A DNA stretch of 64,000 nt from a virus. Positions within the stretch are counted from its first letter, which is position 1, and every line of letters starts with the position of its first letter. This document shows, one piece after another, positions 1-64,000 of this stretch. The position numbers were made by a program, and so were the translations under genes. The stretch is from positions 23,456 through 87,455 of IMG/VR virus record IMGVR_UViG_3300006192_000008; one strand, 5' to 3'. Below the pieces are notes generated by a model. That model saw only the letters and a program-made list of their open reading frames with translations. It made no database searches and had not been told where the DNA came from.

Positions 1-299
1 TTGAAAAAGCGTATAGTGTTGTTCAAAAGTTGAATCTTGGAGGTGCTGATAATGAACCAGTACATGCAAGTCCTCTGGAACATCAGGCGTCGCCGATGAA
101 AGAAACAACTTATCATCGTGTAGATAAGTACCCAGATATGTACGTGACTAAATCTCTAGATCAGAATAATCCAGAGAATATTAAATCTTGGCAAGAGGGT
201 ATTACGCATGTGACACGAGAAGGGGAGTTTGGTTCTGGTAACTTAAAAGGCTTTATTCAATACCGCCAACTTATTCCAAACAATGTAAAGCGAGGTTGA
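1..299 (+). CDS. thyX: Flavin-dependent thymidylate synthase ThyX, C-terminal part (5' end outside window)
   Basis: The frame is open from the first base, so the gene starts before the window; the TTG at 30 is internal. The visible part carries HASPLEHQASPM, matching the ThyX HxSPFEH region, and near the end GNLKGFIQYRQL, matching the SGNFRGWIQYRK ending of phage ThyX proteins. ThyX makes dTMP from dUMP with folate, FAD and NADPH. The ribonucleotide reductase genes just downstream fit a deoxynucleotide supply cluster. The FAD- and dUMP-binding N-terminal part cannot be checked. Confidence 0.85.
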   Translation, partial: EKAYSVVQKLNLGGADNEPVHASPLEHQASPMKETTYHRVDKYPDMYVTKSLDQNNPENIKSWQEGITHVTREGEFGSGNLKGFIQYRQLIPNNVKRG

Positions 300-303
300 T
301 TAA

Positions 304-480
304 ATGAATGACTATCCAAAATCACAATGGATTTTTGAGCTTGTAAACATTATGTCTAAGCGTCAATTGATTCCTAAGAAAGATGCTCTGTGGGCTATCA
401 TGGAAGAGATTGAGGAATATGATGAAATGTTTGCAGAGGGTTTGAGTCCACAAGAAGTTTATGCAGAAATCACAGAATGA
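304..480 (+). CDS. Hypothetical protein, 58 aa
   Basis: A short ATG-started frame (MNDYPKSQWIFELVN...) begins 5 nt after the thyX stop and ends 12 nt before the next gene; GAGG lies upstream of the start. The protein is acidic in its C-terminal half and looks helical. No family recognised. Tight packing inside the nucleotide-metabolism cluster supports a real gene. Confidence 0.6.
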   Translation: MNDYPKSQWIFELVNIMSKRQLIPKKDALWAIMEEIEEYDEMFAEGLSPQEVYAEITE

Positions 481-492
481 ATAAGGAATAAT

Positions 493-879
493 ATGAATAT
501 TGATTACAGTGACACATACAACCAATTTTTATCTTTTGTAGACCTTGAACGTGATCCTGAATGGAATGATGCTTGGAAAGCACAGGACGAAAAGAAAGTA
601 GAACAACTACTACATAAGTATGGTGCTGATCTTAAATACGGCTGGGAAGTAGAAGTAATCCTCCATCGTCCACGTACAAGCAATGCAGCAGAATATGGCC
701 CTAAGATTAACTTTGTAGAGCGTACAGATGCTGAGTTTGCTCCCTATGTAGCTACGGAAGATATGATTGCTAATACTAAAGACTCGTTCTTGAAAGCAGA
801 ACTAATGGTGATGAGCAAGCGTAGTAACTTTAGTGGTGATTTGATTGACCGATTCGGTGAAGAAGGGGATGAGATTTGA
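493..879 (+). CDS. Hypothetical protein, 128 aa
   Basis: ATG start preceded by AAGGA at good spacing. The stop overlaps the TTG start of nrdA (TTGA), indicating translational coupling with the reductase gene. Soluble, acidic, no membrane segment or clear motif. Position directly before nrdA suggests a link to nucleotide metabolism, but the function is unknown. Confidence 0.75.
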   Translation: MNIDYSDTYNQFLSFVDLERDPEWNDAWKAQDEKKVEQLLHKYGADLKYGWEVEVILHRPRTSNAAEYGPKINFVERTDAEFAPYVATEDMIANTKDSFLKAELMVMSKRSNFSGDLIDRFGEEGDEI

Positions 880-2729
880 AAGAGGGGAATGTAAAGCAAC
901 ACCTTGGTATTTTGATTGATTACTCACGAGACTCTGACATTCCAGAGCAGGGTTTCTCAATGTTGACTCGAAAAGGGTTTTATAAAAAGGACTGGGAGAC
1001 AAGCCCTCAAGAAGGTTTTGCACGAGCTGCGACTTGCTACTGTTTTGGTGACTATGACTTTGCTCAACGTATTTATGACTATGCAAGTAAAGGTTGGTAT
1101 ACTAACGCAAGTCCTGTTCTGAGTAATGCTGTTGAGGTCGAGTGGCCAACTTTCACCAAGGAGCAGTTTGATGAAGCTGGCGATTGGATGGAAGAAAATG
1201 TTTCTCCCGAAGGTATGCCAATCTCTTGTTTTCTCGTGAAGATTCCTGATACTAAGGAAGGATTGGTAGAGGCAAGCTGTGAAACTAAGTGGCTTTCAAT
1301 GGCAGGGGGTGGTATTGGTGTATGGGCTGCTAATCGTAGTCCAGATGAAAAGTCTACTGGTGTAATGGCCCACATGAGCGGATATGATGCTGATACACTT
1401 GCATACAAGCAAACCGGCTCTCGACGTGGTAGTGTTGCAGCTTATCTTGATATTGACCATCCTGAGATTATGCAGTTTATTGGTATGCGTGACCCTGTTG
1501 GTGGTGATCAGAACAAAAAGTGTTTTAATATGAACAACGCAGTAACAATCACTGACAAGTTTATGGTTGCTGTGATTAAAGGGGAAGACTACGAACTGGT
1601 TGACCCTAAACATGGCCCCACTGGACGTTACCTGAGTGCTAAAGAGGTATGGGAAAAGATTCTACAGATGCGCTTTGAGACTGGTGAGCCTTACATCATG
1701 TGGAAGGACACAGTTAATCGGGCAATTCCTGAATGGATTAAGAACCCGCACTACCATGTAGGACAAAGCAACTTGTGCAGTGAGATTACACTTTGGACTT
1801 CTGAGAAAAGAACTGCGGTTTGCTGCTTGAGCAGCCTGAACCTTGATAAGTACGATGAATGGAAAGATACACAAATTGTTGAAGACTTGGTTCGTTATCT
1901 CGACAATGTGCTTGAATACTTTATTCGTCTTGCTCCAAAAGAGCTTAGTAAGGCTGTCTACTCTGCAAGCAAAGAGAGGGCTATTGGTTTAGGTACACTT
2001 GGCTGGCACTCTTATTTACAAAGTAAGATGATCCCATTTGAGAGTGGTGGGTTTAACAGCGCGATTCAACATACTCATCTAGTGTACGGCAACATTAAAA
2101 AGAAAGCTGTTGCTGCAAGCCTGATGCTGGCCGACGAGCGTGGCGAAGCATCTGATTGTGTTGGTAGTGGTATGCGTAATAGTCACCTACTGGCAATTGC
2201 ACCCAATGCATCTTCATCTTCCTTAGTTGGTGTTAGTCCAAGCATTGAGCCATGGAAGGATAACTGTTTTGTTGCTGATGGTCGTGCTGGAGCATTTCTA
2301 ATCAAGAATAAATACCTTGAGAAGACTTTAGAGAAGTATGGGCAGAACACAAAAGAAACATGGAAGAGTATTCAGGATAATGGTGGAAGTGTTCAGCACT
2401 TGGAATACCTGAGTGACCTTGAAAAAGAAGTGTTTAAAACATCATCTGAAGTAAGCCCAATGTACATTATCGAGCAAGCAGCTGCACGGACACCTCATAT
2501 CTGTCAGGCCACATCTGTTAACATCTTTGTTACTGCGGATATCACTAAAGAAGAAATGTCAGATATTCATATGGCTGCTTGGGCTAAGGGTGTTAAAACT
2601 CTTTACTATTGCCGTGCTGAAGGTGCAGATAAGGCAAACATTGGTACGGGGGCAGACAAGCCGCTTAATGCTGTCAGTGTACGAAAGAAGATTGAATATG
2701 ATAATGGCTGTGTAGCTTGTGAAGCATAA
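876..2729 (+). CDS. nrdA: Ribonucleoside-diphosphate reductase, large subunit (class I alpha)
   Basis: Reduces ribonucleotides to deoxyribonucleotides together with NrdB. At 617 aa it is shorter than E. coli NrdA (761 aa) because the N-terminal ATP cone is absent, as in several phage enzymes, so allosteric control is probably reduced. Visible active-site signatures: ISCFLVKI near residue 113 (first redox cysteine), NLCSEI near 300 (Asn, radical Cys, Glu), VCCLSSLNL near 320 (second redox Cys), VKTLYYCR near 580 (tyrosine pair of the radical path), and a C-terminal CVACEA redox tail. The TTG start overlaps the previous stop and has GGGG upstream. Confidence 0.95.
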   Translation: MKEGNVKQHLGILIDYSRDSDIPEQGFSMLTRKGFYKKDWETSPQEGFARAATCYCFGDYDFAQRIYDYASKGWYTNASPVLSNAVEVEWPTFTKEQFDEAGDWMEENVSPEGMPISCFLVKIPDTKEGLVEASCETKWLSMAGGGIGVWAANRSPDEKSTGVMAHMSGYDADTLAYKQTGSRRGSVAAYLDIDHPEIMQFIGMRDPVGGDQNKKCFNMNNAVTITDKFMVAVIKGEDYELVDPKHGPTGRYLSAKEVWEKILQMRFETGEPYIMWKDTVNRAIPEWIKNPHYHVGQSNLCSEITLWTSEKRTAVCCLSSLNLDKYDEWKDTQIVEDLVRYLDNVLEYFIRLAPKELSKAVYSASKERAIGLGTLGWHSYLQSKMIPFESGGFNSAIQHTHLVYGNIKKKAVAASLMLADERGEASDCVGSGMRNSHLLAIAPNASSSSLVGVSPSIEPWKDNCFVADGRAGAFLIKNKYLEKTLEKYGQNTKETWKSIQDNGGSVQHLEYLSDLEKEVFKTSSEVSPMYIIEQAAARTPHICQATSVNIFVTADITKEEMSDIHMAAWAKGVKTLYYCRAEGADKANIGTGADKPLNAVSVRKKIEYDNGCVACEA

Positions 2730-2737
2730 GGAGAACT

Positions 2738-3754
2738 ATGTCAGTTTTTGAAGAGAGTAAATCGTATCGTCCATTCACGTATTCTTGGGCTGCGGAGGCA
2801 GCTCAGAAACACAATATTGATATGTATTGGGACGTACATCAAATTAACTTGCAAGATGATATTCAGCAGTATTTTTCCAAGGATGGTCTGAAGACGAAGA
2901 GTATTAGTCACGAGCAGAATAAGAATATCCTTGATAAGACTTTGTGTCTATTTACAGAGATGGACAAGACTGTTGGTGGCGGTTATACAGAAGTTTTGCA
3001 TCTGATTAAGAACAATGAAATCAGAAACATGCTTATGACTTTTGCAGCTCGTGAGGTTATTCACCAACGTGCATATGCTCTAGCTGCTGAGACTTTTGGT
3101 TTTAGTAACGATGATTGGTCTGCTTTTGCTTCATATAAAGAGATGGCAGATAAACTAGATGTTATGGTAGAAGATTTGACGCCAGTTGGGGCAAGCGACC
3201 AACTGCGAGCTGCAATCAAGCTGACTCAGATTCTTATGGGAGAAGGTATTGGTTTGTTTGGTGCCTTTGCAACATTGCTGAATCAGAAGCGCTCAGGTAT
3301 CCTTAATGGCTTCAATGATATTAATGAGTGGTCACTAAAGGATGAGCAGGAACACGTAACCAACAATATCCGTACTGTCAAGGAAATAGAAAATGATCTG
3401 ACAGAAGTAGAACGCTTGGTTCTGAAGGATGTTACATTTAAGCTTGTTGAGAAATTTGAAGAGGTTGAAGGTGTTTACATTGATTTGGTGTTTGAGCTTG
3501 GCGGTGGAGAGGATTTAACTGTAGAGGGGATGAAAGAATTTATTCACTACCTCGGCAAACTTCGCTTGTTCCAACGTGGTTATATCAGCTTTACAGAAGT
3601 CCCTAAGAATCCTTTGGAGTGGATGGAGTGGCTACTTAGTGCTGGTAGACATAAGAACTTCTTTGAAGCTAAGGTTGTTGATTATGTGCACAAGGAATTG
3701 CCGGGGGAAGTGAATTACAATAAATACCTACACATTCTTACTGAACGTGCTTGA
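2738..3754 (+). CDS. nrdB: Ribonucleoside-diphosphate reductase, small subunit (class I beta)
   Basis: Diiron/tyrosyl-radical subunit that generates the radical used by NrdA. 338 aa, normal for the family. REVIHQRAY near residues 105-113 supplies the E-x-x-H ligands and the radical tyrosine with E. coli-like spacing; GEGIGLF near 167 and DEQEH near 201 supply the remaining Glu/His ligands. It starts 8 nt after nrdA, with AAGGAG upstream, so the two are co-transcribed. Confidence 0.95.
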   Translation: MSVFEESKSYRPFTYSWAAEAAQKHNIDMYWDVHQINLQDDIQQYFSKDGLKTKSISHEQNKNILDKTLCLFTEMDKTVGGGYTEVLHLIKNNEIRNMLMTFAAREVIHQRAYALAAETFGFSNDDWSAFASYKEMADKLDVMVEDLTPVGASDQLRAAIKLTQILMGEGIGLFGAFATLLNQKRSGILNGFNDINEWSLKDEQEHVTNNIRTVKEIENDLTEVERLVLKDVTFKLVEKFEEVEGVYIDLVFELGGGEDLTVEGMKEFIHYLGKLRLFQRGYISFTEVPKNPLEWMEWLLSAGRHKNFFEAKVVDYVHKELPGEVNYNKYLHILTERA

Positions 3755-3780
3755 CAACAAAATCTGATGTATTACTCTTA

Positions 3781-3814
3781 GCCCCCATAGCCTCTGGTTG
3801 TGGGCGTTTTCTTA
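3781..3814 (+). terminator. Probable terminator after nrdB
   Basis: GCCCCCA at 3781-3787 pairs with TGTGGGC at 3799-3805 (one mismatch), followed by GTTTTCTT. It separates nrdB from the small genes that follow, although a strong Shine-Dalgarno follows at once. Confidence 0.55.
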
Positions 3815-3824
3815 GGAGGGATTT

Positions 3825-3983
3825 ATGTACGACTTAGCTAACTTCATCCCATTCAAAGGTAACGAGAGTAAAGTGACGAACGGCAGTCACGCTGTACTTA
3901 CATGGAGCAAAAAATCAGGCTACTATTTCACTGAATTTGGGTTTTGTGTAGAAGCCCTTGTAATAGCAATTGAGGAGGTGTAA
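3825..3983 (+). CDS. Hypothetical protein, 52 aa
   Basis: ATG preceded by TAGGAGG at ideal spacing; its end carries the Shine-Dalgarno (GAGGAGGTG) of the next gene. The peptide MYDLANFIPFKGNESK... has no recognised motif. Packing and ribosome site support expression. Confidence 0.6.
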   Translation: MYDLANFIPFKGNESKVTNGSHAVLTWSKKSGYYFTEFGFCVEALVIAIEEV

Positions 3984-3984
3984 G

Positions 3985-4224
3985 ATGGAAATTGATATTC
4001 GTACAAAGACTAAAGACGTAATCGACCGTATCCGCTTTGATGAACCTACTGCACAAGAAGATGGATTGTTTGCAGATACCCTTTGGTTTTACTCTGGGGA
4101 TTGTAATGTTTGGCTGAGCAAGTCTACTGAACCAGATGCTATTCTTGGCATTCGTAATATTAGGCAAGCTGAAAACTTGATCAAATCAATTCAGAAAGCT
4201 ATTGATCTTGGGTGGTTTGAATGA
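3985..4224 (+). CDS. Hypothetical protein, 79 aa
   Basis: The ATG at 3985, 5 nt after GAGGAGGTG, is preferred over the upstream TTG at 3970, which would lie inside the previous gene. Soluble acidic protein; ends in an ATGA overlap with the next gene. Family not recognised. Confidence 0.7.
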   Translation: MEIDIRTKTKDVIDRIRFDEPTAQEDGLFADTLWFYSGDCNVWLSKSTEPDAILGIRNIRQAENLIKSIQKAIDLGWFE

Positions 4225-4454
4225 GCCTTGCAGAACTGCTACTCAAAATAGATAACCAGTACAACCAGCATTACCAAACAGTAATCAACGGACTTACTCT
4301 TGAACAAGGGATTGCCATTTGCAAGGAACTTGAGGAGTATACAGGTGGTCAACATAGCTTTGTTCTAGAGCTGTGGACAGATGGAGCCTTCACTATCTAT
4401 AAGAAAGATGGGATTGCTCTTGGTGAAGATCAGATGATTGTTTCTACTAATTAA
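4221..4454 (+). CDS. Hypothetical protein, 77 aa
   Basis: Starts in an ATGA overlap with the upstream stop, so translation is coupled. The text MSLAELLLKIDNQYNQHYQ... suggests an N-terminal helix. No family recognised. Confidence 0.65.
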   Translation: MSLAELLLKIDNQYNQHYQTVINGLTLEQGIAICKELEEYTGGQHSFVLELWTDGAFTIYKKDGIALGEDQMIVSTN

Positions 4455-4463
4455 GGAGGGTTT

Positions 4464-4931
4464 ATGCGTAAACACAAAGGTAAGTGGATTGTAAATGTAA
4501 AAGATACCTACCACTTGGGAGAGATTGATAGTGCTGTGCTTGCTCACATCCAGAAGCTCTACGATACTATCAAAGATCGTGAGACTATTGGCATCCCAAT
4601 GACTTATGTAGAGAAACAAGCGGTCATCCAAGGATTGGAAGATAAATACTCAGACGATGTTGACTTGGACGCCGCACATCAGCTACGCTTGCGTGATTTG
4701 GAAGAGTTGATTTGGGTGTTCACAGACAATGAACCAAAGATTCAAGATTATGACTTTGAGATTAATTTCATTGGCGGAGAGCCAACAGAACGTGGTACTA
4801 TCCCTTGCACAGTGGAAGTAATTAACCAAGAAGGGCGTGATCGCTATCACGAGGACGAGAAGGTCTACTGGGAACGTAAGCTGAGAGGCTACGAGCTTGC
4901 TGGTAAGTTGTGGCGTGAATTGCAGTGGTAA
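4464..4931 (+). CDS. Hypothetical protein, 155 aa
   Basis: ATG preceded by TAAGGAGG. Charged, soluble protein with no visible transmembrane segment; last sizeable gene of the leftward plus-strand cluster, followed by a strong terminator. No family recognised. Confidence 0.75.
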   Translation: MRKHKGKWIVNVKDTYHLGEIDSAVLAHIQKLYDTIKDRETIGIPMTYVEKQAVIQGLEDKYSDDVDLDAAHQLRLRDLEELIWVFTDNEPKIQDYDFEINFIGGEPTERGTIPCTVEVINQEGRDRYHEDEKVYWERKLRGYELAGKLWRELQW

Positions 4932-4949
4932 TTAAATAGCAGACAAAAG

Positions 4950-4989
4950 AAAGCCCCGGCAAGAACCTTCATTGGCTCTCCGGGGCTTT
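4950..4989. terminator. Strong hairpin terminator, likely bidirectional
   Basis: AAAGCCCCGG (4950-4959) pairs perfectly with CCGGGGCTTT (4980-4989). It lies between the plus-strand metabolic cluster and the end of the convergent minus-strand late block. Confidence 0.85.
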
Positions 4990-5014
4990 ATCATTTCTAA
5001 GGAGGCATAATCGC

Positions 5015-5083
5015 ATGGACAATTATGTCACACGAGAGACTCTTTCTTGCGAAAGATGGCTTGCTAAATACAAGCTCTTATAA
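5015..5083 (+). CDS. Possible 22-aa peptide
   Basis: ATG at 5015 follows TAAGGAGG and reads 22 codons to TAA. It lies behind the terminator and has only the ribosome site in its favour. Confidence 0.25.
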   Translation: MDNYVTRETLSCERWLAKYKLL

Positions 5084-5088
5084 TTGTT

Positions 5089-5427
5089 CTACTTTGAGAT
5101 GGTATTTGTGTTCGTGTTAATCACTCTTGAATTTGATTTAGCACGAGCTTCAAGAGAATCCATCCTACGCTCCAGAACATATATCCTACTGGATATAGCA
5201 CTCTGATAAGCATCAGATGTTCCAGCCACTCGATTCACTTTATCCTCAAGGTAAATCACATTGCTGAACATTGCATCATTCATTTCTTTCTTAGCAGCAC
5301 TAATCGAAGAATCGTTATTGTTATTATCCCATCTATCGTAAATCAGAATTGCAGCCAAAAGAAGGAATGTAGCATTCACTGTTGTTTGAATTGTTTGTGC
5401 TATCAAGGCAGTTTTCCTTCTTTCCAT
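5089..5427 (-). CDS. Membrane protein with coiled-coil tail, 112 aa
   Basis: A hydrophobic segment at about residues 10-30 (TVNATFLLLAAILIY) is followed by a polar, heptad-like C-terminal region. It is the last gene of the lysis cluster, downstream of the spanin pair. Its topology resembles the next gene upstream; perhaps a pair. Function unknown; a lysis accessory role is inference. Confidence 0.65.
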   Translation of the reverse strand: MERRKTALIAQTIQTTVNATFLLLAAILIYDRWDNNNNDSSISAAKKEMNDAMFSNVIYLEDKVNRVAGTSDAYQSAISSRIYVLERRMDSLEARAKSNSRVINTNTNTISK

Positions 5428-5433
5428 GAAATG

Positions 5434-5748
5434 TTACCTGCGTTTGTCGCTGTAATTATCTTGTTGGTTTTGGTTCATCTTAATCAGAAGGTCTAGCTTA
5501 GAGTTCATATCTGTTCGCATAGAAGAGATTTGGTTGTCTACGTGTAAACGCACACCATCAATACTCTTGCTAATACGATCTTCTAGGACACGAGCCTTAG
5601 CTTCTGTAAAGCTTTCTGCTTGAAGGTTGTAGACACGATCTTCAAGCTTAGCTTGTGCGTTATACTGCCAACTAACTATTAAGAAGAGAGCGCTGATAGC
5701 AACCTTCTCTAGAATATTGACAAGTCTAGTGTTATCAGGGGTTGCCAT
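5434..5748 (-). CDS. Membrane-anchored coiled-coil protein, 104 aa
   Basis: One N-terminal transmembrane segment (about residues 12-26, VAISALFLIVSW) then a long heptad-patterned helix ending in a basic tail. The start overlaps the Rz1 gene by 14 nt. Placement after Rz/Rz1 points to envelope association; no family named. Confidence 0.65.
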   Translation of the reverse strand: MATPDNTRLVNILEKVAISALFLIVSWQYNAQAKLEDRVYNLQAESFTEAKARVLEDRISKSIDGVRLHVDNQISSMRTDMNSKLDLLIKMNQNQQDNYSDKRR

Positions 5749-6022
5749 AAATCAGCTCCATTTCTTTCTTATGTCTTCGCTGTTTCTCAAGGAGTAGCTT
5801 ATACTGCCCCAAGCAGGACGTATTAGCGACGTATCCCTTCGCGAGTAGGCGTACAGTATCTCCAGCACTAATCGCCTCACAGGGATCAACTAGGAGGCTC
5901 TCAGGGGTGGTCACAATTATTTCCTTTTGCACGTAGACATACTTCGGAGAGCAACCTGACAAGATCATCACTAAGCCTAGCGTCAAGAGACGCAGGAGTG
6001 TCTTTGGTTTGTTCCTTAACAT
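5735..6022 (-). CDS. Outer-membrane spanin lipoprotein (Rz1-like)
   Basis: Signal sequence with lipobox LSGC (about residues 21-24) predicts lipidation and outer-membrane anchoring. The gene overlaps the Rz-like gene extensively in another frame, the classical embedded/overlapping Rz/Rz1 architecture. With its partner it would fuse inner and outer membranes in the last lysis step. At 95 aa it is longer than lambda Rz1 (60 aa precursor). Confidence 0.8.
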   Translation of the reverse strand: MLRNKPKTLLRLLTLGLVMILSGCSPKYVYVQKEIIVTTPESLLVDPCEAISAGDTVRLLAKGYVANTSCLGQYKLLLEKQRRHKKEMELIYGNP

Positions 6023-6338
6023 TCTCTTGCCTCTTTGGGTTACTTTCTATTTGGACGGGCACTGATGGGAGTTTATCAATATCGTTCAAAACACCATCTC
6101 TTTCTTTAACAATCTCTTGCTTTTCTTTAGTGTAATCGGAGACAATAGCGTCTGTGATTTTACAAGCTGTTTCTTTCTTGTCTAAAGACTCTTTCAAATC
6201 TTTGTTAGCGTCTACAGCTGTAACCAGCTGGGATTCAGCTACAGTTTTGTCAGAATAGAAAGAGTAGGATAGATAGCCAAATAAGCAATTCAGGGAGACT
6301 GAAACAAAGAGTGCAATGATCAGAGGTTTACTCAGCAT
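5901..6338 (-). CDS. Inner-membrane spanin (Rz-like)
   Basis: 145 aa with one N-terminal signal anchor (residues about 7-28) and a periplasmic helical region. Directly downstream of the holin (11-nt overlap) and overlapped by the lipoprotein gene, the normal holin-Rz-Rz1 order. Assigned by topology and context, not by sequence identity. Confidence 0.8.
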   Translation of the reverse strand: MLSKPLIIALFVSVSLNCLFGYLSYSFYSDKTVAESQLVTAVDANKDLKESLDKKETACKITDAIVSDYTKEKQEIVKERDGVLNDIDKLPSVPVQIESNPKRQENVKEQTKDTPASLDARLSDDLVRLLSEVCLRAKGNNCDHP

Positions 6339-6555
6339 CTTGGTTATCCTCTAATTGTTGGTCGATAAAGCGACCTACCAACCCAAACAAACCAAAGCTG
6401 ATAGCTAATCCAGCAAGAAGAGGAAAGGCGATATCAGAAGACAATACACCAAGAACAGCCAGTCCACTAATGCTAAGGGCAATAAGAAAGTTTCCTAGCA
6501 TAGAAAGGAATGAGTAGGACTTCAGAATCTTCTTTTTATTTGGTAACAGTTTCAT
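6328..6555 (-). CDS. Holin
   Basis: 75-aa protein with two hydrophobic segments (about residues 16-38 and 43-62), a basic N-terminus and an acidic C-terminus, typical of a two-helix (class II-like) holin. It heads the spanin genes and overlaps the end of the broken endolysin gene. It would set lysis timing by making holes in the inner membrane. Confidence 0.75.
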   Translation of the reverse strand: MKLLPNKKKILKSYSFLSMLGNFLIALSISGLAVLGVLSSDIAFPLLAGLAISFGLFGLVGRFIDQQLEDNQDAE

Positions 6556-6872
6556 TAGGTTCTTTAACCCCTTCTAGGCAAAGTTTATTCTCAGCTTCCC
6601 GACGAAGAGTAAACCCTTTCAGCCTCTTACCCCGCTTTATCCCACCGAAGAAGTTGATTACAAGCATCAACTCTTTGCCCTTCAACGGCTTCTTGAGGAG
6701 AGTGGATTTTGAGAATGCACCAACATTATATGAAAAGAGAGACTATTAAAATATAAACTTCTTGAACAACACCCTCAGATGGTGCAGCATGGTCGTATGC
6801 AACAAAAGCAGCCGGGGCACTAAGTCCCACTGCAATAAATGCCGCAATTAGTCTAGTTTTTATACTTTTCAT
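6536..6872 (-). pseudogene. Deleted and frameshifted endolysin (phage lysozyme) remnant
   Basis: From the ATG at 6872 the frame reads a signal-anchor-like N-terminus (MKSIKTRLIAAFIAVGL...) then SEGVVQEVY, resembling the start of phage SAR lysozymes including the catalytic Glu. It then runs out of frame to TAA at 6726. In another frame from about 6745 the text resumes as YNVGAFSKSTLLKK ... LRREAENKLCLEG, matching the C-terminal part of the intact lysozyme at 10236-10733 (YNVGVGNFKSSTLLK ... RREDEKTLCLSG). The middle, including the catalytic Asp/Thr region (about 60 codons), is gone. It sits where the endolysin of an endolysin-holin-Rz-Rz1 cassette belongs. Confidence 0.8.
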
Positions 6873-6900
6873 TTTACACCATTATCGATTGGCAGCAAAT

Positions 6901-6932
6901 AATCCCGACCTAGCTAAAGCTAGGTCGGGATT
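6901..6932. terminator. Strong terminator downstream of tail-fibre gene
   Basis: Perfect inverted repeat: AATCCCGACCTAGCT pairs with AGCTAGGTCGGGATT around a 2-nt centre, with T-rich flanks. It separates the fibre gene from the lysis cassette. Between it and the fibre gene there is also a 20-codon frame (6942-7004, minus) with no supporting evidence. Confidence 0.8.
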
Positions 6933-7016
6933 ATTCATTACTTACCTATAAAAGCAGCACCCCTTCACATGGTAGAGTCGCTCCCGTATTTCAGAGAGAG
7001 TCATGGGTTTCTCTTT

Positions 7017-7036
7017 AAGCGGGACTAGCCCCGCTT
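7017..7036 (-). terminator. Hairpin at 3' end of tail-fibre gene
   Basis: AAGCGGG and CCCGCTT pair around a short loop, overlapping the fibre stop codon; not followed by a clean T run, so it may be an RNA-stabilising hairpin instead. Confidence 0.4.
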
Positions 7037-8929
7037 ACTCGGAATACGCAACTGACAGCCTACTGCCCCATTGGACCCCGTATGGACCAGCTTCAGTTCA
7101 CCGTTAGGGCTGGCGTCAATGACCGCTGGAGTCGTGCCTGTGGCGGCCACGAGAGAGTAGAAGTCGGCAGGGCGATACCCTAGTGGGAGCGTAGCCAATA
7201 CGGTGCCTGAAGTGTTTGTTCCAGCGTTGAAGCCCGTAGAGATTACAACGTCACCATTCTCCTCCTTCCAAAAATCGCCGCCAAGCCATCCATTTGCTAG
7301 GGCAGGCTGAGTTCGCAGTGTGTTGTAGGTGCCATATCCATTGTCTACGACCATCATGGGAAAGCGCGAAGCGGGCCTGGGATTCGCGACGGTTCCCTTA
7401 ACAATGTTATCCCTACGCGGCATGGTGTATTGGGCATTCCCCGTCAGATACAGGTCTGCGACAGAAGGAGCGCCCATCGTGTTGGCTGTAATATCGGTAA
7501 GATTAGCATTGTTTACATAGATCAGGTAGTCCAAATTGGTGCCGCCGCCAAGATTACAGTTTTCTATACGCACGCCTTCGCACGGCCTGGAAACTCCCTC
7601 TATTACGATATGGGCGCGCTCTGCGGATTGGGACTGCGCGGCTTGCTGCTCAATCTGGACATTGCGGATCTTTATCTGAGAACCGTCTTTAACTCTGATT
7701 GCACAATCACGATTGACTAGCGTGCCACCATCTACTGTCGTACAGTAAGCTCCGTCCAGAAGTTGAAGTATAATCCCAGTCTCTCCACCAACCAAATTAT
7801 CATAGAGCTTATTGCCATCAGCACTTGGATCGGCGGGCGTTCCTATAGTTACACCTCTGCCAAAAGTGTTATTTTCGATTAGGCAGAATGCGAATTTGGT
7901 GGCAACTAAGTCCCTGGCCCCAACGGGGGCGAGCATGTTACAGTTCCTAATGATAGCATTAAAAATAGGCATGCCAGCCGTATTCTCGATAACATGCATG
8001 CCGCCGCCGTTATGAAACAGCATCATGTTCTCAATTCGCAGATCGCGGCAGTCCAACAGACCGCCGTTATCCGTGATATTCATATTGAGTAGGTTGGTGT
8101 ACTGCCCTGCACTATCTGCGCGAATGAACGTTGAGCGTGATCCTACTCCAATGATGGAGGTCGCAACATTCATCGTAAGGCACGCGCTTCCCTGCCCACT
8201 AACTTTGAATCCACCTTCAAAAAGAACGGTGCCAACTCGATCATTTAGCGCGTCATTCAGCGCATTAGTTGTGTCAAGCACTGGGTTTCCCGACCTAGAG
8301 TCCTCCAGCTCCGCCTTAGTCAAGTAGTGCGATATGCTCCTAGTTTTATCCAGAACTATAATATTGATCCGTTCACCGATAGTTCCGGGTGCATATTTAG
8401 TGGAAGGATTGTAGCCTACTAACCCCGCTCCCTCAGTCGGATCAGTGTCATCTGCAAGATCACCCCTCAAAGCATCAGTATAACCCTGTGCTTGCCCCTG
8501 TACAACATCTAGTTTAGCCTGTGTGGCGAAGGCGGTCACATCCTCAAAAGCAGCGGTGCCGAGAGATGATACTGTTAATTCAACAGCGCCCAACCTAGAA
8601 GCTAGTTGTGAAGGGGAGTCAATTAGAGAGGTACTGCTGCCATTATACTGGTAGGTGTTACCAGTAGGGCGATCTTTAAATTCAAACCATTTAGGAACAG
8701 GGGTACTAAAATAGGTGGTTCCTACAGCAAAGTAAAGACGGTTATCTGAGGTATTATAGTGGACTTGACCATTCACAGCAGAAGGTAGGCTCGCTACGAT
8801 ACTATCTACATTACGGTCGAACAAGACGGAGAACTTCAACAGATTAGAATCCATTCCTGCGTTCCAACCGTTCTCGCCATAGGCCCACCCATAAGCCGTT
8901 TCAAGCCAAGGTGATTGTTGTTGAGACAT
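7025..8929 (-). CDS. Tail fibre/tailspike with predicted beta-helix
   Basis: 634 aa. The N-terminal ~140 residues look like a phage attachment/linker region (YTDALRGDLADDTDP...). The middle has right-handed beta-helix character with repeated IENC/IRNC/N-ladder elements (about residues 250-520), and there is a separate C-terminal domain. Role: receptor binding, perhaps polysaccharide depolymerisation, though no catalytic residues can be identified. The 3' two thirds use G+C-richer codons than the neighbours, suggesting acquisition from another phage or prophage. Followed upstream in the genome by a chaperone-like gene. Confidence 0.8.
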   Translation of the reverse strand: MSQQQSPWLETAYGWAYGENGWNAGMDSNLLKFSVLFDRNVDSIVASLPSAVNGQVHYNTSDNRLYFAVGTTYFSTPVPKWFEFKDRPTGNTYQYNGSSTSLIDSPSQLASRLGAVELTVSSLGTAAFEDVTAFATQAKLDVVQGQAQGYTDALRGDLADDTDPTEGAGLVGYNPSTKYAPGTIGERINIIVLDKTRSISHYLTKAELEDSRSGNPVLDTTNALNDALNDRVGTVLFEGGFKVSGQGSACLTMNVATSIIGVGSRSTFIRADSAGQYTNLLNMNITDNGGLLDCRDLRIENMMLFHNGGGMHVIENTAGMPIFNAIIRNCNMLAPVGARDLVATKFAFCLIENNTFGRGVTIGTPADPSADGNKLYDNLVGGETGIILQLLDGAYCTTVDGGTLVNRDCAIRVKDGSQIKIRNVQIEQQAAQSQSAERAHIVIEGVSRPCEGVRIENCNLGGGTNLDYLIYVNNANLTDITANTMGAPSVADLYLTGNAQYTMPRRDNIVKGTVANPRPASRFPMMVVDNGYGTYNTLRTQPALANGWLGGDFWKEENGDVVISTGFNAGTNTSGTVLATLPLGYRPADFYSLVAATGTTPAVIDASPNGELKLVHTGSNGAVGCQLRIPSKRG

Positions 8930-8931
8930 AT

Positions 8932-9351
8932 TTACTCCTTAGATGGGTTAATTGGTCGGAAATTTTTGTCTGGAAAATTTTCATGTTCAGGCCACGCCCT
9001 CAACGCTTTCCTGTACGTTCGCCATTCAGCTACAGAACCAAAAGCTTTATCATCAGAATCCTGAACTTTCTCTAGCTCATCCCTAGCCCGTTCAATCTCA
9101 TATCTGCACCAAGAAAGTTCAGAAGCTATAGCATTTAGTTCCATTAAGGGATTACTAACCCAGCAAGGTTGTCCATCTTTAGACCCCCTTACTTGATCTT
9201 CTGGTGGAGCCGAAAGAGCATATTCCTGAAAAACCCTGTAAGGAACTTCTTTGGCATCATCCGGCCAAGACTGTGCTTTGTTATACTTTTTCTTATCTTC
9301 CTCTAAGTAAAAAGATGCCGTCTTCTCACTAAAATATACTTTAGATGCCAC
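8932..9351 (-). CDS. Tail fibre assembly chaperone-like protein
   Basis: 139 aa. The C-terminal part (WRTYRKALRAWPEHENFP) closely resembles the conserved ending of caudovirus tail fibre assembly proteins (lambda Tfa/Mu gpU type, YRQALRDIPE-like motif). It lies between two fibre genes and overlaps the upstream one by 11 nt. Expected to help trimerise the fibre. Confidence 0.75.
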   Translation of the reverse strand: MASKVYFSEKTASFYLEEDKKKYNKAQSWPDDAKEVPYRVFQEYALSAPPEDQVRGSKDGQPCWVSNPLMELNAIASELSWCRYEIERARDELEKVQDSDDKAFGSVAEWRTYRKALRAWPEHENFPDKNFRPINPSKE

Positions 9352-10231
9352 ATGCCCTCCAGTAAATCCGTCCAGTTGGTATAGACCCTGATGAGCTTAT
9401 AATATCTTGTCTGGAAGCTGAAAATCCTGTGGTACTGGGGGAAAGCACTTCTGCAACTACAGTGTAATCAGCTTTTCCTGCGTTGTAGCCAAAACAAGCT
9501 ACAACAGAAAAAACTTTAGATGGGAATGCAATAGGAAATGTGACAGGGTAGACTGCATCTGGAGATGCTGCTGCAATATACCCCCACTGCTCTATTTGTC
9601 CACCAGGGGTTTTTTGAAACCCTATATCAGTGAGGGACTGGTTACTCCCTTGGAAAGATTCTTTTAGTCTTAGTGGAGTTAAAATTGTAGTGTTACTAAG
9701 CCATCCCTGAGATTGTGCAGTAGATGCAACAGTAGTCTTGGCATCAACTTCAGTTTTAGTGTAAGTTTGAGCTTGAGAATAGACACTAAGGTTTGTACGA
9801 GCTGTTGCAGTATTTGTCAGATCAGCAAGGTTCTGAGTCTTAGCTAGGTAATTAGCATCTGATTGAACTTTAGTATAGAAATCCCCAGCATTAGCAAAAG
9901 CAATTTCCCAATGAGTTCCTACAGTTGTGGTTGGGTCCTGATTCGTGTTTACAGTAAGTGCTCGGTAAATTGTACCGTTACTACCCATCACAAGGGACTT
10001 AGCACCACCTACAGAATACTGATACTCTGTCACACTATCCCAAACGGCAATACCATGCTGATTGATATGTGCAAGAGCTGTATCTTGGCGATTATCCAGA
10101 TAGTTGAACCATTGGCGCGCTGGGATTTCTACCTGCCAACCAGTTGCATACTTAGTGTCGCCGGGGTTTAGTACGTCACCACCAGAGGCCCATGTAAGGC
10201 TCAGGTTGGTGGGTTTCAGGATTTGGGCCAT
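9341..10231 (-). CDS. Tail fibre protein, 296 aa
   Basis: Low-complexity linker text (NYLAKTQNLADLTNTATARTNL), typical of phage fibre shafts, occupies the middle. The last ~90 residues (GGQIEQWGY ... GRIYWRACGI) match the common fibre-tip domain of prophage and T4-like side fibres (IxQWG...). Probably the attachment or short fibre. No intramolecular chaperone seen. Confidence 0.8.
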   Translation of the reverse strand: MAQILKPTNLSLTWASGGDVLNPGDTKYATGWQVEIPARQWFNYLDNRQDTALAHINQHGIAVWDSVTEYQYSVGGAKSLVMGSNGTIYRALTVNTNQDPTTTVGTHWEIAFANAGDFYTKVQSDANYLAKTQNLADLTNTATARTNLSVYSQAQTYTKTEVDAKTTVASTAQSQGWLSNTTILTPLRLKESFQGSNQSLTDIGFQKTPGGQIEQWGYIAAASPDAVYPVTFPIAFPSKVFSVVACFGYNAGKADYTVVAEVLSPSTTGFSASRQDIISSSGSIPTGRIYWRACGI

Positions 10232-10235
10232 GTGT

Positions 10236-10733
10236 TTATTCCTTAGAAATTAATTTGTATTCTTTTAAGCCAGAGAGGCAAAGTGTTTTTTCATCTTCAC
10301 GTCTATTGACAAGGCCGCGAAGTTTCTTGCCTTTTGCAAAAACCCAACGAGTTAGTTGCTCACAAGCTTCTACTCTCTGATCTTTATTAAGAAGTTTCAA
10401 CAGAGTGGAGGACTTAAAGTTACCAACACCCACGTTGTAAGTGAAAGATAAATAAGCAGCATGTTCTTGAGCAGATAGAGGGACTTTGATATGCTTACTC
10501 ATCTCTGTATTATGTTTAGACAGGTCTTTAGCCAATTGCTCAAGGCACTCATCTTCAGAGAACTTCTGTCCAAGTCTCAACTCAGGGCCAGTGTGTCCAT
10601 AGCAAGATGTGACAATTCCAACCGGGTCCGGGTAGGTTCCCAATACCAATCCTTCATGTTTTGCAATAAACATACCAGATGTTGCAAGTGCAGAAGACAA
10701 TCCATACACAAGAAGTTTGTTTTTAATATTCAT
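10236..10733 (-). CDS. Phage lysozyme (endolysin, glycoside hydrolase family 24)
   Basis: 165 aa muramidase. Catalytic triad spacing is intact: E27-8aa-D36-5aa-T42 in KHEGLVLGTYPDPVGIVT. The N-terminal ~22 residues are weakly hydrophobic after a basic start, compatible with a signal-anchor-release sequence. It lies between baseplate and fibre genes rather than with the holin; a second, broken copy sits in the lysis cassette. This copy is therefore the likely functional endolysin, though a virion-associated role is possible from position. Confidence 0.85.
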   Translation of the reverse strand: MNIKNKLLVYGLSSALATSGMFIAKHEGLVLGTYPDPVGIVTSCYGHTGPELRLGQKFSEDECLEQLAKDLSKHNTEMSKHIKVPLSAQEHAAYLSFTYNVGVGNFKSSTLLKLLNKDQRVEACEQLTRWVFAKGKKLRGLVNRREDEKTLCLSGLKEYKLISKE

Positions 10734-10745
10734 TGTACACTCACA

Positions 10746-11537
10746 CTAGAATAACGATGCAAATTGCCCACCACCTGCTTGAGAGAAGTCAGAGTCACCA
10801 TAACCAAGTCCATAACCCAAACCCCAACCGAAGGTTCCTGTAAACTCACCAAAACCTAAAGCTCCAGTTGCACCTTGAAAGCCAAAGTAGTTGCCAGCAA
10901 GGAACCAGCCAAAGTTAATTCTTACACCAACTGTTTTAGGAATAAGGCGGGAAGGATAGCCTTGACTTGTGGAAACATAATTCAATAATACTTGTTCAAA
11001 AGTAGAAAGCTCTCTACCAAATAGAACAGTGTACGCAGCATTACCTTCAGAGATAATTGCTGTAGCCTCTGTTCCAAACAAGAAGTTAACAAAAGCAAGA
11101 AACTCTTCTGGTGTAGATGCTGTACGGTTCTTTAGAATTTTAGCTTTGATGAATAGGCGATATGTTTCATCGTCAAGAAGTACGTTACCACCAAGAGGTG
11201 TACCAAAGTCATAGAACCTAGAACCAATAACGGGTTGACCAAAGTCACCAAAAGTATCTGCTTTGAGGGCACCTTGAAAGCCAAAGAAGTTGAATAGATC
11301 AGCAGAGATAAGTTCTCTGGGCTGACCTACAATCTCACCAATGATATCTAGTGTAGCTCCAGTGGCCTCATCAATACTTCTTTTCTGGATGAGGTCTTTG
11401 AATACTTGCTGGATACTTTCTTGTTGGTCAATTAGGAGTTGAAGATATTTGTCAAATACTTCCTTTCCTTTGAATTGTTCAGTAACACGTTCTCTGGCTT
11501 CTTCTAAATATGGATGTGTATCAAAAGGTACGAGCAT
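10746..11537 (-). CDS. Baseplate protein, DUF2612 family
   Basis: 263 aa. The N-terminus (YLEEARERVTEQFKGK...IDEATGATLDIIGEIVGQPR) matches the DUF2612 baseplate family, which follows baseplate J genes and links wedges to fibres. It contains two FGFQGA motifs (about residues 84 and 218) and a Gly-rich C-terminus. Position after the J protein agrees. Confidence 0.8.
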   Translation of the reverse strand: MLVPFDTHPYLEEARERVTEQFKGKEVFDKYLQLLIDQQESIQQVFKDLIQKRSIDEATGATLDIIGEIVGQPRELISADLFNFFGFQGALKADTFGDFGQPVIGSRFYDFGTPLGGNVLLDDETYRLFIKAKILKNRTASTPEEFLAFVNFLFGTEATAIISEGNAAYTVLFGRELSTFEQVLLNYVSTSQGYPSRLIPKTVGVRINFGWFLAGNYFGFQGATGALGFGEFTGTFGWGLGYGLGYGDSDFSQAGGGQFASLF

Positions 11538-11547
11538 AAGTACCTCC

Positions 11548-13011
11548 TTAAGATACTACAATATTTATGTTGATTGATTCGAATGAACTGATGTCTGCAA
11601 AGTCAATTACAATATTGGCAGTGCCTACAGGACTAGGAGTTGTACCAATAAACAAGCTATCGATCTGATGCCCCGGCACTGTGTTGATTGGGGTGAACAT
11701 GCGGCTGTAAATTACATCCTTACCAACACCAAAGTTCTGAGAAGCGTAAGTCTGAATAGCAGCCCTAATCTGATCAGCACCATCACTAGGAAACTGAATA
11801 GGTGCTTCAGGGTTAAGACTAAGTGTCATGCTGATATAGACGACAACAGGAGTAGGTCTTTCAAATCCAATGTTATGGAGAAACCCTTGAGTGTCTGTAA
11901 TAGGAATAATCGTATTACCTTGACTCTTAATGCCCATCGGCTTGTTCTGCCAGATAGTCTCGGCAATGATCTGACTAGACCCACCAAGGACAACAGGGAA
12001 AAAACTATGAGGAAGAACACCATTAGAGTCTGTAATATCAGTATCGTTCTCATAGATAGCTAGCTCCTCTACACCATCTACGTTGAGTAGGGCAGAATAT
12101 AGGCTATCAAGAATGTTAGAGCTGCGTTCTAGCTTAGTGTTACGAAATCGTAAGCGAAGCTCTTCGTCAGTTTCTACAAGCCTACCCGGAGAAGCATCTA
12201 AAGGATTTGTTACACTATCCCAACCAAGAACAGGAGTTACAATCTCATTGATGGTGTTAGCATCCTGATTGATTTCACCGACTTCTACAGCAACCAATTG
12301 ACCAATCTTCTTAACTTTTGTAATTGCAAGATTGGAGCTAGTAGAGAATGTGCTTGCTTGAAACACATCAACCATATCCACTATAAGAGTGTTACCCACC
12401 AAGGAGGCTGAAAGAAGGGGATGAGATGAATCAATAATAGCTTTGATGCCAGTGACAATCTCGTTAGCTGTAGCAGCTCCAGAGGACGTGTAGCTGATCG
12501 TATTACTACCAGTGATACCTGCGGTATAGGTGAGTGTGTAAAGCGTTGTGTTGGCCACTACAGAGACTGTCAGAGTGATACCAGCAGACTGTGATGGGGA
12601 AAGAGCTACGCTACCACTAACAGAGAATTCATTGTTATCAGCAGAACGTACTACACTTCCACCAGCAATCAGTGTACCATTATCACCAGCAAACAAAGCT
12701 GTAGCTGTACTAGCAGAGGCTGGGAAGCGAGCAATACCACCATATTGAACAAGGTTGTCTAGAGAGATACCTGTAGCCGAGTTTGGATCAAAAGCACTCC
12801 AGCATTGCTGAGCAACTTCCCATAGGTCTGCGTCACCGGGAGCATCTAGAGCAATCAAACGTCCAAGTGCTGTGCTTGTGCTAGTGTCTACGATTTCACC
12901 TGCCGGTAAAAGATCAGCAAAAAGTTGTTCAGCTTTTATCTTCTGCTCATCTAATATATTTTGCAACCTTTTTAAAACAAATCCGCTGTCAGTTATTCCA
13001 AAATTTGCCAT
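11548..13011 (-). CDS. Baseplate wedge protein J (gp47/JayE family)
   Basis: 487 aa. The N-terminal KAEQLFADLLPAGEIVDTS...LGRLIALDAPGDADLWEV and the TDEELRLRFR motif (about residue 280) are hallmarks of baseplate J-like proteins that form the wedge ring of contractile tails. The start overlaps the upstream homing endonuclease gene by 19 nt, so the endonuclease carries this gene's ribosome-binding site. Confidence 0.9.
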   Translation of the reverse strand: MANFGITDSGFVLKRLQNILDEQKIKAEQLFADLLPAGEIVDTSTSTALGRLIALDAPGDADLWEVAQQCWSAFDPNSATGISLDNLVQYGGIARFPASASTATALFAGDNGTLIAGGSVVRSADNNEFSVSGSVALSPSQSAGITLTVSVVANTTLYTLTYTAGITGSNTISYTSSGAATANEIVTGIKAIIDSSHPLLSASLVGNTLIVDMVDVFQASTFSTSSNLAITKVKKIGQLVAVEVGEINQDANTINEIVTPVLGWDSVTNPLDASPGRLVETDEELRLRFRNTKLERSSNILDSLYSALLNVDGVEELAIYENDTDITDSNGVLPHSFFPVVLGGSSQIIAETIWQNKPMGIKSQGNTIIPITDTQGFLHNIGFERPTPVVVYISMTLSLNPEAPIQFPSDGADQIRAAIQTYASQNFGVGKDVIYSRMFTPINTVPGHQIDSLFIGTTPSPVGTANIVIDFADISSFESININIVVS

Positions 13012-13940
13012 TTCAATTTCCTATATTGACTGTTTTGAATATCCAACAACTCTCCCAGTTGGCAGATTCCTACAGTCTCAGTGAATCCGCTGGGAAGTTC
13101 ATGTTTTTGAAAGTAGGGTTGGAATGTATCCTTGAGAACTTTCTCATGTTGACTTGCATCCAACCCATTCGTGTAATTCCACACAAAAGATAAGTCAAAA
13201 GACACACCTAAAAATTTACAAAGTTTGTTGTGCTGTTGGAGTCGTCTTTTTAGATCACAAGTTATTCCATATTTGTACCCCATAAGGATTCCATCTTCTG
13301 ATACCACCTTAAGAACATACAGGCTTGCAGGTTTGTTCTTTTGAAAACCATACTTCGCGCAGGCTGGACAGCCCCTTCCCGCTGACAGTGAAGCGTAGGA
13401 CGTTACCCAGTCATTCTGACAAATGTTACAAATAAGGGAGACTTTAAGTTTACTTGTGCTTCCAGTTGGTTTATAATCAAACCCCTTGAGACTAAAATTA
13501 GCTGCATTTGTAAACTCTGCTATTCTTTGATAGATAATTTCTTCAGGAAGTTTTTCAGACTTATTGCAAACACCGCAACTGGCACCCTTAAGGGCAATTG
13601 AATTATAGCTGGCATCCCAGACTTTCCCGCAAGAAAGACACTCAACACGCAGTGGAGACTTTGAACCACTAATAGAATCTTGTAGAAGCTTTATCGGTTT
13701 ATTTTTGATAACATCCAAAACTCTGTTGAACATTTTCTCTGGAGAGTTGTACGCCTTTCCGCTACACAGGCAAGGTTTTCTTCCAGAAAGTATACTAGAT
13801 GCGGCAACAGAATTTACATCTCCACACACTACACAGCGGAGTGTAAAATGACTCCTTTGATTATCACCGTACTCAATAATTTCATAGTTCTCCCCATTCT
13901 GTGAGTATTTACTATCTTTATAGTATTCAGACAGAAGCAT
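12993..13940 (-). CDS. Free-standing GIY-YIG-like homing endonuclease with zinc-ribbon repeats
   Basis: 315 aa. The first ~200 residues contain repeated Cys-pair modules (CVVCGD, CLSCGK, CGVCNK, CNICQN, CPAC), a DNA-binding zinc-ribbon array. From about residue 208 the text SLYVLKV...GYKYGIT.DLKRRLQQH fits a GIY-YIG nuclease core (Tyr, Gly-Ile, Arg). Not inside an intron: it is wedged between two baseplate genes and overlaps the J start, a typical mobile insertion. Confidence 0.75.
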   Translation of the reverse strand: MLLSEYYKDSKYSQNGENYEIIEYGDNQRSHFTLRCVVCGDVNSVAASSILSGRKPCLCSGKAYNSPEKMFNRVLDVIKNKPIKLLQDSISGSKSPLRVECLSCGKVWDASYNSIALKGASCGVCNKSEKLPEEIIYQRIAEFTNAANFSLKGFDYKPTGSTSKLKVSLICNICQNDWVTSYASLSAGRGCPACAKYGFQKNKPASLYVLKVVSEDGILMGYKYGITCDLKRRLQQHNKLCKFLGVSFDLSFVWNYTNGLDASQHEKVLKDTFQPYFQKHELPSGFTETVGICQLGELLDIQNSQYRKLKWQILE

Positions 13941-13949
13941 AGCTCCTCC

Positions 13950-14336
13950 TTAACTTGTTGGGGTAACTGTGATTAACCCAGACTCTTCCCCAGTAGTCAC
14001 TTTCACACGGAAGGTCATAGAATATTGTCTGTTTACAAAAGTAGATTCAAAGAATGTCAGTTCTTTTACACCGTTCTCTGCTAAGATTGCTTTCTGAAAG
14101 ATAAGATCAACAGCAGATTTACTTGTCTTGTGTCCGAGGATGGATTGGAAGTACGGGATGCCGTATTCCGTGTCTAAGAACCATTCGGTCTTCCATGTAC
14201 GAAGAAGTACAAGAAGTCTTTGACCAACTACATCAACCCGAGATTGGGTAGTTTCTTCTTTTCTTAGTGGGCCATTACGCCATACAATATCCCCATAAGA
14301 TGGAGAGACAGGCTCTTTGTCGATTAACAGGTCCAA
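13950..14336 (-). CDS. Baseplate wedge subunit (T4 gp25-like)
   Basis: 128 aa, usual length for gp25-like proteins. RLLVLLRTWKTEWFLDTEYGIPYFQSILG fits the conserved gp25/GpW core (R..LL...GEWFLD...GV.Y....). It would join baseplate wedges to the sheath start. Neighbours are spike and J genes, the expected order. Confidence 0.8.
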   Translation of the reverse strand: MDLLIDKEPVSPSYGDIVWRNGPLRKEETTQSRVDVVGQRLLVLLRTWKTEWFLDTEYGIPYFQSILGHKTSKSAVDLIFQKAILAENGVKELTFFESTFVNRQYSMTFRVKVTTGEESGLITVTPTS

Positions 14337-14345
14337 TTAACTCTC

Positions 14346-15131
14346 CTAGGATGTTGGTCCACCAGTGAGACTTGGGCCAGTCTGCACACCAGTGTGTTTG
14401 TGTGTATCAAATACAATACTATTGAATGTGGCAGTGCCAACCAACGTATAGTTACCAGTGTGGTTGATATTACCGATCCAACTTGTTTCACCAATTGCAA
14501 AGGTAGCAGTTCCTGCTGTAACATCTAAGTTGGTGCAATCGAGTGTAATGTCAGCTTGAGCTGTAACAGTTGCGTTGTTGCAATTAACCTCTACGTTCTG
14601 GTTTGTATTGATTACAATATCACCAGAGGCTTTAAGTCTTACTTCGCACTCTTGACCTGTTCCAATATTATTTACCAGAACAGTATCTTCTGTGGAATGA
14701 TTCCATGTACGCTTAGATGGGTTGTTTACGTTTACACCCGGAGGTTGAATACCGGGGATGAATATAGCATCGCCCTTGTCAAACTTAGCAAAGTTCAAAG
14801 GTGTGGTTGGCCTGCCTGAACCATTCTTCCATGCGTCTAAGTTACGCATGGAAAATACAGCAATACCAGTTGTCCCTACTTTAATAGGGAACGTAACACC
14901 TGCTGTAGATGATACAGGAAAGGATACTGGGACACCAAGGATCACCGGTCTTTCCTTAGTTGTACCGTCCTTAAAACGCTGATTGACTGTTGGTTGTATG
15001 TCAACCATAGCTCCGTTTAAAGAGTCTCTTACAGCCACTACAATACAAGGAATTGCTGTATTCACGTTACTCATTTGATTCTGGAAAGCAGCAACTAATA
15101 CTTCTTGTAACGAGCCTTCACAATCACTCAT
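14346..15131 (-). CDS. Baseplate membrane-piercing spike (gp138/gpV-like)
   Basis: 261 aa from the ATG at 15131, which overlaps the stop of the upstream endonuclease; the ATG at 15152 would lie inside it. An N-terminal OB-like region is followed by a beta-helical stretch (SGDIVINTNQNVEVNCNN). Near the C-terminus THKHTG gives the HxH motif that binds iron at the tip of P2 gpV/phi92 gp138 spikes. Role: needle that punctures the outer membrane. Confidence 0.85.
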   Translation of the reverse strand: MSDCEGSLQEVLVAAFQNQMSNVNTAIPCIVVAVRDSLNGAMVDIQPTVNQRFKDGTTKERPVILGVPVSFPVSSTAGVTFPIKVGTTGIAVFSMRNLDAWKNGSGRPTTPLNFAKFDKGDAIFIPGIQPPGVNVNNPSKRTWNHSTEDTVLVNNIGTGQECEVRLKASGDIVINTNQNVEVNCNNATVTAQADITLDCTNLDVTAGTATFAIGETSWIGNINHTGNYTLVGTATFNSIVFDTHKHTGVQTGPSLTGGPTS

Positions 15132-15880
15132 CAGTCTGTAATCTCCACACAATACTCCATAAGAGCTTTATAGGCTAAAGGAGAAATAGAATCTTTCCAA
15201 TCAAGAGCTTTACGTTTTATTACAGACTCTTTAAAACACTTGTAAGCATGAAATGCCTCATTCTCCGTGGTAAACTTTCCAAGAATAACTTGTACACTCT
15301 CATGGTCACGGCAACGGGCCTTAAAACCACCCGACGAGCACTTAAAAACTCCAATAGGAAGCAGTGATCGGTGGGTATTATTTGTTTTCAAAGCCCCATT
15401 TATATCTCTTGGTAAATAAACACAAGTGGATGGGGAATAGAGTCTATTTCCCTTTACCAATAAATCTTTATCAAGCTCCCACCCATCTAATCGGTAAGCA
15501 TCCTCTATGTAGAATTTTGCGTAAGATTGAAAGTTATGCCAATCATTACTGACAGTGCAGTCTTTATATGTTACTTTAAGTTTGTGAAGCCTTTCATCAT
15601 AGCAACGCTTGAACATGCTATGCCATGACTCCAAAGCTTTAGCGACAAGTTCCTTTGGCTTGTCTTTTGTAAAAGAGCCGTCGCCATAGAAGCCTACCCC
15701 ATATATAATTCTAGCCATGCAATCTTTTACATCACCCTTACGTACTTGATTTTTGTCGTAAGTGCATGTATATCCGGTATCTACAAATTTTATCGTTATT
15801 TTGCCCGGCGTTCTTGCAATAACCTCAAATCTGCCATAGTTTTTACTTTCCCTCAAATCTCCAATCTTTATAACACTCAT
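15131..15880 (-). CDS. Free-standing HNH homing endonuclease with AP2-like C-terminus
   Basis: 249 aa. WHSMFKRCYDERLHK...YKDCTVSNDWHNFQ matches the conserved core of phage HNH/AP2 homing endonucleases, and the C-terminal LPIGVFKCSSGGFKARC....LGKFTTENEAFHAY resembles an AP2 DNA-binding module. Inserted between hub and spike genes without an intron. Confidence 0.75.
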   Translation of the reverse strand: MSVIKIGDLRESKNYGRFEVIARTPGKITIKFVDTGYTCTYDKNQVRKGDVKDCMARIIYGVGFYGDGSFTKDKPKELVAKALESWHSMFKRCYDERLHKLKVTYKDCTVSNDWHNFQSYAKFYIEDAYRLDGWELDKDLLVKGNRLYSPSTCVYLPRDINGALKTNNTHRSLLPIGVFKCSSGGFKARCRDHESVQVILGKFTTENEAFHAYKCFKESVIKRKALDWKDSISPLAYKALMEYCVEITD

Positions 15881-15938
15881 CCTTTGAACTCCTGATAATT
15901 AAATGAAGCAACCATTCTACACTAGATTTTAATTGAAA

Positions 15939-16826
15939 TCAAGAGTTACTGATGACTTTTTCTATGGCACTGCACCTAAATTCTGACCACCAAGCTGTGC
16001 CTCTCCAGTCCCCTGAGTGGCGGATATCAGTAACTTTATACCATCCCGTAATCAGAGTGTCTTCAAGTCGGATAATATCACCGGGAACAATATCTGGATT
16101 CAACAAAGTCTTGAATTGTACAGATTGAATCTTAGCTTTATCTTTCTTACTTCTACGAATATCACCAGAGGCTCTATAAGCATTCTCAATCAAGCCTGTG
16201 TACTTACTAATCACATAAGCATCTTCAAACTTCTCTGAGTTACCACGATCATTGTCATGGACATAGAGAACATCATCATCAATCTGCCAATCTAGGTTGT
16301 ACTTCTCAGACAACTCATTGAGCATGTCTTTTGGTGTCCCTTGTAATGGATAGCCATAGATGATTGGGTTGTTCAGGTTAGTACCGTTGAAGACGCTTCT
16401 GGAGACTCCGGGGAGTGCCTTACGAATGTCTTCAGCAACATCCTTAACTGTCCTACCCGGAGCAACCAAACTACTCAGGGCTTGATGATTTAGCTCTGTA
16501 TAGGCACCACCCATGAGAATCTGTGTGATACGATCTGTACCACTCTTACGTGTGGTGACATTAGTAACTTGCCCAGCAAACAGACGCTTAATACCAATGT
16601 CACGATAACCAGCACTAAATACTGCTGCTGGATAATCTACGTCCAAGAGCTTGAGGTTGTCATTGCTAAGATTATAGATTTCAATGGAAGCAGAATTAGT
16701 CTTATCTTTGTTACTGCTAGACTTACTAATATCAAACGTAACTTGAAGATCATTAATCTGAAGCCCTTCACCAGAGACTGCATTACCAACGATCAGTTCA
16801 TACGCTCTGTTGATTTGTGGCTGCAT
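15939..16826 (-). CDS. Baseplate hub protein (gpD/gp27-like)
   Basis: 295 aa. The N-terminal LQVTFDISKSSSNKDKTNSASIEIYNLS is typical of phage hub proteins, and DMLNELSEKYNLDWQIDDDVLYV marks the gpD-like domain. It would form the central ring that carries the spike. Starts one base after the plug gene ends. Confidence 0.85.
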   Translation of the reverse strand: MQPQINRAYELIVGNAVSGEGLQINDLQVTFDISKSSSNKDKTNSASIEIYNLSNDNLKLLDVDYPAAVFSAGYRDIGIKRLFAGQVTNVTTRKSGTDRITQILMGGAYTELNHQALSSLVAPGRTVKDVAEDIRKALPGVSRSVFNGTNLNNPIIYGYPLQGTPKDMLNELSEKYNLDWQIDDDVLYVHDNDRGNSEKFEDAYVISKYTGLIENAYRASGDIRRSKKDKAKIQSVQFKTLLNPDIVPGDIIRLEDTLITGWYKVTDIRHSGDWRGTAWWSEFRCSAIEKVISNS

Positions 16827-17162
16827 TTAATCCTCGCTTTGGAACGTATACACCAACGAATAATATTGTTTAAGTTTATCTGGAAACTCTTTATATGGTT
16901 CAGACTCAAGAGTTCCTTTCTGGATCAACAAGAAGAATCCTGTAAGGTTTGGTAGGGCATAATCAAACATGATTGGATAGCCGGGAACCAAAGCAGCACT
17001 CAAGACAATAGGGTTTCTATCAGCATCATAAAGAGACATGAAATATAACTGAGAACGTTCGTTATAGATCATCTCAATAATGTAAGAGTTACCTTCCAGA
17101 GATACAGAGTATTCATAGATAGGGGAATCGTCTAACAGGAGGTCTACATAAAGGTCAGCCAT
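16827..17162 (-). CDS. Baseplate plug protein (cyanophage Pam3 plug-like)
   Basis: 111 aa. The pattern MADLYVDLLLDDSPIYEYSV... with an all-beta character and YDADRNPIVLSAALVPG fits the small plug/hub-adaptor family found beside the Dit-like and hub genes of simple contractile tails such as Pam3. Packed directly between those genes here. Confidence 0.65.
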   Translation of the reverse strand: MADLYVDLLLDDSPIYEYSVSLEGNSYIIEMIYNERSQLYFMSLYDADRNPIVLSAALVPGYPIMFDYALPNLTGFFLLIQKGTLESEPYKEFPDKLKQYYSLVYTFQSED

Positions 17163-17174
17163 AAATCTCTCCTA

Positions 17175-17981
17175 TTAGATTGGGAATATCCCAGTTGTGT
17201 TTTCTTTAGAGGCTTTTACAGAAGCAGATGAGTTGGTGTCTTTCTGTGTACTGTCGCATTTACCAAGAGATTTTTTATCTGTAGCCTTTTTTCTTAGTGC
17301 AGCTTGAACTACATCAGGCGGTATCCGCACTTTCTTCAAGTTCGCAAAACGTACACGCTCATAGGTAATATCTGCGTACAACGCAAAGCCAGTTTCGGTG
17401 TCCTCTCTAAAATTGATAGAAGTGATGACCAAGAAGGTAGTATCATCTGCCGGAAGTTTGCGAACCAGAGTAAGAAACCCATCTGTCTCATACAAAACTA
17501 CTGGGCGAATGAGTGTTTCAAATTGACCAGTTATTTGGTTGAAGCCCTCTCCCGACTGGAGGTTGACAAGAATATCTTGAATCTCTTCTGTAGTGTCTCC
17601 CCTAACATCGTCCATCACTACCTGTGGTAGAGTGTCGGGGAGGAACTGCCCAATGACGTTAGGGACAAACTTCATCAGCAAACTTTGGTCGTCTGAACTG
17701 ACTAGAACTTCAGTGGGGGCTGGCCTTGCATTGTAGGGAACGTCACCATTCTCATTCTGCAAGGCAATTGTGGAAATTGACAAATCAGTTCCACTAATTA
17801 CAGCACTCATTGTAAAGACTGGATTGTTGTTGATGTAGTGATCTGTTACGTTGCCGCCAGCATCAACAGGGTGACGTGTAGTCTGCCCTGTAAACGAGCG
17901 ATTCCAGTTGGTTACTGCATCAAAGTAGAGGAAGCCTCCGGCTTGAATAGAGTCAGCTTCCCAGCCTAGTGCGAATGACAT
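17175..17981 (-). CDS. Dit-like tail protein, 268 aa
   Basis: Lies between tape measure and plug, where Dit-like N-terminal-domain proteins occur. The C-terminal ~60 residues are polar and low in structure (KKATDKKSLGKCDSTQKDTN). No enzymatic motif. Assigned mainly by context and beta-rich composition. Confidence 0.6.
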   Translation of the reverse strand: MSFALGWEADSIQAGGFLYFDAVTNWNRSFTGQTTRHPVDAGGNVTDHYINNNPVFTMSAVISGTDLSISTIALQNENGDVPYNARPAPTEVLVSSDDQSLLMKFVPNVIGQFLPDTLPQVVMDDVRGDTTEEIQDILVNLQSGEGFNQITGQFETLIRPVVLYETDGFLTLVRKLPADDTTFLVITSINFREDTETGFALYADITYERVRFANLKKVRIPPDVVQAALRKKATDKKSLGKCDSTQKDTNSSASVKASKENTTGIFPI

Positions 17982-17982
17982 A

Positions 17983-20166
17983 CTAGCCTCCAGTATTAGG
18001 GTTTTGCATCAAGGTTTTCTGAAGCTCAGTTTGGAAATAATGTACAGTGAACTTCCCTACTTCCTCTGCATCAGTTGCTTGTGTATTAATAACAAACGCC
18101 CCAGGCTGTACCATAACTTGAGTTTGACCACCACCCATAAAACTTTCTTTAGATCGTCTTAGGAAATCAATTCCTGACATTGTAGGAGGAGCTTCAGGTT
18201 TACGGGCATTCATAGCATCATTAGTCAAACCACTATACTTCAATACCATAGTAAGCGGATGATCTGGAATCAGCCACATAGGGTTTGACATAAGCTCTTT
18301 CAATGCAGGGCTATCTTGCGTCATCTCCCCAACCTTTTTAGTGTAAGGAGCTGCAAAGTTGAGAGCTGCTGCACTCAAAGAAAGTACACTGGCTGCTGCT
18401 TCATACATAGAGTCACGAAACGGTTTCATTGCTTCATACATCTCTTTTTGAGCTTTTACATATTCCCTCATACTTGGGATAACTTCGTCCGAAAGCGTAC
18501 GAGACATTTGCTCTTCAAGCATCACGTTGGTCAAACGAGCTTGATCAGCTTGCACTGTACTGGAGAACTCTTGTACTCGTCCCATACCAGCCGCTGCTGC
18601 TGTTTTATAAGCATCAATAATGAGCTGAGAAGTAATCTCTCTGTTGGAAACAGCATCTTTAAATGTTGTTTCATCTTTCCCAGTTTGTTTGGCATACTCT
18701 TTTCTGATATAACCTAACATAGCTGGGTTGGCATCTACTAGCTGTCTATTCAGTTCATCACCTTGTGCATAGCCAAGGCCAAAGATTTGTTGTAACGCAT
18801 AGGCTTGACGTTCCATCTGAACTTGACCAAGGCCAGCAGAACGGGTTGCAATAGACATATCCTTATAGATACCAAATGCTTCGTCAGTTGTACGTCCCTG
18901 AGTAAGCATTTGCTTCATAAACTTTGCGTAAGGGTCAATCATAGGTTCAGCTTCAACGCCAAGCTGATTACTTAACTCAAAGAAGCGTTTATTAGAAAAG
19001 TCTTTCCCGTAACGACTAGACTCACCACTGGCAATATCCAATTGTATACGCTGGCGTTCACGTAATGCTTGACTATTACCTAGAGCGACGCTACCTTGTT
19101 GTACAGCAACACCTGCTGCTAATGGTGCAGCGGCTGCAAGTAGTTGCGGAGGCAACACCCCATAACCGAGGCTGAATCTGTCGGAGAACACTTGCCCGCT
19201 CGCGTGGGCGATGTTATGTGTAGGGTTGTACCCGCCTCCACTACTCACCCTTGGCTTCGTTACTCTACTGAGTTTAACTGCATTCTTTTCACGAATTTCA
19301 GCAAGTTTCTGTTCGTGACGTAGTGCCATACGTTCAACTGTTTGCTGATGTGTTAATCTGCGACTATCTTCTCTTCGCTTAAGGTCAAGTATTCTACGCT
19401 CAGAAGCTTCAACTTGACTCTGTACTTGGACACCTTCAACACGGTTAGACCTGAACGCCGCAAGCCGTTCTTGTAACGACCCCCTGCTTGGTGCTCCATA
19501 GGTAGAAGCATTCCTACCAATACGTCCAAGTGCAGATACTTCTCCAGACACTCTTTGTGCTTTACTGCTTTGGTAGTTGCCAACCCTACCGTATGAGCTA
19601 AATGCTTGTGCATTTTTCCCAATACGTCCAAGTGCAGACACTTCACGCATTTTACCCATGTTGGGGAGGTTTGCGAAGTGAGGGGAGTTTCTACCAATAC
19701 GCCCTAGTAGATTTCCCTCCTCACGAACTTTGTTTGCAAGTTTGTTGAGGTCTTTAATCCTCACGTCAGCAGCTTTGAACATATCCTTATAGATAGACAC
19801 AGCATCTGCGCGGTCACGACTACGAGATGGTAGTGGACTTCTCCCCATTGCAGGGAACAGTTTGTTGATGGATTCGGCGTTTCGCCTAATAACCTTCTGC
19901 TGATTAGTGACTGCTTGTGTCAGTTTGTTTGTTACAATGACGGCAGCAGCTGTCTCTTTATTAACAGCCTTTTGAGCAGAGACTTTACTCTTAGCACCAT
20001 CTACTGTAGTCTTAGTCTCTTTCTTAACGGCTTTCTCAAGGTCTGTAGTGCCCTTGACATTACCTTTAAGTCCTTTCTCAAGATTCCCAAGGAAAGCGTC
20101 AACTTTCTTCTGATCTTGCTTATTTACTTGTATACCTAATGCAACAAAATAGTCAGCAATTTTCAA
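17983..20166 (-). CDS. Tape measure protein
   Basis: 727 aa. Starts with TTG at 20166 (AAGGGG upstream, no ATG nearby) and reads IADYFVALGIQVNKQDQKKVDAFLGNLEKG, the usual tape-measure opening. It has long charged helical stretches, an Ala-rich segment (LLAAAAPLAAGVAV, about 345), and a downstream domain. The LGRIGRN/LGRIGKN motif recurs at least four times between residues 150 and 225. Short for a tape measure, implying a short tail of roughly 100 nm or less. Confidence 0.85.
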   Translation of the reverse strand: MKIADYFVALGIQVNKQDQKKVDAFLGNLEKGLKGNVKGTTDLEKAVKKETKTTVDGAKSKVSAQKAVNKETAAAVIVTNKLTQAVTNQQKVIRRNAESINKLFPAMGRSPLPSRSRDRADAVSIYKDMFKAADVRIKDLNKLANKVREEGNLLGRIGRNSPHFANLPNMGKMREVSALGRIGKNAQAFSSYGRVGNYQSSKAQRVSGEVSALGRIGRNASTYGAPSRGSLQERLAAFRSNRVEGVQVQSQVEASERRILDLKRREDSRRLTHQQTVERMALRHEQKLAEIREKNAVKLSRVTKPRVSSGGGYNPTHNIAHASGQVFSDRFSLGYGVLPPQLLAAAAPLAAGVAVQQGSVALGNSQALRERQRIQLDIASGESSRYGKDFSNKRFFELSNQLGVEAEPMIDPYAKFMKQMLTQGRTTDEAFGIYKDMSIATRSAGLGQVQMERQAYALQQIFGLGYAQGDELNRQLVDANPAMLGYIRKEYAKQTGKDETTFKDAVSNREITSQLIIDAYKTAAAAGMGRVQEFSSTVQADQARLTNVMLEEQMSRTLSDEVIPSMREYVKAQKEMYEAMKPFRDSMYEAAASVLSLSAAALNFAAPYTKKVGEMTQDSPALKELMSNPMWLIPDHPLTMVLKYSGLTNDAMNARKPEAPPTMSGIDFLRRSKESFMGGGQTQVMVQPGAFVINTQATDAEEVGKFTVHYFQTELQKTLMQNPNTGG

Positions 20167-20170
20167 GGCA

Positions 20171-20460
20171 TTACCCCTTAGCAGATTTCTGTTTTTGTTC
20201 TAGAATAGCCTGATCGTGGGCTGCCTTCTTTATGGAATCATGTACATCTAGCACTTCAAGCATACTATAGAGCTGTCCAATGGAATATTTATTATCCATG
20301 TCAGCTATCAAATGCAAACCACCCAGCTCATGTGTAGCTACTCGGTAAATTTCCCATTTTTGGGAAAACTCTTCAGCTATCTTACGCTCAAGGGGTGTAC
20401 TACTATTGCCACCCGACTCTTTGGATTTTAGTCCTCGGAATCGGGAGCGGTAAAAACGTC
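20171..20460 (-). CDS. Tail assembly chaperone extension, probably reached by -1 frameshift
   Basis: In the -1 frame, codons are open only from 20461 (TGA at 20464) to TAA at 20171, giving about 95 residues (...LERKIAEEFSQKWEIYRVATHELGG...). There is no start codon near its 5' end, and it ends 5 nt before the tape measure start. This mirrors lambda G-T and P2 E-E'. The overlap holds GTT TTT ACC; the UUU codon can re-pair after a -1 slip, but the site is not a canonical X-XXY-YYZ heptamer. Confidence 0.7.
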
Positions 20461-20754
20461 TTCAAAGTTGTAGTTCAGCACTGCTTGGTACAAAGAAGAT
20501 AGGTGCATAAAACGTCTAGCAAAAATAACATCGAACGACTGGATTGTAATTTGTTTGTTATCTTTAGCAACCGACTTAACAATTACTTCACGCATTGTGG
20601 CAAGATCACTCTTACCTGTTTGAATGGCTTCTTGGTACTTCTCCATAAACTGCAATGCATAGGATGCAGGGAGTGCAGTAACCAAATAATCTACTTCATC
20701 AACTGTAATCACTTCTTGAGGAAGTGCTACATCATTCATATTAAGCTTACTCAT
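20428..20754 (-). CDS. Tail assembly chaperone (short, unshifted product)
   Basis: 108 aa, located between tube-like and tape measure genes, the conserved place for G/GT-type chaperones. Text such as EVDYLVTALPASYALQFMEKYQEAI fits gpG-like proteins. Ends at TAA 20428; the -1 frame is open across this stop. Confidence 0.75.
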   Translation of the reverse strand: MSKLNMNDVALPQEVITVDEVDYLVTALPASYALQFMEKYQEAIQTGKSDLATMREVIVKSVAKDNKQITIQSFDVIFARRFMHLSSLYQAVLNYNFEDVFTAPDSED

Positions 20755-20827
20755 AAATATCTCTCATTATTTAGTGTTGTAAAACTTTAAGACCGTTTCC
20801 ATGACAGTCTTAAAATCTATTGTTTGT

Positions 20828-21334
20828 TTAGAAAATGTTGGAAACAGTATCAATAGCACTGTTAGCCAATCCAGAAGCAGCTCCAAAGATACCACTAAAG
20901 ATGTTGACAATCTGAGCATTACCACCAACAGTGTAACTACCAGTTGTCTGACAGAAGATTCTCCACTGACGATATTCAAACTCACCAGAGTAGACAACTT
21001 CAGGGTATCCTACAATGTAAGCTTCTACAGAACTGAATACACTTGTACCTTTCAGATCACTCACTGTAAGGGAAATACGCCCTGTACCATTCTGAAGGTC
21101 AAGCTCATGAATCCGTGAGAATACATCATTACTCATAGAAGTTTGAAGCAGTGGAATAGTAATCATGCAACTTGTGTCAGCATTTCTTACTCGTGTATGT
21201 TTGCCACGAATGCCACGAATAGGCTTGAAAGCATCTACACTTCTTGCAATTGAAATACTCTGCCAACCTGTTACTGTATAACCACCGAAGGTAAGGACTA
21301 CTTCTTTTGGACTATAGCAAAATACTTTAGACAT
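20828..21334 (-). CDS. Tube-like structural protein 3 (DUF3277-like)
   Basis: 168 aa. Shares with its two upstream neighbours the order: short N-terminus, beta-rich body, ISLTVSDLKG segment, then a late GYPEVVYSGEFEYRQWRIFC...YTVGGNAQ motif (R-x-W then GGN). Possible roles are tail tube, tube initiator or terminator. Third of three tandem paralogues. Confidence 0.7.
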   Translation of the reverse strand: MSKVFCYSPKEVVLTFGGYTVTGWQSISIARSVDAFKPIRGIRGKHTRVRNADTSCMITIPLLQTSMSNDVFSRIHELDLQNGTGRISLTVSDLKGTSVFSSVEAYIVGYPEVVYSGEFEYRQWRIFCQTTGSYTVGGNAQIVNIFSGIFGAASGLANSAIDTVSNIF

Positions 21335-21834
21335 TAGAATAGCCCCAATCCCGGTAGTGCAGAAACTGCAATGTTGGTAATATCATTCAACAAGGAGCTG
21401 ACTTCTTCGTTGCCGCCAATGTTGATAACAGCATAAGCAGATTTAATCACCCACACACGACTATCAATTGCATTGCTCTTTGTGAGACTAGGAATCCCTT
21501 CAATCCAAGATTCAGTGGAGAACAATAAGTCACTACCACTTTGATCTTTGATTAAAAGGGGAAACTTACCCCTCTGAGTAATCTCATCAACTTGCCACAA
21601 TTTAGTGAGAAGATTATTAGTCTCAGCACCATTGTGTAAAGTAATTGTAATTGTATATGTTTGACTGTTGTTATACTTTCTTGCTATTGTCCCATCAGGC
21701 ATCCGTACACTGCTGTAAGGCATTTCATCTTTATCAACAGAGATGAATGTACCATCGACAAACCCTGCAATTGGGATAAATCCAGCAATTAGGCATTGTA
21801 CTGATTCTGGAACATAATTAAACAGCGTGGTCAT
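21334..21834 (-). CDS. Tube-like structural protein 2 (DUF3277-like)
   Basis: 166 aa. It has FVDGTFISVDKDEMPYSS, LLIKDQSGSDLLFSTESWIEGIP and SRVWVIKSAYAVINIGGNEE, each with a counterpart in the adjacent 21885-22406 protein. Overlaps the next gene by one base. Confidence 0.7.
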   Translation of the reverse strand: MTTLFNYVPESVQCLIAGFIPIAGFVDGTFISVDKDEMPYSSVRMPDGTIARKYNNSQTYTITITLHNGAETNNLLTKLWQVDEITQRGKFPLLIKDQSGSDLLFSTESWIEGIPSLTKSNAIDSRVWVIKSAYAVINIGGNEEVSSLLNDITNIAVSALPGLGLF

Positions 21835-21884
21835 AACTTCTCCTTAGAGTTAAAGGGCTATATTTCAAGCCCTTATAAGGCTAG

Positions 21885-22406
21885 TTATGCTTGCCAGCGT
21901 GGATCAACTTCACCACCTACTGCGTTAACAGCTTGAACAGCAGCAGCATCCAATGGGGTGTTACCGCCAATGTAGTTGTCAGTATTGAACATGAAGAATG
22001 TCCAGTCACGTTGTTCTGTGGTGCTAGACAAAGTAACATCAGGAGTAGTAGCAATAATCGTCTGACTAGAGAAGAACATTGTCTGTCCACTTTGGTCTTT
22101 AATTGTCATTGCAGCTACATATGTGTTACCATCATCACCTTCATCAGCGCGTTGAAGTGCTTGCAGAACGTAGTTGGATTGTGCATATTGGTGTAGGCTT
22201 ACGGTTACGTTCATAGAACGATTGCGGCGTTTTACACGACCGCCACTTAGGTCACTGCCAATATAGGGTTCACTCGCTGGAACCATACGGGTTGCTGAGA
22301 TAAATGTACCCTCAACAAACCCTGTTACTTGGTGAGTAAAATCACCAACCGAGATAATTACGTTTACAGCCTCGGGACTGTAATTACCAATTAGAATATC
22401 AGGCAT
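21885..22406 (-). CDS. Tail tube protein (tube-like protein 1, DUF3277-like)
   Basis: 173 aa. FVEGTFISATRMVPASEPY, MTIKDQSGQTMFFSSQT and QRDWTFFMFNTDNYIGGN match the phage tube/structural family. Directly follows the sheath gene, the usual place of the major tube protein, so this paralogue is the best tube candidate. Confidence 0.75.
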   Translation of the reverse strand: MPDILIGNYSPEAVNVIISVGDFTHQVTGFVEGTFISATRMVPASEPYIGSDLSGGRVKRRNRSMNVTVSLHQYAQSNYVLQALQRADEGDDGNTYVAAMTIKDQSGQTMFFSSQTIIATTPDVTLSSTTEQRDWTFFMFNTDNYIGGNTPLDAAAVQAVNAVGGEVDPRWQA

Positions 22407-22424
22407 TATTTATATTCCTTTCCG

Positions 22425-22723
22425 TTATACGCTGAGGAAGCCGTTGATGATGACCTTGCGAATACTTCCCGCAAGACGAGCACGGAATACAAAAGCACCT
22501 GCAATACGTTGAGCACGAAGGTTCTCCGGTATGGCCAATACGTCAGGAGTTTGGACAACCCATCCGCGATCAATAAGACCATTGGCTTCTGCTTGAGAAA
22601 GAACACTTCTAATTTCATTCTCGATAATCAAAAGTCCGGGATTTGTAAGGGGTACCTTGAGACTGTTGATTAGGCGGAAGTACACTGCCTCTTGGAGGCG
22701 AGCGTACAACCAGTCAATACCTA
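22425..22723 (-). CDS. Tail sheath protein, exon 2
   Basis: C-terminal part of the contractile sheath (GIDWLYARLQEAVYFRLINS ... RKVIINGFLSV). It has no start of its own that makes a complete protein and continues exon 1 (23804-24830) after removal of the intron. The GIDWL...RLQE text matches conserved sheath C-terminal helices. Joined as proposed, the sheath is 441 aa. Confidence 0.8.
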
Positions 22724-23803
22724 CAATTTCCGTTTATGTTCATGTAAGGTCATTACTCTTACACCGCTTTAGGTTTTCTTGACCAACCGTGATGATTTCT
22801 TTTGCACCAATTTTCAATAATGTAATATTCCACATTACCGTAATATTGTGCGGCAAATATCGGGCTATCAAATTCCAAACCTTCTGGAGATACGAATTTA
22901 TTCTTACTTCTAGAAGAGGACTTGTGCAGGAACTCTTCATTTCTTTCTGCGTTTTGTATAATATTATCATTAAGCTGCTTTGAATTTGCAGCTTTTACTA
23001 CAGCACCAAGCTTCTGCATTGTAAGCAGTTGTTGGTAATTTTCCTCTTGACCTGACCAAGCTTTCATTTGTTTAGCTTTCTCGGCCTTCCACTCATCTGT
23101 GTGATTTTGACCTCTCCATGCGTCATTAGCCATCTTACGAATTTCATCCATGTAACCAGATTCGATACGTTGTTTAGCTAAGTCCCTCGCATGTTTTCGC
23201 TGAGCTTCATTATTGGCTAACGGGCGAATTCTATCCAGAAGACCTGACTCAACATTGGCCTTTCCACGAGCAATAACCTGCTCAACTTCCTGTCCAGCCA
23301 TCATTAGCCATGCCATATAGTCAGAGGCTTTTTTAAAGGCTTTCCAAAGCAATCTATGGGCAAATATGTGTTGTCTGTATGTCAACCTAATAAGGTTTTC
23401 TTTTGAATCATCGCCTCCTGCATGGCGAGGAATGATGTGGTGCTTTTCTGTGTAGACACCAACCTCAAACTCTTGATTCTTGTATTTCTCAATAAACGCA
23501 AAATAAAGTTTTTCGTAATTCATAACTTCTCCATAAGCAGCTCATGCTTTCACGTGAGACCAGACTATATCTTAACGTACAGCATCACCTGTTTACGTTC
23601 TCCCCATTTCGGGTCATTTGACCCTACGGCATTCCTGCCTAGTCGTTGAACCTTCCCTTTCGGGCTTGGCTGCTGATTGTCCAATTTCTGTCGTTTTCAA
23701 ACATTCACGCTTAAACCAGTTTACACAGGTTTTACGTTGTAGTCTACAGAACTTTAGGAGTTTCCAGCAATTAAAGGAGTTTTCACTAAACCGTTTCTGG
23801 TTT
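22724..23803 (-). other. Group I intron in the tail sheath gene
   Basis: Minus-strand RNA shows group I core elements: AATTGCTGGAAACTCC (P3/P4 5' region, near 23760), AATCAGCAGCCAAGC (near 23675), GGTTCAACGACTA (near 23645) and AAGATATAGTCT (near 23570). The P1-like hairpin CUAAACC/GGUUUAG lies at the 5' end. Splicing after U23804 and ending with G22724 keeps the frame; the alternative 22720-23808 also keeps frame. Exact ends are uncertain by a few bases. The HNH gene is inside, 3' of the core. Confidence 0.8.
22759..23523 (-). CDS. Intron-encoded HNH homing endonuclease
   Basis: 254 aa. YTEKHHIIPRHAGGDDSKENLIRLTYRQHIFAHRLLWKAF is an HNH core (His-His, Asn, His). It lies inside the sheath intron downstream of the catalytic core and presumably cuts intronless sheath genes. 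Its N-terminal half resembles the protein at 34017-34844. No maturase motif seen. Confidence 0.85.
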   Translation of the reverse strand: MNYEKLYFAFIEKYKNQEFEVGVYTEKHHIIPRHAGGDDSKENLIRLTYRQHIFAHRLLWKAFKKASDYMAWLMMAGQEVEQVIARGKANVESGLLDRIRPLANNEAQRKHARDLAKQRIESGYMDEIRKMANDAWRGQNHTDEWKAEKAKQMKAWSGQEENYQQLLTMQKLGAVVKAANSKQLNDNIIQNAERNEEFLHKSSSRSKNKFVSPEGLEFDSPIFAAQYYGNVEYYIIENWCKRNHHGWSRKPKAV

Positions 23804-24830
23804 AGGCGACTTGTTTCAAATCGATTGGCGAACCACCAAAAGTGTCACCGTCTTGGAAGATATCAACACCAGCAACACGAGTGTACATGTTGCAATTCTT
23901 GCCGCGAAGATTTACACGAGCTGTATCATTGATAGTCGAACGAGTTACGCCAACAGCGCGCTTCTTATCCCAATCGTTAGAACCGGGGGTGTAAGGAAGT
24001 TGAGCACCGATCCAAGCAGCTTCTGGGTATTCAGTATCAGCAGTTGGGAGATAAACACCAAAGGTGCGGTCTGCTGTTTTAGCACTGAGCTTATAAGCAA
24101 TGTCAGTGATACCTGTAGTGATTGCAACTGGGTCAGCAGTGGACGTACCCATGATTTTGCGTTGTGCTTGAATCACGTCACTGACGGCTTCTACAATCGC
24201 AGCGTTATGAGTATCAAGGATCAGTGCGTACCAAGTGCTGTTTTCATCACTAACAGCTTCTAGAGCTTCGGGATAGGTTTCAGTTGGCGTAGTAACAACG
24301 ACACTTAGGTTACTGGAAGCTACAATAGACCAATTAGACCCTGGAGTCACAACAGCCACGGAGAATGTACCGTCAAGGTTGTTTGTAAAGGTGACGCCGG
24401 TCACAGGGGCAAGATCATAAGCTGCTTTGAGGCCAGCTACGATTTCTGTTGCAAGTGCTGTGGCATCTGAAGTATAAGTAAACACAGTTGGTGTTACACT
24501 AGATGGTCCAGCAATAGTTACAGTGTATGCAGTACTGTTAGAAACAGTTGCAACGGAACCAGCAACACTGTTAACCTGACGACGGCCTACTACAATGCTT
24601 GGTGGACGAGCACCAACAGTAGTTTGACCAAAGAGCTTTTGAGCAATCTTATAAACTTCATCTGCACTGTCAAAGTCATCTTCAACAGCAGAGAAGTCAG
24701 TGTAAGAGCGAGTACGTTCAGAGAATTTAGTATGTGTTGCAAGTACAAGGGGGATTTGGAAAGACGCAGTTTCTACAGGGGTAGATTCTCGCGTAATCGT
24801 GATTTGAACGATCTGGTCGAGTTCCGCCAT
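23804..24830 (-). CDS. Tail sheath protein, exon 1
   Basis: N-terminal ~342 residues of the sheath: MAELDQIVQITITRESTPVE ... KRAVGVTRSTINDTARVNLRGKNCNMYTRVAGVDIFQDG. The last text is typical for sheath proteins just before the C-terminal domain. Unspliced, the frame stops at TAA 23802, removing the domain needed for sheath-sheath contacts; splicing restores it. Confidence 0.9.
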
Positions 24831-24851
24831 CGTTTATTTTCCTTTATTAGG

Positions 24852-25406
24852 TTAAGGGTTTATTACTAGGTCTTCAGGTATTGTAAAATTGTCTTGGATT
24901 GTGTCGTTGTAAACACCCTCGACTGTAATACCCTCTACAATATCCACCACTTGTTTAGTAACTACATGGTAGGAAAATGTTACGTCTAGATTGTGGTACT
25001 CTACCCAAGTGGTATCACGCTTCTGAGGGGCACGTCTTACTTGACTCTTTCTCATAAAGCCAAGCTTGTTACGAGCAGCCTCTTCTAACACCAGAGGGTT
25101 ATTGTTTATTCTTTGGTAGAGACTGTAAGCCATCTCACCAGATTGACTACCAACAAAGCTTAATTGAGCCATCACTTCATAAGAGACTTTAATAGTTTCT
25201 TCAAATTTGGCACCATTAGCTTCAACAAGACCACTGCTTACATGTCGTCCTGTTTGATCTACGTTTAAAATGCTAACTGTTACATAAGAGCCAGCTGGCT
25301 CATTACCATTGGCATGAGAATAAATGACCAGAGGGTTAGTGAACTCATCCAAAGTTTTGAGAGTGACGTTCCTGATGGCACCACGCACTGTAGAATAGAT
25401 ATTCAT
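24852..25406 (-). CDS. Neck/tail terminator protein (LIC_12616-like)
   Basis: 184 aa just upstream of the sheath. The pattern YVTVSILNVDQTGRHVSSG...VSYEVMAQLSFVGSQSGEMAYSLYQRI fits the neck/tail-completion family that joins tail to head. Overlaps the preceding gene by 4 nt. Confidence 0.7.
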   Translation of the reverse strand: MNIYSTVRGAIRNVTLKTLDEFTNPLVIYSHANGNEPAGSYVTVSILNVDQTGRHVSSGLVEANGAKFEETIKVSYEVMAQLSFVGSQSGEMAYSLYQRINNNPLVLEEAARNKLGFMRKSQVRRAPQKRDTTWVEYHNLDVTFSYHVVTKQVVDIVEGITVEGVYNDTIQDNFTIPEDLVINP

Positions 25407-25771
25407 CCTGCACTAATCTCCAGACGGGCTGCTGTTGCACGGTAATGGTCAAGGATTGACATGGAGTAATGTTTTACTTTCATCACTTTATAGCGATCAC
25501 CTTCATAAACAAACTCATCAGCCGACCAACCAGAAGTTCCCTGCTTATCCATACGAATCTCATTGGCACAGTAAATCTTGTACCATTCCCTTGACCTGTC
25601 AGCTTCAGGGAGTAACAGTAAGTCTTGATCTTTAAATGGTTGAATGTTTACTTCTAAGGGTACTTGTGTTTGTGTACCTTCTACCCATTCACCATTAACA
25701 TAACTGCCTTGTGTAGCCCTATAGAAAGTAATAGGTATCTTCTTAGTGAGAAGGAATTGTGGTTTTAGCAT
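25403..25771 (-). CDS. Head-tail connector protein, 122 aa
   Basis: A mostly beta protein (KIPITFYRATQGSYVNGEW...RYKVMKVKHYSMSILDHYRA) placed between connector genes. The C-terminal DHYRA...LE text is typical of head-closure/stopper proteins. Assigned by context. Confidence 0.6.
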   Translation of the reverse strand: MLKPQFLLTKKIPITFYRATQGSYVNGEWVEGTQTQVPLEVNIQPFKDQDLLLLPEADRSREWYKIYCANEIRMDKQGTSGWSADEFVYEGDRYKVMKVKHYSMSILDHYRATAARLEISAG

Positions 25772-26262
25772 TAAGTCCCTCTCTTAGCTGTCTTAGAAGT
25801 TACGTTGGAGATAAGTTGTCTAGTTTCATTCAATGGGTCATCAAACCCTTTCTGAGCGATTGTTGAGTCAGCGTTACCGGGAGTATCCCAAGCACGCATA
25901 ACATCTTTCAAGGTATCTTCAAAAGCTACACCCTCTTTACGGAGGATTTTGAATACATCCCTGCCCATTGCAACTTCAGTGAGGATTCTTTTAAAACTTC
26001 CTTTATCACTACCCTTCAAAAGAGCAGCTTTTAATCCAACCCTCATGAAAGGGCGAGGAGGAATACCAGAACCGTTTCCTTGACCTCCCTCAGTCCCTTC
26101 TTCTTGCCACTGAGCTACTTGGGCCATTGGCAAGTTATCATTGTCAGGGCCATAGCGATTTTCTTCAAACCAACCAAGTTGATTTTCAAGAGTCTCAGCC
26201 TTAGCAAAGGATTTCTTCAGAGCAAGCCAAGGGCTTTTGTCTACTGTTAATTTCATAGACAT
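25771..26262 (-). CDS. Virion morphogenesis / tail completion protein (Mu gpG-like or HK97 gp10-like)
   Basis: 163 aa. VAQWQEEGTEG...IPPRPFMRVGLKAAL is the signature of the family (W..G....IP.RPFMR). It acts when head and tail join. Shares one base with the next gene. Confidence 0.75.
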   Translation of the reverse strand: MSMKLTVDKSPWLALKKSFAKAETLENQLGWFEENRYGPDNDNLPMAQVAQWQEEGTEGGQGNGSGIPPRPFMRVGLKAALLKGSDKGSFKRILTEVAMGRDVFKILRKEGVAFEDTLKDVMRAWDTPGNADSTIAQKGFDDPLNETRQLISNVTSKTAKRGT

Positions 26263-26265
26263 TTG

Positions 26266-26712
26266 TTAGCAACCACATGATTTGATTCTAAATGGGTTTG
26301 TGTAAGAGAACATATTACCATCACACAAACGAATACCAATCAAGCCTGGACGAACATTATCTGGATTGCGATCATTTGCACAAACGTCTTCATAGCTAAT
26401 ACCAGCAGCGTAGCCAAGAACACCCTTGGGAAAGTTTACGGCCAAACTGTCTTTGATGAAGTTATCTAGTGCCACTGTATAAGCTCTGGCAATATCATTG
26501 TATACGTGAATGTCTCCCGTAATTTCCCTCGTGTTTACACTGGTTAGTGCAAGTGAGAGTGATATTGCAGCCATTCTTGCAGCTTGTACTAGATCACCAT
26601 TGCAATAGTTAATGAACCACTGAATCTCTTCGTCTGTTAAATAATCGTGAAATGGATTAGCTGGTGTCAGACCTATAAGTAGCCTGACCACCTCTACATT
26701 AGTCAGTGCCAT
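26266..26712 (-). CDS. Head-tail adaptor protein, 148 aa
   Basis: First connector gene after the capsid genes, where an adaptor that binds the portal is expected. It has an N-terminal helical part (NPFHDYLTDEEIQWFINYCNGD) and ends in FRIKSCGC. Its start overlaps the LAGLIDADG gene by 14 nt. Confidence 0.6.
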   Translation of the reverse strand: MALTNVEVVRLLIGLTPANPFHDYLTDEEIQWFINYCNGDLVQAARMAAISLSLALTSVNTREITGDIHVYNDIARAYTVALDNFIKDSLAVNFPKGVLGYAAGISYEDVCANDRNPDNVRPGLIGIRLCDGNMFSYTNPFRIKSCGC

Positions 26713-27559
26713 TGTAGTACCGCCCTTTATATAGGTTGTATTTTCGGGACAATCTCAGACTCTCAGTTGTGTTTAAATAAAGACTATCAAGTACAGCCTT
26801 GCACTCTTCAAACCTTCCTGAGTACGTATGAAACAGTGCCTTATTCTTAGAGTCTGGTGTGATAGTCATGTGCATATCAGGGACAATAGATTTGCAATAA
26901 ACCAACCACTGATGACAAAGAGTTTCACTGCCACAGATTTGCATTTTGGTACAAGACTCTAGCTTAGAAAGATAGCCATCACCTTCAAGAACACCTCTCC
27001 AGAAATCTCTGTTAAACAAAAATTGTTCTGGGCACTCTTCCTTGGTAGACTTTCTTGGAGCCAGACCAAAGGCAATAAGTCTCTCTGTTATAGGTTCATA
27101 TTGAAAGCCAAAAGAACACATGGAATACGTTTTGCCGGTTCTTTTATCAAACCTATGGCGCTCTCTAACTATATTTCCATTACGAATGTAAGCTTGTAAG
27201 CTTTTCAAAACCTCAACATCTTTCAAGGAAAGTTCAACGCTGACATTGTGTCCGTACTTTGTTTCCCTGAGATTGCCGTCAGTCAAAAGCCAACCATAGA
27301 AGTAAGCACACTCAGGTTCAAAAATATCTAGAAAAGCATTTTCGTTGATGGTATGACCCATCGAAAACCTATTTTCTTTTCTGGTCTTGATTGGTACTCC
27401 AAAATCACGTAAGACTTTAAGAGCAACATCCTCTGCAAACGGCATATCAAGGCAGATTTTTCTGGCACTTTCTCCGGCTTGATACCTTTCAATGATGACA
27501 GGTACATGCTCCGGTTTTACTTTCTTGTAAGGCCAGGTTTCAAAGTTAGGGTGTTCCAT
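26699..27559 (-). CDS. Free-standing LAGLIDADG homing endonuclease
   Basis: 286 aa from the ATG at 27559, which has AAAGGAG at good spacing; the longer frame to 27598 lacks one. Two LAGLIDADG helices: YFYGWLLTDGN near residue 96 and FWRGVLEGDGY near 190, so a single chain with two active sites. The N-terminal part resembles a helix-turn-helix. Inserted between two connector genes, not in an intron. Confidence 0.85.
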   Translation of the reverse strand: MEHPNFETWPYKKVKPEHVPVIIERYQAGESARKICLDMPFAEDVALKVLRDFGVPIKTRKENRFSMGHTINENAFLDIFEPECAYFYGWLLTDGNLRETKYGHNVSVELSLKDVEVLKSLQAYIRNGNIVRERHRFDKRTGKTYSMCSFGFQYEPITERLIAFGLAPRKSTKEECPEQFLFNRDFWRGVLEGDGYLSKLESCTKMQICGSETLCHQWLVYCKSIVPDMHMTITPDSKNKALFHTYSGRFEECKAVLDSLYLNTTESLRLSRKYNLYKGRYYNGTD

Positions 27560-27617
27560 AAAATACTCCTTTAGAAGATAGAACCCACAGAATACCACTA
27601 ACCTTGATAAAATACAA

Positions 27618-27833
27618 TCAACTTGCAGCCATCAAACCAGCAGTGACCAGTTTACCCAGAAGGGCGTCAAACTGTACCTTCAAAGCAGCCACATCAGCAG
27701 CAGCAGCTGGTGCTTGGTACGGCATAATGTTGGTATCTGGAACTTCTGCGTTCACTTCTGTAATGACACGCTGGATTACAGTGTGTGCATCAACCCAAGC
27801 CCGTTCTGGACCACTTACATCGGCAATAGCCAT
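27618..27833 (-). CDS. Small virion-associated protein, 71 aa
   Basis: Ala-rich (MAIADVSGPERAWVDAHTVI ... LLGKLVTAGLMAAS), between the capsid gene and connector genes. The ending resembles the C-terminus of small head fibre-type proteins; only a suggestion. Good codon usage and position support a gene. Confidence 0.55.
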   Translation of the reverse strand: MAIADVSGPERAWVDAHTVIQRVITEVNAEVPDTNIMPYQAPAAAADVAALKVQFDALLGKLVTAGLMAAS

Positions 27834-27883
27834 AATCTTATTCCTCTAGAATATGGAGGGGCTTTACGCCCCTCACGTCACTC

Positions 27884-28927
27884 TTAGTTAGAGCTGATAA
27901 CTTTAACCAGCGATGCAGGTTTGGTGCAGAAGTACAGAGGAGCCATTTCAAGCTCAAAGTCAACGTACTCATCGCGGTCATCAACGTACTGACGAACAAA
28001 CATTTCACGACCCGGCTGGTTAGCCTGAGACAGTTTGTTGCTAGGGCCAGCATAACCACGGAACAGGTCACGTACACCAAGACCATAAGCATGACCAGTG
28101 TTGTCAGCAACACCTTGCTCAGTAGTACCGTTAGGCAGGTTGAAGGTGGCGTCATAGGAGATGAAACGAACACCACGGTATTCAAACACTTCCATGATAC
28201 CCCAACGCATGTAGTTTGCGAGGTCATCACGCAGACGCTGAGTGCCACTGTTCTGATAGAACTTGAAGGCATCACGAATCATTGCATGGTTGATCAGCTT
28301 GTCAAAGAAGATTGGGTCAACCAGAACTTCGATACCGCTGATGGCACCACCTTGTTTAACATTGTTAGCTACGGCACGCTTCAGCTCAGCAATCTTAGCA
28401 TCTACGTTAGTAGTGCCAGTACCAAGTACGAAGTCGATGGTGGTTTGAGCAACACCAAACTCAGTGAACATATCCGCAACAACTTTACCGTCTGGAGTCT
28501 TGAAGACACCTTTGAAAGCTTGCAGCTTCATGTACTCGTTGGTCTGGTCAGCAGCCATACGCATGTCTTGCAGTTTTTCAGCAGTAGCGCGAGCCAGAGT
28601 TTCTTGAAGCTCCTGACCCGGCTGACGCCAGCTTTGAATGTCTTCAGTCATCAGACGGTCTTGATGCTTGAAGTAAGCCAGTTTCAGAGCAAAGGTTTCC
28701 ACTTCACGCTCTTTACCTTGGGTGGCGCTGTGATCACCACGATTTACTTGTGGGAGCAGGGTAATGTCATGCTTGTTAACGTCAAAGATGATGGCAGTTT
28801 GGCCAGTAGACTTCATGTTGAAGTAGTTACGGCTGTTTACATAACCATACTGATTTTCAATCTCGTTGATTGCATCAGTCATTTCGGTTGTTTTAAAGCT
28901 GTTGTAGTAATCGCGGATCACTGACAT
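27884..28927 (-). CDS. Major capsid protein (lambda gpE-like, HK97 fold)
   Basis: 347 aa, normal for gpE-like capsids. EVETFALKLAYFKHQDRLMTEDIQSWR and the C-terminal VDDRDEYVDFELEMAPLYF match this family. Lies directly after decoration and protease genes. Codon usage is strongly biased as expected for the most abundant protein. Confidence 0.9.
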   Translation of the reverse strand: MSVIRDYYNSFKTTEMTDAINEIENQYGYVNSRNYFNMKSTGQTAIIFDVNKHDITLLPQVNRGDHSATQGKEREVETFALKLAYFKHQDRLMTEDIQSWRQPGQELQETLARATAEKLQDMRMAADQTNEYMKLQAFKGVFKTPDGKVVADMFTEFGVAQTTIDFVLGTGTTNVDAKIAELKRAVANNVKQGGAISGIEVLVDPIFFDKLINHAMIRDAFKFYQNSGTQRLRDDLANYMRWGIMEVFEYRGVRFISYDATFNLPNGTTEQGVADNTGHAYGLGVRDLFRGYAGPSNKLSQANQPGREMFVRQYVDDRDEYVDFELEMAPLYFCTKPASLVKVISSN

Positions 28928-28964
28928 TCTAAGGTTTCCTTATTTCTTATTTATTTAAAGTTGA

Positions 28965-29360
28965 TTACACTTGAACGCGATCAACGATGCCTTGAACGGC
29001 CAACTGAGTGACCATGCGTGCTTTACCTGGGGCATCCACAGCACCATCATAAAGGAGTGCAGCAGAGGTAATGCCGGTATCGCCACCACGGATCAGAACA
29101 GCAAGTTCGTGATCACCAGCAGCAAGGTTAGGTACGTCTGCGAAATGGTCAACAAGCACAGCAACGCCACCAGTCAATGTTGCAGAACCTGCTTGGTCAA
29201 TCCAAACATACTTGCCACCAGAGAGTTTCAGCGCTGCACCAATATCCATACCCGCTTTTACGGTTACGGTTACGGTTTCACGGCAATAGCCATATTCAAC
29301 ACCACTTTCAAAAGCGATGATGTTCGAGAGTTTGTTAGGGCGAGATGCAATAGCAGTCAT
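28965..29360 (-). CDS. Head decoration protein (lambda gpD-like)
   Basis: 131 aa, just upstream of the capsid gene. GMDIGAALKLSGGKYVWID...GGVAVLVDHFADVPNLAAGDHELAVLIRGGDTGI fits the decoration-protein fold. Stabilises the expanded head. Confidence 0.85.
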   Translation of the reverse strand: MTAIASRPNKLSNIIAFESGVEYGYCRETVTVTVKAGMDIGAALKLSGGKYVWIDQAGSATLTGGVAVLVDHFADVPNLAAGDHELAVLIRGGDTGITSAALLYDGAVDAPGKARMVTQLAVQGIVDRVQV

Positions 29361-29371
29361 TTTCTTTTTCC

Positions 29372-30733
29372 TTATTTATTCTTGGTAGGCAGGAAGCTTT
29401 TGAAGCTGACCGGCTCTTTGGTTTCTTCATTAACGTCTGTACTCTTCTTTTCAAAAAGATCAGAAGTTTCCAGTTTGTCTTCTTTCTTCTTCATAGAAGC
29501 CAGTACGACATTAAAAGCAGTATCATCTACAGTTTCCAGAGATGCATACAACTTATCCGCTTGCTCTGCATCAGCCTCAACCGAAGCAATAGCCTCTTTA
29601 CGGGCAGCGACTTTAGCTTCCTTAGCGGCGGTTTCCAGTGCTGCACGATCAGCAGCTACTACACTCAACTCTTCCTTAGCTTGGACCAGTTCAGCAGACA
29701 GGGAGGCTACAGCATTGAGTTGCGCTGCAAGCTCGGTTTCCTGTGCGTTGAATTTAGCTTCAAGTTCGGAATGCTGCGCTTGCAGTTCCTCAAATTCTTT
29801 CATTTGTACCTCATCAATTTCCAGTTCAGCAGTCTTCCCATCAACAGGTTGCTTGCTAAAACTAAATAGTTTATTGTTTGTAAACATTTTATTGTCCTTC
29901 TGGGCAACGTCTGCGAGATAATTGTAAAACTCATCGTGAGTCATTACTTTATCAGCCAAGCCAAGAGAAATAGCATCTTTAGCCATAAAGACTTTAGCTT
30001 CTGTTTTCTTAACTTGATCCACATCCATTTTTCGCATACTTGCTACATAGGATGTAAATTCTTCATACAAGGCATCAACTTTCACTTGAATGTCTTGAAT
30101 AAACTCTGGTCTAAACGATCCGTCTTCTGCGAAAGGAACTTTGCTCCCACCAGCATAAACAAATGAGCGTTCGTAACCTTTTTCTTCTAGTGCTTTGGAG
30201 TCATTCATTAAACGAACAACAACACCAATGCTACCAACTTCTGCTTGAGGGTTTAGAATAACTTCATCTGCAATGCAGGTAACACCATAGCAAGCTGAAG
30301 CAGCCATGCCGTCAACATAGGTAAGGATTTTGATACCCTTAGCATCTGCTTGCTTACGAATGTAACTGCCAAGCTCCTGCATACCATAAGCTTCACCACC
30401 ACCAGAGTCAGCCATGAAGACTAGGGTTTTCATTCCCATGTCAACCATAGCATTAAACTCTTGTACAATACCTTCGTAGGAAGTTCCACCACATAGGGCT
30501 TCCCAACCAGAGGATTTATATGTAAGAGGCCCATCAATATCAATAATACCTACTTGAGTATCAGAGTAATATTGAAGTTGTTTACCTTCTCGTGGTTTGT
30601 TACCAGCAGAGATATTCATCTCGCCTTGGTTGCGTTCTTTTAAATAAGTAATCACACTTTCAAAGCTCGATGGCTCAATCAAGTGTGGTGTGTTATATAG
30701 CTTCTTAGTTAGAAGCCTTAAACTATGAGCCAT
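29372..30733 (-). CDS. Prohead serine protease (S49/SppA-like) fused to scaffold
   Basis: 453 aa. Residues ~40-270 form an S49 peptidase: DIDGPL, MADSGGGEAYG and DGMAASACYGV with the nucleophile Ser (near residue 145). Residues ~300-400 are a long coiled coil (FEELQAQHSELEAKFNAQET...), the scaffold core. Matches lambda C/Nu3-like fused organisation. Starts 1 nt after portal stop. Confidence 0.9.
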   Translation of the reverse strand: MAHSLRLLTKKLYNTPHLIEPSSFESVITYLKERNQGEMNISAGNKPREGKQLQYYSDTQVGIIDIDGPLTYKSSGWEALCGGTSYEGIVQEFNAMVDMGMKTLVFMADSGGGEAYGMQELGSYIRKQADAKGIKILTYVDGMAASACYGVTCIADEVILNPQAEVGSIGVVVRLMNDSKALEEKGYERSFVYAGGSKVPFAEDGSFRPEFIQDIQVKVDALYEEFTSYVASMRKMDVDQVKKTEAKVFMAKDAISLGLADKVMTHDEFYNYLADVAQKDNKMFTNNKLFSFSKQPVDGKTAELEIDEVQMKEFEELQAQHSELEAKFNAQETELAAQLNAVASLSAELVQAKEELSVVAADRAALETAAKEAKVAARKEAIASVEADAEQADKLYASLETVDDTAFNVVLASMKKKEDKLETSDLFEKKSTDVNEETKEPVSFKSFLPTKNK

Positions 30734-32224
30734 CTACGTATTTTCTCCATTACCTGTGGATTGATCCCCACCACCAGTTGCGTCACCTGTGCCAGATGGC
30801 ATGCCCTCTTCCATACCTTCACCCGAATTAGACGAGTAAGCTGTCATTTCTTTCCTGACATCTTCTGTAGAAATAGTGGTGTCTGAGAAAGGCTTAGGCA
30901 TGTTGGCTTGCTCGGCGACCCAGTTAGCAGTCTTAGCGTTTGCACTGATCAACCCTTGTGCGCCTGCGCGTTGTAGGAACTTAGACAAAACGTCAAGGTC
31001 AGGACTAACAAGATCACCAAAGTAAAATTCTGGCATCACTTCAGTTGACCAACCATTAAGTTCAAACAATTGTTTAATCAAGTCATGGTTGAGTTGATCT
31101 TGAATCTCAATCAACTTAGCCTCAATAGCCATGTTGGAGATGCCTTGTAGACTCTCTGCAAGAGAGAAGCTACCACCGCCATTCTGACCAAGAGTCAACT
31201 GAGAAGCCATAAGGCTTGTAATAATCTCAGAACGATAACGTCCAATAATATCTGATACGTTGTAGCTACGTTGGCCGTTAATACCAAGAAGCTCAAGATC
31301 GGCAATCACTTCTTTGCCGTTCTCATCTTTCAAGCTTGGAACAATTACGCCGCTTTGCTCACCCATGTGTAGGTTACGCATTACGTTCTTCCAATACTCA
31401 AAGGTCTGCTTATCTAAGTCACTAGCATCTTCTGCCATGTATCGGGGGTTAAGCTTCAATACTTTAAGACCACGAACATCAGAAGCTACGCCAGTACCTT
31501 CAAACTTCTCAAGCTCTGTTTTATACCTCCAAGCTTGCCAACATCCATTGAGAGGGGATTCGCCGATTGGTGAGTCTTTAAGCGGATTGTTTCGAAACAG
31601 GAGAAACTTCTCTCTGCGAATCCACTGTTCAACACCTTTCTCAACAATATCTACTTTATTCTTACCAGCAGGTACGTTCGGGTATTGATATAGCCCAGTA
31701 AGCTTACGTCCTGTATCTGTCCAATCCCAAGACTCAATACTATCTTGAGTAATAGGAGGAAGAGAGGCAATACCTACAAGACCATCATTATACTTACTAC
31801 CATTCTTCTTATAGCGCTTACGATACACTTTCTCATGGGCGGCAAAACCATAGCGGTTAAAGCTTACCACTTGACGTATGAAGCTACCCCAACTATGATC
31901 CATATCATTGATACACTGCTTGATAAAAGCAGCTTTATCTTTGAGTTGGTCTTCATAACCTTCTGGTACACGAATATGCCAAGGAACACGAGCAATAGCC
32001 ATTTCTACAAGATTTAGTGCAGGAGCAATAGTTGCATCCTTTGCCATGTCCTTGTAGGTTTTCATGCAATGTGGCCAACGAAGTTCGTGTGCGCACTCTT
32101 CAAAAATGTTCCCAGAGAATACGTTCAAGCCGTTGTAAGACACTTGACTAAGACGCATTCTGGGGATTGTACTATCTTCCCCTTTAGTTAGAGAAGGGGT
32201 AAGGTCTTCTGTTTCTTCCGCCAT
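30734..32224 (-). CDS. Portal protein (DUF935-like)
   Basis: 496 aa, between terminase and prohead protease. Text such as YVAGKN..., FLLFRNNPLKDSPIGESPLNGCWQAWRYKTELEKF and a QLTLGQNGGGSFSLAE segment is typical of DUF935/Mu gp29-like portals. Forms the twelve-fold DNA channel. Gly/Ser/Thr-rich disordered C-terminus. Confidence 0.85.
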   Translation of the reverse strand: MAEETEDLTPSLTKGEDSTIPRMRLSQVSYNGLNVFSGNIFEECAHELRWPHCMKTYKDMAKDATIAPALNLVEMAIARVPWHIRVPEGYEDQLKDKAAFIKQCINDMDHSWGSFIRQVVSFNRYGFAAHEKVYRKRYKKNGSKYNDGLVGIASLPPITQDSIESWDWTDTGRKLTGLYQYPNVPAGKNKVDIVEKGVEQWIRREKFLLFRNNPLKDSPIGESPLNGCWQAWRYKTELEKFEGTGVASDVRGLKVLKLNPRYMAEDASDLDKQTFEYWKNVMRNLHMGEQSGVIVPSLKDENGKEVIADLELLGINGQRSYNVSDIIGRYRSEIITSLMASQLTLGQNGGGSFSLAESLQGISNMAIEAKLIEIQDQLNHDLIKQLFELNGWSTEVMPEFYFGDLVSPDLDVLSKFLQRAGAQGLISANAKTANWVAEQANMPKPFSDTTISTEDVRKEMTAYSSNSGEGMEEGMPSGTGDATGGGDQSTGNGENT

Positions 32225-32232
32225 ATCTCTTC

Positions 32233-33641
32233 CTATGCGAATGGGTTGTTAGTTTTAAGGAGGTTGTCTGTTGATTTAAGACCAGACATGTAGTTGGGGA
32301 TTTGTATTTTCTGAGCAAGAATTGCTACGGTATCAGCCAAGGCGTCAACAATGTCCTCGTGACCCGATTCGCCGGACTTACGAAGACCAGTAAAAGCTTC
32401 CAATTCTTTATATACAAAGTTATTATCGTTTAGAATTTTATTCTCGTGGTCAGTACCACAATTCTTTAAGAAAACTATGTGGCCATTTTGTGCTAAACTG
32501 GATACTGGACGAAAGCGATCAAGCTTACTTTTTGTAGTCTGTAACGTCCTTACTCTAAACCCCTCTTCAGAGATTTCTCTTGAAAGCATACCTGTTGCGG
32601 CTTTGGCTGCTGCCCCAGGATCGAGTGGGAGAACTATATCCACATCATATCCGTCCCTGATAGCGTTATCTAGGATGAACTGTTTCCAGTCACCAAAACG
32701 AATACGAGTCTTTTGTACATCATGTACGAAGTATTCCCCACTCTTCAACTTAGAAACTTTGCAAGTTGCAGTGTAGTCTGGGGATGGATTAGCATCACTT
32801 TTGAGTGTGGACGCAAGGTCATAAGCCCTGACAGTTTTAACAATCTCACTCTTAGGCGGCTCTTGAATTTCTTCTCTACACCAGCTACGCAGAAAGTGCG
32901 TACTTGACTGTTCTCTGGCAGTCCAATCGCCAAGTAAAAGTCTGCGACGTTCTACATCCGGCATCGCCTCAAGCGAACCCAAGTATTCGGGTTGATTTTC
33001 AATGAGCCACGGATTATCGTAGATGGTGCCTAGAATCACTTGGAAACTAAGGGGCTTAACTTGCTTAGGGTGGTCAATTGGTAGATTAGGATTACCATAT
33101 CTAACAATCATTTCCTCCTTAGAGTCTCCCCAGAATATCACACCTTCTCTACGAAGAATCCAACGAGTGATCCCATTCTTTTCGGGGTCAGGTAGGCCAT
33201 ATTTTTCATGCCCTTCCGGGTAAAGCCACCACTTGACCCAATCAAATAAAAATGAATCTGGATCAGGGTTACAACTTAACCAAATCGAAGGGTCAAGATT
33301 TGCCTTTGTCCGTAGACGAGAAACTAGCCACCAAATATGACTTTCAGAGGCATGAGTACACTCATCATAAAATACGTTTGAGAGTTCAAGGCCATGGTAG
33401 AGCTGACCAGCTTTATCGTTCTCATAGTGAGAAAAGGATACCGAGCTTCCTGAAGAAAACACGATGCGCTGGTCTTTCATTTTAATTTTAATATCATCTA
33501 CTTGAGAGTAGAGGTGAACAGCGGCGTCAAAAAGACCACCGCTTTTCATGATAGCTGTAGAGTTTTTACGGATACAGAAACCACGATAAAGTGGGTCATC
33601 CATCCAGCGCAAATGGCGCATTAAACCTACGTGACTTTTAG
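32233..33641 (-). CDS. terL: Terminase large subunit, exon 2
   Basis: Begins with the end of the Walker A motif (KSHVGLMRHLRWMDDP) and continues through a Walker B-like LSNVFYDECTH (near residue 130), a motor coupling region, and nuclease acidic residues (VRAYDLAS, VLPLDPGAAAKA, HEDIVDALADTVAI). 501 aa after joining with exon 1. Packages DNA into the prohead. Confidence 0.9.
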
Positions 33642-33927
33642 CAAAAATGTTCAAGATAGTTCGCTAGTCCTATCTCCGCACCATTATGTGCAGCTATATG
33701 TTTCCATATAGAGCAGACCATATCATCACACCTGTAAAGGTGAGCTTGCCGCTTCCACTCGCTTGAGTGTACTCTACTCTGTTCGGTGGCAGCCTCTATG
33801 ACTGCTCTTAGCAACCGCATTTCGATGGTCGTTACACCTTCCTATTTCTAGGCTTGGCTCGGGATTGCCCTCGTCTTTACGTTAGGATGTTCCCCGAGTT
33901 CAACAAGTTTAAAGATCGCCTAAGTCA
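33642..33927 (-). other. Small ORF-less group I intron inside the terL Walker A codons
   Basis: 286 nt. Minus-strand RNA contains AATCCCGAGCCAAGCC (near 33855), GGTGTAACGACCATC (near 33830), GATATGGTCT (near 33720) and a helical P9-like end, all standard group I signatures. 5' site: exon GATCGU pairs with intron GCGAUC so that U33928 faces G as a U-G wobble; 3' site follows G33642. Splicing gives GGAAGSSKSHVG. No internal coding frame of note. Confidence 0.85.
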
Positions 33928-34024
33928 ACGATCCTGCTGCGCCACCCGCAACCAAGATTCTTGCGTCACTTTGCAAGTATTTTTCTTGGAAGGGTGACTG
34001 CGGAGCAACAATAATTTCACTCAT
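33928..34024 (-). CDS. terL: Terminase large subunit, exon 1
   Basis: 97 nt encoding MSEIIVAPQSPFQEKYLQSD and then ILVAGGAAGSS, i.e. the ATPase adenine-binding strand and first half of Walker A. Unspliced it stops at TAG within a few codons. The ATG overlaps the end of the upstream HNH gene by 8 nt. Confidence 0.85.
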
Positions 34025-34844
34025 CTTTAGAGTTTCCCTTGTATTCCAGCCACTGCTGATCTTCTGCCGGAATCCAACCGTCTTTAAACTTATCCACGAG
34101 ACTGTTGAAATAATGTCCCGGTAGATTTGTCAGATTGAGCTTATTGTAGGAAGTCAAGAACCTAGATTTAGTAGGTTTTCCACACAACACCCACGCATCA
34201 TAGTATATATCTGCCGAGGTCCACTTGTGTTTGTGCGCAAGGGCGTCTGGACTATATTTCAACCATGGTAACATTGACCGGCTCGGGTTAGGCTGACACC
34301 CGCAAGATTTAACTTTACCATTAGTAAAGCTTGTTCCTCGTTTTACTACGGTATTCCCACAAACACACAAAAGCTTCCAGAAAGAGACACTCTGCTTTTT
34401 ACTACTATCAGCTTCCCAGTGAGAGAATTCAATGACTGTAAGTTGGTTATTAGACATACCAACAAGATTTTTAAACATGCTAGATTTATCTTTACTTAGG
34501 TCTGTATTGCTACGCATTTCAGTCATCTTAACTTTTGCACTTTTGGAGTACTCTTGTTTCAGTTTTGCGTATATTTTTGAAGACCTTACAGTGTCCCGAG
34601 TATGACTCATTAACCAAAACGCCCGCATTAGTGCGGTAGACTCCGGATGTGTTTTCCACAGTAACCAGTGTGCAATGAAGTGCTCTCTAGCCGTGAACAG
34701 GACAAGGTTATCTTTTGAATTACCACCACCTAGACATCTAGGTATAATATGGTGAGATTCATGATAACCCTCAAGAGCTGACTTATTCAAGCCCCTTACT
34801 TTACACTTCTCAACCAACTGATCATATATCTTTTTGTAGTTCAT
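34017..34844 (-). CDS. Free-standing HNH homing endonuclease next to terL intron
   Basis: 275 aa. YHESHHIIPRCLGGGNSKDNLVLFTAREHFIAHWLLWK is an HNH core similar to that of the sheath-intron enzyme. A Cys-rich part follows (CVCGNTVVKRG...KSCGCQ), likely a zinc ribbon. It is outside the intron, immediately upstream of terL exon 1, and overlaps the terL start. Confidence 0.8.
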   Translation of the reverse strand: MNYKKIYDQLVEKCKVRGLNKSALEGYHESHHIIPRCLGGGNSKDNLVLFTAREHFIAHWLLWKTHPESTALMRAFWLMSHTRDTVRSSKIYAKLKQEYSKSAKVKMTEMRSNTDLSKDKSSMFKNLVGMSNNQLTVIEFSHWEADSSKKQSVSFWKLLCVCGNTVVKRGTSFTNGKVKSCGCQPNPSRSMLPWLKYSPDALAHKHKWTSADIYYDAWVLCGKPTKSRFLTSYNKLNLTNLPGHYFNSLVDKFKDGWIPAEDQQWLEYKGNSKDE

Positions 34845-34870
34845 AATTACCTCTCATTAGGCTTAATAGG

Positions 34871-34926
34871 TGTAGACTAGCCAGATGAATGAGCATCTGG
34901 CGGGCTTGCAATCCCGTTCATCTACA
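34871..34926. ncRNA. 56-nt tRNA-like three-way junction
   Basis: TGTAGA (34871-34876) pairs with TCTACA (34921-34926), enclosing two hairpins: CCAGATG/CATCTGG and CGGG/CCCG. The shape is that of a tRNA missing one arm; no TTCRA T-loop is present on either strand. Lies in the leader of the HNH gene. Could be a tRNA remnant or an RNA processing/attenuation structure. Confidence 0.35.
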
Positions 34927-35110
34927 TTGATTTGCAACTTTAGAATTTAGTAGCCCTGCATGTACTTCCGGGCATCAGAAGTAGGAGGAGAAACACGCGA
35001 GGTAAGCAACGTGCTTCAGACGACATGCTCGCCTAGGAGAAATCTTTAACGTGACTAAACCTAACGGTTGTACTTACGAAAGATAGTTTGTAGCAAGAAT
35101 AGAAGTGCCA

Positions 35111-35947
35111 TTAACCAGCTCCGAGGTTTACAAGTTCAGCCCACCAACCAGAAAACACGCCAGTTGCTGTACCTGAACCAAAGTTTTCAAGACGCCAGTA
35201 GTAAGTTCCTACACCAACACCACGTTGATCAAACGACTTACTACCAACAGAAGATTGTTGTGCTGTTGCGTTAGTTGCCACAACCCTAACTCTATCAATA
35301 ACTACACCTCCAGTAACTCCTGTACCACCTGTGAACAAGGTATTCTGGAACGTGTAGAATGGTGTCTCACGAAGAGTCATTGCATTCTTTGGAAGAATCG
35401 GTAGAGGAGTTGCATAAGTACCAGTACCTGTAGAACCTGCATAAGTGGATAGGCGAATACTGCCTGCATCTACTACACAACTTACATCATACAGAATCGT
35501 GTCAATTGCCACGTTAGCTTGGACGTAAACACTAGCGCCCGATGCTATCGAGAATTCATAGAATGTGCGAGCTTCTCGGCCACTATGGAAGGATGTCTGT
35601 CCTGTGTCTACTTTAACCCTACGATATAACTCATTAGGACTTGTATAGATATCATGAGGAAGGTCTACACCGGTAAATGGTGTGATTGTCTCTGTAACCT
35701 TCTGAACCAAAACAGGGCCAGTACCACCACGAATCCAGATAGGATCACTTGTTGCGTGTACCAGCACTGTCTGACCAGAGAGTAAGGGATACTGGTCACT
35801 GTCTGCTAAAGGAGGAAGAGATGCTTGAACTAGATATGCAGGAGAAGATGTATTATTGGTGACAATAAGACTTGTACCAGTATCAAAGTCAGAAAGCGTA
35901 TAAAGATTGGTGTATGTGAAAGGACTTGGGATACTTACTACTTGCAT
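35111..35947 (-). CDS. Probable virion protein, 278 aa
   Basis: Beta-rich, Thr/Ser/Gly-rich protein with no Cys-motif or catalytic signature (one Cys near residue 155). The C-terminal TYYWRLENFGSGTATGVFSGWWAELV looks like a structural/capsid-fibre domain. It is the first gene after the tRNA region in the late block. No family recognised. Confidence 0.6.
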   Translation of the reverse strand: MQVVSIPSPFTYTNLYTLSDFDTGTSLIVTNNTSSPAYLVQASLPPLADSDQYPLLSGQTVLVHATSDPIWIRGGTGPVLVQKVTETITPFTGVDLPHDIYTSPNELYRRVKVDTGQTSFHSGREARTFYEFSIASGASVYVQANVAIDTILYDVSCVVDAGSIRLSTYAGSTGTGTYATPLPILPKNAMTLRETPFYTFQNTLFTGGTGVTGGVVIDRVRVVATNATAQQSSVGSKSFDQRGVGVGTYYWRLENFGSGTATGVFSGWWAELVNLGAG

Positions 35948-35993
35948 TGCATTCCCCTGATGGAATTGTTATTTGTTGTAATGTGAGGGAATG

Positions 35994-36067
35994 TGGTGCT
36001 CTGTGAGTGAATCGAACACTCATCTGTTCCTTACAAGGGAACTGCTTGACCTTCCAGCAAACAGAGC
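35994..36067 (-). tRNA. tRNA-Thr (TGT)
   Basis: Minus strand folds as a full cloverleaf: acceptor GCTCTGT/ACAGAGC, anticodon stem GTTCC/GGAAC with loop CTTGTAA (anticodon TGT), T-loop TTCGATT, discriminator A and an encoded CCA. Confidence 0.9.
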
Positions 36068-36072
36068 GTATT

Positions 36073-36148
36073 TGGCTGGCGAGATACGATTCGAACGTAT
36101 GACCTAAGAGTTAACAGCTCTTTGCAACTACCGCTGTGCTACTCGCCA
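36073..36148 (-). tRNA. tRNA-Asn (GTT)
   Basis: Acceptor TGGCGAG/CTCGCCA, D-arm AGCACAGCGGTAGTTGC, anticodon stem AAGAG/CTCTT with loop CTGTTAA (anticodon GTT), T-loop TTCGAAT, discriminator G and encoded CCA. Only 5 nt separates it from tRNA-Thr, so both are cut from one transcript. Confidence 0.93.
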
Positions 36149-36772
36149 AGAATAAGTATTGGGTCGCCACACTACCGTGCTCCCAATCAACAGGACAACG
36201 CTCCTGCTCTCTCCACCGTTTGCGTACCGAAGCACGACTTAATACCCTACCGTCTAGGGAGTGCCTTTACAGGAGACTAAATATTACCCGTCGGTAATAA
36301 GTGCTGGAATACCACCAGCCTGTACTACATGGCTCAAAGGCCAATTGATGCTTAGGTAGCGATCACACCTTCGTAGAACTACTGCACTTGTACCACTCTC
36401 GTAGTTGGCCCTTAAATACAGCATCCCGGTTGAACGGGCTGGTCTTTTGCTATTTTTACATAGCGACTCGTCAACGTACTACGCCGCGTATGAACGTAGT
36501 ATCCGTAAAACAGCCTACCGCCAGATAGGCTTTCTTCAACTAGGCAAGTCGAAGTACCAGACCGAAGCCTGATTAGGATGACGCTGTGCTGGAGGAAGAC
36601 GAAGTATAACTAAATACACAAGTCAACCCTAAGTAGTGTCCAGCCTTTCGATAAACCAACATCTCACCTTACGTGCAGTGAATCCATACACTATCTGCCG
36701 AGGTCGCTGTGTACTGTCATTGGTCTATCTAACGTCAGTTCTTTCTGTCCACTGTCCATAAACAGCGAACGC
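36149..36772 (-). other. 624-nt non-coding stretch rich in inverted repeats
   Basis: No frame longer than about 30 codons with a ribosome site on either strand. On the minus strand there are several hairpins: AGCCTA/TAGGCT followed by GTTTT (about 36510-36535, terminator-like), GCCCG/CGGG[A]TGC (about 36422-36440), and others near 36170-36235. No T-loop consensus, so these are not ordinary tRNAs. Flanked by tRNA-Asn and the putative small terminase gene. Confidence 0.6.
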
Positions 36773-37150
36773 TTAATCATCACTCTTAGTGATTGAAACT
36801 ACTTTCGTGCTAAATCGTGCTTGAGGCTGAGCGACAGGCTCTTTTGGATCGTCTTCAGGGTCTTCTAGCTGATCCTTCTCACGGCCATACACCTCATTGC
36901 GAAGGCTGATAGCGTTATCAACAATCAACTTTACAGCACTTAACTGTGTAGTGGATGTGACGTTCTTACTATCAAGCGGCTCATCAAGGATAGCTTCAGC
37001 TTTCTTCAAGGCTTTCGCAAGCAGAGGATCAATATAGTCCAATACTTGCTTTATTTTAGTCTGACGCAGTGAACGAGATGACTTACTATTTAAAGGTCTA
37101 CCACCTCGGGCCTTTCCAACACGTCCCAACTTATCTGGTTTCTCTGACAT
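36773..37150 (-). CDS. Putative terminase small subunit
   Basis: 125 aa, basic N-terminus with GGRPLNSKSSRSLRQTKIKQVLDYIDPLLAKALKKAEAIL (helical, DNA-binding-like) and an acidic C-terminus (EDPEDDP). First gene of the late block behind a strong promoter, and upstream of terL, where TerS is expected. Family not proven; it could also be another DNA-binding phage protein. Confidence 0.5.
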   Translation of the reverse strand: MSEKPDKLGRVGKARGGRPLNSKSSRSLRQTKIKQVLDYIDPLLAKALKKAEAILDEPLDSKNVTSTTQLSAVKLIVDNAISLRNEVYGREKDQLEDPEDDPKEPVAQPQARFSTKVVSITKSDD

Positions 37151-37173
37151 ATTCTTTCCTCAAGTTCAATATA

Positions 37174-37202
37174 ATCTTACAGTACTAATTGAACTTTGTC
37201 AA
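37174..37202 (-). promoter_or_regulatory. Sigma70-type promoter for the late block
   Basis: Minus strand TTGACA, 17-nt spacer, TAAGAT; reading into the putative TerS gene 24 nt downstream. Confidence 0.75.
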
Positions 37203-37219
37203 GCGTTATTTGATATAAT

Positions 37220-37236
37220 GTGACAATTATTGTCAC
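37220..37236. promoter_or_regulatory. 17-bp perfect palindrome, operator candidate
   Basis: GTGACAATTATTGTCAC (one central base) lies about 18 bp upstream of the -35 box of the putative TerS promoter and over the 3' end of the preceding gene. Position suits an activator or repressor site. Confidence 0.5.
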
Positions 37237-37397
37237 TCATCTGGAAGAATCGTCCAGAATTGCGTATTTGGCACTGTATCCACTTCATGAGCGTATTCAA
37301 ATTTGAAGTCCTCCTCAGAATAGGGGAGGGTTGTTGTCAAATGGCAAACACATTCACTGACCAGTGGAGTACAGTGAGGACACTGTTTCTCTTTCAT
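37233..37397 (-). CDS. Small zinc-motif protein, 54 aa
   Basis: Start taken as ATG 37397, preceded by AGGAAC; the longer frame to 37439 would place the start inside the -10 box of its promoter. CPHC...CVC near the N-terminus (MKEKQCPHCTPLVSECVC) suggests a zinc knuckle. Function unknown. Confidence 0.6.
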   Translation of the reverse strand: MKEKQCPHCTPLVSECVCHLTTTLPYSEEDFKFEYAHEVDTVPNTQFWTILPDE

Positions 37398-37430
37398 TGG
37401 TAGTTCCTGTTTTGTGCGGTTGAAGGTGTC

Positions 37431-37458
37431 AGTATACACCCAAAAGCGTTCTTGTCAA
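37431..37458 (-). promoter_or_regulatory. Sigma70-type promoter
   Basis: TTGACA, 16-nt spacer, TATACT on the minus strand, directly before the 54-aa gene. Confidence 0.8.
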
Positions 37459-37471
37459 TAGATTTTGACTA

Positions 37472-37699
37472 TTATTTCAACTTTTCATTAAAATAATTTA
37501 TATAATCCAAATAACCCTTAGCTCGTTGGTAGTTCTGATTGATATTCACACCAATCTGTCCTGACTTACCATAGGACAACCAAACCCATTCCATGATTGC
37601 ACCTTCTTTAGGTTTTATAAACCTTCCACCTGATTTGTACTCTACTTCACACTCAAGCAACCCTTCAAACCATTCACTACGTTTGTACTTCTTAAACAT
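37472..37699 (-). CDS. Hypothetical protein, 75 aa
   Basis: ATG at 37699 has GGAGGAGAAAGATA directly upstream and is preferred over 37726, which lies well inside the previous gene. Basic protein (MFKKYKRSEWFEGLL...), rich in aromatic residues, no recognised motif. Confidence 0.65.
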   Translation of the reverse strand: MFKKYKRSEWFEGLLECEVEYKSGGRFIKPKEGAIMEWVWLSYGKSGQIGVNINQNYQRAKGYLDYINYFNEKLK

Positions 37700-37880
37700 T
37701 ATCTTTCTCCTCCAATCTTTTCTCAAGAAACAAAATATACTCCATCAACTCCTCCACTTGCCTACTGACTCTCCAACTCTCTGAATTCCTATTCTCTCGA
37801 TAGCCTTCAAGAAGGCCGTGTGGCTTTCCTCCTTTGAGGAAGTGCTCAAGCATATCATTACGGTCTTGTACTAATTTCAA
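37692..37880 (-). CDS. Hypothetical protein, 62 aa
   Basis: Overlaps the next gene by 8 nt and provides its ribosome site. The C-terminal half is a predicted amphipathic helix (SRQVEELMEYILFLEKRLEEK), coiled-coil-like. No family recognised. Confidence 0.6.
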   Translation of the reverse strand: MKLVQDRNDMLEHFLKGGKPHGLLEGYRENRNSESWRVSRQVEELMEYILFLEKRLEEKDNV

Positions 37881-37889
37881 TACACTCTC

Positions 37890-38429
37890 CTAGAATGGGC
37901 CGTTATCACACCCAGAATCATCGTTATACGCATCTTTAGATGCACCCCAGTAGGGTAGCCTAGGCTCTGGTGTGATCGTTGATTTAAGGGGTGTTTTAGT
38001 AGGGATTTGACCCTTCCCAGACCACTCCTTAACAACCTTATTCTGCTTCACATCACTTCTCCAAAAGTCCTCTGGAATCTCTGGAAGTATTTCAGTATTA
38101 TCATTATCTACATACAAGATAATGTCAAGGACTTTCTCATATCTCCAATTCTTGTGTTGACCAGCTTGACCTTTATTGGCGACCATCAACCCACTGTCAA
38201 TAAATCCACGTATGATCCTACCAACCTGTTTCACACTCACACCACAAAGCTTGGCAATATCTTCTTGCTTGTCAAAATGCTTGTCAAAGAATGTGTTACG
38301 TTTCTTCATCACAACGTAGACGTTCTTGTCGTTAGCTGTCAGTTCTATCAGCTCACCCGTCTTAGGGCTAACGTAACCAGTCGCTCTCATCAGCACCTCT
38401 GGGTACTTGTAAAATAATGTCTGTTCCAA
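37890..38429 (-). CDS. Winged-helix/HTH regulator-like protein, 179 aa
   Basis: Central part KQEDIAKLCGVSVKQVGRIIRGFIDSGLMVANKGQ (about residues 55-88) is a clear helix-turn-helix with a following wing, as in replication-initiator or replisome-organiser N-domains. The C-terminal 50 residues are Pro/Asp/Gly-rich and disordered. Downstream of the ribbon-helix-helix gene, probably the same transcript. Could be a transcription factor or replication protein. Confidence 0.65.
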   Translation of the reverse strand: MEQTLFYKYPEVLMRATGYVSPKTGELIELTANDKNVYVVMKKRNTFFDKHFDKQEDIAKLCGVSVKQVGRIIRGFIDSGLMVANKGQAGQHKNWRYEKVLDIILYVDNDNTEILPEIPEDFWRSDVKQNKVVKEWSGKGQIPTKTPLKSTITPEPRLPYWGASKDAYNDDSGCDNGPF

Positions 38430-38473
38430 ATCTTCACCTCAGTTCTAAAGTTCTCTAGGTGGTGTCCTGTGGA

Positions 38474-38605
38474 TCACCTTTCGTTTTGTATACTATCAAG
38501 CTGCATAAGTTTTACTAGGCATTCTACAATGAATGCTTGTCTTGACATTCCTCCTCTTTTCTTATCAACCCATTCCAAGATGGTAAATGGTAATTTTATG
38601 TTCAT
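38474..38605 (-). CDS. Ribbon-helix-helix (Arc/CopG-like) repressor, 43 aa
   Basis: ATG at 38605 preceded by GAGGAGG. The sequence MNIKLPFTILEWVDKKRG followed by MSRQAFIVECLVKLMQ matches the RHH pattern: a short beta strand (I-K-L-P), helix A, a turn with G-x-S-R, and helix B. This size and layout are those of Arc-type repressors, which bind palindromes as tandem dimers. Upstream lie multiple GGAC-N5-GTCC sites, so autoregulation is likely. Confidence 0.75.
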   Translation of the reverse strand: MNIKLPFTILEWVDKKRGGMSRQAFIVECLVKLMQLDSIQNER

Positions 38606-38618
38606 CAAACCTCCTCAA

Positions 38619-38867
38619 AGGACATACTGTCTCTGTCATGGGACACGAAGTCCTATAACGGTTTATCTTTCCTATCGCTTTGCTCTTACACAACAAATGA
38701 TGAAAAGAAGAAAAGCAAAAGCGCTGGATACGACTACAATCTTAAACAGATTGGTGTTAATCATCATAGGACTTTATGTCCTTTAATCTTTCTTTGTATA
38801 ATTCTATCTCTATTTTCTATCTCTCTATTGGGACTTCTTGTCCCTTAAATGTGGGACACGGTGTCCT
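38619..38867. promoter_or_regulatory. Array of five GGAC-N5-GTCC operator-like palindromes
   Basis: Sites: 38619-38632 (GGAC-N5-GTCT, one mismatch), 38640-38654, 38768-38782, 38830-38844 and 38853-38867 (all exact GGAC-N5-GTCC, with outer bases mostly R and Y). A further half site (GTCC) lies at 38884-38887. Spacing between centres is irregular (21, 128, 62, 23 bp). All lie upstream of the repressor gene. Confidence 0.75.
38672..38767 (-). CDS. Possible 31-aa membrane peptide
   Basis: The frame MMINTNLFKIVVVSSAFAFLLF... then a basic CVRAKR end predicts one transmembrane helix with a cytosolic tail. The start touches the operator at 38768-38782, and AAAGGA lies 14 nt upstream. Small and unproven. 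Confidence 0.4.
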   Translation of the reverse strand: MMINTNLFKIVVVSSAFAFLLFIICCVRAKR

Positions 38868-38886
38868 ATGACCTAGACAGGAAGTC

Positions 38887-39276
38887 CTATGACCCTCCAT
38901 TCACATACCCAAAGTAGTCCTTCAAAATCCAGCACATCTTAGACCACAAATCGAAGCTGCGCTTTTCCATATCTGCCAACCCTGTACCAATTCCTGCTGC
39001 TGGAAACACAATTGTATGTGTCTTAGACAGCTTGTACAACCCGCGCAGGTCATTCAGCACACAGTCAAATTCATCTTCTTTATCAGAGAAGAATGCCCAA
39101 TTATCCATACTCGGATAACGCTTTGTTGCAATACCGTAAGCATTTGGTTCATCTCTAATCACAGCTTGTCCACGCTTACCATAGCGCTTCATGTTGTCAC
39201 CAAAGACATAAATCTTCTCTGGATTAGCACGCAACAGCCTCTCTGTAAACAGCCTTTCTTCAATTTCTACATTCAT
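38887..39276 (-). CDS. DUF7831-like (macro-domain-like) protein, 129 aa
   Basis: IYVFGDNMKRYGKRGQAVIRDEPNAYGIATKRYPS and VFPAAGIGTGLADMEKRS match a phage family of small Rossmann/macro-like proteins (FGDN..R.GKGGQA.IR.E.NA.GIPTK). Such folds bind ADP-ribose-like ligands, but function in phage is unknown. AGGAGG before the ATG; own promoter upstream. Confidence 0.7.
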   Translation of the reverse strand: MNVEIEERLFTERLLRANPEKIYVFGDNMKRYGKRGQAVIRDEPNAYGIATKRYPSMDNWAFFSDKEDEFDCVLNDLRGLYKLSKTHTIVFPAAGIGTGLADMEKRSFDLWSKMCWILKDYFGYVNGGS

Positions 39277-39305
39277 ATAAGCCTCCTTTTATAAGCTTGC
39301 CACTA

Positions 39306-39333
39306 ATCATACACCCATTTCCTCAGAATGCAA
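39306..39333 (-). promoter_or_regulatory. Minus-strand sigma70-type promoter
   Basis: TTGCAT, 16-nt spacer, TATGAT, reading into the 129-aa gene. Divergent from the plus-strand promoter at 39376. Confidence 0.65.
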
Positions 39334-39375
39334 CCCTCATCAGAAAATAATTTACAAGAATCTTCTCCATACCTC

Positions 39376-39403
39376 TTGACTCTCAGGAATATTGCTGTAG
39401 AAT
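39376..39403 (+). promoter_or_regulatory. Plus-strand sigma70-type promoter for the long operon
   Basis: TTGACT, 16-nt spacer, TAGAAT, 35 bp before the first gene of the operon (ATG 39438). Confidence 0.7.
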
Positions 39404-39437
39404 GGTAGCCACATTAAGCAAATCCTAGGAGGATAAA

Positions 39438-39791
39438 ATGAAAGCGTATGTTGTTAGTGATGACGAATATTGCACCATTGAATTTGCTGAACACAGGGCA
39501 ACTGCCCAAGCAAATGGTGCGAATGAGCTGAACAGCGAATTTATCTATGTGCGTTGTCGCAGAGCACCGGAATTTGATCAGTATGCAGAAGCTCGTAAGG
39601 TGCCGTGGAAGGTTTTGATTGAAGAACATGGCTGGTCGCAAGAATGTGGATTTTGTTACAAACGAGTGTATTCAGATGAAGAAGGTCGTGTCTACAATGA
39701 TGGTGAAGACCAAGCTTATTGCAATAGTGAATGTATGCATAAAGCCAAGGAACAAGAAGCTAAATACCTTGAAATGGTCAAGGCTCTATGA
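39438..39791 (+). CDS. Hypothetical zinc-finger-like protein, 117 aa
   Basis: First gene of the long operon, preceded by AGGAGG. The C-terminal half has four cysteines (CGFC...YCNSEC) in a C-x2-C/C-x3-C arrangement typical of a treble-clef or MYM-like zinc site; the N-terminal half has the text of a small alpha/beta domain. Function unknown. Confidence 0.7.
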   Translation: MKAYVVSDDEYCTIEFAEHRATAQANGANELNSEFIYVRCRRAPEFDQYAEARKVPWKVLIEEHGWSQECGFCYKRVYSDEEGRVYNDGEDQAYCNSECMHKAKEQEAKYLEMVKAL

Positions 39792-39964
39792 CCTCTAAAG
39801 AACACACCTACACCAAAGGATCATGGGAGATTGTCACACAAGAAATAAAAGCCCATCTTGGAATAAACTGCTTGACACCTGAGCTTGCGAAGACTATCCT
39901 AGCACTGTACATCAAAGGTGCCAGTGTAACAGAGATTATTAAACAATTGGAGGAAGAGAAATGA
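39788..39964 (+). CDS. Hypothetical protein, 58 aa
   Basis: ATGA overlap with the previous stop. The C-terminal TPELAKTILALYIKGASVTEIIKQLEE has the look of a small helix-turn-helix. Its last codons supply the ribosome site (GGAGG) for the next gene. Confidence 0.6.
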   Translation: MTSKEHTYTKGSWEIVTQEIKAHLGINCLTPELAKTILALYIKGASVTEIIKQLEEEK

Positions 39965-40146
39965 GTGATGTAGAGTGTGAAATCAGGTGGGAAGATGTGA
40001 ACACGTTTTCGTGGAAAGAACTACATGGCAAACAAGTCCACGTAATCGTAGTTGAAGACAGTGGTGTGCAGAGTGCTACGTTGTATGATAGTGTCACTCA
40101 AGAGTTTTTCGTTGTCAGTGTTAAACAAATAGGAGAAAATAAATGA
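39961..40146 (+). CDS. Hypothetical protein, 61 aa
   Basis: ATGA overlaps at both ends, GGAGGAAGAG upstream. Beta-rich (KQVHVIVVEDSGVQSATLYDS), acidic. No family recognised. Confidence 0.6.
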   Translation: MSDVECEIRWEDVNTFSWKELHGKQVHVIVVEDSGVQSATLYDSVTQEFFVVSVKQIGENK

Positions 40147-40418
40147 ATCTGTTTAAAGTAGAGAATTACCCTGAGTGTGGCATTAAAGATAAAATCATCC
40201 TTAAACTTTTGGAAGAGCTTGCTGATGCACAAAGGAGCAGCGCCTCTTGTGGTTATGAATGGAATCTTGCATTTGACTTAGAACTGATGAGTCCAATATG
40301 GACTAAGTTAGATTTTGTGACTTACTATATCCCACACAGTGTAGGGGAAATAAATGATCACAACAACCATAATCATCCTATACTGCATCATCGGCTTTAT
40401 ATTCCACGTAGGTATTAA
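40143..40418 (+). CDS. Hypothetical protein, 91 aa
   Basis: ATGA start overlap, AGGAG upstream. The His/Asn-rich C-terminus (DHNNHNHPILHHR) overlaps the next gene by 65 nt, so the last 20 residues may simply reflect the overlap. Unknown function. Confidence 0.55.
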   Translation: MNLFKVENYPECGIKDKIILKLLEELADAQRSSASCGYEWNLAFDLELMSPIWTKLDFVTYYIPHSVGEINDHNNHNHPILHHRLYIPRRY

Positions 40419-40557
40419 GAAAGAAGCATCACAAGATACAAGTGGTGATTTGGATAAGCTGAGTCCAATGTTTGTCAGCATTATGATTTGGGGAGCAAGC
40501 ATGCTCTGGCCTTTGTTGATTGCCGGAGCTATCATTCGTAAATTTAAAGGGGAATAA
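40354..40557 (+). CDS. Membrane protein, 67 aa
   Basis: Two hydrophobic segments (residues ~3-20 and ~38-58) with a polar acidic link. AGGGGAAATAA before the ATG. Small inner-membrane protein, no family recognised. Confidence 0.6.
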   Translation: MITTTIIILYCIIGFIFHVGIKKEASQDTSGDLDKLSPMFVSIMIWGASMLWPLLIAGAIIRKFKGE

Positions 40558-40560
40558 ATA

Positions 40561-40947
40561 ATGAGTAAGAAATTAATCATCTCAGCACGCACATGGAGCA
40601 CCTTTGTAGAATCTCTGAAAGGTAATCTTAAGCACAACTTTGGTATTTGCGAAAAGACCTTGTTTAAGAATGGTTACTATACTGCTGTATTGACCAGCGG
40701 CATTGACAAAGCGTATGTAAGCAGACTTAATACAGTCACTGGAGAAGAAATCGAGTCCACGCTAGACCTCTGTGACTTCCTTGGGAGTTGTCTTGTTCCA
40801 TTCCCACAAGAGCTTATGACACGGATGAAAGAGATTGCAGGGAAGGCTGAAGATAATAAGGCGATTGATTTGGAGAAGGTATTGCCAAAAGAGAATGTAG
40901 AGCTTAAAATTCAACGTAAACCACGCACACGCAAATCAAAACAGTAA
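40561..40947 (+). CDS. Hypothetical protein, 128 aa
   Basis: Starts 3 nt after the previous stop, with AAAGGGG upstream. It has a basic C-terminal tail (IQRKPRTRKSKQ) suitable for nucleic-acid binding. No known domain recognised. Confidence 0.65.
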   Translation: MSKKLIISARTWSTFVESLKGNLKHNFGICEKTLFKNGYYTAVLTSGIDKAYVSRLNTVTGEEIESTLDLCDFLGSCLVPFPQELMTRMKEIAGKAEDNKAIDLEKVLPKENVELKIQRKPRTRKSKQ

Positions 40948-40956
40948 GGAGTAATT

Positions 40957-41418
40957 ATGGAATCTGTAACAGTCGTAGAGGTAAACCCATACACCTTCGT
41001 ATCGGAGGTAGTAAAGGCTATTCAGCAAGGGTTCTATGTAGAGTCATCAAATCGTGGGTGGCTTTTAGAGACACACCTAAAGGAAATTAACTTGTATCAA
41101 AACCCAGGTAAGGTTTTTGAAGAGAAAGAGCTTGGTGAGTTTGTTATCTCTGACTACAGTGCTCAAAACTTCTTGTATGAACTTTGCTCTTGGGTGGGTA
41201 TTGGTGCTCATCTGGATATCAACTCACTTTTTTGGGATATTACAGGAATCAAGAGTATTCGTGGGAAGCTGTACTTGCCTGCTGAATATACCAAGGAACA
41301 GCTTAGTGAGTTAGATTGGACTGACTTCAAAGAGGCTGTCAAGATAATTGGTATTACTGGCCGGGATCGTAATCTTATGCTGACAAAATATTTACAAAAC
41401 ACTGGGCAGGAGGTTTGA
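40957..41418 (+). CDS. Hypothetical protein, 153 aa
   Basis: AAGGAG before ATG. Acidic soluble protein; ISDYSAQNFLYELCSWVGIGAHLDIN in the middle. No family recognised. Confidence 0.65.
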   Translation: MESVTVVEVNPYTFVSEVVKAIQQGFYVESSNRGWLLETHLKEINLYQNPGKVFEEKELGEFVISDYSAQNFLYELCSWVGIGAHLDINSLFWDITGIKSIRGKLYLPAEYTKEQLSELDWTDFKEAVKIIGITGRDRNLMLTKYLQNTGQEV

Positions 41419-41419
41419 T

Positions 41420-41695
41420 ATGAAATTCAAGGTTGAAGACAACTGGGGTATGATTGAAATTGTCTTTGAAGACGGTTCAAAGTCTAAACTTCGTGGACAG
41501 ATGGTTGAGTGGAACGGCACTGTTGGGCGTATTTGGAGTGTCTCAGATAAATCATCTCATAACGGCGGTCACGGTATGGGTCAAATGACTTCTAGCCAAG
41601 CAGTAATAGCCACTAAAGATATGAATATTGTACCTGTGAAGCTTGCTTGGGATGCAGGATTTGAATTGAACATGCTGGGAAGTTATGGGTTATGA
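41420..41695 (+). CDS. Hypothetical protein, 91 aa
   Basis: One base after the previous stop, with GGAGG in the end of the previous gene. Beta-rich N-terminus (VEDNWGMIEIVFEDGS) and a Gly/His stretch (SSHNGGHGMGQ). Function unknown. Confidence 0.6.
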   Translation: MKFKVEDNWGMIEIVFEDGSKSKLRGQMVEWNGTVGRIWSVSDKSSHNGGHGMGQMTSSQAVIATKDMNIVPVKLAWDAGFELNMLGSYGL

Positions 41696-41934
41696 ACATC
41701 AATCAAATACAGTTCTTGCGTGACCTCGATAAAGAAGGCACCTTCGGTACAGTGCAGAATGTCTTGATGAGTGGTGACTTATCCACCACACCTTTCGAAA
41801 ACGTAGCAAAATACTTGCTAACGTGCATGAAAGATGAGAGGATGACATTGCTTGCTGAGAATGAAAGGATGAGGAAAGCTTTGCAGAAGGCCGGTCTTTA
41901 TACGAATGAGATAGCTTTGGGTAGGGAGGGTTGA
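41692..41934 (+). CDS. Hypothetical protein, 80 aa
   Basis: ATGA overlap. Helical C-terminus (MTLLAENERMRKALQKAGLY) with leucine-zipper-like spacing. Unknown function. Confidence 0.6.
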   Translation: MNINQIQFLRDLDKEGTFGTVQNVLMSGDLSTTPFENVAKYLLTCMKDERMTLLAENERMRKALQKAGLYTNEIALGREG

Positions 41935-41935
41935 T

Positions 41936-42340
41936 ATGAGTTATTACTATATGTTCAGTCAAGGTCAGTATTCCGATTACTGTGTTGGTGGACTTTATAA
42001 GAGTGAGCAGGAACTAGACGAGACATATTTCATTGAGTATGTCAGAGCAATGCTTCTGAGTCAGATTGATTCTGAGTGGAAAGAAGCTGTTGACTTTATC
42101 ACTAATTGGGAATTACAAGATATTTGCACAATCACTAACAATAGACTGGTCACAGAAAGCTTGTTTGAGCTTCACGCTGGTAAATGTCCTACTTGGGGAG
42201 ATAAAGAAGGTCGTAAGTTGTGGGGTGATGCCTACTGCAAGTGGCTGAATGAACAAGCTATTGAACTAAACTACATTGCGAAACTCTTGGAAGAGGGAAT
42301 CTTGGTTAAAGTTGAATATCAAGAAATCTGGGAGGGTTAG
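41936..42340 (+). CDS. Hypothetical protein, 134 aa
   Basis: ATG one base after the upstream stop, with GGGAGGG upstream. Acidic, aromatic-rich (SYYYMFSQGQYSDYCVGGLY), resembling small phage acidic proteins of unknown role. Confidence 0.65.
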   Translation: MSYYYMFSQGQYSDYCVGGLYKSEQELDETYFIEYVRAMLLSQIDSEWKEAVDFITNWELQDICTITNNRLVTESLFELHAGKCPTWGDKEGRKLWGDAYCKWLNEQAIELNYIAKLLEEGILVKVEYQEIWEG

Positions 42341-42628
42341 ATGAAAGACTTACTTCGTAATAGCATGTTGGCGTTATATTCTGACAATGACACGATCTAT
42401 GACGCACTTTTACAGGTGGACTGGTCTAAGCTCAATTATAAGTTCCAACAAGAGCTTTTCCTTCGCATAAGTCCAGACCGATTCTATGCTATGGATGAAG
42501 TGCTCCGCAGCGATGCTTATATTGAGTACCGCGATGCAATCGACAGGGCCGCTCAGGCGTGCTCTAATGATCTTGCAAACTTACTTGAGTTTGTTGTTTC
42601 TGAGAATGAGAATGGAGGTGCAAATTGA
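42341..42628 (+). CDS. Hypothetical protein, 95 aa
   Basis: ATG follows the upstream TAG directly, with GGGAGGG upstream. All-helical acidic protein. Ends in a TTGA overlap with the next gene. Confidence 0.6.
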   Translation: MKDLLRNSMLALYSDNDTIYDALLQVDWSKLNYKFQQELFLRISPDRFYAMDEVLRSDAYIEYRDAIDRAAQACSNDLANLLEFVVSENENGGAN

Positions 42629-42786
42629 CAGAAGAAGATAAGGCAATCCTTAAACTAATCAGCCTCGCAATTCAGGGTGCTAGGGTAGAAAGTGAATACA
42701 ATAACCCTGTTGATGCAGTACATGATGTTATGACTCTCTGTGAGATTGCAGGGATTATTGCTACTGAACTAGAAGTGGAGGTGTAA
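42625..42786 (+). CDS. Hypothetical protein, 53 aa
   Basis: TTG start in a TTGA overlap with GGAGG at the right distance; no ATG in a better place. MTEEDKAILKLISLAIQGAR... is a single acidic helical protein. Its end carries the ribosome site for phoH. Confidence 0.55.
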   Translation: MTEEDKAILKLISLAIQGARVESEYNNPVDAVHDVMTLCEIAGIIATELEVEV

Positions 42787-42787
42787 T

Positions 42788-43609
42788 TTGGGCGGACATA
42801 ATCGTAACTTCGTTGTAGCAATTGATGGTGAAGAAGTGCAGGTGCCTCGCAAGCGTGTTCGCAAAAATAAGGTTGGCGGTACACCTACTTCTAACCCCAA
42901 ATTTGATGGAGAGAAAGAGTTTAATTCTATGCATTTTGTTCCTATCGGCCCTGCACAGACGTTGGGTGCAGAATATCTGAAAGAAGGACGAAAAATTGTC
43001 TGCTTGCAGGGGCCGGCTGGTGGTGGTAAATCTATTCTTGCTGCTTGGCATGCTGCCAATCTACTTAAAGAGAAGCGGATTGATAAGCTATATCTAGTAC
43101 GCCCTTACGAATCTTGTGGTCGTACAATTGGTGCGGTTCCGGGCACCGAGAAAGAAAAATTGGCCGTTATTTTTACAAGCATCCTTGAGCATCTGAAGAA
43201 ATTTCTTGGTAAAACGCAACTTGCTTACATGTTAGAGAAAAATGTAATCGAGTTCAAAAGTGTCGAATGGATGCGTGGTTTCAGTTTTGAAGATGGTTGC
43301 TTTGTTCTTTGTGAAGAAAGTCAAGGTTTTGACACGGATCTTATGCAAATGTTGACTACTCGTATTGGTGATGGTGCTCAACTTTGTCTAACTGGTGATG
43401 AACGTCAAAAGGATATTCGCAAAGTTACAGGTTTAAGTTACCTGAATGCAATGCTAGAGAGTGTAGTTAAGAATCCACCAAGCTACTTGGATAAAGAGGA
43501 TGTTGACCAACTGGTAAATAATATTGGTTTTGTTAATTTTACTTTTGAGGATAGTGGTCGTCGAAGTAAGTTGACTAAAGCGCTTGTTAAACTTTTCTAC
43601 CATGAGTGA
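42788..43609 (+). CDS. phoH: PhoH-like ATPase
   Basis: 273 aa. Walker A GPAGGGKS near residue 80, Walker B-like FVLCEESQ near 180, and TGDERQKD near 205, the PhoH signature. Such P-loop ATPases are related to RNA helicase domains and are common in phages; their role is not settled. TTG start with GGAGG 6 nt upstream. A homing endonuclease follows 11 nt later. Confidence 0.9.
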   Translation: MGGHNRNFVVAIDGEEVQVPRKRVRKNKVGGTPTSNPKFDGEKEFNSMHFVPIGPAQTLGAEYLKEGRKIVCLQGPAGGGKSILAAWHAANLLKEKRIDKLYLVRPYESCGRTIGAVPGTEKEKLAVIFTSILEHLKKFLGKTQLAYMLEKNVIEFKSVEWMRGFSFEDGCFVLCEESQGFDTDLMQMLTTRIGDGAQLCLTGDERQKDIRKVTGLSYLNAMLESVVKNPPSYLDKEDVDQLVNNIGFVNFTFEDSGRRSKLTKALVKLFYHE

Positions 43610-43620
43610 GGTAACTTAAT

Positions 43621-44472
43621 TTGACTACAAGTGCAGGTTTGATAGGTAACAGGTTCGGTGAGTTAGTAGTAATTTCTCTTGCTGAACCTGTTCTCATAGG
43701 AAAGAGGAAGGATGTAAGAAAAAGGGTAAATGTAATATGCTCTTGCGGGAAAGAATATATAGTATCCGAGAGGTCGTTGCACGAAACATCTAGTTGTGGT
43801 TGCGTAAAACCATCTCTGCGAGACAAAAGAAACTTAACAGGTAGTAGCTTTGGGAGGTGGACTGTAATTTCTGAGTCGGAGGATAAGGCAAGCAATGGCT
43901 CTTACAAATTCAATGCAATTTGTACATGTGGAACTATATCTGTAGTAGAAAGAGGGAACCTGCTAAAAGGAAATTCAAATTCCTGCGGTTGTTTACAAAA
44001 GGAGGAGCTTGCAGAGAAGAATAGAACTCATGGAGAGAGTAAAACTCCCGCTTATGTTTCGTGGTCTGGTATGTTATACAGATGTGACAACAATTCTAGG
44101 AACTATGAAGATGTCAATGTTTGCGATAGATGGCACCCTGAACGGGGTGGCTCCTTTGAGAACTTCCTAGAGGATATGGGGCAACCTCCAGAAGAGATTG
44201 GATACTCTATAAACAGAATCAGAGGAGCGAAGGAATACAACAAGGAAAATTGTGAATGGGCAGATAAAAGTTTGCAGGGGTATGACCAACGACTGAGTGT
44301 AAGGAATACAACAGGACGTTGTGGGGTGCATATTTCGAGAGAAGGTAAATACAGAGCTAAGATTACAAAGAACTGTGAACACATTATACTTGGTGATTTT
44401 GAAACGTTTGAAGAGGCTGTAAAAGCCAGAGAAGAAGCAGAACTTAAATATTATGGTTTTATTAAGGAGTGA
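43621..44472 (+). CDS. Free-standing HNH homing endonuclease with AP2-like domain
   Basis: 283 aa, TTG start. N-terminal Cys-rich repeats (VICSCGKEY, CTCGTISVVERG, NSCGCLQ) precede an HNH core (WSGMLYRCDNNS...YEDVNVCDRW, INRIRG...NCEWAD), followed by an AP2-like tail (GRCGVHISREGKYRAKI). Sits between phoH and the ClpP-like gene; not in an intron as both neighbours are complete. Confidence 0.8.
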   Translation: MTTSAGLIGNRFGELVVISLAEPVLIGKRKDVRKRVNVICSCGKEYIVSERSLHETSSCGCVKPSLRDKRNLTGSSFGRWTVISESEDKASNGSYKFNAICTCGTISVVERGNLLKGNSNSCGCLQKEELAEKNRTHGESKTPAYVSWSGMLYRCDNNSRNYEDVNVCDRWHPERGGSFENFLEDMGQPPEEIGYSINRIRGAKEYNKENCEWADKSLQGYDQRLSVRNTTGRCGVHISREGKYRAKITKNCEHIILGDFETFEEAVKAREEAELKYYGFIKE

Positions 44473-44475
44473 TTT

Positions 44476-45252
44476 ATGAGCGATAACGATTTCAAGCTTC
44501 TACCAATGATGCAGGCAACCAACACATTCACAACTGAAGTTCGTGGTACTCAATTCACCTACTACCTTACAGGCCCAATTGAAGCTCCTGAGAATTATGT
44601 GGATTTGTGCAATATTCTCCGCACTGCTGGCCCCCAAGATGAAGTAATCATCCGAATAAATTCGAGAGGGGGTTTTGTGTCATCTGAGAGAATGATTGTA
44701 AACGCGATTATGGAATCTCAGGCAAATGTCAAGGGGTTTATCGAGTATGACTGTATGTCGGCTGCTACAGGTATATTCTTGGCGTGCTCTGCACATGGAT
44801 GGGGTGAGCATATTCAATTTATGGCACATTGCGCGTGGTGGGGATCAGTAGGCAAGAATCCAGACGTGAAGTCACAGACAGAGTTTGGAATTAAGCAGAT
44901 GGAAGAGGAGATTGAGACTACTTATCAGGGTCTGTTGTCACCAGAGGAAATCGCTCAGTGTAATGACGGGAAAGAGTTCTGGTTTGGTGCAAAAGAGCTT
45001 GAAGAGCGTATGATGCGTTTCTACGACTACCATGCTGAACAAGGTTGTGATGATCCCGAATGCGAGAATTGCAACCAAGAATCTATGCCTTCTATTGACA
45101 ACATCATCACCGAAGCTGTAGCATCTGGTGTAGAACAAGGGTTGGCTGCTTTACTGAAGAAATATGATTTGGTGGAGAAGCCTAAGCCAGAGAAGAAGGC
45201 TCCACGAGCTAAGAAAGTAATTTCTAACAAAGAGGACATTTTCGTAGGATAA
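44476..45252 (+). CDS. ClpP-like serine protease
   Basis: 258 aa. IRINSRGGFVSSERMIVNAI and FIEYDCMSAATGIFLAC (catalytic Ser in the MSAA turn) followed by QFMAHCAWW (catalytic His) reproduce the ClpP order; the third acid is probably the Glu/Asp near residue 175. It has a C-terminal extension with a cysteine cluster (CDDPECENC) and a basic tail. Possible roles: prohead or host protein processing. No ClpX gene is seen here. Confidence 0.85.
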   Translation: MSDNDFKLLPMMQATNTFTTEVRGTQFTYYLTGPIEAPENYVDLCNILRTAGPQDEVIIRINSRGGFVSSERMIVNAIMESQANVKGFIEYDCMSAATGIFLACSAHGWGEHIQFMAHCAWWGSVGKNPDVKSQTEFGIKQMEEEIETTYQGLLSPEEIAQCNDGKEFWFGAKELEERMMRFYDYHAEQGCDDPECENCNQESMPSIDNIITEAVASGVEQGLAALLKKYDLVEKPKPEKKAPRAKKVISNKEDIFVG

Positions 45253-45255
45253 CAG

Positions 45256-45294
45256 TTGACAACAATATGTGGAGTGCTTTATCATGGCTCCACA
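45256..45294 (+). promoter_or_regulatory. Promoter overlapped by a hairpin
   Basis: TTGACA (45256-45261), 18-nt spacer, TATCAT (45280-45285). A perfect 7-bp stem TGTGGAG (45268-45274)/CTCCACA (45288-45294) spans the spacer and -10 box. No T run follows, so promoter with possible operator rather than terminator. Confidence 0.6.
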
Positions 45295-45312
45295 TTCAAC
45301 GAAGGAGGATTT

Positions 45313-45582
45313 ATGAAAAAGAAATCATGGACACTCAAAAGGTTCCTATCAGATGAAGCAACAGAATCCGGTAGCATTGTTTGCACACTCCGACAACCAA
45401 AAGATGATGACGGTTGGGTTTGTGCAAGTGTAATGGTGAGAGATTGTTATAAAGAACCTGTTGAGTTAGAATTTGGTTGGTACGCGGGCAAGAAGAAGCA
45501 GAAAGCCAAACGTATTAAGAAAATTAATTTGATGATTGAAAGCCTTGAGAAATTCAAGGAAGCTTTGGAGGAAGCCAAATGA
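45313..45582 (+). CDS. Hypothetical protein, 89 aa
   Basis: ATG at 45313 with AAGGAGG upstream; the TTG at 45256 is the -35 box of the promoter, not a start. Basic (KKKSWTLKRF...KKKQKAKRIKKIN), with a helical C-terminus. Function unknown. Confidence 0.7.
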   Translation: MKKKSWTLKRFLSDEATESGSIVCTLRQPKDDDGWVCASVMVRDCYKEPVELEFGWYAGKKKQKAKRIKKINLMIESLEKFKEALEEAK

Positions 45583-45878
45583 ACAAATATTCAAAGCAAC
45601 GTAAGATCATCAGCGCAAGTAAATACATGCGTATCTACAATGACAACCTAGACAAAGTTGGCACAGCTCTTGTGTTCAAGACATATAATCAGGGTTGGAT
45701 TAATAGTCTCTCTGCTGTTAAAGTAGGTAACTTCGTATATTGTACTCTGCCTTGTAAGCACCAGAATGGTAGCAGGCTTGAAACCTTCTGCATTAAATAT
45801 AACGTAGAAGATAGTCCTCTGGACAATATTGTCTTCGTGAGTTACCCTAAGCCCGTACAACCAAAGGTGGAATTTTAA
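45579..45878 (+). CDS. Hypothetical protein, 99 aa
   Basis: ATGA overlap, GGAGG upstream. Basic N-terminus, two Cys in CTLPCKHQNG. Unknown function. Confidence 0.6.
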   Translation: MNKYSKQRKIISASKYMRIYNDNLDKVGTALVFKTYNQGWINSLSAVKVGNFVYCTLPCKHQNGSRLETFCIKYNVEDSPLDNIVFVSYPKPVQPKVEF

Positions 45879-45880
45879 TA

Positions 45881-46003
45881 ATGATCGAACTAGAATATGA
45901 CGAATTCCTTGATCTAATGTCCCACCAGCAAAGTTGGATTGCCTGTGAATTAGGTGAGAGTTTGAGTGAAGCCTTGATGGAGGAGATGAATGAAAGCAAC
46001 TGA
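45881..46003 (+). CDS. Hypothetical acidic peptide, 40 aa
   Basis: ATG at 45881, 2 nt after the previous stop, AAAGGTGG upstream; overlaps the next gene by 14 nt and gives it a GGAGG site. Text MIELEYDEFLDLMSHQQSW is helical and acidic. Confidence 0.5.
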   Translation: MIELEYDEFLDLMSHQQSWIACELGESLSEALMEEMNESN

Positions 46004-46280
46004 AATTAAAGTTACGATTGTAGAAGCTAGTGAAGTTGACAACTACGATGAGGACGAAGGTTTCAGTTTTAGACACCCTGCAAAATTCTACTTCGTCAAC
46101 GGACTAGGTCAATATGTGTATGTTCACACACGAGACATGAAAGTGGTTACTGAGTACATCAAAGAACACTATGATGGGAAGTACAGCGTGAGGACTGCAA
46201 AACAAAGCAATGGTAGTGGGAGTTATACTTGTGTTGGCACAGCTACGCGAGCACGACCTTCAAGTAGGCCGCCAAAATGA
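45990..46280 (+). CDS. Hypothetical protein, 96 aa
   Basis: GGAGG upstream. Alpha/beta N-terminus and a basic Ser/Arg C-terminus (TRARPSSRPPK). Ends in an ATGA overlap with the deaminase gene. Confidence 0.6.
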   Translation: MKATEIKVTIVEASEVDNYDEDEGFSFRHPAKFYFVNGLGQYVYVHTRDMKVVTEYIKEHYDGKYSVRTAKQSNGSGSYTCVGTATRARPSSRPPK

Positions 46281-46684
46281 AGGATAAGTACGCACAAGCT
46301 CTAATGGGTATGGCGGTTAGGTTTGGAGAAACGTCTACAGCAGAAAGGTTAAAAGTGGGAAGTCTTATTTATAAGAATAACTCTATAATCAGCTTGGGTG
46401 TAAACGGCCAGCCTCCGGGCTGGAGTACAGAGGTATGTGAGGACGAAGAAGGTAAGACACTGAGCACAGTACGCCACTCAGAAGCAGCCGCTCTTGAGAA
46501 GCTATACTTGAGCACAGAGACTTCTGAAGGTGCTGAGATGTTCATTTCACACATGCCGTGTTTGAATTGTAGTTTGAAGATTGTTGCAGCTAAGATTAAG
46601 ACAGTGTATTATCGTCACCCATATCGCTGTACGCAAGGGATTGAATATTTGAAGAAAAATGGTGTTGAAGTTTATCAGATTTGA
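46277..46684 (+). CDS. Deoxycytidylate deaminase-like protein
   Basis: 135 aa. H67-x-E69 (RHSEAA) and P94-C-x2-C (MPCLNC) are the zinc site and proton donor of the cytidine/dCMP deaminase fold; NGQPPGW near 44 is the substrate loop. dCMP deaminase makes dUMP, the substrate of ThyX at the left edge of this window. Exact substrate is inferred. Confidence 0.85.
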   Translation: MKDKYAQALMGMAVRFGETSTAERLKVGSLIYKNNSIISLGVNGQPPGWSTEVCEDEEGKTLSTVRHSEAAALEKLYLSTETSEGAEMFISHMPCLNCSLKIVAAKIKTVYYRHPYRCTQGIEYLKKNGVEVYQI

Positions 46685-46737
46685 TATACACTCACTATTA
46701 GTGACTTTGTTTAAGAAAAGATAAACCGGGAGGATTT

Positions 46738-47622
46738 ATGAGTAAATTTCGACCTTTACTTGCTGTAGCATGTGAGGATGTAACAAAACTGAATTACCCA
46801 ATGCTTCTGTCAGAGAAATTGGATGGCATTCGGATGTCTGTGCATAACGGTGTATGTATGTCACGTAGCATGAAGCCAATTCCCTCTGCTGCTGTTCAAG
46901 CCAAGTTCGGCCGTCCAGAATACGAAGGCTATGATGGTGAAATTATCTACGGAGATAAGAATGCCAAGGACGTGTTCAATAAGAGTACACGAGCTTGTAT
47001 GAGTCATGAGTTTCCAGAGGAACTAGATATTACTAAGCTGCATTTCTATGTGTTTGACGTAATTGGTAATGAACCTTACGCTGTTCGCTATGGTCTTATG
47101 AACCCTGATACAAAGAATAATGTACACCGACTTTGGACTACTTATGTAAACTCTCCAGAAGAAGTGCAGAAGTTTGAAGCTGAGTTCCTTGAAGCTGGTG
47201 CCGAAGGATTGATGTTACGTGACCCTACAGGCCGGTACAAGCAAGGACGTTCTACGCTCAAAGAAGGTATTCTTCTCAAAGTCAAACAGTTTGTTGATGA
47301 GGAAGCAACTATCATTGACTTCGAAGAGAAGATGCACAACGCTAATGAAGCTACTGTCGGTGAACTGGGGCAAACTAAACGTAGTAGCCACCAAGAGAAT
47401 ATGATTCCTTGTAATACTCTTGGAGCATTAGTTGTACACTCTGAGAAATGGGGAACATTCAAGATTGGTACTGGCTTTAATGATGAACAACGTCAAGAGA
47501 TTTGGGATAACAAGGATAATTATGATGGTCAACTTGTAAAGTTTAAATACTTCGCTGTTGGGATTGTAGACAAGCCACGTTTCCCTGTGTACATCGGCAT
47601 TCGACATGAGGATGATATGTAA
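46738..47622 (+). CDS. ATP-dependent DNA ligase
   Basis: 294 aa, compact form. Motif I EKLDGIR with the adenylated Lys at residue 27; EGLMLRDP (motif IV) near 161; LLKVKQF (motif V) near 181; then an OB-fold domain. AGGAGG before ATG. Seals nicks in phage replication or repair. Length is like other small phage ligases without extra DNA-binding domains. Confidence 0.9.
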   Translation: MSKFRPLLAVACEDVTKLNYPMLLSEKLDGIRMSVHNGVCMSRSMKPIPSAAVQAKFGRPEYEGYDGEIIYGDKNAKDVFNKSTRACMSHEFPEELDITKLHFYVFDVIGNEPYAVRYGLMNPDTKNNVHRLWTTYVNSPEEVQKFEAEFLEAGAEGLMLRDPTGRYKQGRSTLKEGILLKVKQFVDEEATIIDFEEKMHNANEATVGELGQTKRSSHQENMIPCNTLGALVVHSEKWGTFKIGTGFNDEQRQEIWDNKDNYDGQLVKFKYFAVGIVDKPRFPVYIGIRHEDDM

Positions 47623-48011
47623 TGGAAGAAGAATTTGAAATCGTGGACACATCGAAAGTCCAACTAGCCAGCCTAAAGAACTATATGTCAACCCTTGGTT
47701 ATCAATACTACGCAATTGATAAAGTATTCATCTCAGACTTGTGGATCAATCGTAGTCGTGTGAATATTGGATTTGGTACTGCCGTACTTACCCATAACGG
47801 CATGTTCACTGAGACTCATGGTCGTGGTTTTGAGCCAGATACAGTGTTTGGGGATATTCCCTATGCTGTATGGCAAGAGGCTCAAGCTGACAAGATCGTC
47901 CACACAGCCTACCTTCAGAAATCCTACAAGCGAGGTATTCTCTGCACAAAGCATCTTGTGAAATTTGTACGTCCAGAGGAATCGGAGTTGTTGTTGAAGA
48001 AAAAGAAATGA
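47622..48011 (+). CDS. Hypothetical protein, 129 aa
   Basis: Start overlaps the ligase stop by one base (TAATG). Alpha/beta soluble protein ending in a Lys-rich tail (LLLKKKK). Followed by a terminator. No family recognised. Confidence 0.65.
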   Translation: MEEEFEIVDTSKVQLASLKNYMSTLGYQYYAIDKVFISDLWINRSRVNIGFGTAVLTHNGMFTETHGRGFEPDTVFGDIPYAVWQEAQADKIVHTAYLQKSYKRGILCTKHLVKFVRPEESELLLKKKK

Positions 48012-48021
48012 AAATATTTTG

Positions 48022-48050
48022 CCCCGGAGCTTGCACAGTCTGGGGTTTTC
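48022..48050 (+). terminator. Internal terminator in the operon
   Basis: CCCC(G)GA pairs with TC(T)GGGG, followed by TTTTCTTG. Probably partial termination after the ligase cluster. Confidence 0.7.
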
Positions 48051-48087
48051 TTGTATCTTAGGTTCATCAAAACAAACAGGAGGATTT

Positions 48088-48456
48088 ATGAAAGACAAGA
48101 AGCTACGTTCAATGATTCTAGATTGCGTTCTGTACTACAAGAAACTTCATGGTTGCTGGTATGAGCGTCCATATACTTGTGAAACTATTCTACGAACTGA
48201 TATAGGTTGTGAGAGCCTTAATGTGCAGTCTTGTCTAGACCTGTGTAAGAAATTGAAGAAAAATCCTAAGCAAGTCTATATCTATCCTCACATCTGTGAG
48301 GATCATGATGGATATCCTGAGCACCACATAGAACTTTACACTAATCGTAAATCCAGTGATGTTGAGTGGTTTGAAGAGATTTCTCAAGCTATCAGTCCTC
48401 AATGGGAGAAACAACGCTACGACCAGTACTTGCAACTGAAGGCAGAATTTGAATGA
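48088..48456 (+). CDS. Hypothetical protein, 122 aa
   Basis: ATG at 48088 behind AGGAGG; the longer frame would begin inside the terminator. Several Cys (CWYERPYTC, CESLNVQSCLDLCK). Unknown function. Confidence 0.65.
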   Translation: MKDKKLRSMILDCVLYYKKLHGCWYERPYTCETILRTDIGCESLNVQSCLDLCKKLKKNPKQVYIYPHICEDHDGYPEHHIELYTNRKSSDVEWFEEISQAISPQWEKQRYDQYLQLKAEFE

Positions 48457-48677
48457 GTACACTAGAGTACTTTTATAGCTGTATAGCTCTGGCAGGTATT
48501 GCTTTTATCTTCACTCTGTGGCAACCTACACAATATCCACCACTACTAGCAGCTCCCTACACAGACATGCTTTGTCCAGATATAGCTATTAAACATAGTG
48601 TAGGGAGTGACTTAAAGACGAGTGTGCAGATGGTTGATAAATGTGCAAGCTACGTCAATGTTTTTAAATTTAATTAG
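48453..48677 (+). CDS. Membrane protein, 74 aa
   Basis: ATGA overlap. One N-terminal transmembrane helix (residues ~8-23), remainder probably periplasmic with two Cys. Unknown function. Confidence 0.55.
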   Translation: MSTLEYFYSCIALAGIAFIFTLWQPTQYPPLLAAPYTDMLCPDIAIKHSVGSDLKTSVQMVDKCASYVNVFKFN

Positions 48678-48686
48678 GAGGAAGAC

Positions 48687-49214
48687 ATGCAACTATCTGA
48701 GAAAGCTTACTTGTTTGCACTTGTTGCTCACGCTGCTGTTGGTCAGAAGAGAAAGTACACAGGAGAAGATTATATTCACCACCCTTGTGAAGTCGCTAGT
48801 ATCATCCGTATGTTGAATTTCAGTGATGAAATGATTGCAGCTGCATATCTACATGATGTTGTTGAAGATACACAAATACCACTATCGCTTATTGAATCAG
48901 AGTTTGGTAAATGTATCGCCACTCTCGTAGAAGGTCTTACTGACGTATCTAAACCAGAGGACGGCAATCGTGCTATCCGTAAAGAGATTGATCGTCAGCA
49001 CACAGCAAAACAATCTGCCGCTTGTAAGACAATCAAACTTGCAGATTTGATCAGTAACAGCAAAAGCATCTTGCAACATGATAGAGATTTTGCTAAAGTA
49101 TATTTGAAAGAGAAGAAGCTTCTGCTTGAGGTGCTCAAAGAAGGCGATGAAGTGCTCTGGGAAGAAGCTAGTAGAATTGTAGAACAAGGGTTAAAGGAGA
49201 TTGATAATGACTGA
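48687..49214 (+). CDS. HD-domain hydrolase (RelA/SpoT-HD/MESH1-like)
   Basis: 175 aa. HAAVGQKRKYTGEDYIHHPCEVA near residue 13, YLHDVVEDT near 55 and a late KLADLISN give the full H...HD...ED...N order of (p)ppGpp hydrolases (H-x-R-K.GxPYI.HP, HDvvEDT). No synthetase domain. A role in degrading host (p)ppGpp or another nucleotide is inference. AGGAGG upstream. Confidence 0.85.
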   Translation: MQLSEKAYLFALVAHAAVGQKRKYTGEDYIHHPCEVASIIRMLNFSDEMIAAAYLHDVVEDTQIPLSLIESEFGKCIATLVEGLTDVSKPEDGNRAIRKEIDRQHTAKQSAACKTIKLADLISNSKSILQHDRDFAKVYLKEKKLLLEVLKEGDEVLWEEASRIVEQGLKEIDND

Positions 49215-49419
49215 AGCAATTGAACAAGAAACCAAAACACTAGAGCCAACCTTGGATGATATTTTCTCTGAGCAGAACAAAAGAAAGCTGTTCAAGAATA
49301 AATCAGCTATGCTAGACTACCTCTCAATGGTGAGTGTTGCAGCAGGGCAGTTTCGCCAAGGATACGGTAAAGATGGTCAGCTTGTTTGGGAATTAGTTTA
49401 TATTTCGGAGGATAATTAG
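49207..49419 (+). CDS. Hypothetical protein, 70 aa
   Basis: ATG 49207 has AAAGGAG upstream and overlaps the HD gene by 8 nt; the TTG at 49201 is less likely. Acidic N-terminus. Unknown. Confidence 0.6.
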   Translation: MTEAIEQETKTLEPTLDDIFSEQNKRKLFKNKSAMLDYLSMVSVAAGQFRQGYGKDGQLVWELVYISEDN

Positions 49420-49764
49420 ATGAGCAAAGACGGATATAACATAAACGAACCGCCTACAGGGAACATTTTACCTAAAGTTCCACCAAAGGCTCCTCCGACT
49501 ACAGAATACGTTGGAGGACGTGTGTGTAAAGGAGATGTTAGGCTTGGTAGTGGGTGCGGAGCTTGTTCACGCTGTTTTGAACAGATGAAGGAGTTGGCAC
49601 TTCTCCCTTCTGAGCGCAGAGAGCTGCATGAGCGCATCAAAGAAGCTAATCAACGCTTCGACCTTGCATACAGTCAAGCTTGCTTTAAGTTTACTAGGAT
49701 TATTAACGAAAGTAATTTGACTGTAGAACAGAAGCAGGATATTTTATGGCAACTTTGGAAATAG
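49420..49764 (+). CDS. Hypothetical protein with Cys motif, 114 aa
   Basis: Starts right after the previous stop with GGAGG upstream. Pro-rich N-terminus (EPPTGNILPKVPPKAPPT) then CGACSRC and a helical C-terminus (ERRELHERIKEANQRFDLAY). Could bind metal; function unknown. Confidence 0.6.
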   Translation: MSKDGYNINEPPTGNILPKVPPKAPPTTEYVGGRVCKGDVRLGSGCGACSRCFEQMKELALLPSERRELHERIKEANQRFDLAYSQACFKFTRIINESNLTVEQKQDILWQLWK

Positions 49765-49773
49765 GAGATTGTT

Positions 49774-50079
49774 ATGAAACAGCGTAAGACACGTATACAG
49801 AAGATCACTAAGGCAAATGGTACTGAAGTATTTAGTCCACAAATTAGTGTGCTATTTGGGCTAGATTGGTGCGCATTTACGGACTATCCAGATAACCCAT
49901 TACCAATGTCATTTAAGCGGATACTGATTGATAAACACAATCTTACTTACAAAGGTTTGTGTAAATCACTTGAAGAAGCTAAAAAGGTGATTGATGAGTA
50001 CACAGCCTATGTGAATCACCAGAATGCTTCTCAGATTGAGAATAAAGTGACTAAGACAGAGTATATAGACTACCCATAG
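49774..50079 (+). CDS. Hypothetical protein, 101 aa
   Basis: AGGAG upstream. Basic N-terminus; helical segment LCKSLEEAKKVIDEYTAYV near 60-78. The fold resembles small AP2-like/host-control proteins but no family can be named. Confidence 0.6.
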   Translation: MKQRKTRIQKITKANGTEVFSPQISVLFGLDWCAFTDYPDNPLPMSFKRILIDKHNLTYKGLCKSLEEAKKVIDEYTAYVNHQNASQIENKVTKTEYIDYP

Positions 50080-50093
50080 CGTAGGAGCATCCC

Positions 50094-50351
50094 ATGAAAA
50101 TCTTCTTCCTAGCTGCATTGCTTCTGATTTCTGCTTGCACACATAAGCAGAATGTGGTTTACTCTAGTCATTGGCAACAATCTTGGCAGAATGCTGTGAT
50201 AGATCAGTGTAAGAGTGAAAGTTTGCTCATTACATTCGCTATCATTGACGCAAAGCTATCTGCTGGCTATGATGTTACACAGGAGGATGTTATACAGCTA
50301 CAGAGGATGCTTATGGAAAGTTGTTTAGTTCATTTTAATGTTGTGATTTAG
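50094..50351 (+). CDS. Small lipoprotein, 85 aa
   Basis: MKIFFLAALLLISAC is a signal peptide with lipobox (ISAC), lipid on Cys15. The mature part is about 70 residues with two further cysteines. Might act in superinfection exclusion or envelope modification; only the localisation is supported. Confidence 0.7.
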   Translation: MKIFFLAALLLISACTHKQNVVYSSHWQQSWQNAVIDQCKSESLLITFAIIDAKLSAGYDVTQEDVIQLQRMLMESCLVHFNVVI

Positions 50352-50359
50352 GAGGACGT

Positions 50360-50620
50360 ATGAATTGGAAGTTTTGGAAACGGGATAGTATTGATATAAA
50401 GGATTTAGTTCCTGAAGGTGATTACACCGTAGGTGATATCATTGAAACTATGACAGACGCACAATTGGCAGTTTGCTTCTATGTAGCTGATAGGGATTAC
50501 CGAGAGATACTGGAGGTTGTGATCAAAAGTAGACTTCGGAAGCGTAACAGACAAACTCTTAATAAGCTTACAGAGCTTAGTCAAGAATTAGGACTTTATG
50601 ATGAGGAGAAGACAGAATGA
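50360..50620 (+). CDS. Hypothetical protein, 86 aa
   Basis: AGGAGG upstream, ATGA overlap at the end. All-helical; MTDAQLAVCFYVADRDYREILEVVI text. Unknown. Confidence 0.6.
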   Translation: MNWKFWKRDSIDIKDLVPEGDYTVGDIIETMTDAQLAVCFYVADRDYREILEVVIKSRLRKRNRQTLNKLTELSQELGLYDEEKTE

Positions 50621-50976
50621 AAGGCAACCCAAGAGACATGACTCAATACCGTGAGCAAGCTAAAGTCTCACGTCTAGCTAAACAAGAAGCATCTAAGAAT
50701 CTCAAACAAGACTTCAACTCTGCTGATGTAAACACATGGAAGGAGCTTGCTTCTAAATATGGTGTACGTCTTCCAAGCTATGTACACCCAAATACGGAGA
50801 CTAAATATCTGCGTAGACTGTTCAAGAAAGCAGAGATGGATATTAAAGACTATCTGAACGCCTGTGGTGTCTCTGGTTTGAAGAAATTAGCAGCTCTGAA
50901 CCCTGATTACCCCGCCTACGCTGAGTATGGGCTAGCCCTTGAGTATATTGATGAGCAGAAAGCTATTGTTTGTTAG
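50617..50976 (+). CDS. Hypothetical protein, 119 aa
   Basis: ATGA overlap. Basic N-terminal 60 residues and C-terminal helical part (AEMDIKDYLNACGVSGLKKLAALNP), suggestive of a nucleic-acid-binding protein with SAP-like/HTH text; not assigned. Confidence 0.6.
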   Translation: MKGNPRDMTQYREQAKVSRLAKQEASKNLKQDFNSADVNTWKELASKYGVRLPSYVHPNTETKYLRRLFKKAEMDIKDYLNACGVSGLKKLAALNPDYPAYAEYGLALEYIDEQKAIVC

Positions 50977-50981
50977 TAAAA

Positions 50982-51040
50982 CGTAGGGTAGAATCAACAA
51001 ACACATAATAAGCTAGGCTACCCTACGGCTTAGCTTGTTT
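50982..51040 (+). promoter_or_regulatory. Overlapping alternative hairpins, attenuator-like
   Basis: CGTAGGGTAG (50982-50991) is perfectly complementary to CTACCCTACG (51018-51027). The latter lies inside a second hairpin AAGCTAGGC (51010-51018)/GGCTTAGCTT (51027-51036) followed by GTTTCTATTC. The two folds exclude each other; the second looks like a terminator. Located before the phosphatase gene. Confidence 0.55.
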
Positions 51041-51085
51041 CTATTCAAAACAGTATTAAATTTCTAAGGAAATAGGAGTTATTAG

Positions 51086-51763
51086 ATGGAACACATTAAA
51101 ACACTGGATATGCGACAACACAAAGGACGTGTGTATTTCACCACCGACTTACACGGTCACTATGACCTTCTGCATGAGAAGCTGAAGGAAGTGGTCTTTG
51201 ATAGCTCTGTGGATATTCTAATCATTGGTGGTGATATGTGTGATCGTGGGCCGGACAGTGCTCATGTTCTAGACTATCTAAATGAGCCTTGGATTCATTG
51301 CATCCGTGGTAATCATGAAGAACTTCTGATTGGTGCTGTAGAAGAAAACTTTGAAGGGTGGGCTACTAACTGCCTGCTTGGTAATGGTGGTGTATGGGTG
51401 GGTAGTATTTCAGAAGAACTGATAAAAGCCATCTACGAATCATTTAAATCACTCCCTCTTGCAATTGAGCTGTTGACTCCAACAGAAAAGATTGGTATTA
51501 TCCACGCACAATGTCCGTACAACAATTGGGATGAGTTTAAGAAGATGACTGGAGCAGAGCTAGATTTCAATGGAGCTGCTACAGCACAGTGGGCAAGAAC
51601 TAATTATGACAAGCAAGCTGATATTCAAGTGAAGGGTGTTGATCGTCTTATGGTTGGTCATAGTCCTACGAGAAGTGGTGAGGTTGAAGTGTACGGAAAT
51701 ACTTGGTATTGTGACCTTGGCAGCTTCTTTCGAGATAAGATTAGCTTTGTTCAGTTGATGTAG
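51086..51763 (+). CDS. Serine/threonine protein phosphatase-like metallophosphoesterase (lambda PP type)
   Basis: 225 aa. Metal-site motifs in order: DLHGHY (residues ~18-23), GDMCDRGPDS (~48-57), RGNHEE (~72-77), HAQCPY (~138) and GHSP (~190). Same length as lambda NinI-type phosphatase. May dephosphorylate proteins or nucleotides (PrpA/ApaH relatives). AGGAG upstream. Confidence 0.9.
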   Translation: MEHIKTLDMRQHKGRVYFTTDLHGHYDLLHEKLKEVVFDSSVDILIIGGDMCDRGPDSAHVLDYLNEPWIHCIRGNHEELLIGAVEENFEGWATNCLLGNGGVWVGSISEELIKAIYESFKSLPLAIELLTPTEKIGIIHAQCPYNNWDEFKKMTGAELDFNGAATAQWARTNYDKQADIQVKGVDRLMVGHSPTRSGEVEVYGNTWYCDLGSFFRDKISFVQLM

Positions 51764-51772
51764 GAGGTTTTA

Positions 51773-51982
51773 ATGACGCTGGGTTTACAGGACACACTGC
51801 AATTACGAGATTTAAAACTACAAACAACACGAGACTACGCCCTGTCTGTAATTGATACAAACAGAGAGTGCTTTATGGCTCAGTGGGTATTGCAGAATCA
51901 AGATAAGAAGATTGATGATTATACAATGTGCTACCAGTATTGCGGTGATGTGATTAAGTTCTGGATGGAGGAAAAGAAGTGA
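51773..51982 (+). CDS. Hypothetical protein, 69 aa
   Basis: AGGAGG upstream; ends in a GTGA overlap with the next gene. Helical; two Cys near the C-terminal half. Unknown. Confidence 0.6.
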   Translation: MTLGLQDTLQLRDLKLQTTRDYALSVIDTNRECFMAQWVLQNQDKKIDDYTMCYQYCGDVIKFWMEEKK

Positions 51983-52125
51983 CTTTACTAAAAGATTGGA
52001 AGTTTTGTCTTGTGGGAGCTTTGTTATTTCTGTTATTTACAATATTCAACGGAAGCTTTATAGCTCTGATCTACGCTGGTATGTTTTACTACTTAGCTCT
52101 TGTGCAAATGGAGGAGAGTGAATGA
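51979..52125 (+). CDS. Membrane protein, 48 aa
   Basis: GTG start in a GTGA overlap, GGAGG upstream. Two close hydrophobic segments (CLVGALLFLLFTIF and FIALIYAGMFYYLALV) make a helical hairpin. Ends in ATGA overlap. Confidence 0.55.
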   Translation: MTLLKDWKFCLVGALLFLLFTIFNGSFIALIYAGMFYYLALVQMEESE

Positions 52126-52277
52126 GTAACGTAGTTCCTCTAAAGAAGCCTAAAGTGTCAAAGGTTTATATCCAAATGCAGGTTGAGGCTCTTGAAGATG
52201 GCAGTCTATGGTACAGGTGGTGTGATCCTAAGACTGGTGAATATGTGGAATGGAGAAGGTGGGAGGAGATTAAGTGA
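52122..52277 (+). CDS. Hypothetical protein, 51 aa
   Basis: ATGA start with GGAGG inside the preceding gene. Tryptophan-rich C-terminus (YRWCDPKTGEYVEWRRW). Unknown. Confidence 0.55.
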   Translation: MSNVVPLKKPKVSKVYIQMQVEALEDGSLWYRWCDPKTGEYVEWRRWEEIK

Positions 52278-52522
52278 TGCAAAAGAATCCTGTACGTTAC
52301 TATTACAAGTGTCCAATTACTCTGGTGGAAATGAACTTCACCAATGAGAGTGGCTTTGGTTGGGGAGTGAGTTTCCCAAAAGGAATCAAGGAATACCAGA
52401 AGCTCTTGGAAGCAGATATTAAAGTCCCCTGGCCTGTGTTGTCTACTGAACAACAACTTGTTGTAGATGAGAATTATAAGAAGCTGCATAAAATGATGGA
52501 GGAAGGTGATGAACAGTCATAA
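52277..52522 (+). CDS. Hypothetical protein, 81 aa
   Basis: TGATG overlap; GGGAGG upstream. A GTG one codon earlier is also possible. Charged helical C-terminus (YKKLHKMMEEGDEQ). Unknown. Confidence 0.55.
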   Translation: MQKNPVRYYYKCPITLVEMNFTNESGFGWGVSFPKGIKEYQKLLEADIKVPWPVLSTEQQLVVDENYKKLHKMMEEGDEQS

Positions 52523-52715
52523 ATTAAAACCAAAGAAGAAGTGTGGTAGTGGTTATGAGTATGATGAAGAGGGTTGGGTTATATATCGTAAGAACGTCTA
52601 TGACTGCATGTTTTATAATGACAAGAAGTGGACATTCAATGGTCAGAATTGCTTCTTCAATGGCAGCTTGATACACTACTCTGACTTCATGAAGGCTAAG
52701 AGGGGTAGCCTGTGA
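52509..52715 (+). CDS. Hypothetical protein, 68 aa
   Basis: ATG 52509 with GGAGG upstream, overlapping the previous gene by 14 nt. Aromatic-rich; YNDKKWTFNGQNCFFNGSLIHYSDF. Unknown. Confidence 0.55.
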   Translation: MNSHKLKPKKKCGSGYEYDEEGWVIYRKNVYDCMFYNDKKWTFNGQNCFFNGSLIHYSDFMKAKRGSL

Positions 52716-52897
52716 ATAAACTATACGTCCTAATCTGTGAAAACTGGACAGGTACAAGTTACGACAAGGAGCTGATAGAAATCTACAAAGACGAAGAGCT
52801 TGCACAACGTACAGCTTTAGCTAGCCAAGGGAATACTCCTGTGTGGGACGTTAGGTATTATGTTGAAGCTGTTGATTATAATGATTTGGAGGTGTGA
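52712..52897 (+). CDS. Hypothetical protein, 61 aa
   Basis: GTGA start overlap. Text LYVLICENWTGTSYDKELIEIYKDEELAQRTA resembles small phage proteins with a single beta-alpha unit. Unknown. Confidence 0.55.
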   Translation: MNKLYVLICENWTGTSYDKELIEIYKDEELAQRTALASQGNTPVWDVRYYVEAVDYNDLEV

Positions 52898-53160
52898 TGA
52901 GTATTTGGACTAAAATTAAACTATATGCTGAGAAGAAAGAACAAGAAGATTGGATCAGAAAACACCATTGTGATCAGAAGTGCCCTAAATGCAATACGTG
53001 GCAAGGTAATTGTAATGGTTGGTCTGAAGTAATTAGAAATGACCCTACACCAATGAATGATAAAACCAAATGTGGTAAGTGCGACCAATGGACTACATGG
53101 TTTGACTTTGGTATGGGATTTGCTGTGGCTGATGATATTACAGGAGAACCGTTGAAATGA
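52897..53160 (+). CDS. Zinc-ribbon protein, 87 aa
   Basis: ATG 52897 after GGAGG (the GTG one codon earlier is less likely). CPKC...CNGW...CGKC gives two CxxC knuckles (about residues 30 and 65), a zinc ribbon. Role unknown, perhaps nucleic-acid or protein binding. Confidence 0.6.
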   Translation: MSIWTKIKLYAEKKEQEDWIRKHHCDQKCPKCNTWQGNCNGWSEVIRNDPTPMNDKTKCGKCDQWTTWFDFGMGFAVADDITGEPLK

Positions 53161-53309
53161 ATAGAAATAAGCAAAGAGGTTACATGGGAATTGGTAGAGG
53201 TTGGACAGGCTTTCTAATCACACTGATGCTGATTAGTGCTGTAATCGGTTGGGGAGTTATTGAGGGAATTATCTGGGTGTTCTCACACATCACTATTGGG
53301 TTGGTGTGA
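53157..53309 (+). CDS. Membrane protein, 50 aa
   Basis: ATGA overlap; AGGAG upstream. Basic N-terminus and one long hydrophobic stretch (about residues 18-44). Unknown. Confidence 0.5.
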   Translation: MNRNKQRGYMGIGRGWTGFLITLMLISAVIGWGVIEGIIWVFSHITIGLV

Positions 53310-53311
53310 GA

Positions 53312-53446
53312 ATGACTGAACTACAAAAGCGCATAAAGTATTTCCAATCCTTAGCTGATAACCTACCTAATGATCTGGAGGATAGGGGCATGTTGTATCA
53401 GAAATATATGGAACACATTGAGAAGATTAGGAAGGAGAGAGGATGA
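53312..53446 (+). CDS. Hypothetical protein, 44 aa
   Basis: Starts 2 nt after the previous stop, ends in an ATGA overlap. Helical, charged (MTELQKRIKYFQSLADNL ... IEKIRKERG). Weak ribosome site; support is from packing. Confidence 0.45.
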   Translation: MTELQKRIKYFQSLADNLPNDLEDRGMLYQKYMEHIEKIRKERG

Positions 53447-53742
53447 GTTATTTAGAAGAGATTGTCAGACAGCACAATAATGCAAAGGAAGGGTTTGGTG
53501 ATCACTACGAGTTTGGTGTAAAACAAAGAGATGTACTGCACCTAGCAAAAGTAGACTTGCAAGCTACGAAAGCAAAAAGAGTTAAGATTGAATACCATAT
53601 AAAGAAAACGAAAAGAGAAATTGATAAACTTTATCAACATCTAGTTGAGTTGGAAGATAAGCTAGAAGATTTGACTAAAACAGAGGATGAACAGTACAAC
53701 TTCCTACAAGTAGCGCTGTCTGTTAAAGAGTCTGACGTATGA
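53443..53742 (+). CDS. Coiled-coil protein, 99 aa
   Basis: AAGGAGAGAGG upstream. From residue ~45 to the end a heptad pattern (IEYHIKKTKREIDKLYQHL VELEDKLEDL) predicts a long coiled coil. Unknown. Confidence 0.6.
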   Translation: MSYLEEIVRQHNNAKEGFGDHYEFGVKQRDVLHLAKVDLQATKAKRVKIEYHIKKTKREIDKLYQHLVELEDKLEDLTKTEDEQYNFLQVALSVKESDV

Positions 53743-54302
53743 CAACCCCTGATTTAAAAGAACAAGCTGTAAACCTTAGACAACAAGGACTAACATATCC
53801 ACAAATATCTGAGCACCTCAATGGTGCTCTTTCTGTTGACTGGTTAAAGAGAAACCTCAAGGGTGTAGCTAAAGGGGAAGCTGAGGATAAGTGCCTTAAT
53901 GCCCTAATTGTATTAGCAACAAGACCAGAAGGAGTGAGTGTGTATGAAGCGAATGGTGTAATCATGAATCACAACAAAGACAAGAAGCTCTCTAAAGACC
54001 AACTACGCTATATACGAAACAAAGCTAAAGCCAAGGATGCTCATAGCTTATTCAGACCAGACTGGGTGAGTACAACAGCTCCTAGTGATTCTTTTCAATC
54101 TTTCTGTGCCTATGTCCTGCACATGCAAGATGAGATAGACAACCTTGTTCGTTGGTATTGTGATAGCTATCCTGATACATCTGCATCATCCGTTAAGTAC
54201 GAACTACTTGAATACCTAAAGCTAGAGAGTAAGGTGCATGGTAGGCTAGATAAAGCTGAGAAGATGGTAGAGGCCCTAGAACAGCGGCTTACACCTGTAT
54301 AA
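53739..54302 (+). CDS. Helix-turn-helix protein, 187 aa
   Basis: ATGA overlap. N-terminal LKEQAVNLRQQGLTYPQISEHLNG is a resolvase/Hin-type helix-turn-helix, followed by a second helical DNA-binding-like region (DQLRYIRNKAKAK) and a coiled tail. Last gene of the operon. May be a regulator or a terminase-small-subunit-like protein. Confidence 0.65.
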   Translation: MTTPDLKEQAVNLRQQGLTYPQISEHLNGALSVDWLKRNLKGVAKGEAEDKCLNALIVLATRPEGVSVYEANGVIMNHNKDKKLSKDQLRYIRNKAKAKDAHSLFRPDWVSTTAPSDSFQSFCAYVLHMQDEIDNLVRWYCDSYPDTSASSVKYELLEYLKLESKVHGRLDKAEKMVEALEQRLTPV

Positions 54303-55117
54303 CTCCCTGTGCACTGCACCTCTATTTCGCCTTAAAAGCAGGTGCACCCTCCTGCACTTTCTTTACCCTAATATATTATTAAAGGTGCAGAAGTGCAAAG
54401 TGACCTGAATGGGTTAGTCTAAAACATCCTTCCACTATTTTTGGAGAACATGCTTTCATAGGTGTTCTCCTTTTCTTGTACCTGTAAATATCCTATGGAT
54501 GCTACTGGTTTCCTAAGAAATTACCAGATCGGTATCTGAGCTATCAAGCAGAGCATAGCCGCCACCCTCTAGCCACTTCCACAATCCAGAAATATCGTCA
54601 CTAGCATGTCTGGCAAGCTCACTGGGCGATGATCTATAGGTCACCCATAGCAGGGTGCAGGGTAGTGACCAGACGATGCAACCAAAGGCCTGTTAGGCAT
54701 GCCAGTGGGCAATGATAGGTAGTCGAGGTGTATTGATAGGGGGTATTTGAAGGGGAAGTGTAGGGAATGCCAGTGGGAGGTGTAGTGGTTGAAAGAGGGA
54801 AGTGAATAGGCTTAACCATTAACATAGCCTCGCCTTGTATTACAGGACACATACACTAGTCACTATAAGCTCCAATGAGCGTTGATTAGAGGCTAGTGAT
54901 AGGCTCTTACAGGCTATGCCATAGGCTAGCAAGGGCTTGGCTTATACGCTTGTTTAATAGGCTTATAGGTAGGGATAAAAGAAGAGAATAGGTAGGCTGG
55001 CTTGTAGTCATATAATTGACGTATAAGCAGAAGGGCAGTGACAATAGAATGACGACAGATAACACTATATGATTCGATATAATGTAAGTTAATAGAATGT
55101 TTTCTGATAGACAAAAG
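54303..55117. other. Convergent non-coding region with short repeats
   Basis: About 815 nt between the end of the plus operon and the end of the minus-strand early genes. 54308-54395 holds five TGCAC/GTGCA units, arranged as inverted repeats (TGCACCT/AGGTGCA; TGCACTT/AAGTGCA). 54699 and 54769 share TGCCAGTGGG, and 54880-54990 repeats TAGGCT-like units. No convincing gene on either strand. Confidence 0.6.
54443..54477 (+). terminator. Terminator of the long plus-strand operon
   Basis: GGAGAAC (54443-54449) pairs with GTTCTCC (54464-54470), followed by TTTTCTT. Confidence 0.85.
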
Positions 55118-55138
55118 AAAGCCCGCTAATGCGGGCTT
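55118..55138. terminator. Terminator of the minus-strand early genes
   Basis: GCCCGC-TAAT-GCGGGC with A/T tracts on both sides; on the minus strand followed by TTTCTTTTG. Confidence 0.85.
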
Positions 55139-55155
55139 GTTTGTTGCTTGAAGCG

Positions 55156-55473
55156 CTACGCTTGAGCGTTCACATACTCCAGCACAGCTTCAGTGGTCAT
55201 AAGACGAAAGCAGACGCTTTGGTCGTACATGCTGCCCACTTCCCATTGATTGCCGTCACTATCGGTAACGGTGACGACTTCATAAGCGCCCATGCTTTCA
55301 TCATATTTACCGTCGATGCGTACCACTTTAACAGCTTCGCCATGCTGATTAAGGAAGGCGTTAAACTCCTTGGCTTGTTGCCAGTCAATGCAATAGTATT
55401 GCGCGCTTACCTTCTCAAGCTTGAAGCCCCTTTCTGGGGCTTTTAACGTGCTTTGTGTGTAGCCTATGGTTTG
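55156..55473 (-). CDS. Open reading frame with protein-like text but no start codon
   Basis: The frame directly after the TAG of the upstream gene (55474-55476) stays open for 105 codons and reads like a real protein (CIDWQQAKEFNAFLNQHGEAV ... MTTEAVLEYVNAQA). The first ~30 codons contain no ATG, GTG or TTG. A hairpin (55424-55445) lies about 30 nt after the amber stop. Candidate explanations: amber readthrough of the upstream gene, an ATT/ATA start, or a decayed gene. Confidence 0.5.
   Translation of the reverse strand, partial: QTIGYTQSTLKAPERGFKLEKVSAQYYCIDWQQAKEFNAFLNQHGEAVKVVRIDGKYDESMGAYEVVTVTDSDGNQWEVGSMYDQSVCFRLMTTEAVLEYVNAQA
55424..55445 (+). terminator. Hairpin AAGCCCC/GGGGCTT with T run on plus strand
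   Basis: Perfect 7-bp stem and 5-nt loop, followed by TTTT on the plus strand only. On the minus strand it sits inside the start-less frame and has no T run. Confidence 0.5.
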
Positions 55474-55728
55474 CTATTGCTTAATGCTTAAAAGGGCTTT
55501 TAGGGCCCTTTCTAGGGCTTTGGCGTCATCTGGTACGCTATACATAACCTCGTTAGTGTCTAGCTGGCTAATCATTCCAGTATGTACAGAAAAGAAAAAG
55601 GTTTTAGTCTTTGCAACGCCAGCCGTTTGACATTCTAGCTCAGCCTGCCATTGTTCTGATTTAACAATGTGAATTGCCACCACTGTCCAGATATTACCGG
55701 CATGGTCTGTAAAGCTCGGGTAATTCAT
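55474..55728 (-). CDS. Hypothetical protein, 84 aa
   Basis: ATG overlaps the upstream stop by 4 nt. A small beta-barrel-like text (FTDHAGNIWTVVAIHIVKS) then a helical end. Ends CAA-TAG-CAA and continues in frame into the start-less ORF. Unknown. Confidence 0.65.
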   Translation of the reverse strand: MNYPSFTDHAGNIWTVVAIHIVKSEQWQAELECQTAGVAKTKTFFFSVHTGMISQLDTNEVMYSVPDDAKALERALKALLSIKQ

Positions 55729-55937
55729 TGTGTTTTATCCTTCTTTAGTGGTTTAGGTAGGCTCTTTTCCTTTTGTGCATCTATCCACTCACTGAATAAC
55801 AATGTGGTTCTAAGGTTAGTGCGGAGATGACCAAGGCTGCACAAGAAGACTAGAGCATCCATGATTGCACAGACTTCGATCATAGCAAGAAGGTAGAACG
55901 GGTCAGAGTAGCTTCTTTTAAATTCTATGAGTTTCAT
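55725..55937 (-). CDS. Hypothetical protein, 70 aa
   Basis: ATG 55937 in a TAATG overlap; the longer frame to 55982 is inside the upstream gene. A hydrophobic mid-section (YLLAMIEVCAIMDALVFLCSLG) could be membrane-spanning; basic tail. Unknown. Confidence 0.6.
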   Translation of the reverse strand: MKLIEFKRSYSDPFYLLAMIEVCAIMDALVFLCSLGHLRTNLRTTLLFSEWIDAQKEKSLPKPLKKDKTQ

Positions 55938-56137
55938 TAGACTGCCTCGAAAAAGACATAGTGAGAGGGCTTCAATAACCAATCATAGGCTGTACCGTCT
56001 ACAACTACAGTGCCGCATGGCAAGCCTGTTAATCCTTCCTTCTGTACGTCTTGAGCGTCTGGAAAGGCTAAAGCAATAGCAGCGTCTAAGCCTGCCAGCT
56101 TGATGGTTTTGATCTGATCGAATGTTACTTTAAACAT
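55937..56137 (-). CDS. Hypothetical protein, 66 aa
   Basis: CGGAGG upstream, promoter 36 bp before the start. Text LPCGTVVVDGTAYDWLLKPS. Heads a three-gene coupled unit. Unknown. Confidence 0.65.
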   Translation of the reverse strand: MFKVTFDQIKTIKLAGLDAAIALAFPDAQDVQKEGLTGLPCGTVVVDGTAYDWLLKPSHYVFFEAV

Positions 56138-56172
56138 GGTAGCCTCCGGGCTTGGTTTGCTTCGATGGGTTT

Positions 56173-56208
56173 AGAATAGCAAAGCCCCTGCACGTTGGCA
56201 AGGGCTTT
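56173..56208 (-). promoter_or_regulatory. Terminator/promoter composite
   Basis: Promoter: TTGCCA (56196-56201), 17 nt, TATTCT (56173-56178) with TGC extended -10. The terminator stem of the preceding gene (AAAGCCC 56181-56187/GGGCTTT 56202-56208) encloses the -35 box in its loop. Confidence 0.7.
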
Positions 56209-56223
56209 TGAAGAGAATTTGAT

Positions 56224-56499
56224 TTATTTTGCTTCGATCAAATCAATGATATAGGCATTGCCTTTGCCGTCTGGCATTGAGCCACTAGCAACGATTGACC
56301 ACTGGAAGTCACTAAAGTCTTGTTTGCTACGCTCATCATTCAGTAAATCGACCAACTGTTGTGCTGCTGCCTTGTGGTTGGCTTCGCTATTTAGCGAGTA
56401 GTCCCAACCAAAGGCTTTATTCTTAAGCCATGATTTAACCATAATACGGCTGCCTTTGGTGTTGGTTGGGCCTTTGTAGCTGGTGGTGATGGTTTGCAT
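56224..56499 (-). CDS. Hypothetical protein, 91 aa
   Basis: Own promoter and terminator. Alpha/beta text (SWLKNKAFGWDYSLNSEANHKAAAQQLVDLLN ... AYIIDLIEAK), 24 residues short of any known family I can name. GGAGAATCACC upstream. Confidence 0.65.
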   Translation of the reverse strand: MQTITTSYKGPTNTKGSRIMVKSWLKNKAFGWDYSLNSEANHKAAAQQLVDLLNDERSKQDFSDFQWSIVASGSMPDGKGNAYIIDLIEAK

Positions 56500-56545
56500 G
56501 GTGATTCTCCGGTTTGCCTTTACTTGATTGCTTTGCCTTGTGGTC

Positions 56546-56573
56546 AGTATACAGCAGCTAGTGACAGTGTAAA
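56546..56573 (-). promoter_or_regulatory. Sigma70-type promoter
   Basis: TTTACA, 16-nt spacer, TATACT. Confidence 0.65.
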
Positions 56574-56588
56574 GCTTTTATTTTACTT

Positions 56589-56909
56589 TTATTCTTGCTC
56601 TTCTAAAGCATCCAGCTCATCAGGGCTTTTGCCATCTTCCCAATCAATTTCGCTTTCGTCTTCGTTGTCGATAGCTTCTTCAAGCTCGCTTTGAATTTCT
56701 GATTCATAGTCACCCAAGCCACAACGGAAGACTACTGGGTCACATTCTTGAATGATACGGCTAGCATCAAAAGTCAAGCCTGCTACTTCGACAGTCGGAT
56801 AACATTCGTCAATGTAGTCGGCATATTCAGCCTCGCTGATATCTACTTGACCATTGACAACAGTGTGACCACGGAAGAAAGTGACGTTGTTGATATTGAA
56901 ATTTGACAT
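56589..56909 (-). CDS. Highly acidic protein, 106 aa
   Basis: The C-terminal 45 residues carry about 20 Asp/Glu (SEIQSELEEAIDNEDESEIDWED). Such acidity is typical of DNA-mimic anti-restriction or host-enzyme inhibitors, but no family match is claimed. GGAGAATCACC upstream, as for the previous gene. Confidence 0.65.
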   Translation of the reverse strand: MSNFNINNVTFFRGHTVVNGQVDISEAEYADYIDECYPTVEVAGLTFDASRIIQECDPVVFRCGLGDYESEIQSELEEAIDNEDESEIDWEDGKSPDELDALEEQE

Positions 56910-56953
56910 GGTGATTCTCCGGCTTTGATTTAGTTTCTTGCTTTGTTGTGTTA

Positions 56954-56982
56954 AGTATACGCCTATCTAACAAGCTGTACAA
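56954..56982 (-). promoter_or_regulatory. Sigma70-type promoter
   Basis: TTGTAC, 17-nt spacer, TATACT. Confidence 0.65.
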
Positions 56983-56992
56983 TTGTAATTAA

Positions 56993-57184
56993 CTATCGAC
57001 CTTTATCATCCTGATAGCTGCAATCAATCGCACTATTGAACAGTGGCCAACTTCCCTCGGTTGTCATATCGCAATAGAGCTTTGCACTAGCTTGTGCCTC
57101 ATCATAGTCATAAGAGCCTATGAGGCCAAAGAGCATAGCAAAGCAGATGCCCAGAACGACTAATTGCCAGCGATAGAAGATCAT
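56993..57184 (-). CDS. Membrane/exported protein, 63 aa
   Basis: One N-terminal hydrophobic helix (LVVLGICFAMLFGLIG) then a polar domain with two Cys that could form a disulfide in the periplasm. Unknown role. Confidence 0.55.
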   Translation of the reverse strand: MIFYRWQLVVLGICFAMLFGLIGSYDYDEAQASAKLYCDMTTEGSWPLFNSAIDCSYQDDKGR

Positions 57185-57200
57185 CAGGTTTACCTACCCT

Positions 57201-57395
57201 TTACAAAGTGAAGTCTAATTGATAGCAAGCCAAATCATCGTCCATACCGATAAATTTAGCCTTGCCAGTGTTACCAGTGGCTCTAGCATAAGCTGCCATA
57301 CTTGCTTTATTGCAAAGGCTTGGCTTGTGCTCTGCCTTTGCTTTGTCTTGCATGACAGATTTAATCAGAGCGTAATGGATGCGGAAGTCTAACAT
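57201..57395 (-). CDS. Hypothetical protein, 64 aa
   Basis: Promoter directly upstream. Basic mid-region, two Cys. Unknown. Confidence 0.55.
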   Translation of the reverse strand: MLDFRIHYALIKSVMQDKAKAEHKPSLCNKASMAAYARATGNTGKAKFIGMDDDLACYQLDFTL

Positions 57396-57427
57396 GGCTG
57401 CTATCTCTGTTTGGTTGGTATGTGTCT

Positions 57428-57456
57428 AGAATAGCAAAGCAGCCCGAAGGCTGCAA
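57428..57456 (-). promoter_or_regulatory. Terminator/promoter composite (copy 1)
   Basis: TTGCAG (57451-57456), 17 nt, TATTCT (57428-57433), extended TGC. The spacer and -35 form the terminator stem GCAGCC-TTCG-GGCTGC of the upstream gene. Identical over 29 bp to 57752-57780. Confidence 0.75.
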
Positions 57457-57464
57457 GTTTTATT

Positions 57465-57713
57465 TTAAAAACCTAATGCCTTCCTTTCTGCCTCGGTGAG
57501 CTTGGCGAGAGCTTGCTTCTTGACAGCGCCGTTTTTAAAGTCTTTAGCTTCTTCTACAGTATCAAAGACTGTAATCTCTCTGGGGCTTACATAATCATGC
57601 TTGCTGGCAAACTTCTTTACCTCTTCCTCGCTACTGAAGCTGGCGGCATAATTTTGGCGCTCGCCACCATCCCAAACATGAACATCAAACATCTTAATAA
57701 TTTGAATAGTCAT
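57465..57713 (-). CDS. Hypothetical protein, 82 aa
   Basis: ATG 57713 with GGAGTTAGACAG upstream; the frame to 57761 would start in the promoter. SSEEEVKKFASKHDYVSPREITVFDTVEEAKDFKNG resembles small DUF-type alpha/beta host-takeover proteins. Unknown. Confidence 0.65.
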   Translation of the reverse strand: MTIQIIKMFDVHVWDGGERQNYAASFSSEEEVKKFASKHDYVSPREITVFDTVEEAKDFKNGAVKKQALAKLTEAERKALGF

Positions 57714-57751
57714 CTGTCTAACTCCAATGTATTGTTTGCTTGTGTGGCTAC

Positions 57752-57780
57752 AGAATAGCAAAGCAGCCCGAAGGCTGCAA
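57752..57780 (-). promoter_or_regulatory. Terminator/promoter composite (copy 2)
   Basis: Exact 29-bp repeat of 57428-57456: TTGCAG, 17-nt hairpin spacer, TATTCT. Confidence 0.75.
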
Positions 57781-57793
57781 GGCTTATTTTGGA

Positions 57794-58078
57794 TTATTTT
57801 AAGATAACGTCATAAATTAACCGAGTGTAGCCCATTGAGTTATCTGTAGCTGATAAGCGCATCTTACCGTTTACTTGTGATAAGAATTTGCGACATTCTC
57901 TTTTATTCTTGAAAGCAACAGAAGCAAAATCACGGCTGGCATAGTAGCTTAGACCATCACACCATACGTTAGACATTCTGAAGAAACTAGAATTTAAGGT
58001 TTTATTATCAATAGAGTGTGTAATCTTAAAAGATACTTTATCCCTGTTACTGTTGATAAAATCTATATAAGCGCTCAT
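57794..58078 (-). CDS. Hypothetical protein, 94 aa
   Basis: GGAGTTAGACAG upstream, identical to the leader of the neighbouring gene at 57713. Basic; FKNKRECRKFLSQVNGKMRLS helical middle. Unknown. Confidence 0.65.
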   Translation of the reverse strand: MSAYIDFINSNRDKVSFKITHSIDNKTLNSSFFRMSNVWCDGLSYYASRDFASVAFKNKRECRKFLSQVNGKMRLSATDNSMGYTRLIYDVILK

Positions 58079-58116
58079 CTGTCTAACTCCAATGCTGTTT
58101 GCCTTTCGTTGTAGCC

Positions 58117-58145
58117 ATTCTCGCCCATACGCCCATGCCTGTCAA
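58117..58145 (-). promoter_or_regulatory. Sigma70-type promoter
   Basis: TTGACA, 17-nt spacer, GAGAAT. Confidence 0.65.
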
Positions 58146-58188
58146 GAAAATAAATAAAATAATTTAGAAAAGATTTTAGAGAAAAGCC

Positions 58189-58216
58189 TTGACCTGACTT
58201 TGTAGTGTGCTATTCT
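58189..58216 (+). promoter_or_regulatory. Plus-strand promoter in a minus-strand region
   Basis: TTGACC, 16-nt spacer, TATTCT with extended TGC. No gene of useful size follows on the plus strand. Confidence 0.55.
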
Positions 58217-58221
58217 TTGCA

Positions 58222-58310
58222 CATGGGGACACGCCCGAGGGAGGGAGGTGGGCGAATGTAAAGTTTTCACATAGGTATAAGAAAGCCCGACCACTAGCAG
58301 GTAGTCGGGC
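58222..58310 (+). ncRNA. Candidate small RNA
   Basis: The predicted transcript starts near 58222, contains a G-rich internal hairpin CGCCC/GGGCG (about 58233-58255) and ends at the hairpin GCCCGAC (58285)/GTCGGGC (58310). It runs opposite to its neighbours and touches the 3' side of the gene ending at 58335. Not followed by a T run on plus, so the 3' end is uncertain. Confidence 0.35.
58285..58310 (-). terminator. Terminator of the gene at 58335-58643
   Basis: GCCCGAC/GTCGGGC stem, followed on the minus strand by TTTCTTATA. Confidence 0.75.
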
Positions 58311-58334
58311 AACGGCTGGAGAGCTATAGATTTA

Positions 58335-58643
58335 TTATTTTACAAGATTATAAAACGCATTACCACAAGCTAACCAATAGCCATTAATCAGTTTTTCCCT
58401 TGCAGCTTCTGATTTGCGAGTGATGCCAGCCTTTGCCAGTAGTTCTAAAATTTCATCATTCCAAAATGGTACAGTGCAAACACTAGGCAAGCCTTGCAGG
58501 TAGTCTTTGCAGGCTTTCGGGCTTGTGCCGTTATAGCCATATTCCGCCTGATAAACATTACTAAGACTACCACATTCTAGCAGGTAATTGTGATCAATTG
58601 CGCCTGCTACGATTGCTTTGCAGATTTGGTTGATAGTGGTCAT
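58335..58643 (-). CDS. Hypothetical protein, 102 aa
   Basis: ATG 58643 preceded by GGGATCACGAAC; the longer frame to 58715 runs through the promoter. Helical (INQICKAIVAGAIDHNYLLECG), several Cys. Unknown. Confidence 0.65.
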   Translation of the reverse strand: MTTINQICKAIVAGAIDHNYLLECGSLSNVYQAEYGYNGTSPKACKDYLQGLPSVCTVPFWNDEILELLAKAGITRKSEAAREKLINGYWLACGNAFYNLVK

Positions 58644-58687
58644 GTTCGTGATCCCTTTGGTTTGTGTGTTTGTCTTGCTTGGGTGTA

Positions 58688-58715
58688 ATTCTAGCAGCTT
58701 TGAATGGTGTGTCAA
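58688..58715 (-). promoter_or_regulatory. Sigma70-type promoter
   Basis: TTGACA, 16-nt spacer, TAGAAT. Confidence 0.8.
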
Positions 58716-58748
58716 GCATTTATTTTAATTTATTTTGACTAGCTTTCC

Positions 58749-58907
58749 TTAGTACCCCAACCAAGCCAGCACAGCTTGAGCATCATAGTTCGCATCATCA
58801 CCCATATCAGCGATAAACTCAAGCCAGCTAGAGCCATGCTTTACAATTTCTTGCTTGGTGCGCTCTTTGCTGATTGTAATGTCTTCTGCGCTTTCGTAAT
58901 AATCCAT
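58749..58907 (-). CDS. Hypothetical acidic protein, 52 aa
   Basis: ATG 58907 behind AAAGGAC. Acidic helical protein (DYYESAEDITISKERTKQEI), co-transcribed with the next gene upstream (5-nt gap). Unknown. Confidence 0.6.
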   Translation of the reverse strand: MDYYESAEDITISKERTKQEIVKHGSSWLEFIADMGDDANYDAQAVLAWLGY

Positions 58908-58912
58908 GATTG

Positions 58913-59116
58913 TTAGTCCTTTGCAATGTAAGTGCGGATTTCCCATCCTTCGCCTGTATCTTCATTAAGCCACGTCTGATAGTTGCAAGAATGCCCGCCA
59001 GTTGTAGTGACTGCACCATAATTTGGCTGGAGTGTCAACCCGGAAACGTCACCAATCAAGGCCACTTCTTCATACTGACAAAATTTAGTGATTTTGTAGT
59101 GTTTGCAAATTTCCAT
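58913..59116 (-). CDS. Hypothetical protein, 67 aa
   Basis: Promoter 33 bp upstream; GGGGTAAGATC before the ATG. Beta-rich with three Cys. Unknown. Confidence 0.6.
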   Translation of the reverse strand: MEICKHYKITKFCQYEEVALIGDVSGLTLQPNYGAVTTTGGHSCNYQTWLNEDTGEGWEIRTYIAKD

Positions 59117-59148
59117 GATCTTACCCCTTGTTTGTCTTTGTTGCGTAC

Positions 59149-59177
59149 ATAGTAGCGCCCCGTTTCCGAGGCGTCAA
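59149..59177 (-). promoter_or_regulatory. Promoter with hairpin spacer
   Basis: TTGACG, 17-nt spacer, TACTAT. The spacer region can fold as CGCC-CG-GAAA-CG-GGCG, the terminator of the gene at 59182. Confidence 0.7.
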
Positions 59178-59181
59178 GCTT

Positions 59182-59445
59182 TTATTTGTATTTATTTTTA
59201 CGCTCTAGCATTATTTCTTTCTTAAAGGTTTTCATGTACCAACCGTTAAACGCTCGCAATTCTGCAAAAGCCCTATCAAAATCAGCCTTTGCCTGCTTAA
59301 ATTCTGGCATAGCCTTAACATGATCCGGCGTCAGTCCAAACGATGACTTACCATAAGAATCAAACGATTTAAGGGTTTTATCCGCACTATCTAAGGCAGT
59401 TTCCAGCACGATTTTGGTTTGCTTGGCTATTTGATAGGTTGACAT
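59182..59445 (-). CDS. Hypothetical protein, 87 aa
   Basis: All-helical, basic C-terminus (KKEIMLERKNKYK). Own promoter. Unknown. Confidence 0.6.
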   Translation of the reverse strand: MSTYQIAKQTKIVLETALDSADKTLKSFDSYGKSSFGLTPDHVKAMPEFKQAKADFDRAFAELRAFNGWYMKTFKKEIMLERKNKYK

Positions 59446-59477
59446 TTTTAGTTCTCTTTTCGTTTGTGTATGGCTAG

Positions 59478-59506
59478 ATTCTAGACCCAGCGCTTCAGCT
59501 TGTCAA
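59478..59506 (-). promoter_or_regulatory. Consensus-like sigma70 promoter
   Basis: TTGACA, 17-nt spacer, TAGAAT. Confidence 0.85.
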
Positions 59507-59745
59507 GCAATTTTCGTAATGAAAAAGGAAATTTCTTTACCTGTTACCACATCAGTGTAGATCATAACACCTGAGACAAAATGAAAACCCTGTTTTTCTG
59601 ATTTGCTTTCTAGTGTGTATTGCCCGCCATTAGCATTAGCATATTCTTGCATAAGGCTTTGAACTTCTTTTCTTGCACTGTTCCACTTGTATTTAATTAC
59701 ATTATGACCTTGTGTGCTGGTGATCAAGAATTCTTCGCGTTTCAT
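59503..59745 (-). CDS. Hypothetical protein, 80 aa
   Basis: ATG 59745 with AGGAAGCAAAGCC upstream; the frame to 59790 would include the promoter region. Beta-rich C-terminus (GFHFVSGVMIYTDVVTGKEISFF). Its stop overlaps the -35 box of the next promoter. Unknown. Confidence 0.6.
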   Translation of the reverse strand: MKREEFLITSTQGHNVIKYKWNSARKEVQSLMQEYANANGGQYTLESKSEKQGFHFVSGVMIYTDVVTGKEISFFITKIA

Positions 59746-59762
59746 GGCTTTGCTTCCTGTTC

Positions 59763-59798
59763 TGTATAGATTGTGGCCCTTTCGAGCCACCTTGTCAA
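59763..59798 (-). promoter_or_regulatory. Probable promoter/terminator composite
   Basis: TTGACA (59793-59798) followed by a hairpin GTGGC/GCCAC; a CACAAT box lies at 17-nt spacing and TATACA at 24 nt. -10 choice is uncertain. Confidence 0.5.
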
Positions 59799-59799
59799 C

Positions 59800-60030
59800 T
59801 TATTTATCTGTTGTTCGACCTAGCGTCTTTACTTCGCCGTTATGCTTTTCAATTGTCCACGCAATACCGTAGTGCTCGATCTCTAAAACTCGGTGACTTC
59901 CTGCATGATAACCGCTTTCAATTTCAAAACTGTAGTCTTTAATGATATTCCCGTAGCGTGTCAATTCCTTTGCAATTTCATCTAACCAGCCGTCAACATA
60001 CGCTTTCTTGATTTGTGCTTTAGTCATCAT
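59800..60030 (-). CDS. Hypothetical protein, 76 aa
   Basis: Starts MMTKAQIKKAYVDGW; two ATGs in a row, with GGAAGCAAAAGCC upstream. Alpha/beta (IEIEHYGIAWTIEKHNGEV). Unknown. Confidence 0.6.
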   Translation of the reverse strand: MMTKAQIKKAYVDGWLDEIAKELTRYGNIIKDYSFEIESGYHAGSHRVLEIEHYGIAWTIEKHNGEVKTLGRTTDK

Positions 60031-60066
60031 GGCTTTTGCTTCCTATTGTTTCGCTTCGATGGGTTT

Positions 60067-60124
60067 ATTCTAGTCAAAACAAAAGGCACTGACCAATAGT
60101 ATTTTTCAATAGCTTAGTCAGTGC
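60067..60124 (-). promoter_or_regulatory. Terminator/promoter composite
   Basis: Stem AAGGCACTGAC/GTCAGTGCCTT (about 60083-60127) ends the gene at 60138; TTGGTC (60091-60096), 18 nt, TAGAAT (60067-60072) serves the next gene. The -35 box lies at the base of the stem-loop. Confidence 0.65.
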
Positions 60125-60137
60125 CTTATAGATTCTA

Positions 60138-60614
60138 TTAATTGTTTACATTCAACTCCAAACCCTTCTTGATCCAATACACAAGCTTTTTACTGGCTTG
60201 TTCTTGTGCTTCTTTAAACCCTTTGGCTGCAAACTTGTCTTTGTCCTGCTGTTCGCCATACTGCCCGGCGTTTACTTCAAGATACCAACAATCCGAACCT
60301 TTATATTTCCACAACTTCACTTGATTGTTATAACAACTTGTGTCTTCATGCAATCCTTGCACCATGTAAACTATTTTATCCTTTGTAAGTTTTGTTTCCT
60401 CTACTTTATACCATTCTGCCTCAAAGTAAAGCCATTCAACAGCATTTACAGCATCGAAAATTTCATAATGATAATCTACATCATTCTTTTCTGTTGCCAG
60501 TTCTACAGCTTCCTGAATTTCATCGTCTAGCTTATCAAGAATGGCCAAGGCTAACAGATTATCTTCACAATCTGCTTTGTGTGCCAGTTGGTCAAGGCTG
60601 AATTGATTGAGCAT
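60138..60614 (-). CDS. Hypothetical acidic protein, 158 aa
   Basis: Largest early protein nearby: acidic helical N-terminus (KLDDEIQEAVELATEKNDVDYHY) and beta-rich centre with ELNVNN end. No family recognised. Terminator directly after the stop. Confidence 0.7.
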   Translation of the reverse strand: MLNQFSLDQLAHKADCEDNLLALAILDKLDDEIQEAVELATEKNDVDYHYEIFDAVNAVEWLYFEAEWYKVEETKLTKDKIVYMVQGLHEDTSCYNNQVKLWKYKGSDCWYLEVNAGQYGEQQDKDKFAAKGFKEAQEQASKKLVYWIKKGLELNVNN

Positions 60615-60677
60615 TTTGTGTAATCTCTTTATGTTCTAAATTCTAAGGAATTGCGACACATTGTAAGAATATGTCGT

Positions 60678-60827
60678 TTAAGCTTCGATTTGCCATTGCA
60701 TCTTACGACCTTTCTTCATATCACGCAAGCTTTTATTTGCTTTCTTTTGCTGGCGTTTTTCGGCTTCATACTCCCAAGCATTCATGTTATTAGCTTGTAC
60801 GTTCGATTGAATTTTCATTGCTTTCAT
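60678..60827 (-). CDS. Small basic protein, 49 aa
   Basis: ATG 60827 with AGGAGG at ideal distance. 13 Lys/Arg in 49 residues (EKRQQKKANKSLRDMKKGRK), helical; likely binds nucleic acid or RNA polymerase. An extended -10 TGCTATTCT (about 60866-60874) precedes it without a good -35. Confidence 0.6.
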   Translation of the reverse strand: MKAMKIQSNVQANNMNAWEYEAEKRQQKKANKSLRDMKKGRKMQWQIEA

Positions 60828-60879
60828 TTTCTAGCCTCCTAGGCTGTTTGTGTTGGTGTGGCTAAAGAATAGCACAAAC

Positions 60880-61176
60880 TCATTCCTGTGGAAATTGTAA
60901 TTCTCTATGAGCTTCAAGACTTCGATTGAGTTTCTTAATCACCTCTAGTTGCTGTTCTTGTAGGATTGCGCTACGTTGTGTGTTGCCAGCAATCTGACTA
61001 ACAGCAATCCAGAAGCCAGAAAGAACGCTGACAATAACAAACCCAACCAATAGAACAATAGTTCCATAAATAGGCTGTCCACCAATAGCAACTAAAGCTG
61101 CTGTGATGATCACTAGAGCTAACAGAATATAAACTAATACATCATTGGTTTTAATAATTGCCTGTTTGATGTTCAT
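60880..61176 (-). CDS. Membrane protein, 98 aa
   Basis: Two hydrophobic helices (about residues 13-31 and 35-60) followed by a cytoplasmic coiled region (QEQQLEVIKKLNRSLEAHREL). ATGA overlap with the upstream gene. Unknown. Confidence 0.65.
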   Translation of the reverse strand: MNIKQAIIKTNDVLVYILLALVIITAALVAIGGQPIYGTIVLLVGFVIVSVLSGFWIAVSQIAGNTQRSAILQEQQLEVIKKLNRSLEAHRELQFPQE

Positions 61177-61340
61177 TTATTCAACTCCTCTTCACTAAAG
61201 TACATTAATTCTCCACTCTCGTCAAGCTTTACAGTGATAGGGAATACAGAATCCTCAACGATTTCTGTAATGATCCCAGTCATTCTATCGAAGGTTGAAT
61301 ATTTAGCTGAGATTGTTACTTTATCGCCAATAGTTTTCAT
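61173..61340 (-). CDS. Hypothetical protein, 55 aa
   Basis: GGGAGG before ATG 61340. MKTIGDKVTISAKYSTFDRMTGIIT has KOW-like beta text; acidic end. ATGA overlap with the next gene. Unknown. Confidence 0.65.
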   Translation of the reverse strand: MKTIGDKVTISAKYSTFDRMTGIITEIVEDSVFPITVKLDESGELMYFSEEELNK

Positions 61341-61342
61341 AA

Positions 61343-61510
61343 TTACCTCCCTTGTACTAATTCGACTTTACACAAACGAACTAATGTAGCTTGTCCTGTT
61401 AGTGTGCTGCATTTCGCGTATGCGCCGTCCATGCCGCAAAACTCTAAAATAACATCACAGCCTTCAACTTTGAACAAGTCTCCACGCTTCAAATTCCAAA
61501 TGTTAATCAT
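61343..61510 (-). CDS. Hypothetical protein, 55 aa
   Basis: ATG 61510 overlaps the upstream TGA. Small beta-barrel-like text with four Cys (VEGCDVILEFCG...KCSTL...RLCKVE). Its last codons are the ribosome site of the next gene. Unknown. Confidence 0.65.
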   Translation of the reverse strand: MINIWNLKRGDLFKVEGCDVILEFCGMDGAYAKCSTLTGQATLVRLCKVELVQGR

Positions 61511-62106
61511 ACCAAACCCTCTTGAACCAATTGTTTACCTGTTGCTGACAATTTAGCAAGCCATTTGCAAGCTGTCAAGACATGGATATAAATAATTTTG
61601 AAACTGTTCCCATCCTGTAGCTCAGCAAAGACGCTATTGCTAGGGATGGCAGAGTAGTCGTATTGACGCTGTGTTTTAGGCTCAAAATCGAGCGTTAGCT
61701 CCAACCCCTTGCTAGGGTATTGCTCAAGCTCTAAAAGCTCTTCTTGGCCCTCCCAGCCCCGTTCACGCTGCACTCTTGCCCATGCTTTGGCGAGGCGCTG
61801 GTCGATGTTCTTTCTAGCTGCTGCCCATGATTCTAAATCAATCTGCCCAGCGTCAAATTCTTGGTCTAGTTGCTCACTCAAGCCACAAAGTCTGGAGTAG
61901 TTACGATCAGCGAGCATGATGCTATCGAATGCGCTGGTTTTCTTGGTTGTCTTTGGTTTCTCTTCAAACAACCCTATGTTTGCTTTCCCGTTAGCAAGGA
62001 AAAGGTCTGTGCTTTCCTTCAGACGATTGCCTATCTGCTCGCCAGAGTAAGAGCTTGCATCGTTCCAGCTTTGGATCAGATAGCTACGACCAATTGAACC
62101 AGACAT
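61507..62106 (-). CDS. Hypothetical protein, 199 aa
   Basis: ATG 62106 with CAGGAG upstream; the frame to 62145 lies in the preceding gene. Helical, Trp/Arg-rich centre (WAAARKNIDQRLAKAWARVQRERGW). One of the larger early proteins; no family recognised. Confidence 0.7.
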   Translation of the reverse strand: MSGSIGRSYLIQSWNDASSYSGEQIGNRLKESTDLFLANGKANIGLFEEKPKTTKKTSAFDSIMLADRNYSRLCGLSEQLDQEFDAGQIDLESWAAARKNIDQRLAKAWARVQRERGWEGQEELLELEQYPSKGLELTLDFEPKTQRQYDYSAIPSNSVFAELQDGNSFKIIYIHVLTACKWLAKLSATGKQLVQEGLV

Positions 62107-62108
62107 TT

Positions 62109-62261
62109 TCAATACTCCTGAAAGACTTTGCGCAGTAAAACACAACCGGGGACTTCTTGCAAGAAAATTGTTCTAGCTGCGTGTTCACTTTCAGCTTTGA
62201 TGCGAATCCAGAGCAACCCTTTGCTAAATTTTGTATCGTAATGAAACTGGAAACTGTGCAT
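62109..62261 (-). CDS. Hypothetical protein, 50 aa
   Basis: ATG 62261 with GAGGTGATTT upstream and a strong promoter 37 bp before. MHSFQFHYDTKFSKGLLWIRIKAESEH is a beta-alpha-beta text. 2 nt from the next gene. Confidence 0.6.
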   Translation of the reverse strand: MHSFQFHYDTKFSKGLLWIRIKAESEHAARTIFLQEVPGCVLLRKVFQEY

Positions 62262-62297
62262 AAATCACCTCAAACCGTTTGCTTTCTGTTACGTCAA

Positions 62298-62333
62298 ATT
62301 CTAGGCAAAAGAAAGCCGCCTGTCAAGGGCGGC
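62298..62333 (-). promoter_or_regulatory. Terminator with the next promoter's -35 in its loop
   Basis: Stem GCCGCC (62328-62333)/GGCGGC (62315-62320); the 7-nt loop CTTGACA contains a perfect -35 box. TAGAAT (62298-62303) follows at 17 nt. Confidence 0.8.
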
Positions 62334-62346
62334 TGTGGATTTATTT

Positions 62347-62730
62347 TTAAATTTTAGCATTCTCAATCTTGTCAAGGATCAAATAGAGGCACCACTTTTC
62401 AGGCATAGAGCGGTTGAATGAAACCTTCTCGCCTGTTGGCGATGTGAACTCTGCATCTTGAGCATAAGCATACATTTTATTACTAATCCAGAAGTTTACC
62501 TTGTAACCATTTTCAAACTCTGCGAAGCAATGATATGTATCACAACGAACATTCTTCAGGCCAGATTCAATACAATCAATAAACATTTGTGTGCATTGTG
62601 AATCTGTGCTTCTGTGTATGAATAAAAGAGTTGCAGCTTGTCGTATATACTTACCGTATACACTATACATCCTACGCTTTTCATCAAAACGTTCACGCCA
62701 CTCCCAATAACGCTCTGCTAAATTAAGCAT
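62347..62730 (-). CDS. Hypothetical protein, 127 aa
   Basis: ATG 62730 behind AAGGAGCTGTCA; the frame to 62766 lies further inside the upstream gene. Basic helical N-terminus, cysteine pairs in the middle. Followed by the composite terminator. Unknown. Confidence 0.65.
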   Translation of the reverse strand: MLNLAERYWEWRERFDEKRRMYSVYGKYIRQAATLLFIHRSTDSQCTQMFIDCIESGLKNVRCDTYHCFAEFENGYKVNFWISNKMYAYAQDAEFTSPTGEKVSFNRSMPEKWCLYLILDKIENAKI

Positions 62731-63190
62731 TGACAGCTCCTTTAACAGCATCTTTAGTTTGCTCAATTGCTTCTTTCTTAATCATGTTCACTGTATCACT
62801 CTTTAGAGCATCCTCTTTCAAAGCATCATCAATCTGTTTCTTCAAAAGTTCAACAGCTTTACCACCTACTTCTTTAGCTGTATCACTGGTGAGCAGCTGA
62901 TAGGTCATACCTCCGCCAACAATTACAGCCAATTCCTTTTTAGTTGGCAACAAGGCGCTAGTTGTAAACAGCAATGCTCCAATAATTACACCAGTTACAG
63001 CAAGCTTTCGATGCTTACTCATCTTTGTATTATATGACTGCATATCTTCTTTGCCTTTACTAAGCAAGAAACCTAGCAAGTATGTAAAACCGTAAGCAAT
63101 CAATGACCACTTAAACAATGAACCACCAATTGCAAGAAAAGCTGCAATCTTTTCGATTGATACAAAGACCCACAGAATAAAGAATTCCAT
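62723..63190 (-). CDS. Membrane protein, 155 aa
   Basis: Three hydrophobic stretches (residues ~5-22, ~26-42, ~65-95), then an amphipathic Lys/Ala-rich C-terminal helix region (AVELLKKQIDDALKEDALK). Start overlaps the upstream stop by one base. Unknown. Confidence 0.65.
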   Translation of the reverse strand: MEFFILWVFVSIEKIAAFLAIGGSLFKWSLIAYGFTYLLGFLLSKGKEDMQSYNTKMSKHRKLAVTGVIIGALLFTTSALLPTKKELAVIVGGGMTYQLLTSDTAKEVGGKAVELLKKQIDDALKEDALKSDTVNMIKKEAIEQTKDAVKGAVNA

Positions 63191-63753
63191 TATTTAATCT
63201 CCTTCAGTTGTTTAATCTGAGCACTAGCTTGAGCAATTGTAGCTTCTAATTCTTCAATACGCAACTGTTGTTCTGTCTTGTTTGGTAGTATTTCTGGAAG
63301 CTGTACACTCTTGATGACAGTTTCAGACTCAATTTTGATTTCTTGTGCATTTGTTTTATTTGAATCTACAGCAAACAGGATGTAATTGTTTTTATCACCG
63401 TCATCATAGGTGTTAGTAAGCAATTTCTCATTGGTGTTATTGTTAAAACCAGTATACCACTGCCATTTCATCCCATGCTCAAATAACCACTCTTGCACGA
63501 GCTTAGATTTCTCTGGACTTCCTGTGCGGATAAACCACCTATTCTCACGCAAGAACTTCTTTGTGATTTCTTTCTCATCTTCTACAACAAGTTCAAAGTT
63601 TTGTGGATCATGCGCAGAATTATAGCCCTCAAGAAGCATACTGACCCTATTCTCAAAAGATTTAACAACACCAACATCTCCAACTTTCATACCTTCGTGC
63701 TCTGAACGGATACGCTTCACTTTGTCGCCGATGTTGAATTTAAATTGTGTCAT
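63190..63753 (-). CDS. KOW/SH3-like protein, 187 aa
   Basis: ATG 63753 with GGAGGAAATACAG upstream. N-terminal FNIGDKVKRIRSEHEGMKVGDVGVVKSF resembles a KOW/SH3-barrel; the C-terminal 35 residues are a coiled coil (LRIEELEATIAQASAQIKQL). Unknown role. Confidence 0.65.
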   Translation of the reverse strand: MTQFKFNIGDKVKRIRSEHEGMKVGDVGVVKSFENRVSMLLEGYNSAHDPQNFELVVEDEKEITKKFLRENRWFIRTGSPEKSKLVQEWLFEHGMKWQWYTGFNNNTNEKLLTNTYDDGDKNNYILFAVDSNKTNAQEIKIESETVIKSVQLPEILPNKTEQQLRIEELEATIAQASAQIKQLKEIK

Positions 63754-63794
63754 CTGTATTTCCTCCATTGTTTACTTTATTTGAAGATGCTTAT

Positions 63795-63878
63795 TGGAAG
63801 TCCCTGGAGGAATTGAACCTCGCACCATCCATCTCACTTTAAGGAGTACCTTAGAACGATACTGTGAGGGCAGGGACC
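63795..63878 (-). tRNA. Atypical tRNA gene, isotype uncertain
   Basis: Minus strand: acceptor GGTCCCT/AGGGACT, T-arm GAGG-TTCAATT-CCTC, and encoded CCA. The centre is abnormal: no D-arm with GG, a CTCAC/GTGAG stem and a GTATC/GGTAC hairpin whose loop GTTCTAA would give anticodon TCT (Arg). 84 nt. Enclosed by an 11-bp inverted repeat (63783-63793 and 63885-63895). Confidence 0.55.
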
Positions 63879-63914
63879 ACTAATTAAGCATCTTCTGTGT
63901 CTACGTTTTACATC

Positions 63915-64000
63915 CTAATCCCTTTCCTTCACATCGTCAACCCTTTTCTGCATTAAATCTAGCAAATAATCCAGCTCACTCTTCTCTAGCATTCCTGTCA
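63915..64000 (-). CDS. Partial hypothetical protein (runs off the window)
   Basis: The last ~28 codons (MLEKSELDYLLDLMQKRVDD VKERD) of a minus-strand frame ending at TAG 63915. The ATG at 63992 has no spaced ribosome site, so the start is probably outside the window. Confidence 0.45.
   Translation of the reverse strand, partial: TGMLEKSELDYLLDLMQKRVDDVKERD

Follow-up and report, generated by a model that had tools for sequence, protein, structure and literature searches.

Organization of the locus

The window analysed here is a stretch of 64,000 nucleotides comprising bases 23456-87455 of a virus record of 87,455 b, and coordinates refer to the window unless another record label precedes them. 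Among named phages, Pseudomonas phage vB_PsaM_M1 (Ounavirinae; M1 below) comes closest to it, with 82% identity over 8% of the region. At the locus under study, a small gene for a ribbon-helix-helix (RHH)-like protein is followed by a gene for a winged-helix (wHTH) protein:

38610-38616, minus strand: ribosome site GAGGAGG of the RHH-like gene
38474-38605, minus strand: RHH-like 43-aa gene, ATG at 38605 and stop at 38474, product MNIKLPFTILEWVDKKRGGMSRQAFIVECLVKLMQLDSIQNER
37890-38429, minus strand: wHTH putative initiator gene, 179 aa, TTG start, assigned with Pfam, PHROG and Foldseek
37893-37922, minus strand: C-terminal end DDSGCDNGPF of the wHTH protein, a tail resembling the SSB tip and the sole such tail among the 223 window ORFs of at least 60 aa

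An earlier note on this DNA had pointed to the 43-aa ORF behind its ribosome site, which proves to be a real, overlooked gene with homologues in several other phage lineages, and it had rightly expected a winged-helix gene downstream (Pfam HTH_36, E 6.6e-6). Its placement of the site between two gene blocks holds in part, as the site does lie near their divergence but a DUF7831 gene also separates the array described below from the plus-strand operon. This gene (E 4e-31; 38887-39276, minus) is inserted between the array and the divergent promoter, and adjoins the cassette in L010 too.

The small gene is under protein-level constraint, because the changes between L140 and L141 are all synonymous (6 synonymous and 0 non-synonymous codon differences) and the differences between lineages sit mostly in third codon positions. 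Its product has no RHH family match in Pfam or NCBIfam, no PDB sequence match, and no significant Foldseek match for its model. The AF2 monomer consists of helices 4-16 and 22-42 (pLDDT 90) with no strand, although the ribbon cannot arise from one chain alone, and hhalign aligned N2/K4/P6 of the small protein to N11/R13/P15 of Arc in a weak match (P=0.012). The gene stands directly before the initiator gene in the window, in L008-L010, L140, L141 and L170, and in KLEP7, Barba and PAc. The constancy of this placement suggests that the 43-aa protein acts in the manner of CopG, probably as a control partner. The two genes are presumably cotranscribed; a sigma-70 promoter search of the RHH operon gave no clear candidate. 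Vibrio phages 10AMN (W05:63089-63184) and VnaP (W06:120982-121077) each carry a second copy of the RHH-like gene.

Palindromes and the AGATAGA tract

Upstream of the small gene lies an array of palindromes around a repeat tract, listed here in the direction of the two genes:

38875-38887, no strand: putative iteron 1, AGACAGGAAGTCC, one mismatch to GGAC-N5-GTCC
38854-38866, no strand: putative iteron 2, GGACACGGTGTCC, exact, 21 bp from iteron 1
38831-38843, no strand: putative iteron 3, GGACTTCTTGTCC, exact, abutting the tract, with the first GATAGA 21 bp on
38783-38830, minus strand: proposed unwinding element, a tract of AGATAGA repeats with 77% A+T and, on the minus strand, 77% purine
38769-38781, no strand: putative iteron 4, GGACTTTATGTCC, exact, on the far side of the tract
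38641-38653, no strand: distal site 5, GGACACGAAGTCC, exact, upstream of the RHH ribosome site
38620-38632, no strand: distal site 6, GGACATACTGTCT, one mismatch, adjoining the RHH ribosome site

The four exact copies of GGAC-N5-GTCC counted earlier (at 38641, 38769, 38831 and 38854) stand, but there are two near-matches (38620 and 38875) and not one, and the six sites together span 268 bp. Exact copies are expected by chance 0.55 times per 64 kb, and four were reached in 0 of 100 shuffles. A search of the whole record, which the earlier note had proposed, returned no further exact site in 87,455 b; the array is non-random and, within the record, confined to this locus. Read as GAC-N5-GTC, all six sites are exact, and when the 300-b region was shuffled 3000 times with its dinucleotides preserved, six sites of any such palindrome were never reached. 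The paired-motif pattern of the AGATAGA tract likewise occurs once in the 87-kb record. The cumulative GC-skew of the window has its minimum at 39384, 0.5 kb from the array, which would suit an origin there, but gene direction alone could explain the switch because it changes at this point too.

It is very improbable that the palindromes act as RNA hairpins or terminators in a leader. They can fold, and one site with its T run scores as terminator-like, but the number of terminator-like structures falls within that of shuffled sequences, and the terminator reading was rejected. A conserved leader RNA was rejected as well, as the only supported pairs are those of the palindrome itself and no Rfam match was obtained. 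Moreover, it is the sequence of the arms, and not pairing alone, that is fixed within each phage.

Distribution of the cassette among relatives

Relatives were collected with the wHTH gene, which led to viral contigs, with the RHH protein, which led to Vibrio, Pseudaeromonas and Rheinheimera phages, and by tblastn, which led to phiPMW. A scan of genome contigs with the wHTH alignment gave no relatives, the KLEP7 wHTH protein as query found no further contigs, and a scan of viral contigs for triple palindromes was uninformative, with at least 120 stretches.

The carriers of the wHTH gene have a common layout, in which palindromes are followed by an AGATAGA-rich tract, usually by further palindromes, and then by the RHH-like gene, missing in phiPMW, and the wHTH gene. 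Most lineages have 3-4 palindromes per array, spaced 21-24 bp, with one gap of 33 bp in phiPMW. The first GATAGA lies 21-23 bp past the last upstream site in six lineages, two of these sites being one-mismatch copies read by eye. The palindrome core is GGAC in the window, L008, L009 and phiPMW, GGCA in L010, GGAA in L140 and L141, RGAC in Barbavirus, and a degenerate GGAT/GGAC in the second cassette of the L141 phage. Among 3000 shuffles, the observed count was reached by 0 for the window, 0 for L008, 5 for L010, 17 for L141, 12 for L140, 1 for phiPMW and 8 for Barba. No array of the window type was found by this analysis in M1, which served as control, or in KLEP7, whose cassette has the tract and the RHH-like and wHTH genes without a clear array, which counts against the origin reading developed below. 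In Aeromonas phage PAc the two genes are paired as well; the A+T-rich tract there differs in sequence and, as read by eye, has TTTGTCG-like sites on its flanks.

Several records hold further copies or parts of the cassette. Phage G005 (L170:1400-2360 and L174) has two complete cassettes whose palindromes differ and which may represent two origins, and in addition a third wHTH paralogue that has no array. A 55-bp leader element between the tract and the RHH gene (L141:4673-4727) recurs inverted at L171:1852-1905 with 91% identity, there upstream of another wHTH paralogue. In about 900 b of L147, an unrelated phage contig, GGACAAATTGTCC is followed by an AGATAGA tract (around 3531-3573, minus) inside a replisome-organiser gene (Phage_rep_org_N). 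This is possibly an intragenic origin, but it could be a chance match, as a rough estimate gives 1-2 of these per scan.

Assignment of the palindromes to one of the two proteins

The array and the tract follow the wHTH gene and not the RHH gene. All nine cassette records have wHTH and tract together (L010 with variant motif spacing), while both are absent from M1, the L011 contig and Vibrio phage 10AMN, and VnaP, too, is without the tract. There is also no array in M1 and the L011 contig, and the RHH-like gene was not found in them either. The separation of the two proteins comes from phiPMW, where array, tract and a 'replication initiation protein' are present and no RHH was found in the record, and from Vibrio phages 10AMN and VnaP, where the RHH gene precedes a divPolA2 gene with no array; wHTH was searched for in 10AMN and not found. 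The palindrome core points the same way. In all five lineages with a GAC-type core the wHTH protein has K67 together with R or K at position 71, whereas a GCA or GAA core goes with R67 and G71. The putative contact residues N2 and K4 of the RHH protein are identical across GGAC, GGCA and GGAA phages, and its residues 2/4 differ among phages with a GAC core, being N/I in the second cassette and F/L in Barba. Because the GCA and GAA lineages are sisters, this covariation represents few independent events. From these comparisons, the palindromes are most likely read by the wHTH protein rather than by the 43-aa protein.

The earlier note had taken the palindromes for operators of the small RHH protein, which would then be a transcriptional autorepressor, and several observations are in keeping with this. 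The gene lies directly behind the array, two sites adjoin its ribosome site, and these distal sites are what an autorepressor would use; phiPMW, which is without the distal sites, is also without RHH, and CopG autoregulates copG-repB (PMC5717011). Nevertheless, the claim is left without support by the array of phiPMW, which tracks wHTH with no RHH present, by the Vibrio phages, which have RHH without an array, and by the recognition helix of the wHTH protein, which shifts with the core from GGAC to GGCA and GGAA as N2/K4 of the RHH protein stay fixed. If the sites were its operators, their specificity would be expected to follow the ribbon residues, but the ribbon is constant where the core varies and differs between lineages with the same core. 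Most sites are, in addition, clustered at the tract and not at a recognisable promoter, and we regard this reading as unlikely.

Both proteins could also use the sites, the initiator starting replication and the RHH-like protein competing with it to hold replication back. A precedent is the plasmid antitoxin PrpA, which competes with the initiator RepB for iterons (PMC7848731), and the pairing of RHH and initiator genes is tight in most lineages. Such sharing meets the same covariation problem as the operator model and the same lack of RHH in phiPMW, and although it could still hold via shape or protein-protein contact, it is in our judgement improbable.

The winged-helix protein and its tail

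Besides its match to HTH_36, the wHTH protein matches the PHROG family 'replication initiation protein' (3.7e-7). The core of its model is a winged helix, predicted with a pLDDT of only about 70-88, in which residues 66-79 would form the recognition helix. The best Foldseek match in the PDB is 4RO3 (5.9e-5), the N-terminal domain of RepA of the V. cholerae PLE satellite, a RepA_N initiator that binds semi-palindromic iterons (PMC7145576); the window protein resembles this RepA_N fold in its N-terminal domain. The next matches, at about 4e-3, are plasmid RepA initiators and a Rep-DNA complex (4PT7, 5KBJ and 4PQL), and the same search also returned MarR and Fur structures. BFVD matches include proteins of phiPMW and Barbavirus, an Aeromonas 'replication protein' and ICP1 ORF88. 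Pfam RepA_N (PF06970) had no match in the window protein and scored 0.006-0.009, below the cut-off, in its relatives, the nearest Pfam families being DUF6945 and HTH_36. On fold similarity, the wHTH protein is predicted to be a RepA_N-type initiator.

The C-terminal tip of SSB is an acidic stretch ending in PF. The wHTH protein terminates in a similar way, with an acidic stretch and PF, and across 545 ORFs of 20 loci all 12 SSB-like tails belong to wHTH proteins or to a vestige of one. The wHTH proteins of phiPMW and Barbavirus are without such a tail. A near-identical tail is common to the window and L010 despite divergent N-terminal domains, and a second tail type is common to L008 and L141. 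No SSB gene was found by Pfam in the window phage. The SSB tip binds PriA, chi, RecO and PriC (PMC7145534). In L173 (992-1732, minus), from a relative, a wHTH initiator-like domain that carries this SSB-like tail as well is joined to a GIY-YIG/T5orf172 nuclease, making the fusion a candidate origin-directed nuclease like ICP1 Odn.

Exchange with divPolA2

The gene for divPolA2, a divergent polymerase of unknown role (PMC11348598), occupies the cassette locus in M1 and the L011 contig, where it is followed by the 3' end of a lost wHTH gene. Conversely, a 23-aa end of divPolA2 is fused to an HNH gene behind the wHTH gene of the L009 phage, and a 143-aa divPolA2 fragment lies behind that of the L141 phage. 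The regions concerned are L001:8849-10204 (minus), L011:4467-5798, G005:61838-62269 and L009:6489-7193, with reciprocal 3'-end vestiges and an HNH gene at one junction. By these remnants, divPolA2 and the wHTH cassette have been exchanged for one another at a single locus. There are exceptions to this exchange, as both kinds of sequence occur in Barba, KLEP7 and the L141 phage; no divPolA2 was found in the window phage.

In ICP1_2006_E, divPolA2 (ORF100) was assigned by position and ICP1 matches to 58,951-60,618 (L194:3952-5619), close to a divergent gene junction. Early read coverage of this phage peaks 'near the 60 kb position' (PMC7145576). The gene therefore coincides with the early replication peak, though the sequenced strain had a CRISPR deletion and the coordinates may be shifted. 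Together, the exchange and this coincidence provide a first functional lead for divPolA2.

A putative replication origin

Computation yields an array in fixed phase, a tract, a set gene order, an association with the wHTH gene, covariation of core and recognition helix, similarity to the RepA_N fold and a tail motif, and from these we infer iteron binding and origin activity, a function for the tail and a role for the RHH protein. We consider it likely that the palindromes mark the start site of DNA replication in this Felix-O1-like phage, that is, an origin made of iterons and served by its own initiator. The palindromes would be the iterons of a theta-type origin, bound by dimers of the 179-aa wHTH initiator on one helix face, since they are two helical turns apart in most lineages. 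The resulting nucleoprotein complex would open the adjoining AGATAGA-rich, A+T-rich tract, and the initiator would bring in the replication machinery, its disordered SSB-tip-like tail perhaps docking on host proteins that bind SSB, such as PriA or Pol III chi. Through the distal sites by the RHH ribosome site, the initiator may regulate the operon that encodes it, or it may loop the origin. The 43-aa RHH-like protein would be co-expressed as a control partner, used as CopG is before a rep gene.

Alternatively, the wHTH protein might regulate transcription of the divergent operons, with the array as its operator cluster rather than an origin. Its domain does match transcription factors, as the MarR and Fur structures attest, and the array lies between divergent gene blocks; its best structural matches, however, are replication initiators, and an origin would better account for the A+T-rich tract at fixed phase and for a polymerase gene taking over the locus. 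We hold this reading to be quite improbable and retain the origin.

Searches of open-access PMC papers returned no account of a replication origin in Felix-O1-like, Barbavirus or Plaisancevirus phages, and the present analysis offers a precise candidate in the isolated phages Barba18A and phiPMW. The relatives also form a natural series of matched iteron-initiator pairs from which specificity could be decoded. The way in which RepA_N-type initiators bring in the replisome has been stated as unknown (PMC7145576), and the SSB-tip-like tails suggest a direct answer. If the cassette and divPolA2 are functionally interchangeable, divPolA2 would be an origin-acting and probably primer-making polymerase. 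The full scheme, of a family of lytic phages with swappable origin cassettes, an SSB-mimic initiator recruiting the host primosome, a tiny RHH control protein, and an interchangeable divPolA2 that acts at origins, probably by making primers, is put forward tentatively, and we think it rather doubtful as a whole.

Comparison with known systems

The closest counterpart by fold is the PLE RepA, which gave the wHTH domain its best structural match. The RepA_N domain of PLEs varies together with the origin, and the C-terminal parts are shared and shuffled (PMC8263062); the present cassettes likewise have iteron-like palindromes and divergent N-terminal parts with shared tails. They differ in that they belong to lytic phages, have shorter iterons and an AGATAGA tract, and place an RHH-like gene ahead of the initiator gene, and in that the window wHTH protein has a short SSB-tip-like tail and falls below the Pfam RepA_N cut-off.

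By origin layout, the locus resembles the O-type origins of lambda and P22. In lambda, inverted repeats of 19 bp serve as iterons next to an AT-rich region, and lambda O binds the repeats and opens that region (PMC7466680); the P22 sequence has iterons followed by an A-rich tract; in the window, too, in-phase inverted-repeat iterons are followed by an A+T-rich tract. The recognition sequence is a different one, however, and the array is found ahead of both genes and not inside the initiator gene, from which the RHH-like gene separates it.

As to gene order, a tiny regulator gene lies directly before the replication-protein gene in copG-repB of pMV158 (PMC5717011) and in orf56-orf904 of pRN1 (PMC4234260), and in the window a small putative regulator gene is found directly upstream of the initiator gene in the same manner. 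The likeness comes from gene order, as the window initiator is a wHTH protein and not of the pMV158 or pRN1 type. Finally, ICP1 Odn (gp88), an origin-directed nuclease, has a similar initiator-like DNA-binding fold, seen here in the BFVD match to ICP1 ORF88 (PMC8263062), but the window wHTH protein is without a nuclease domain.
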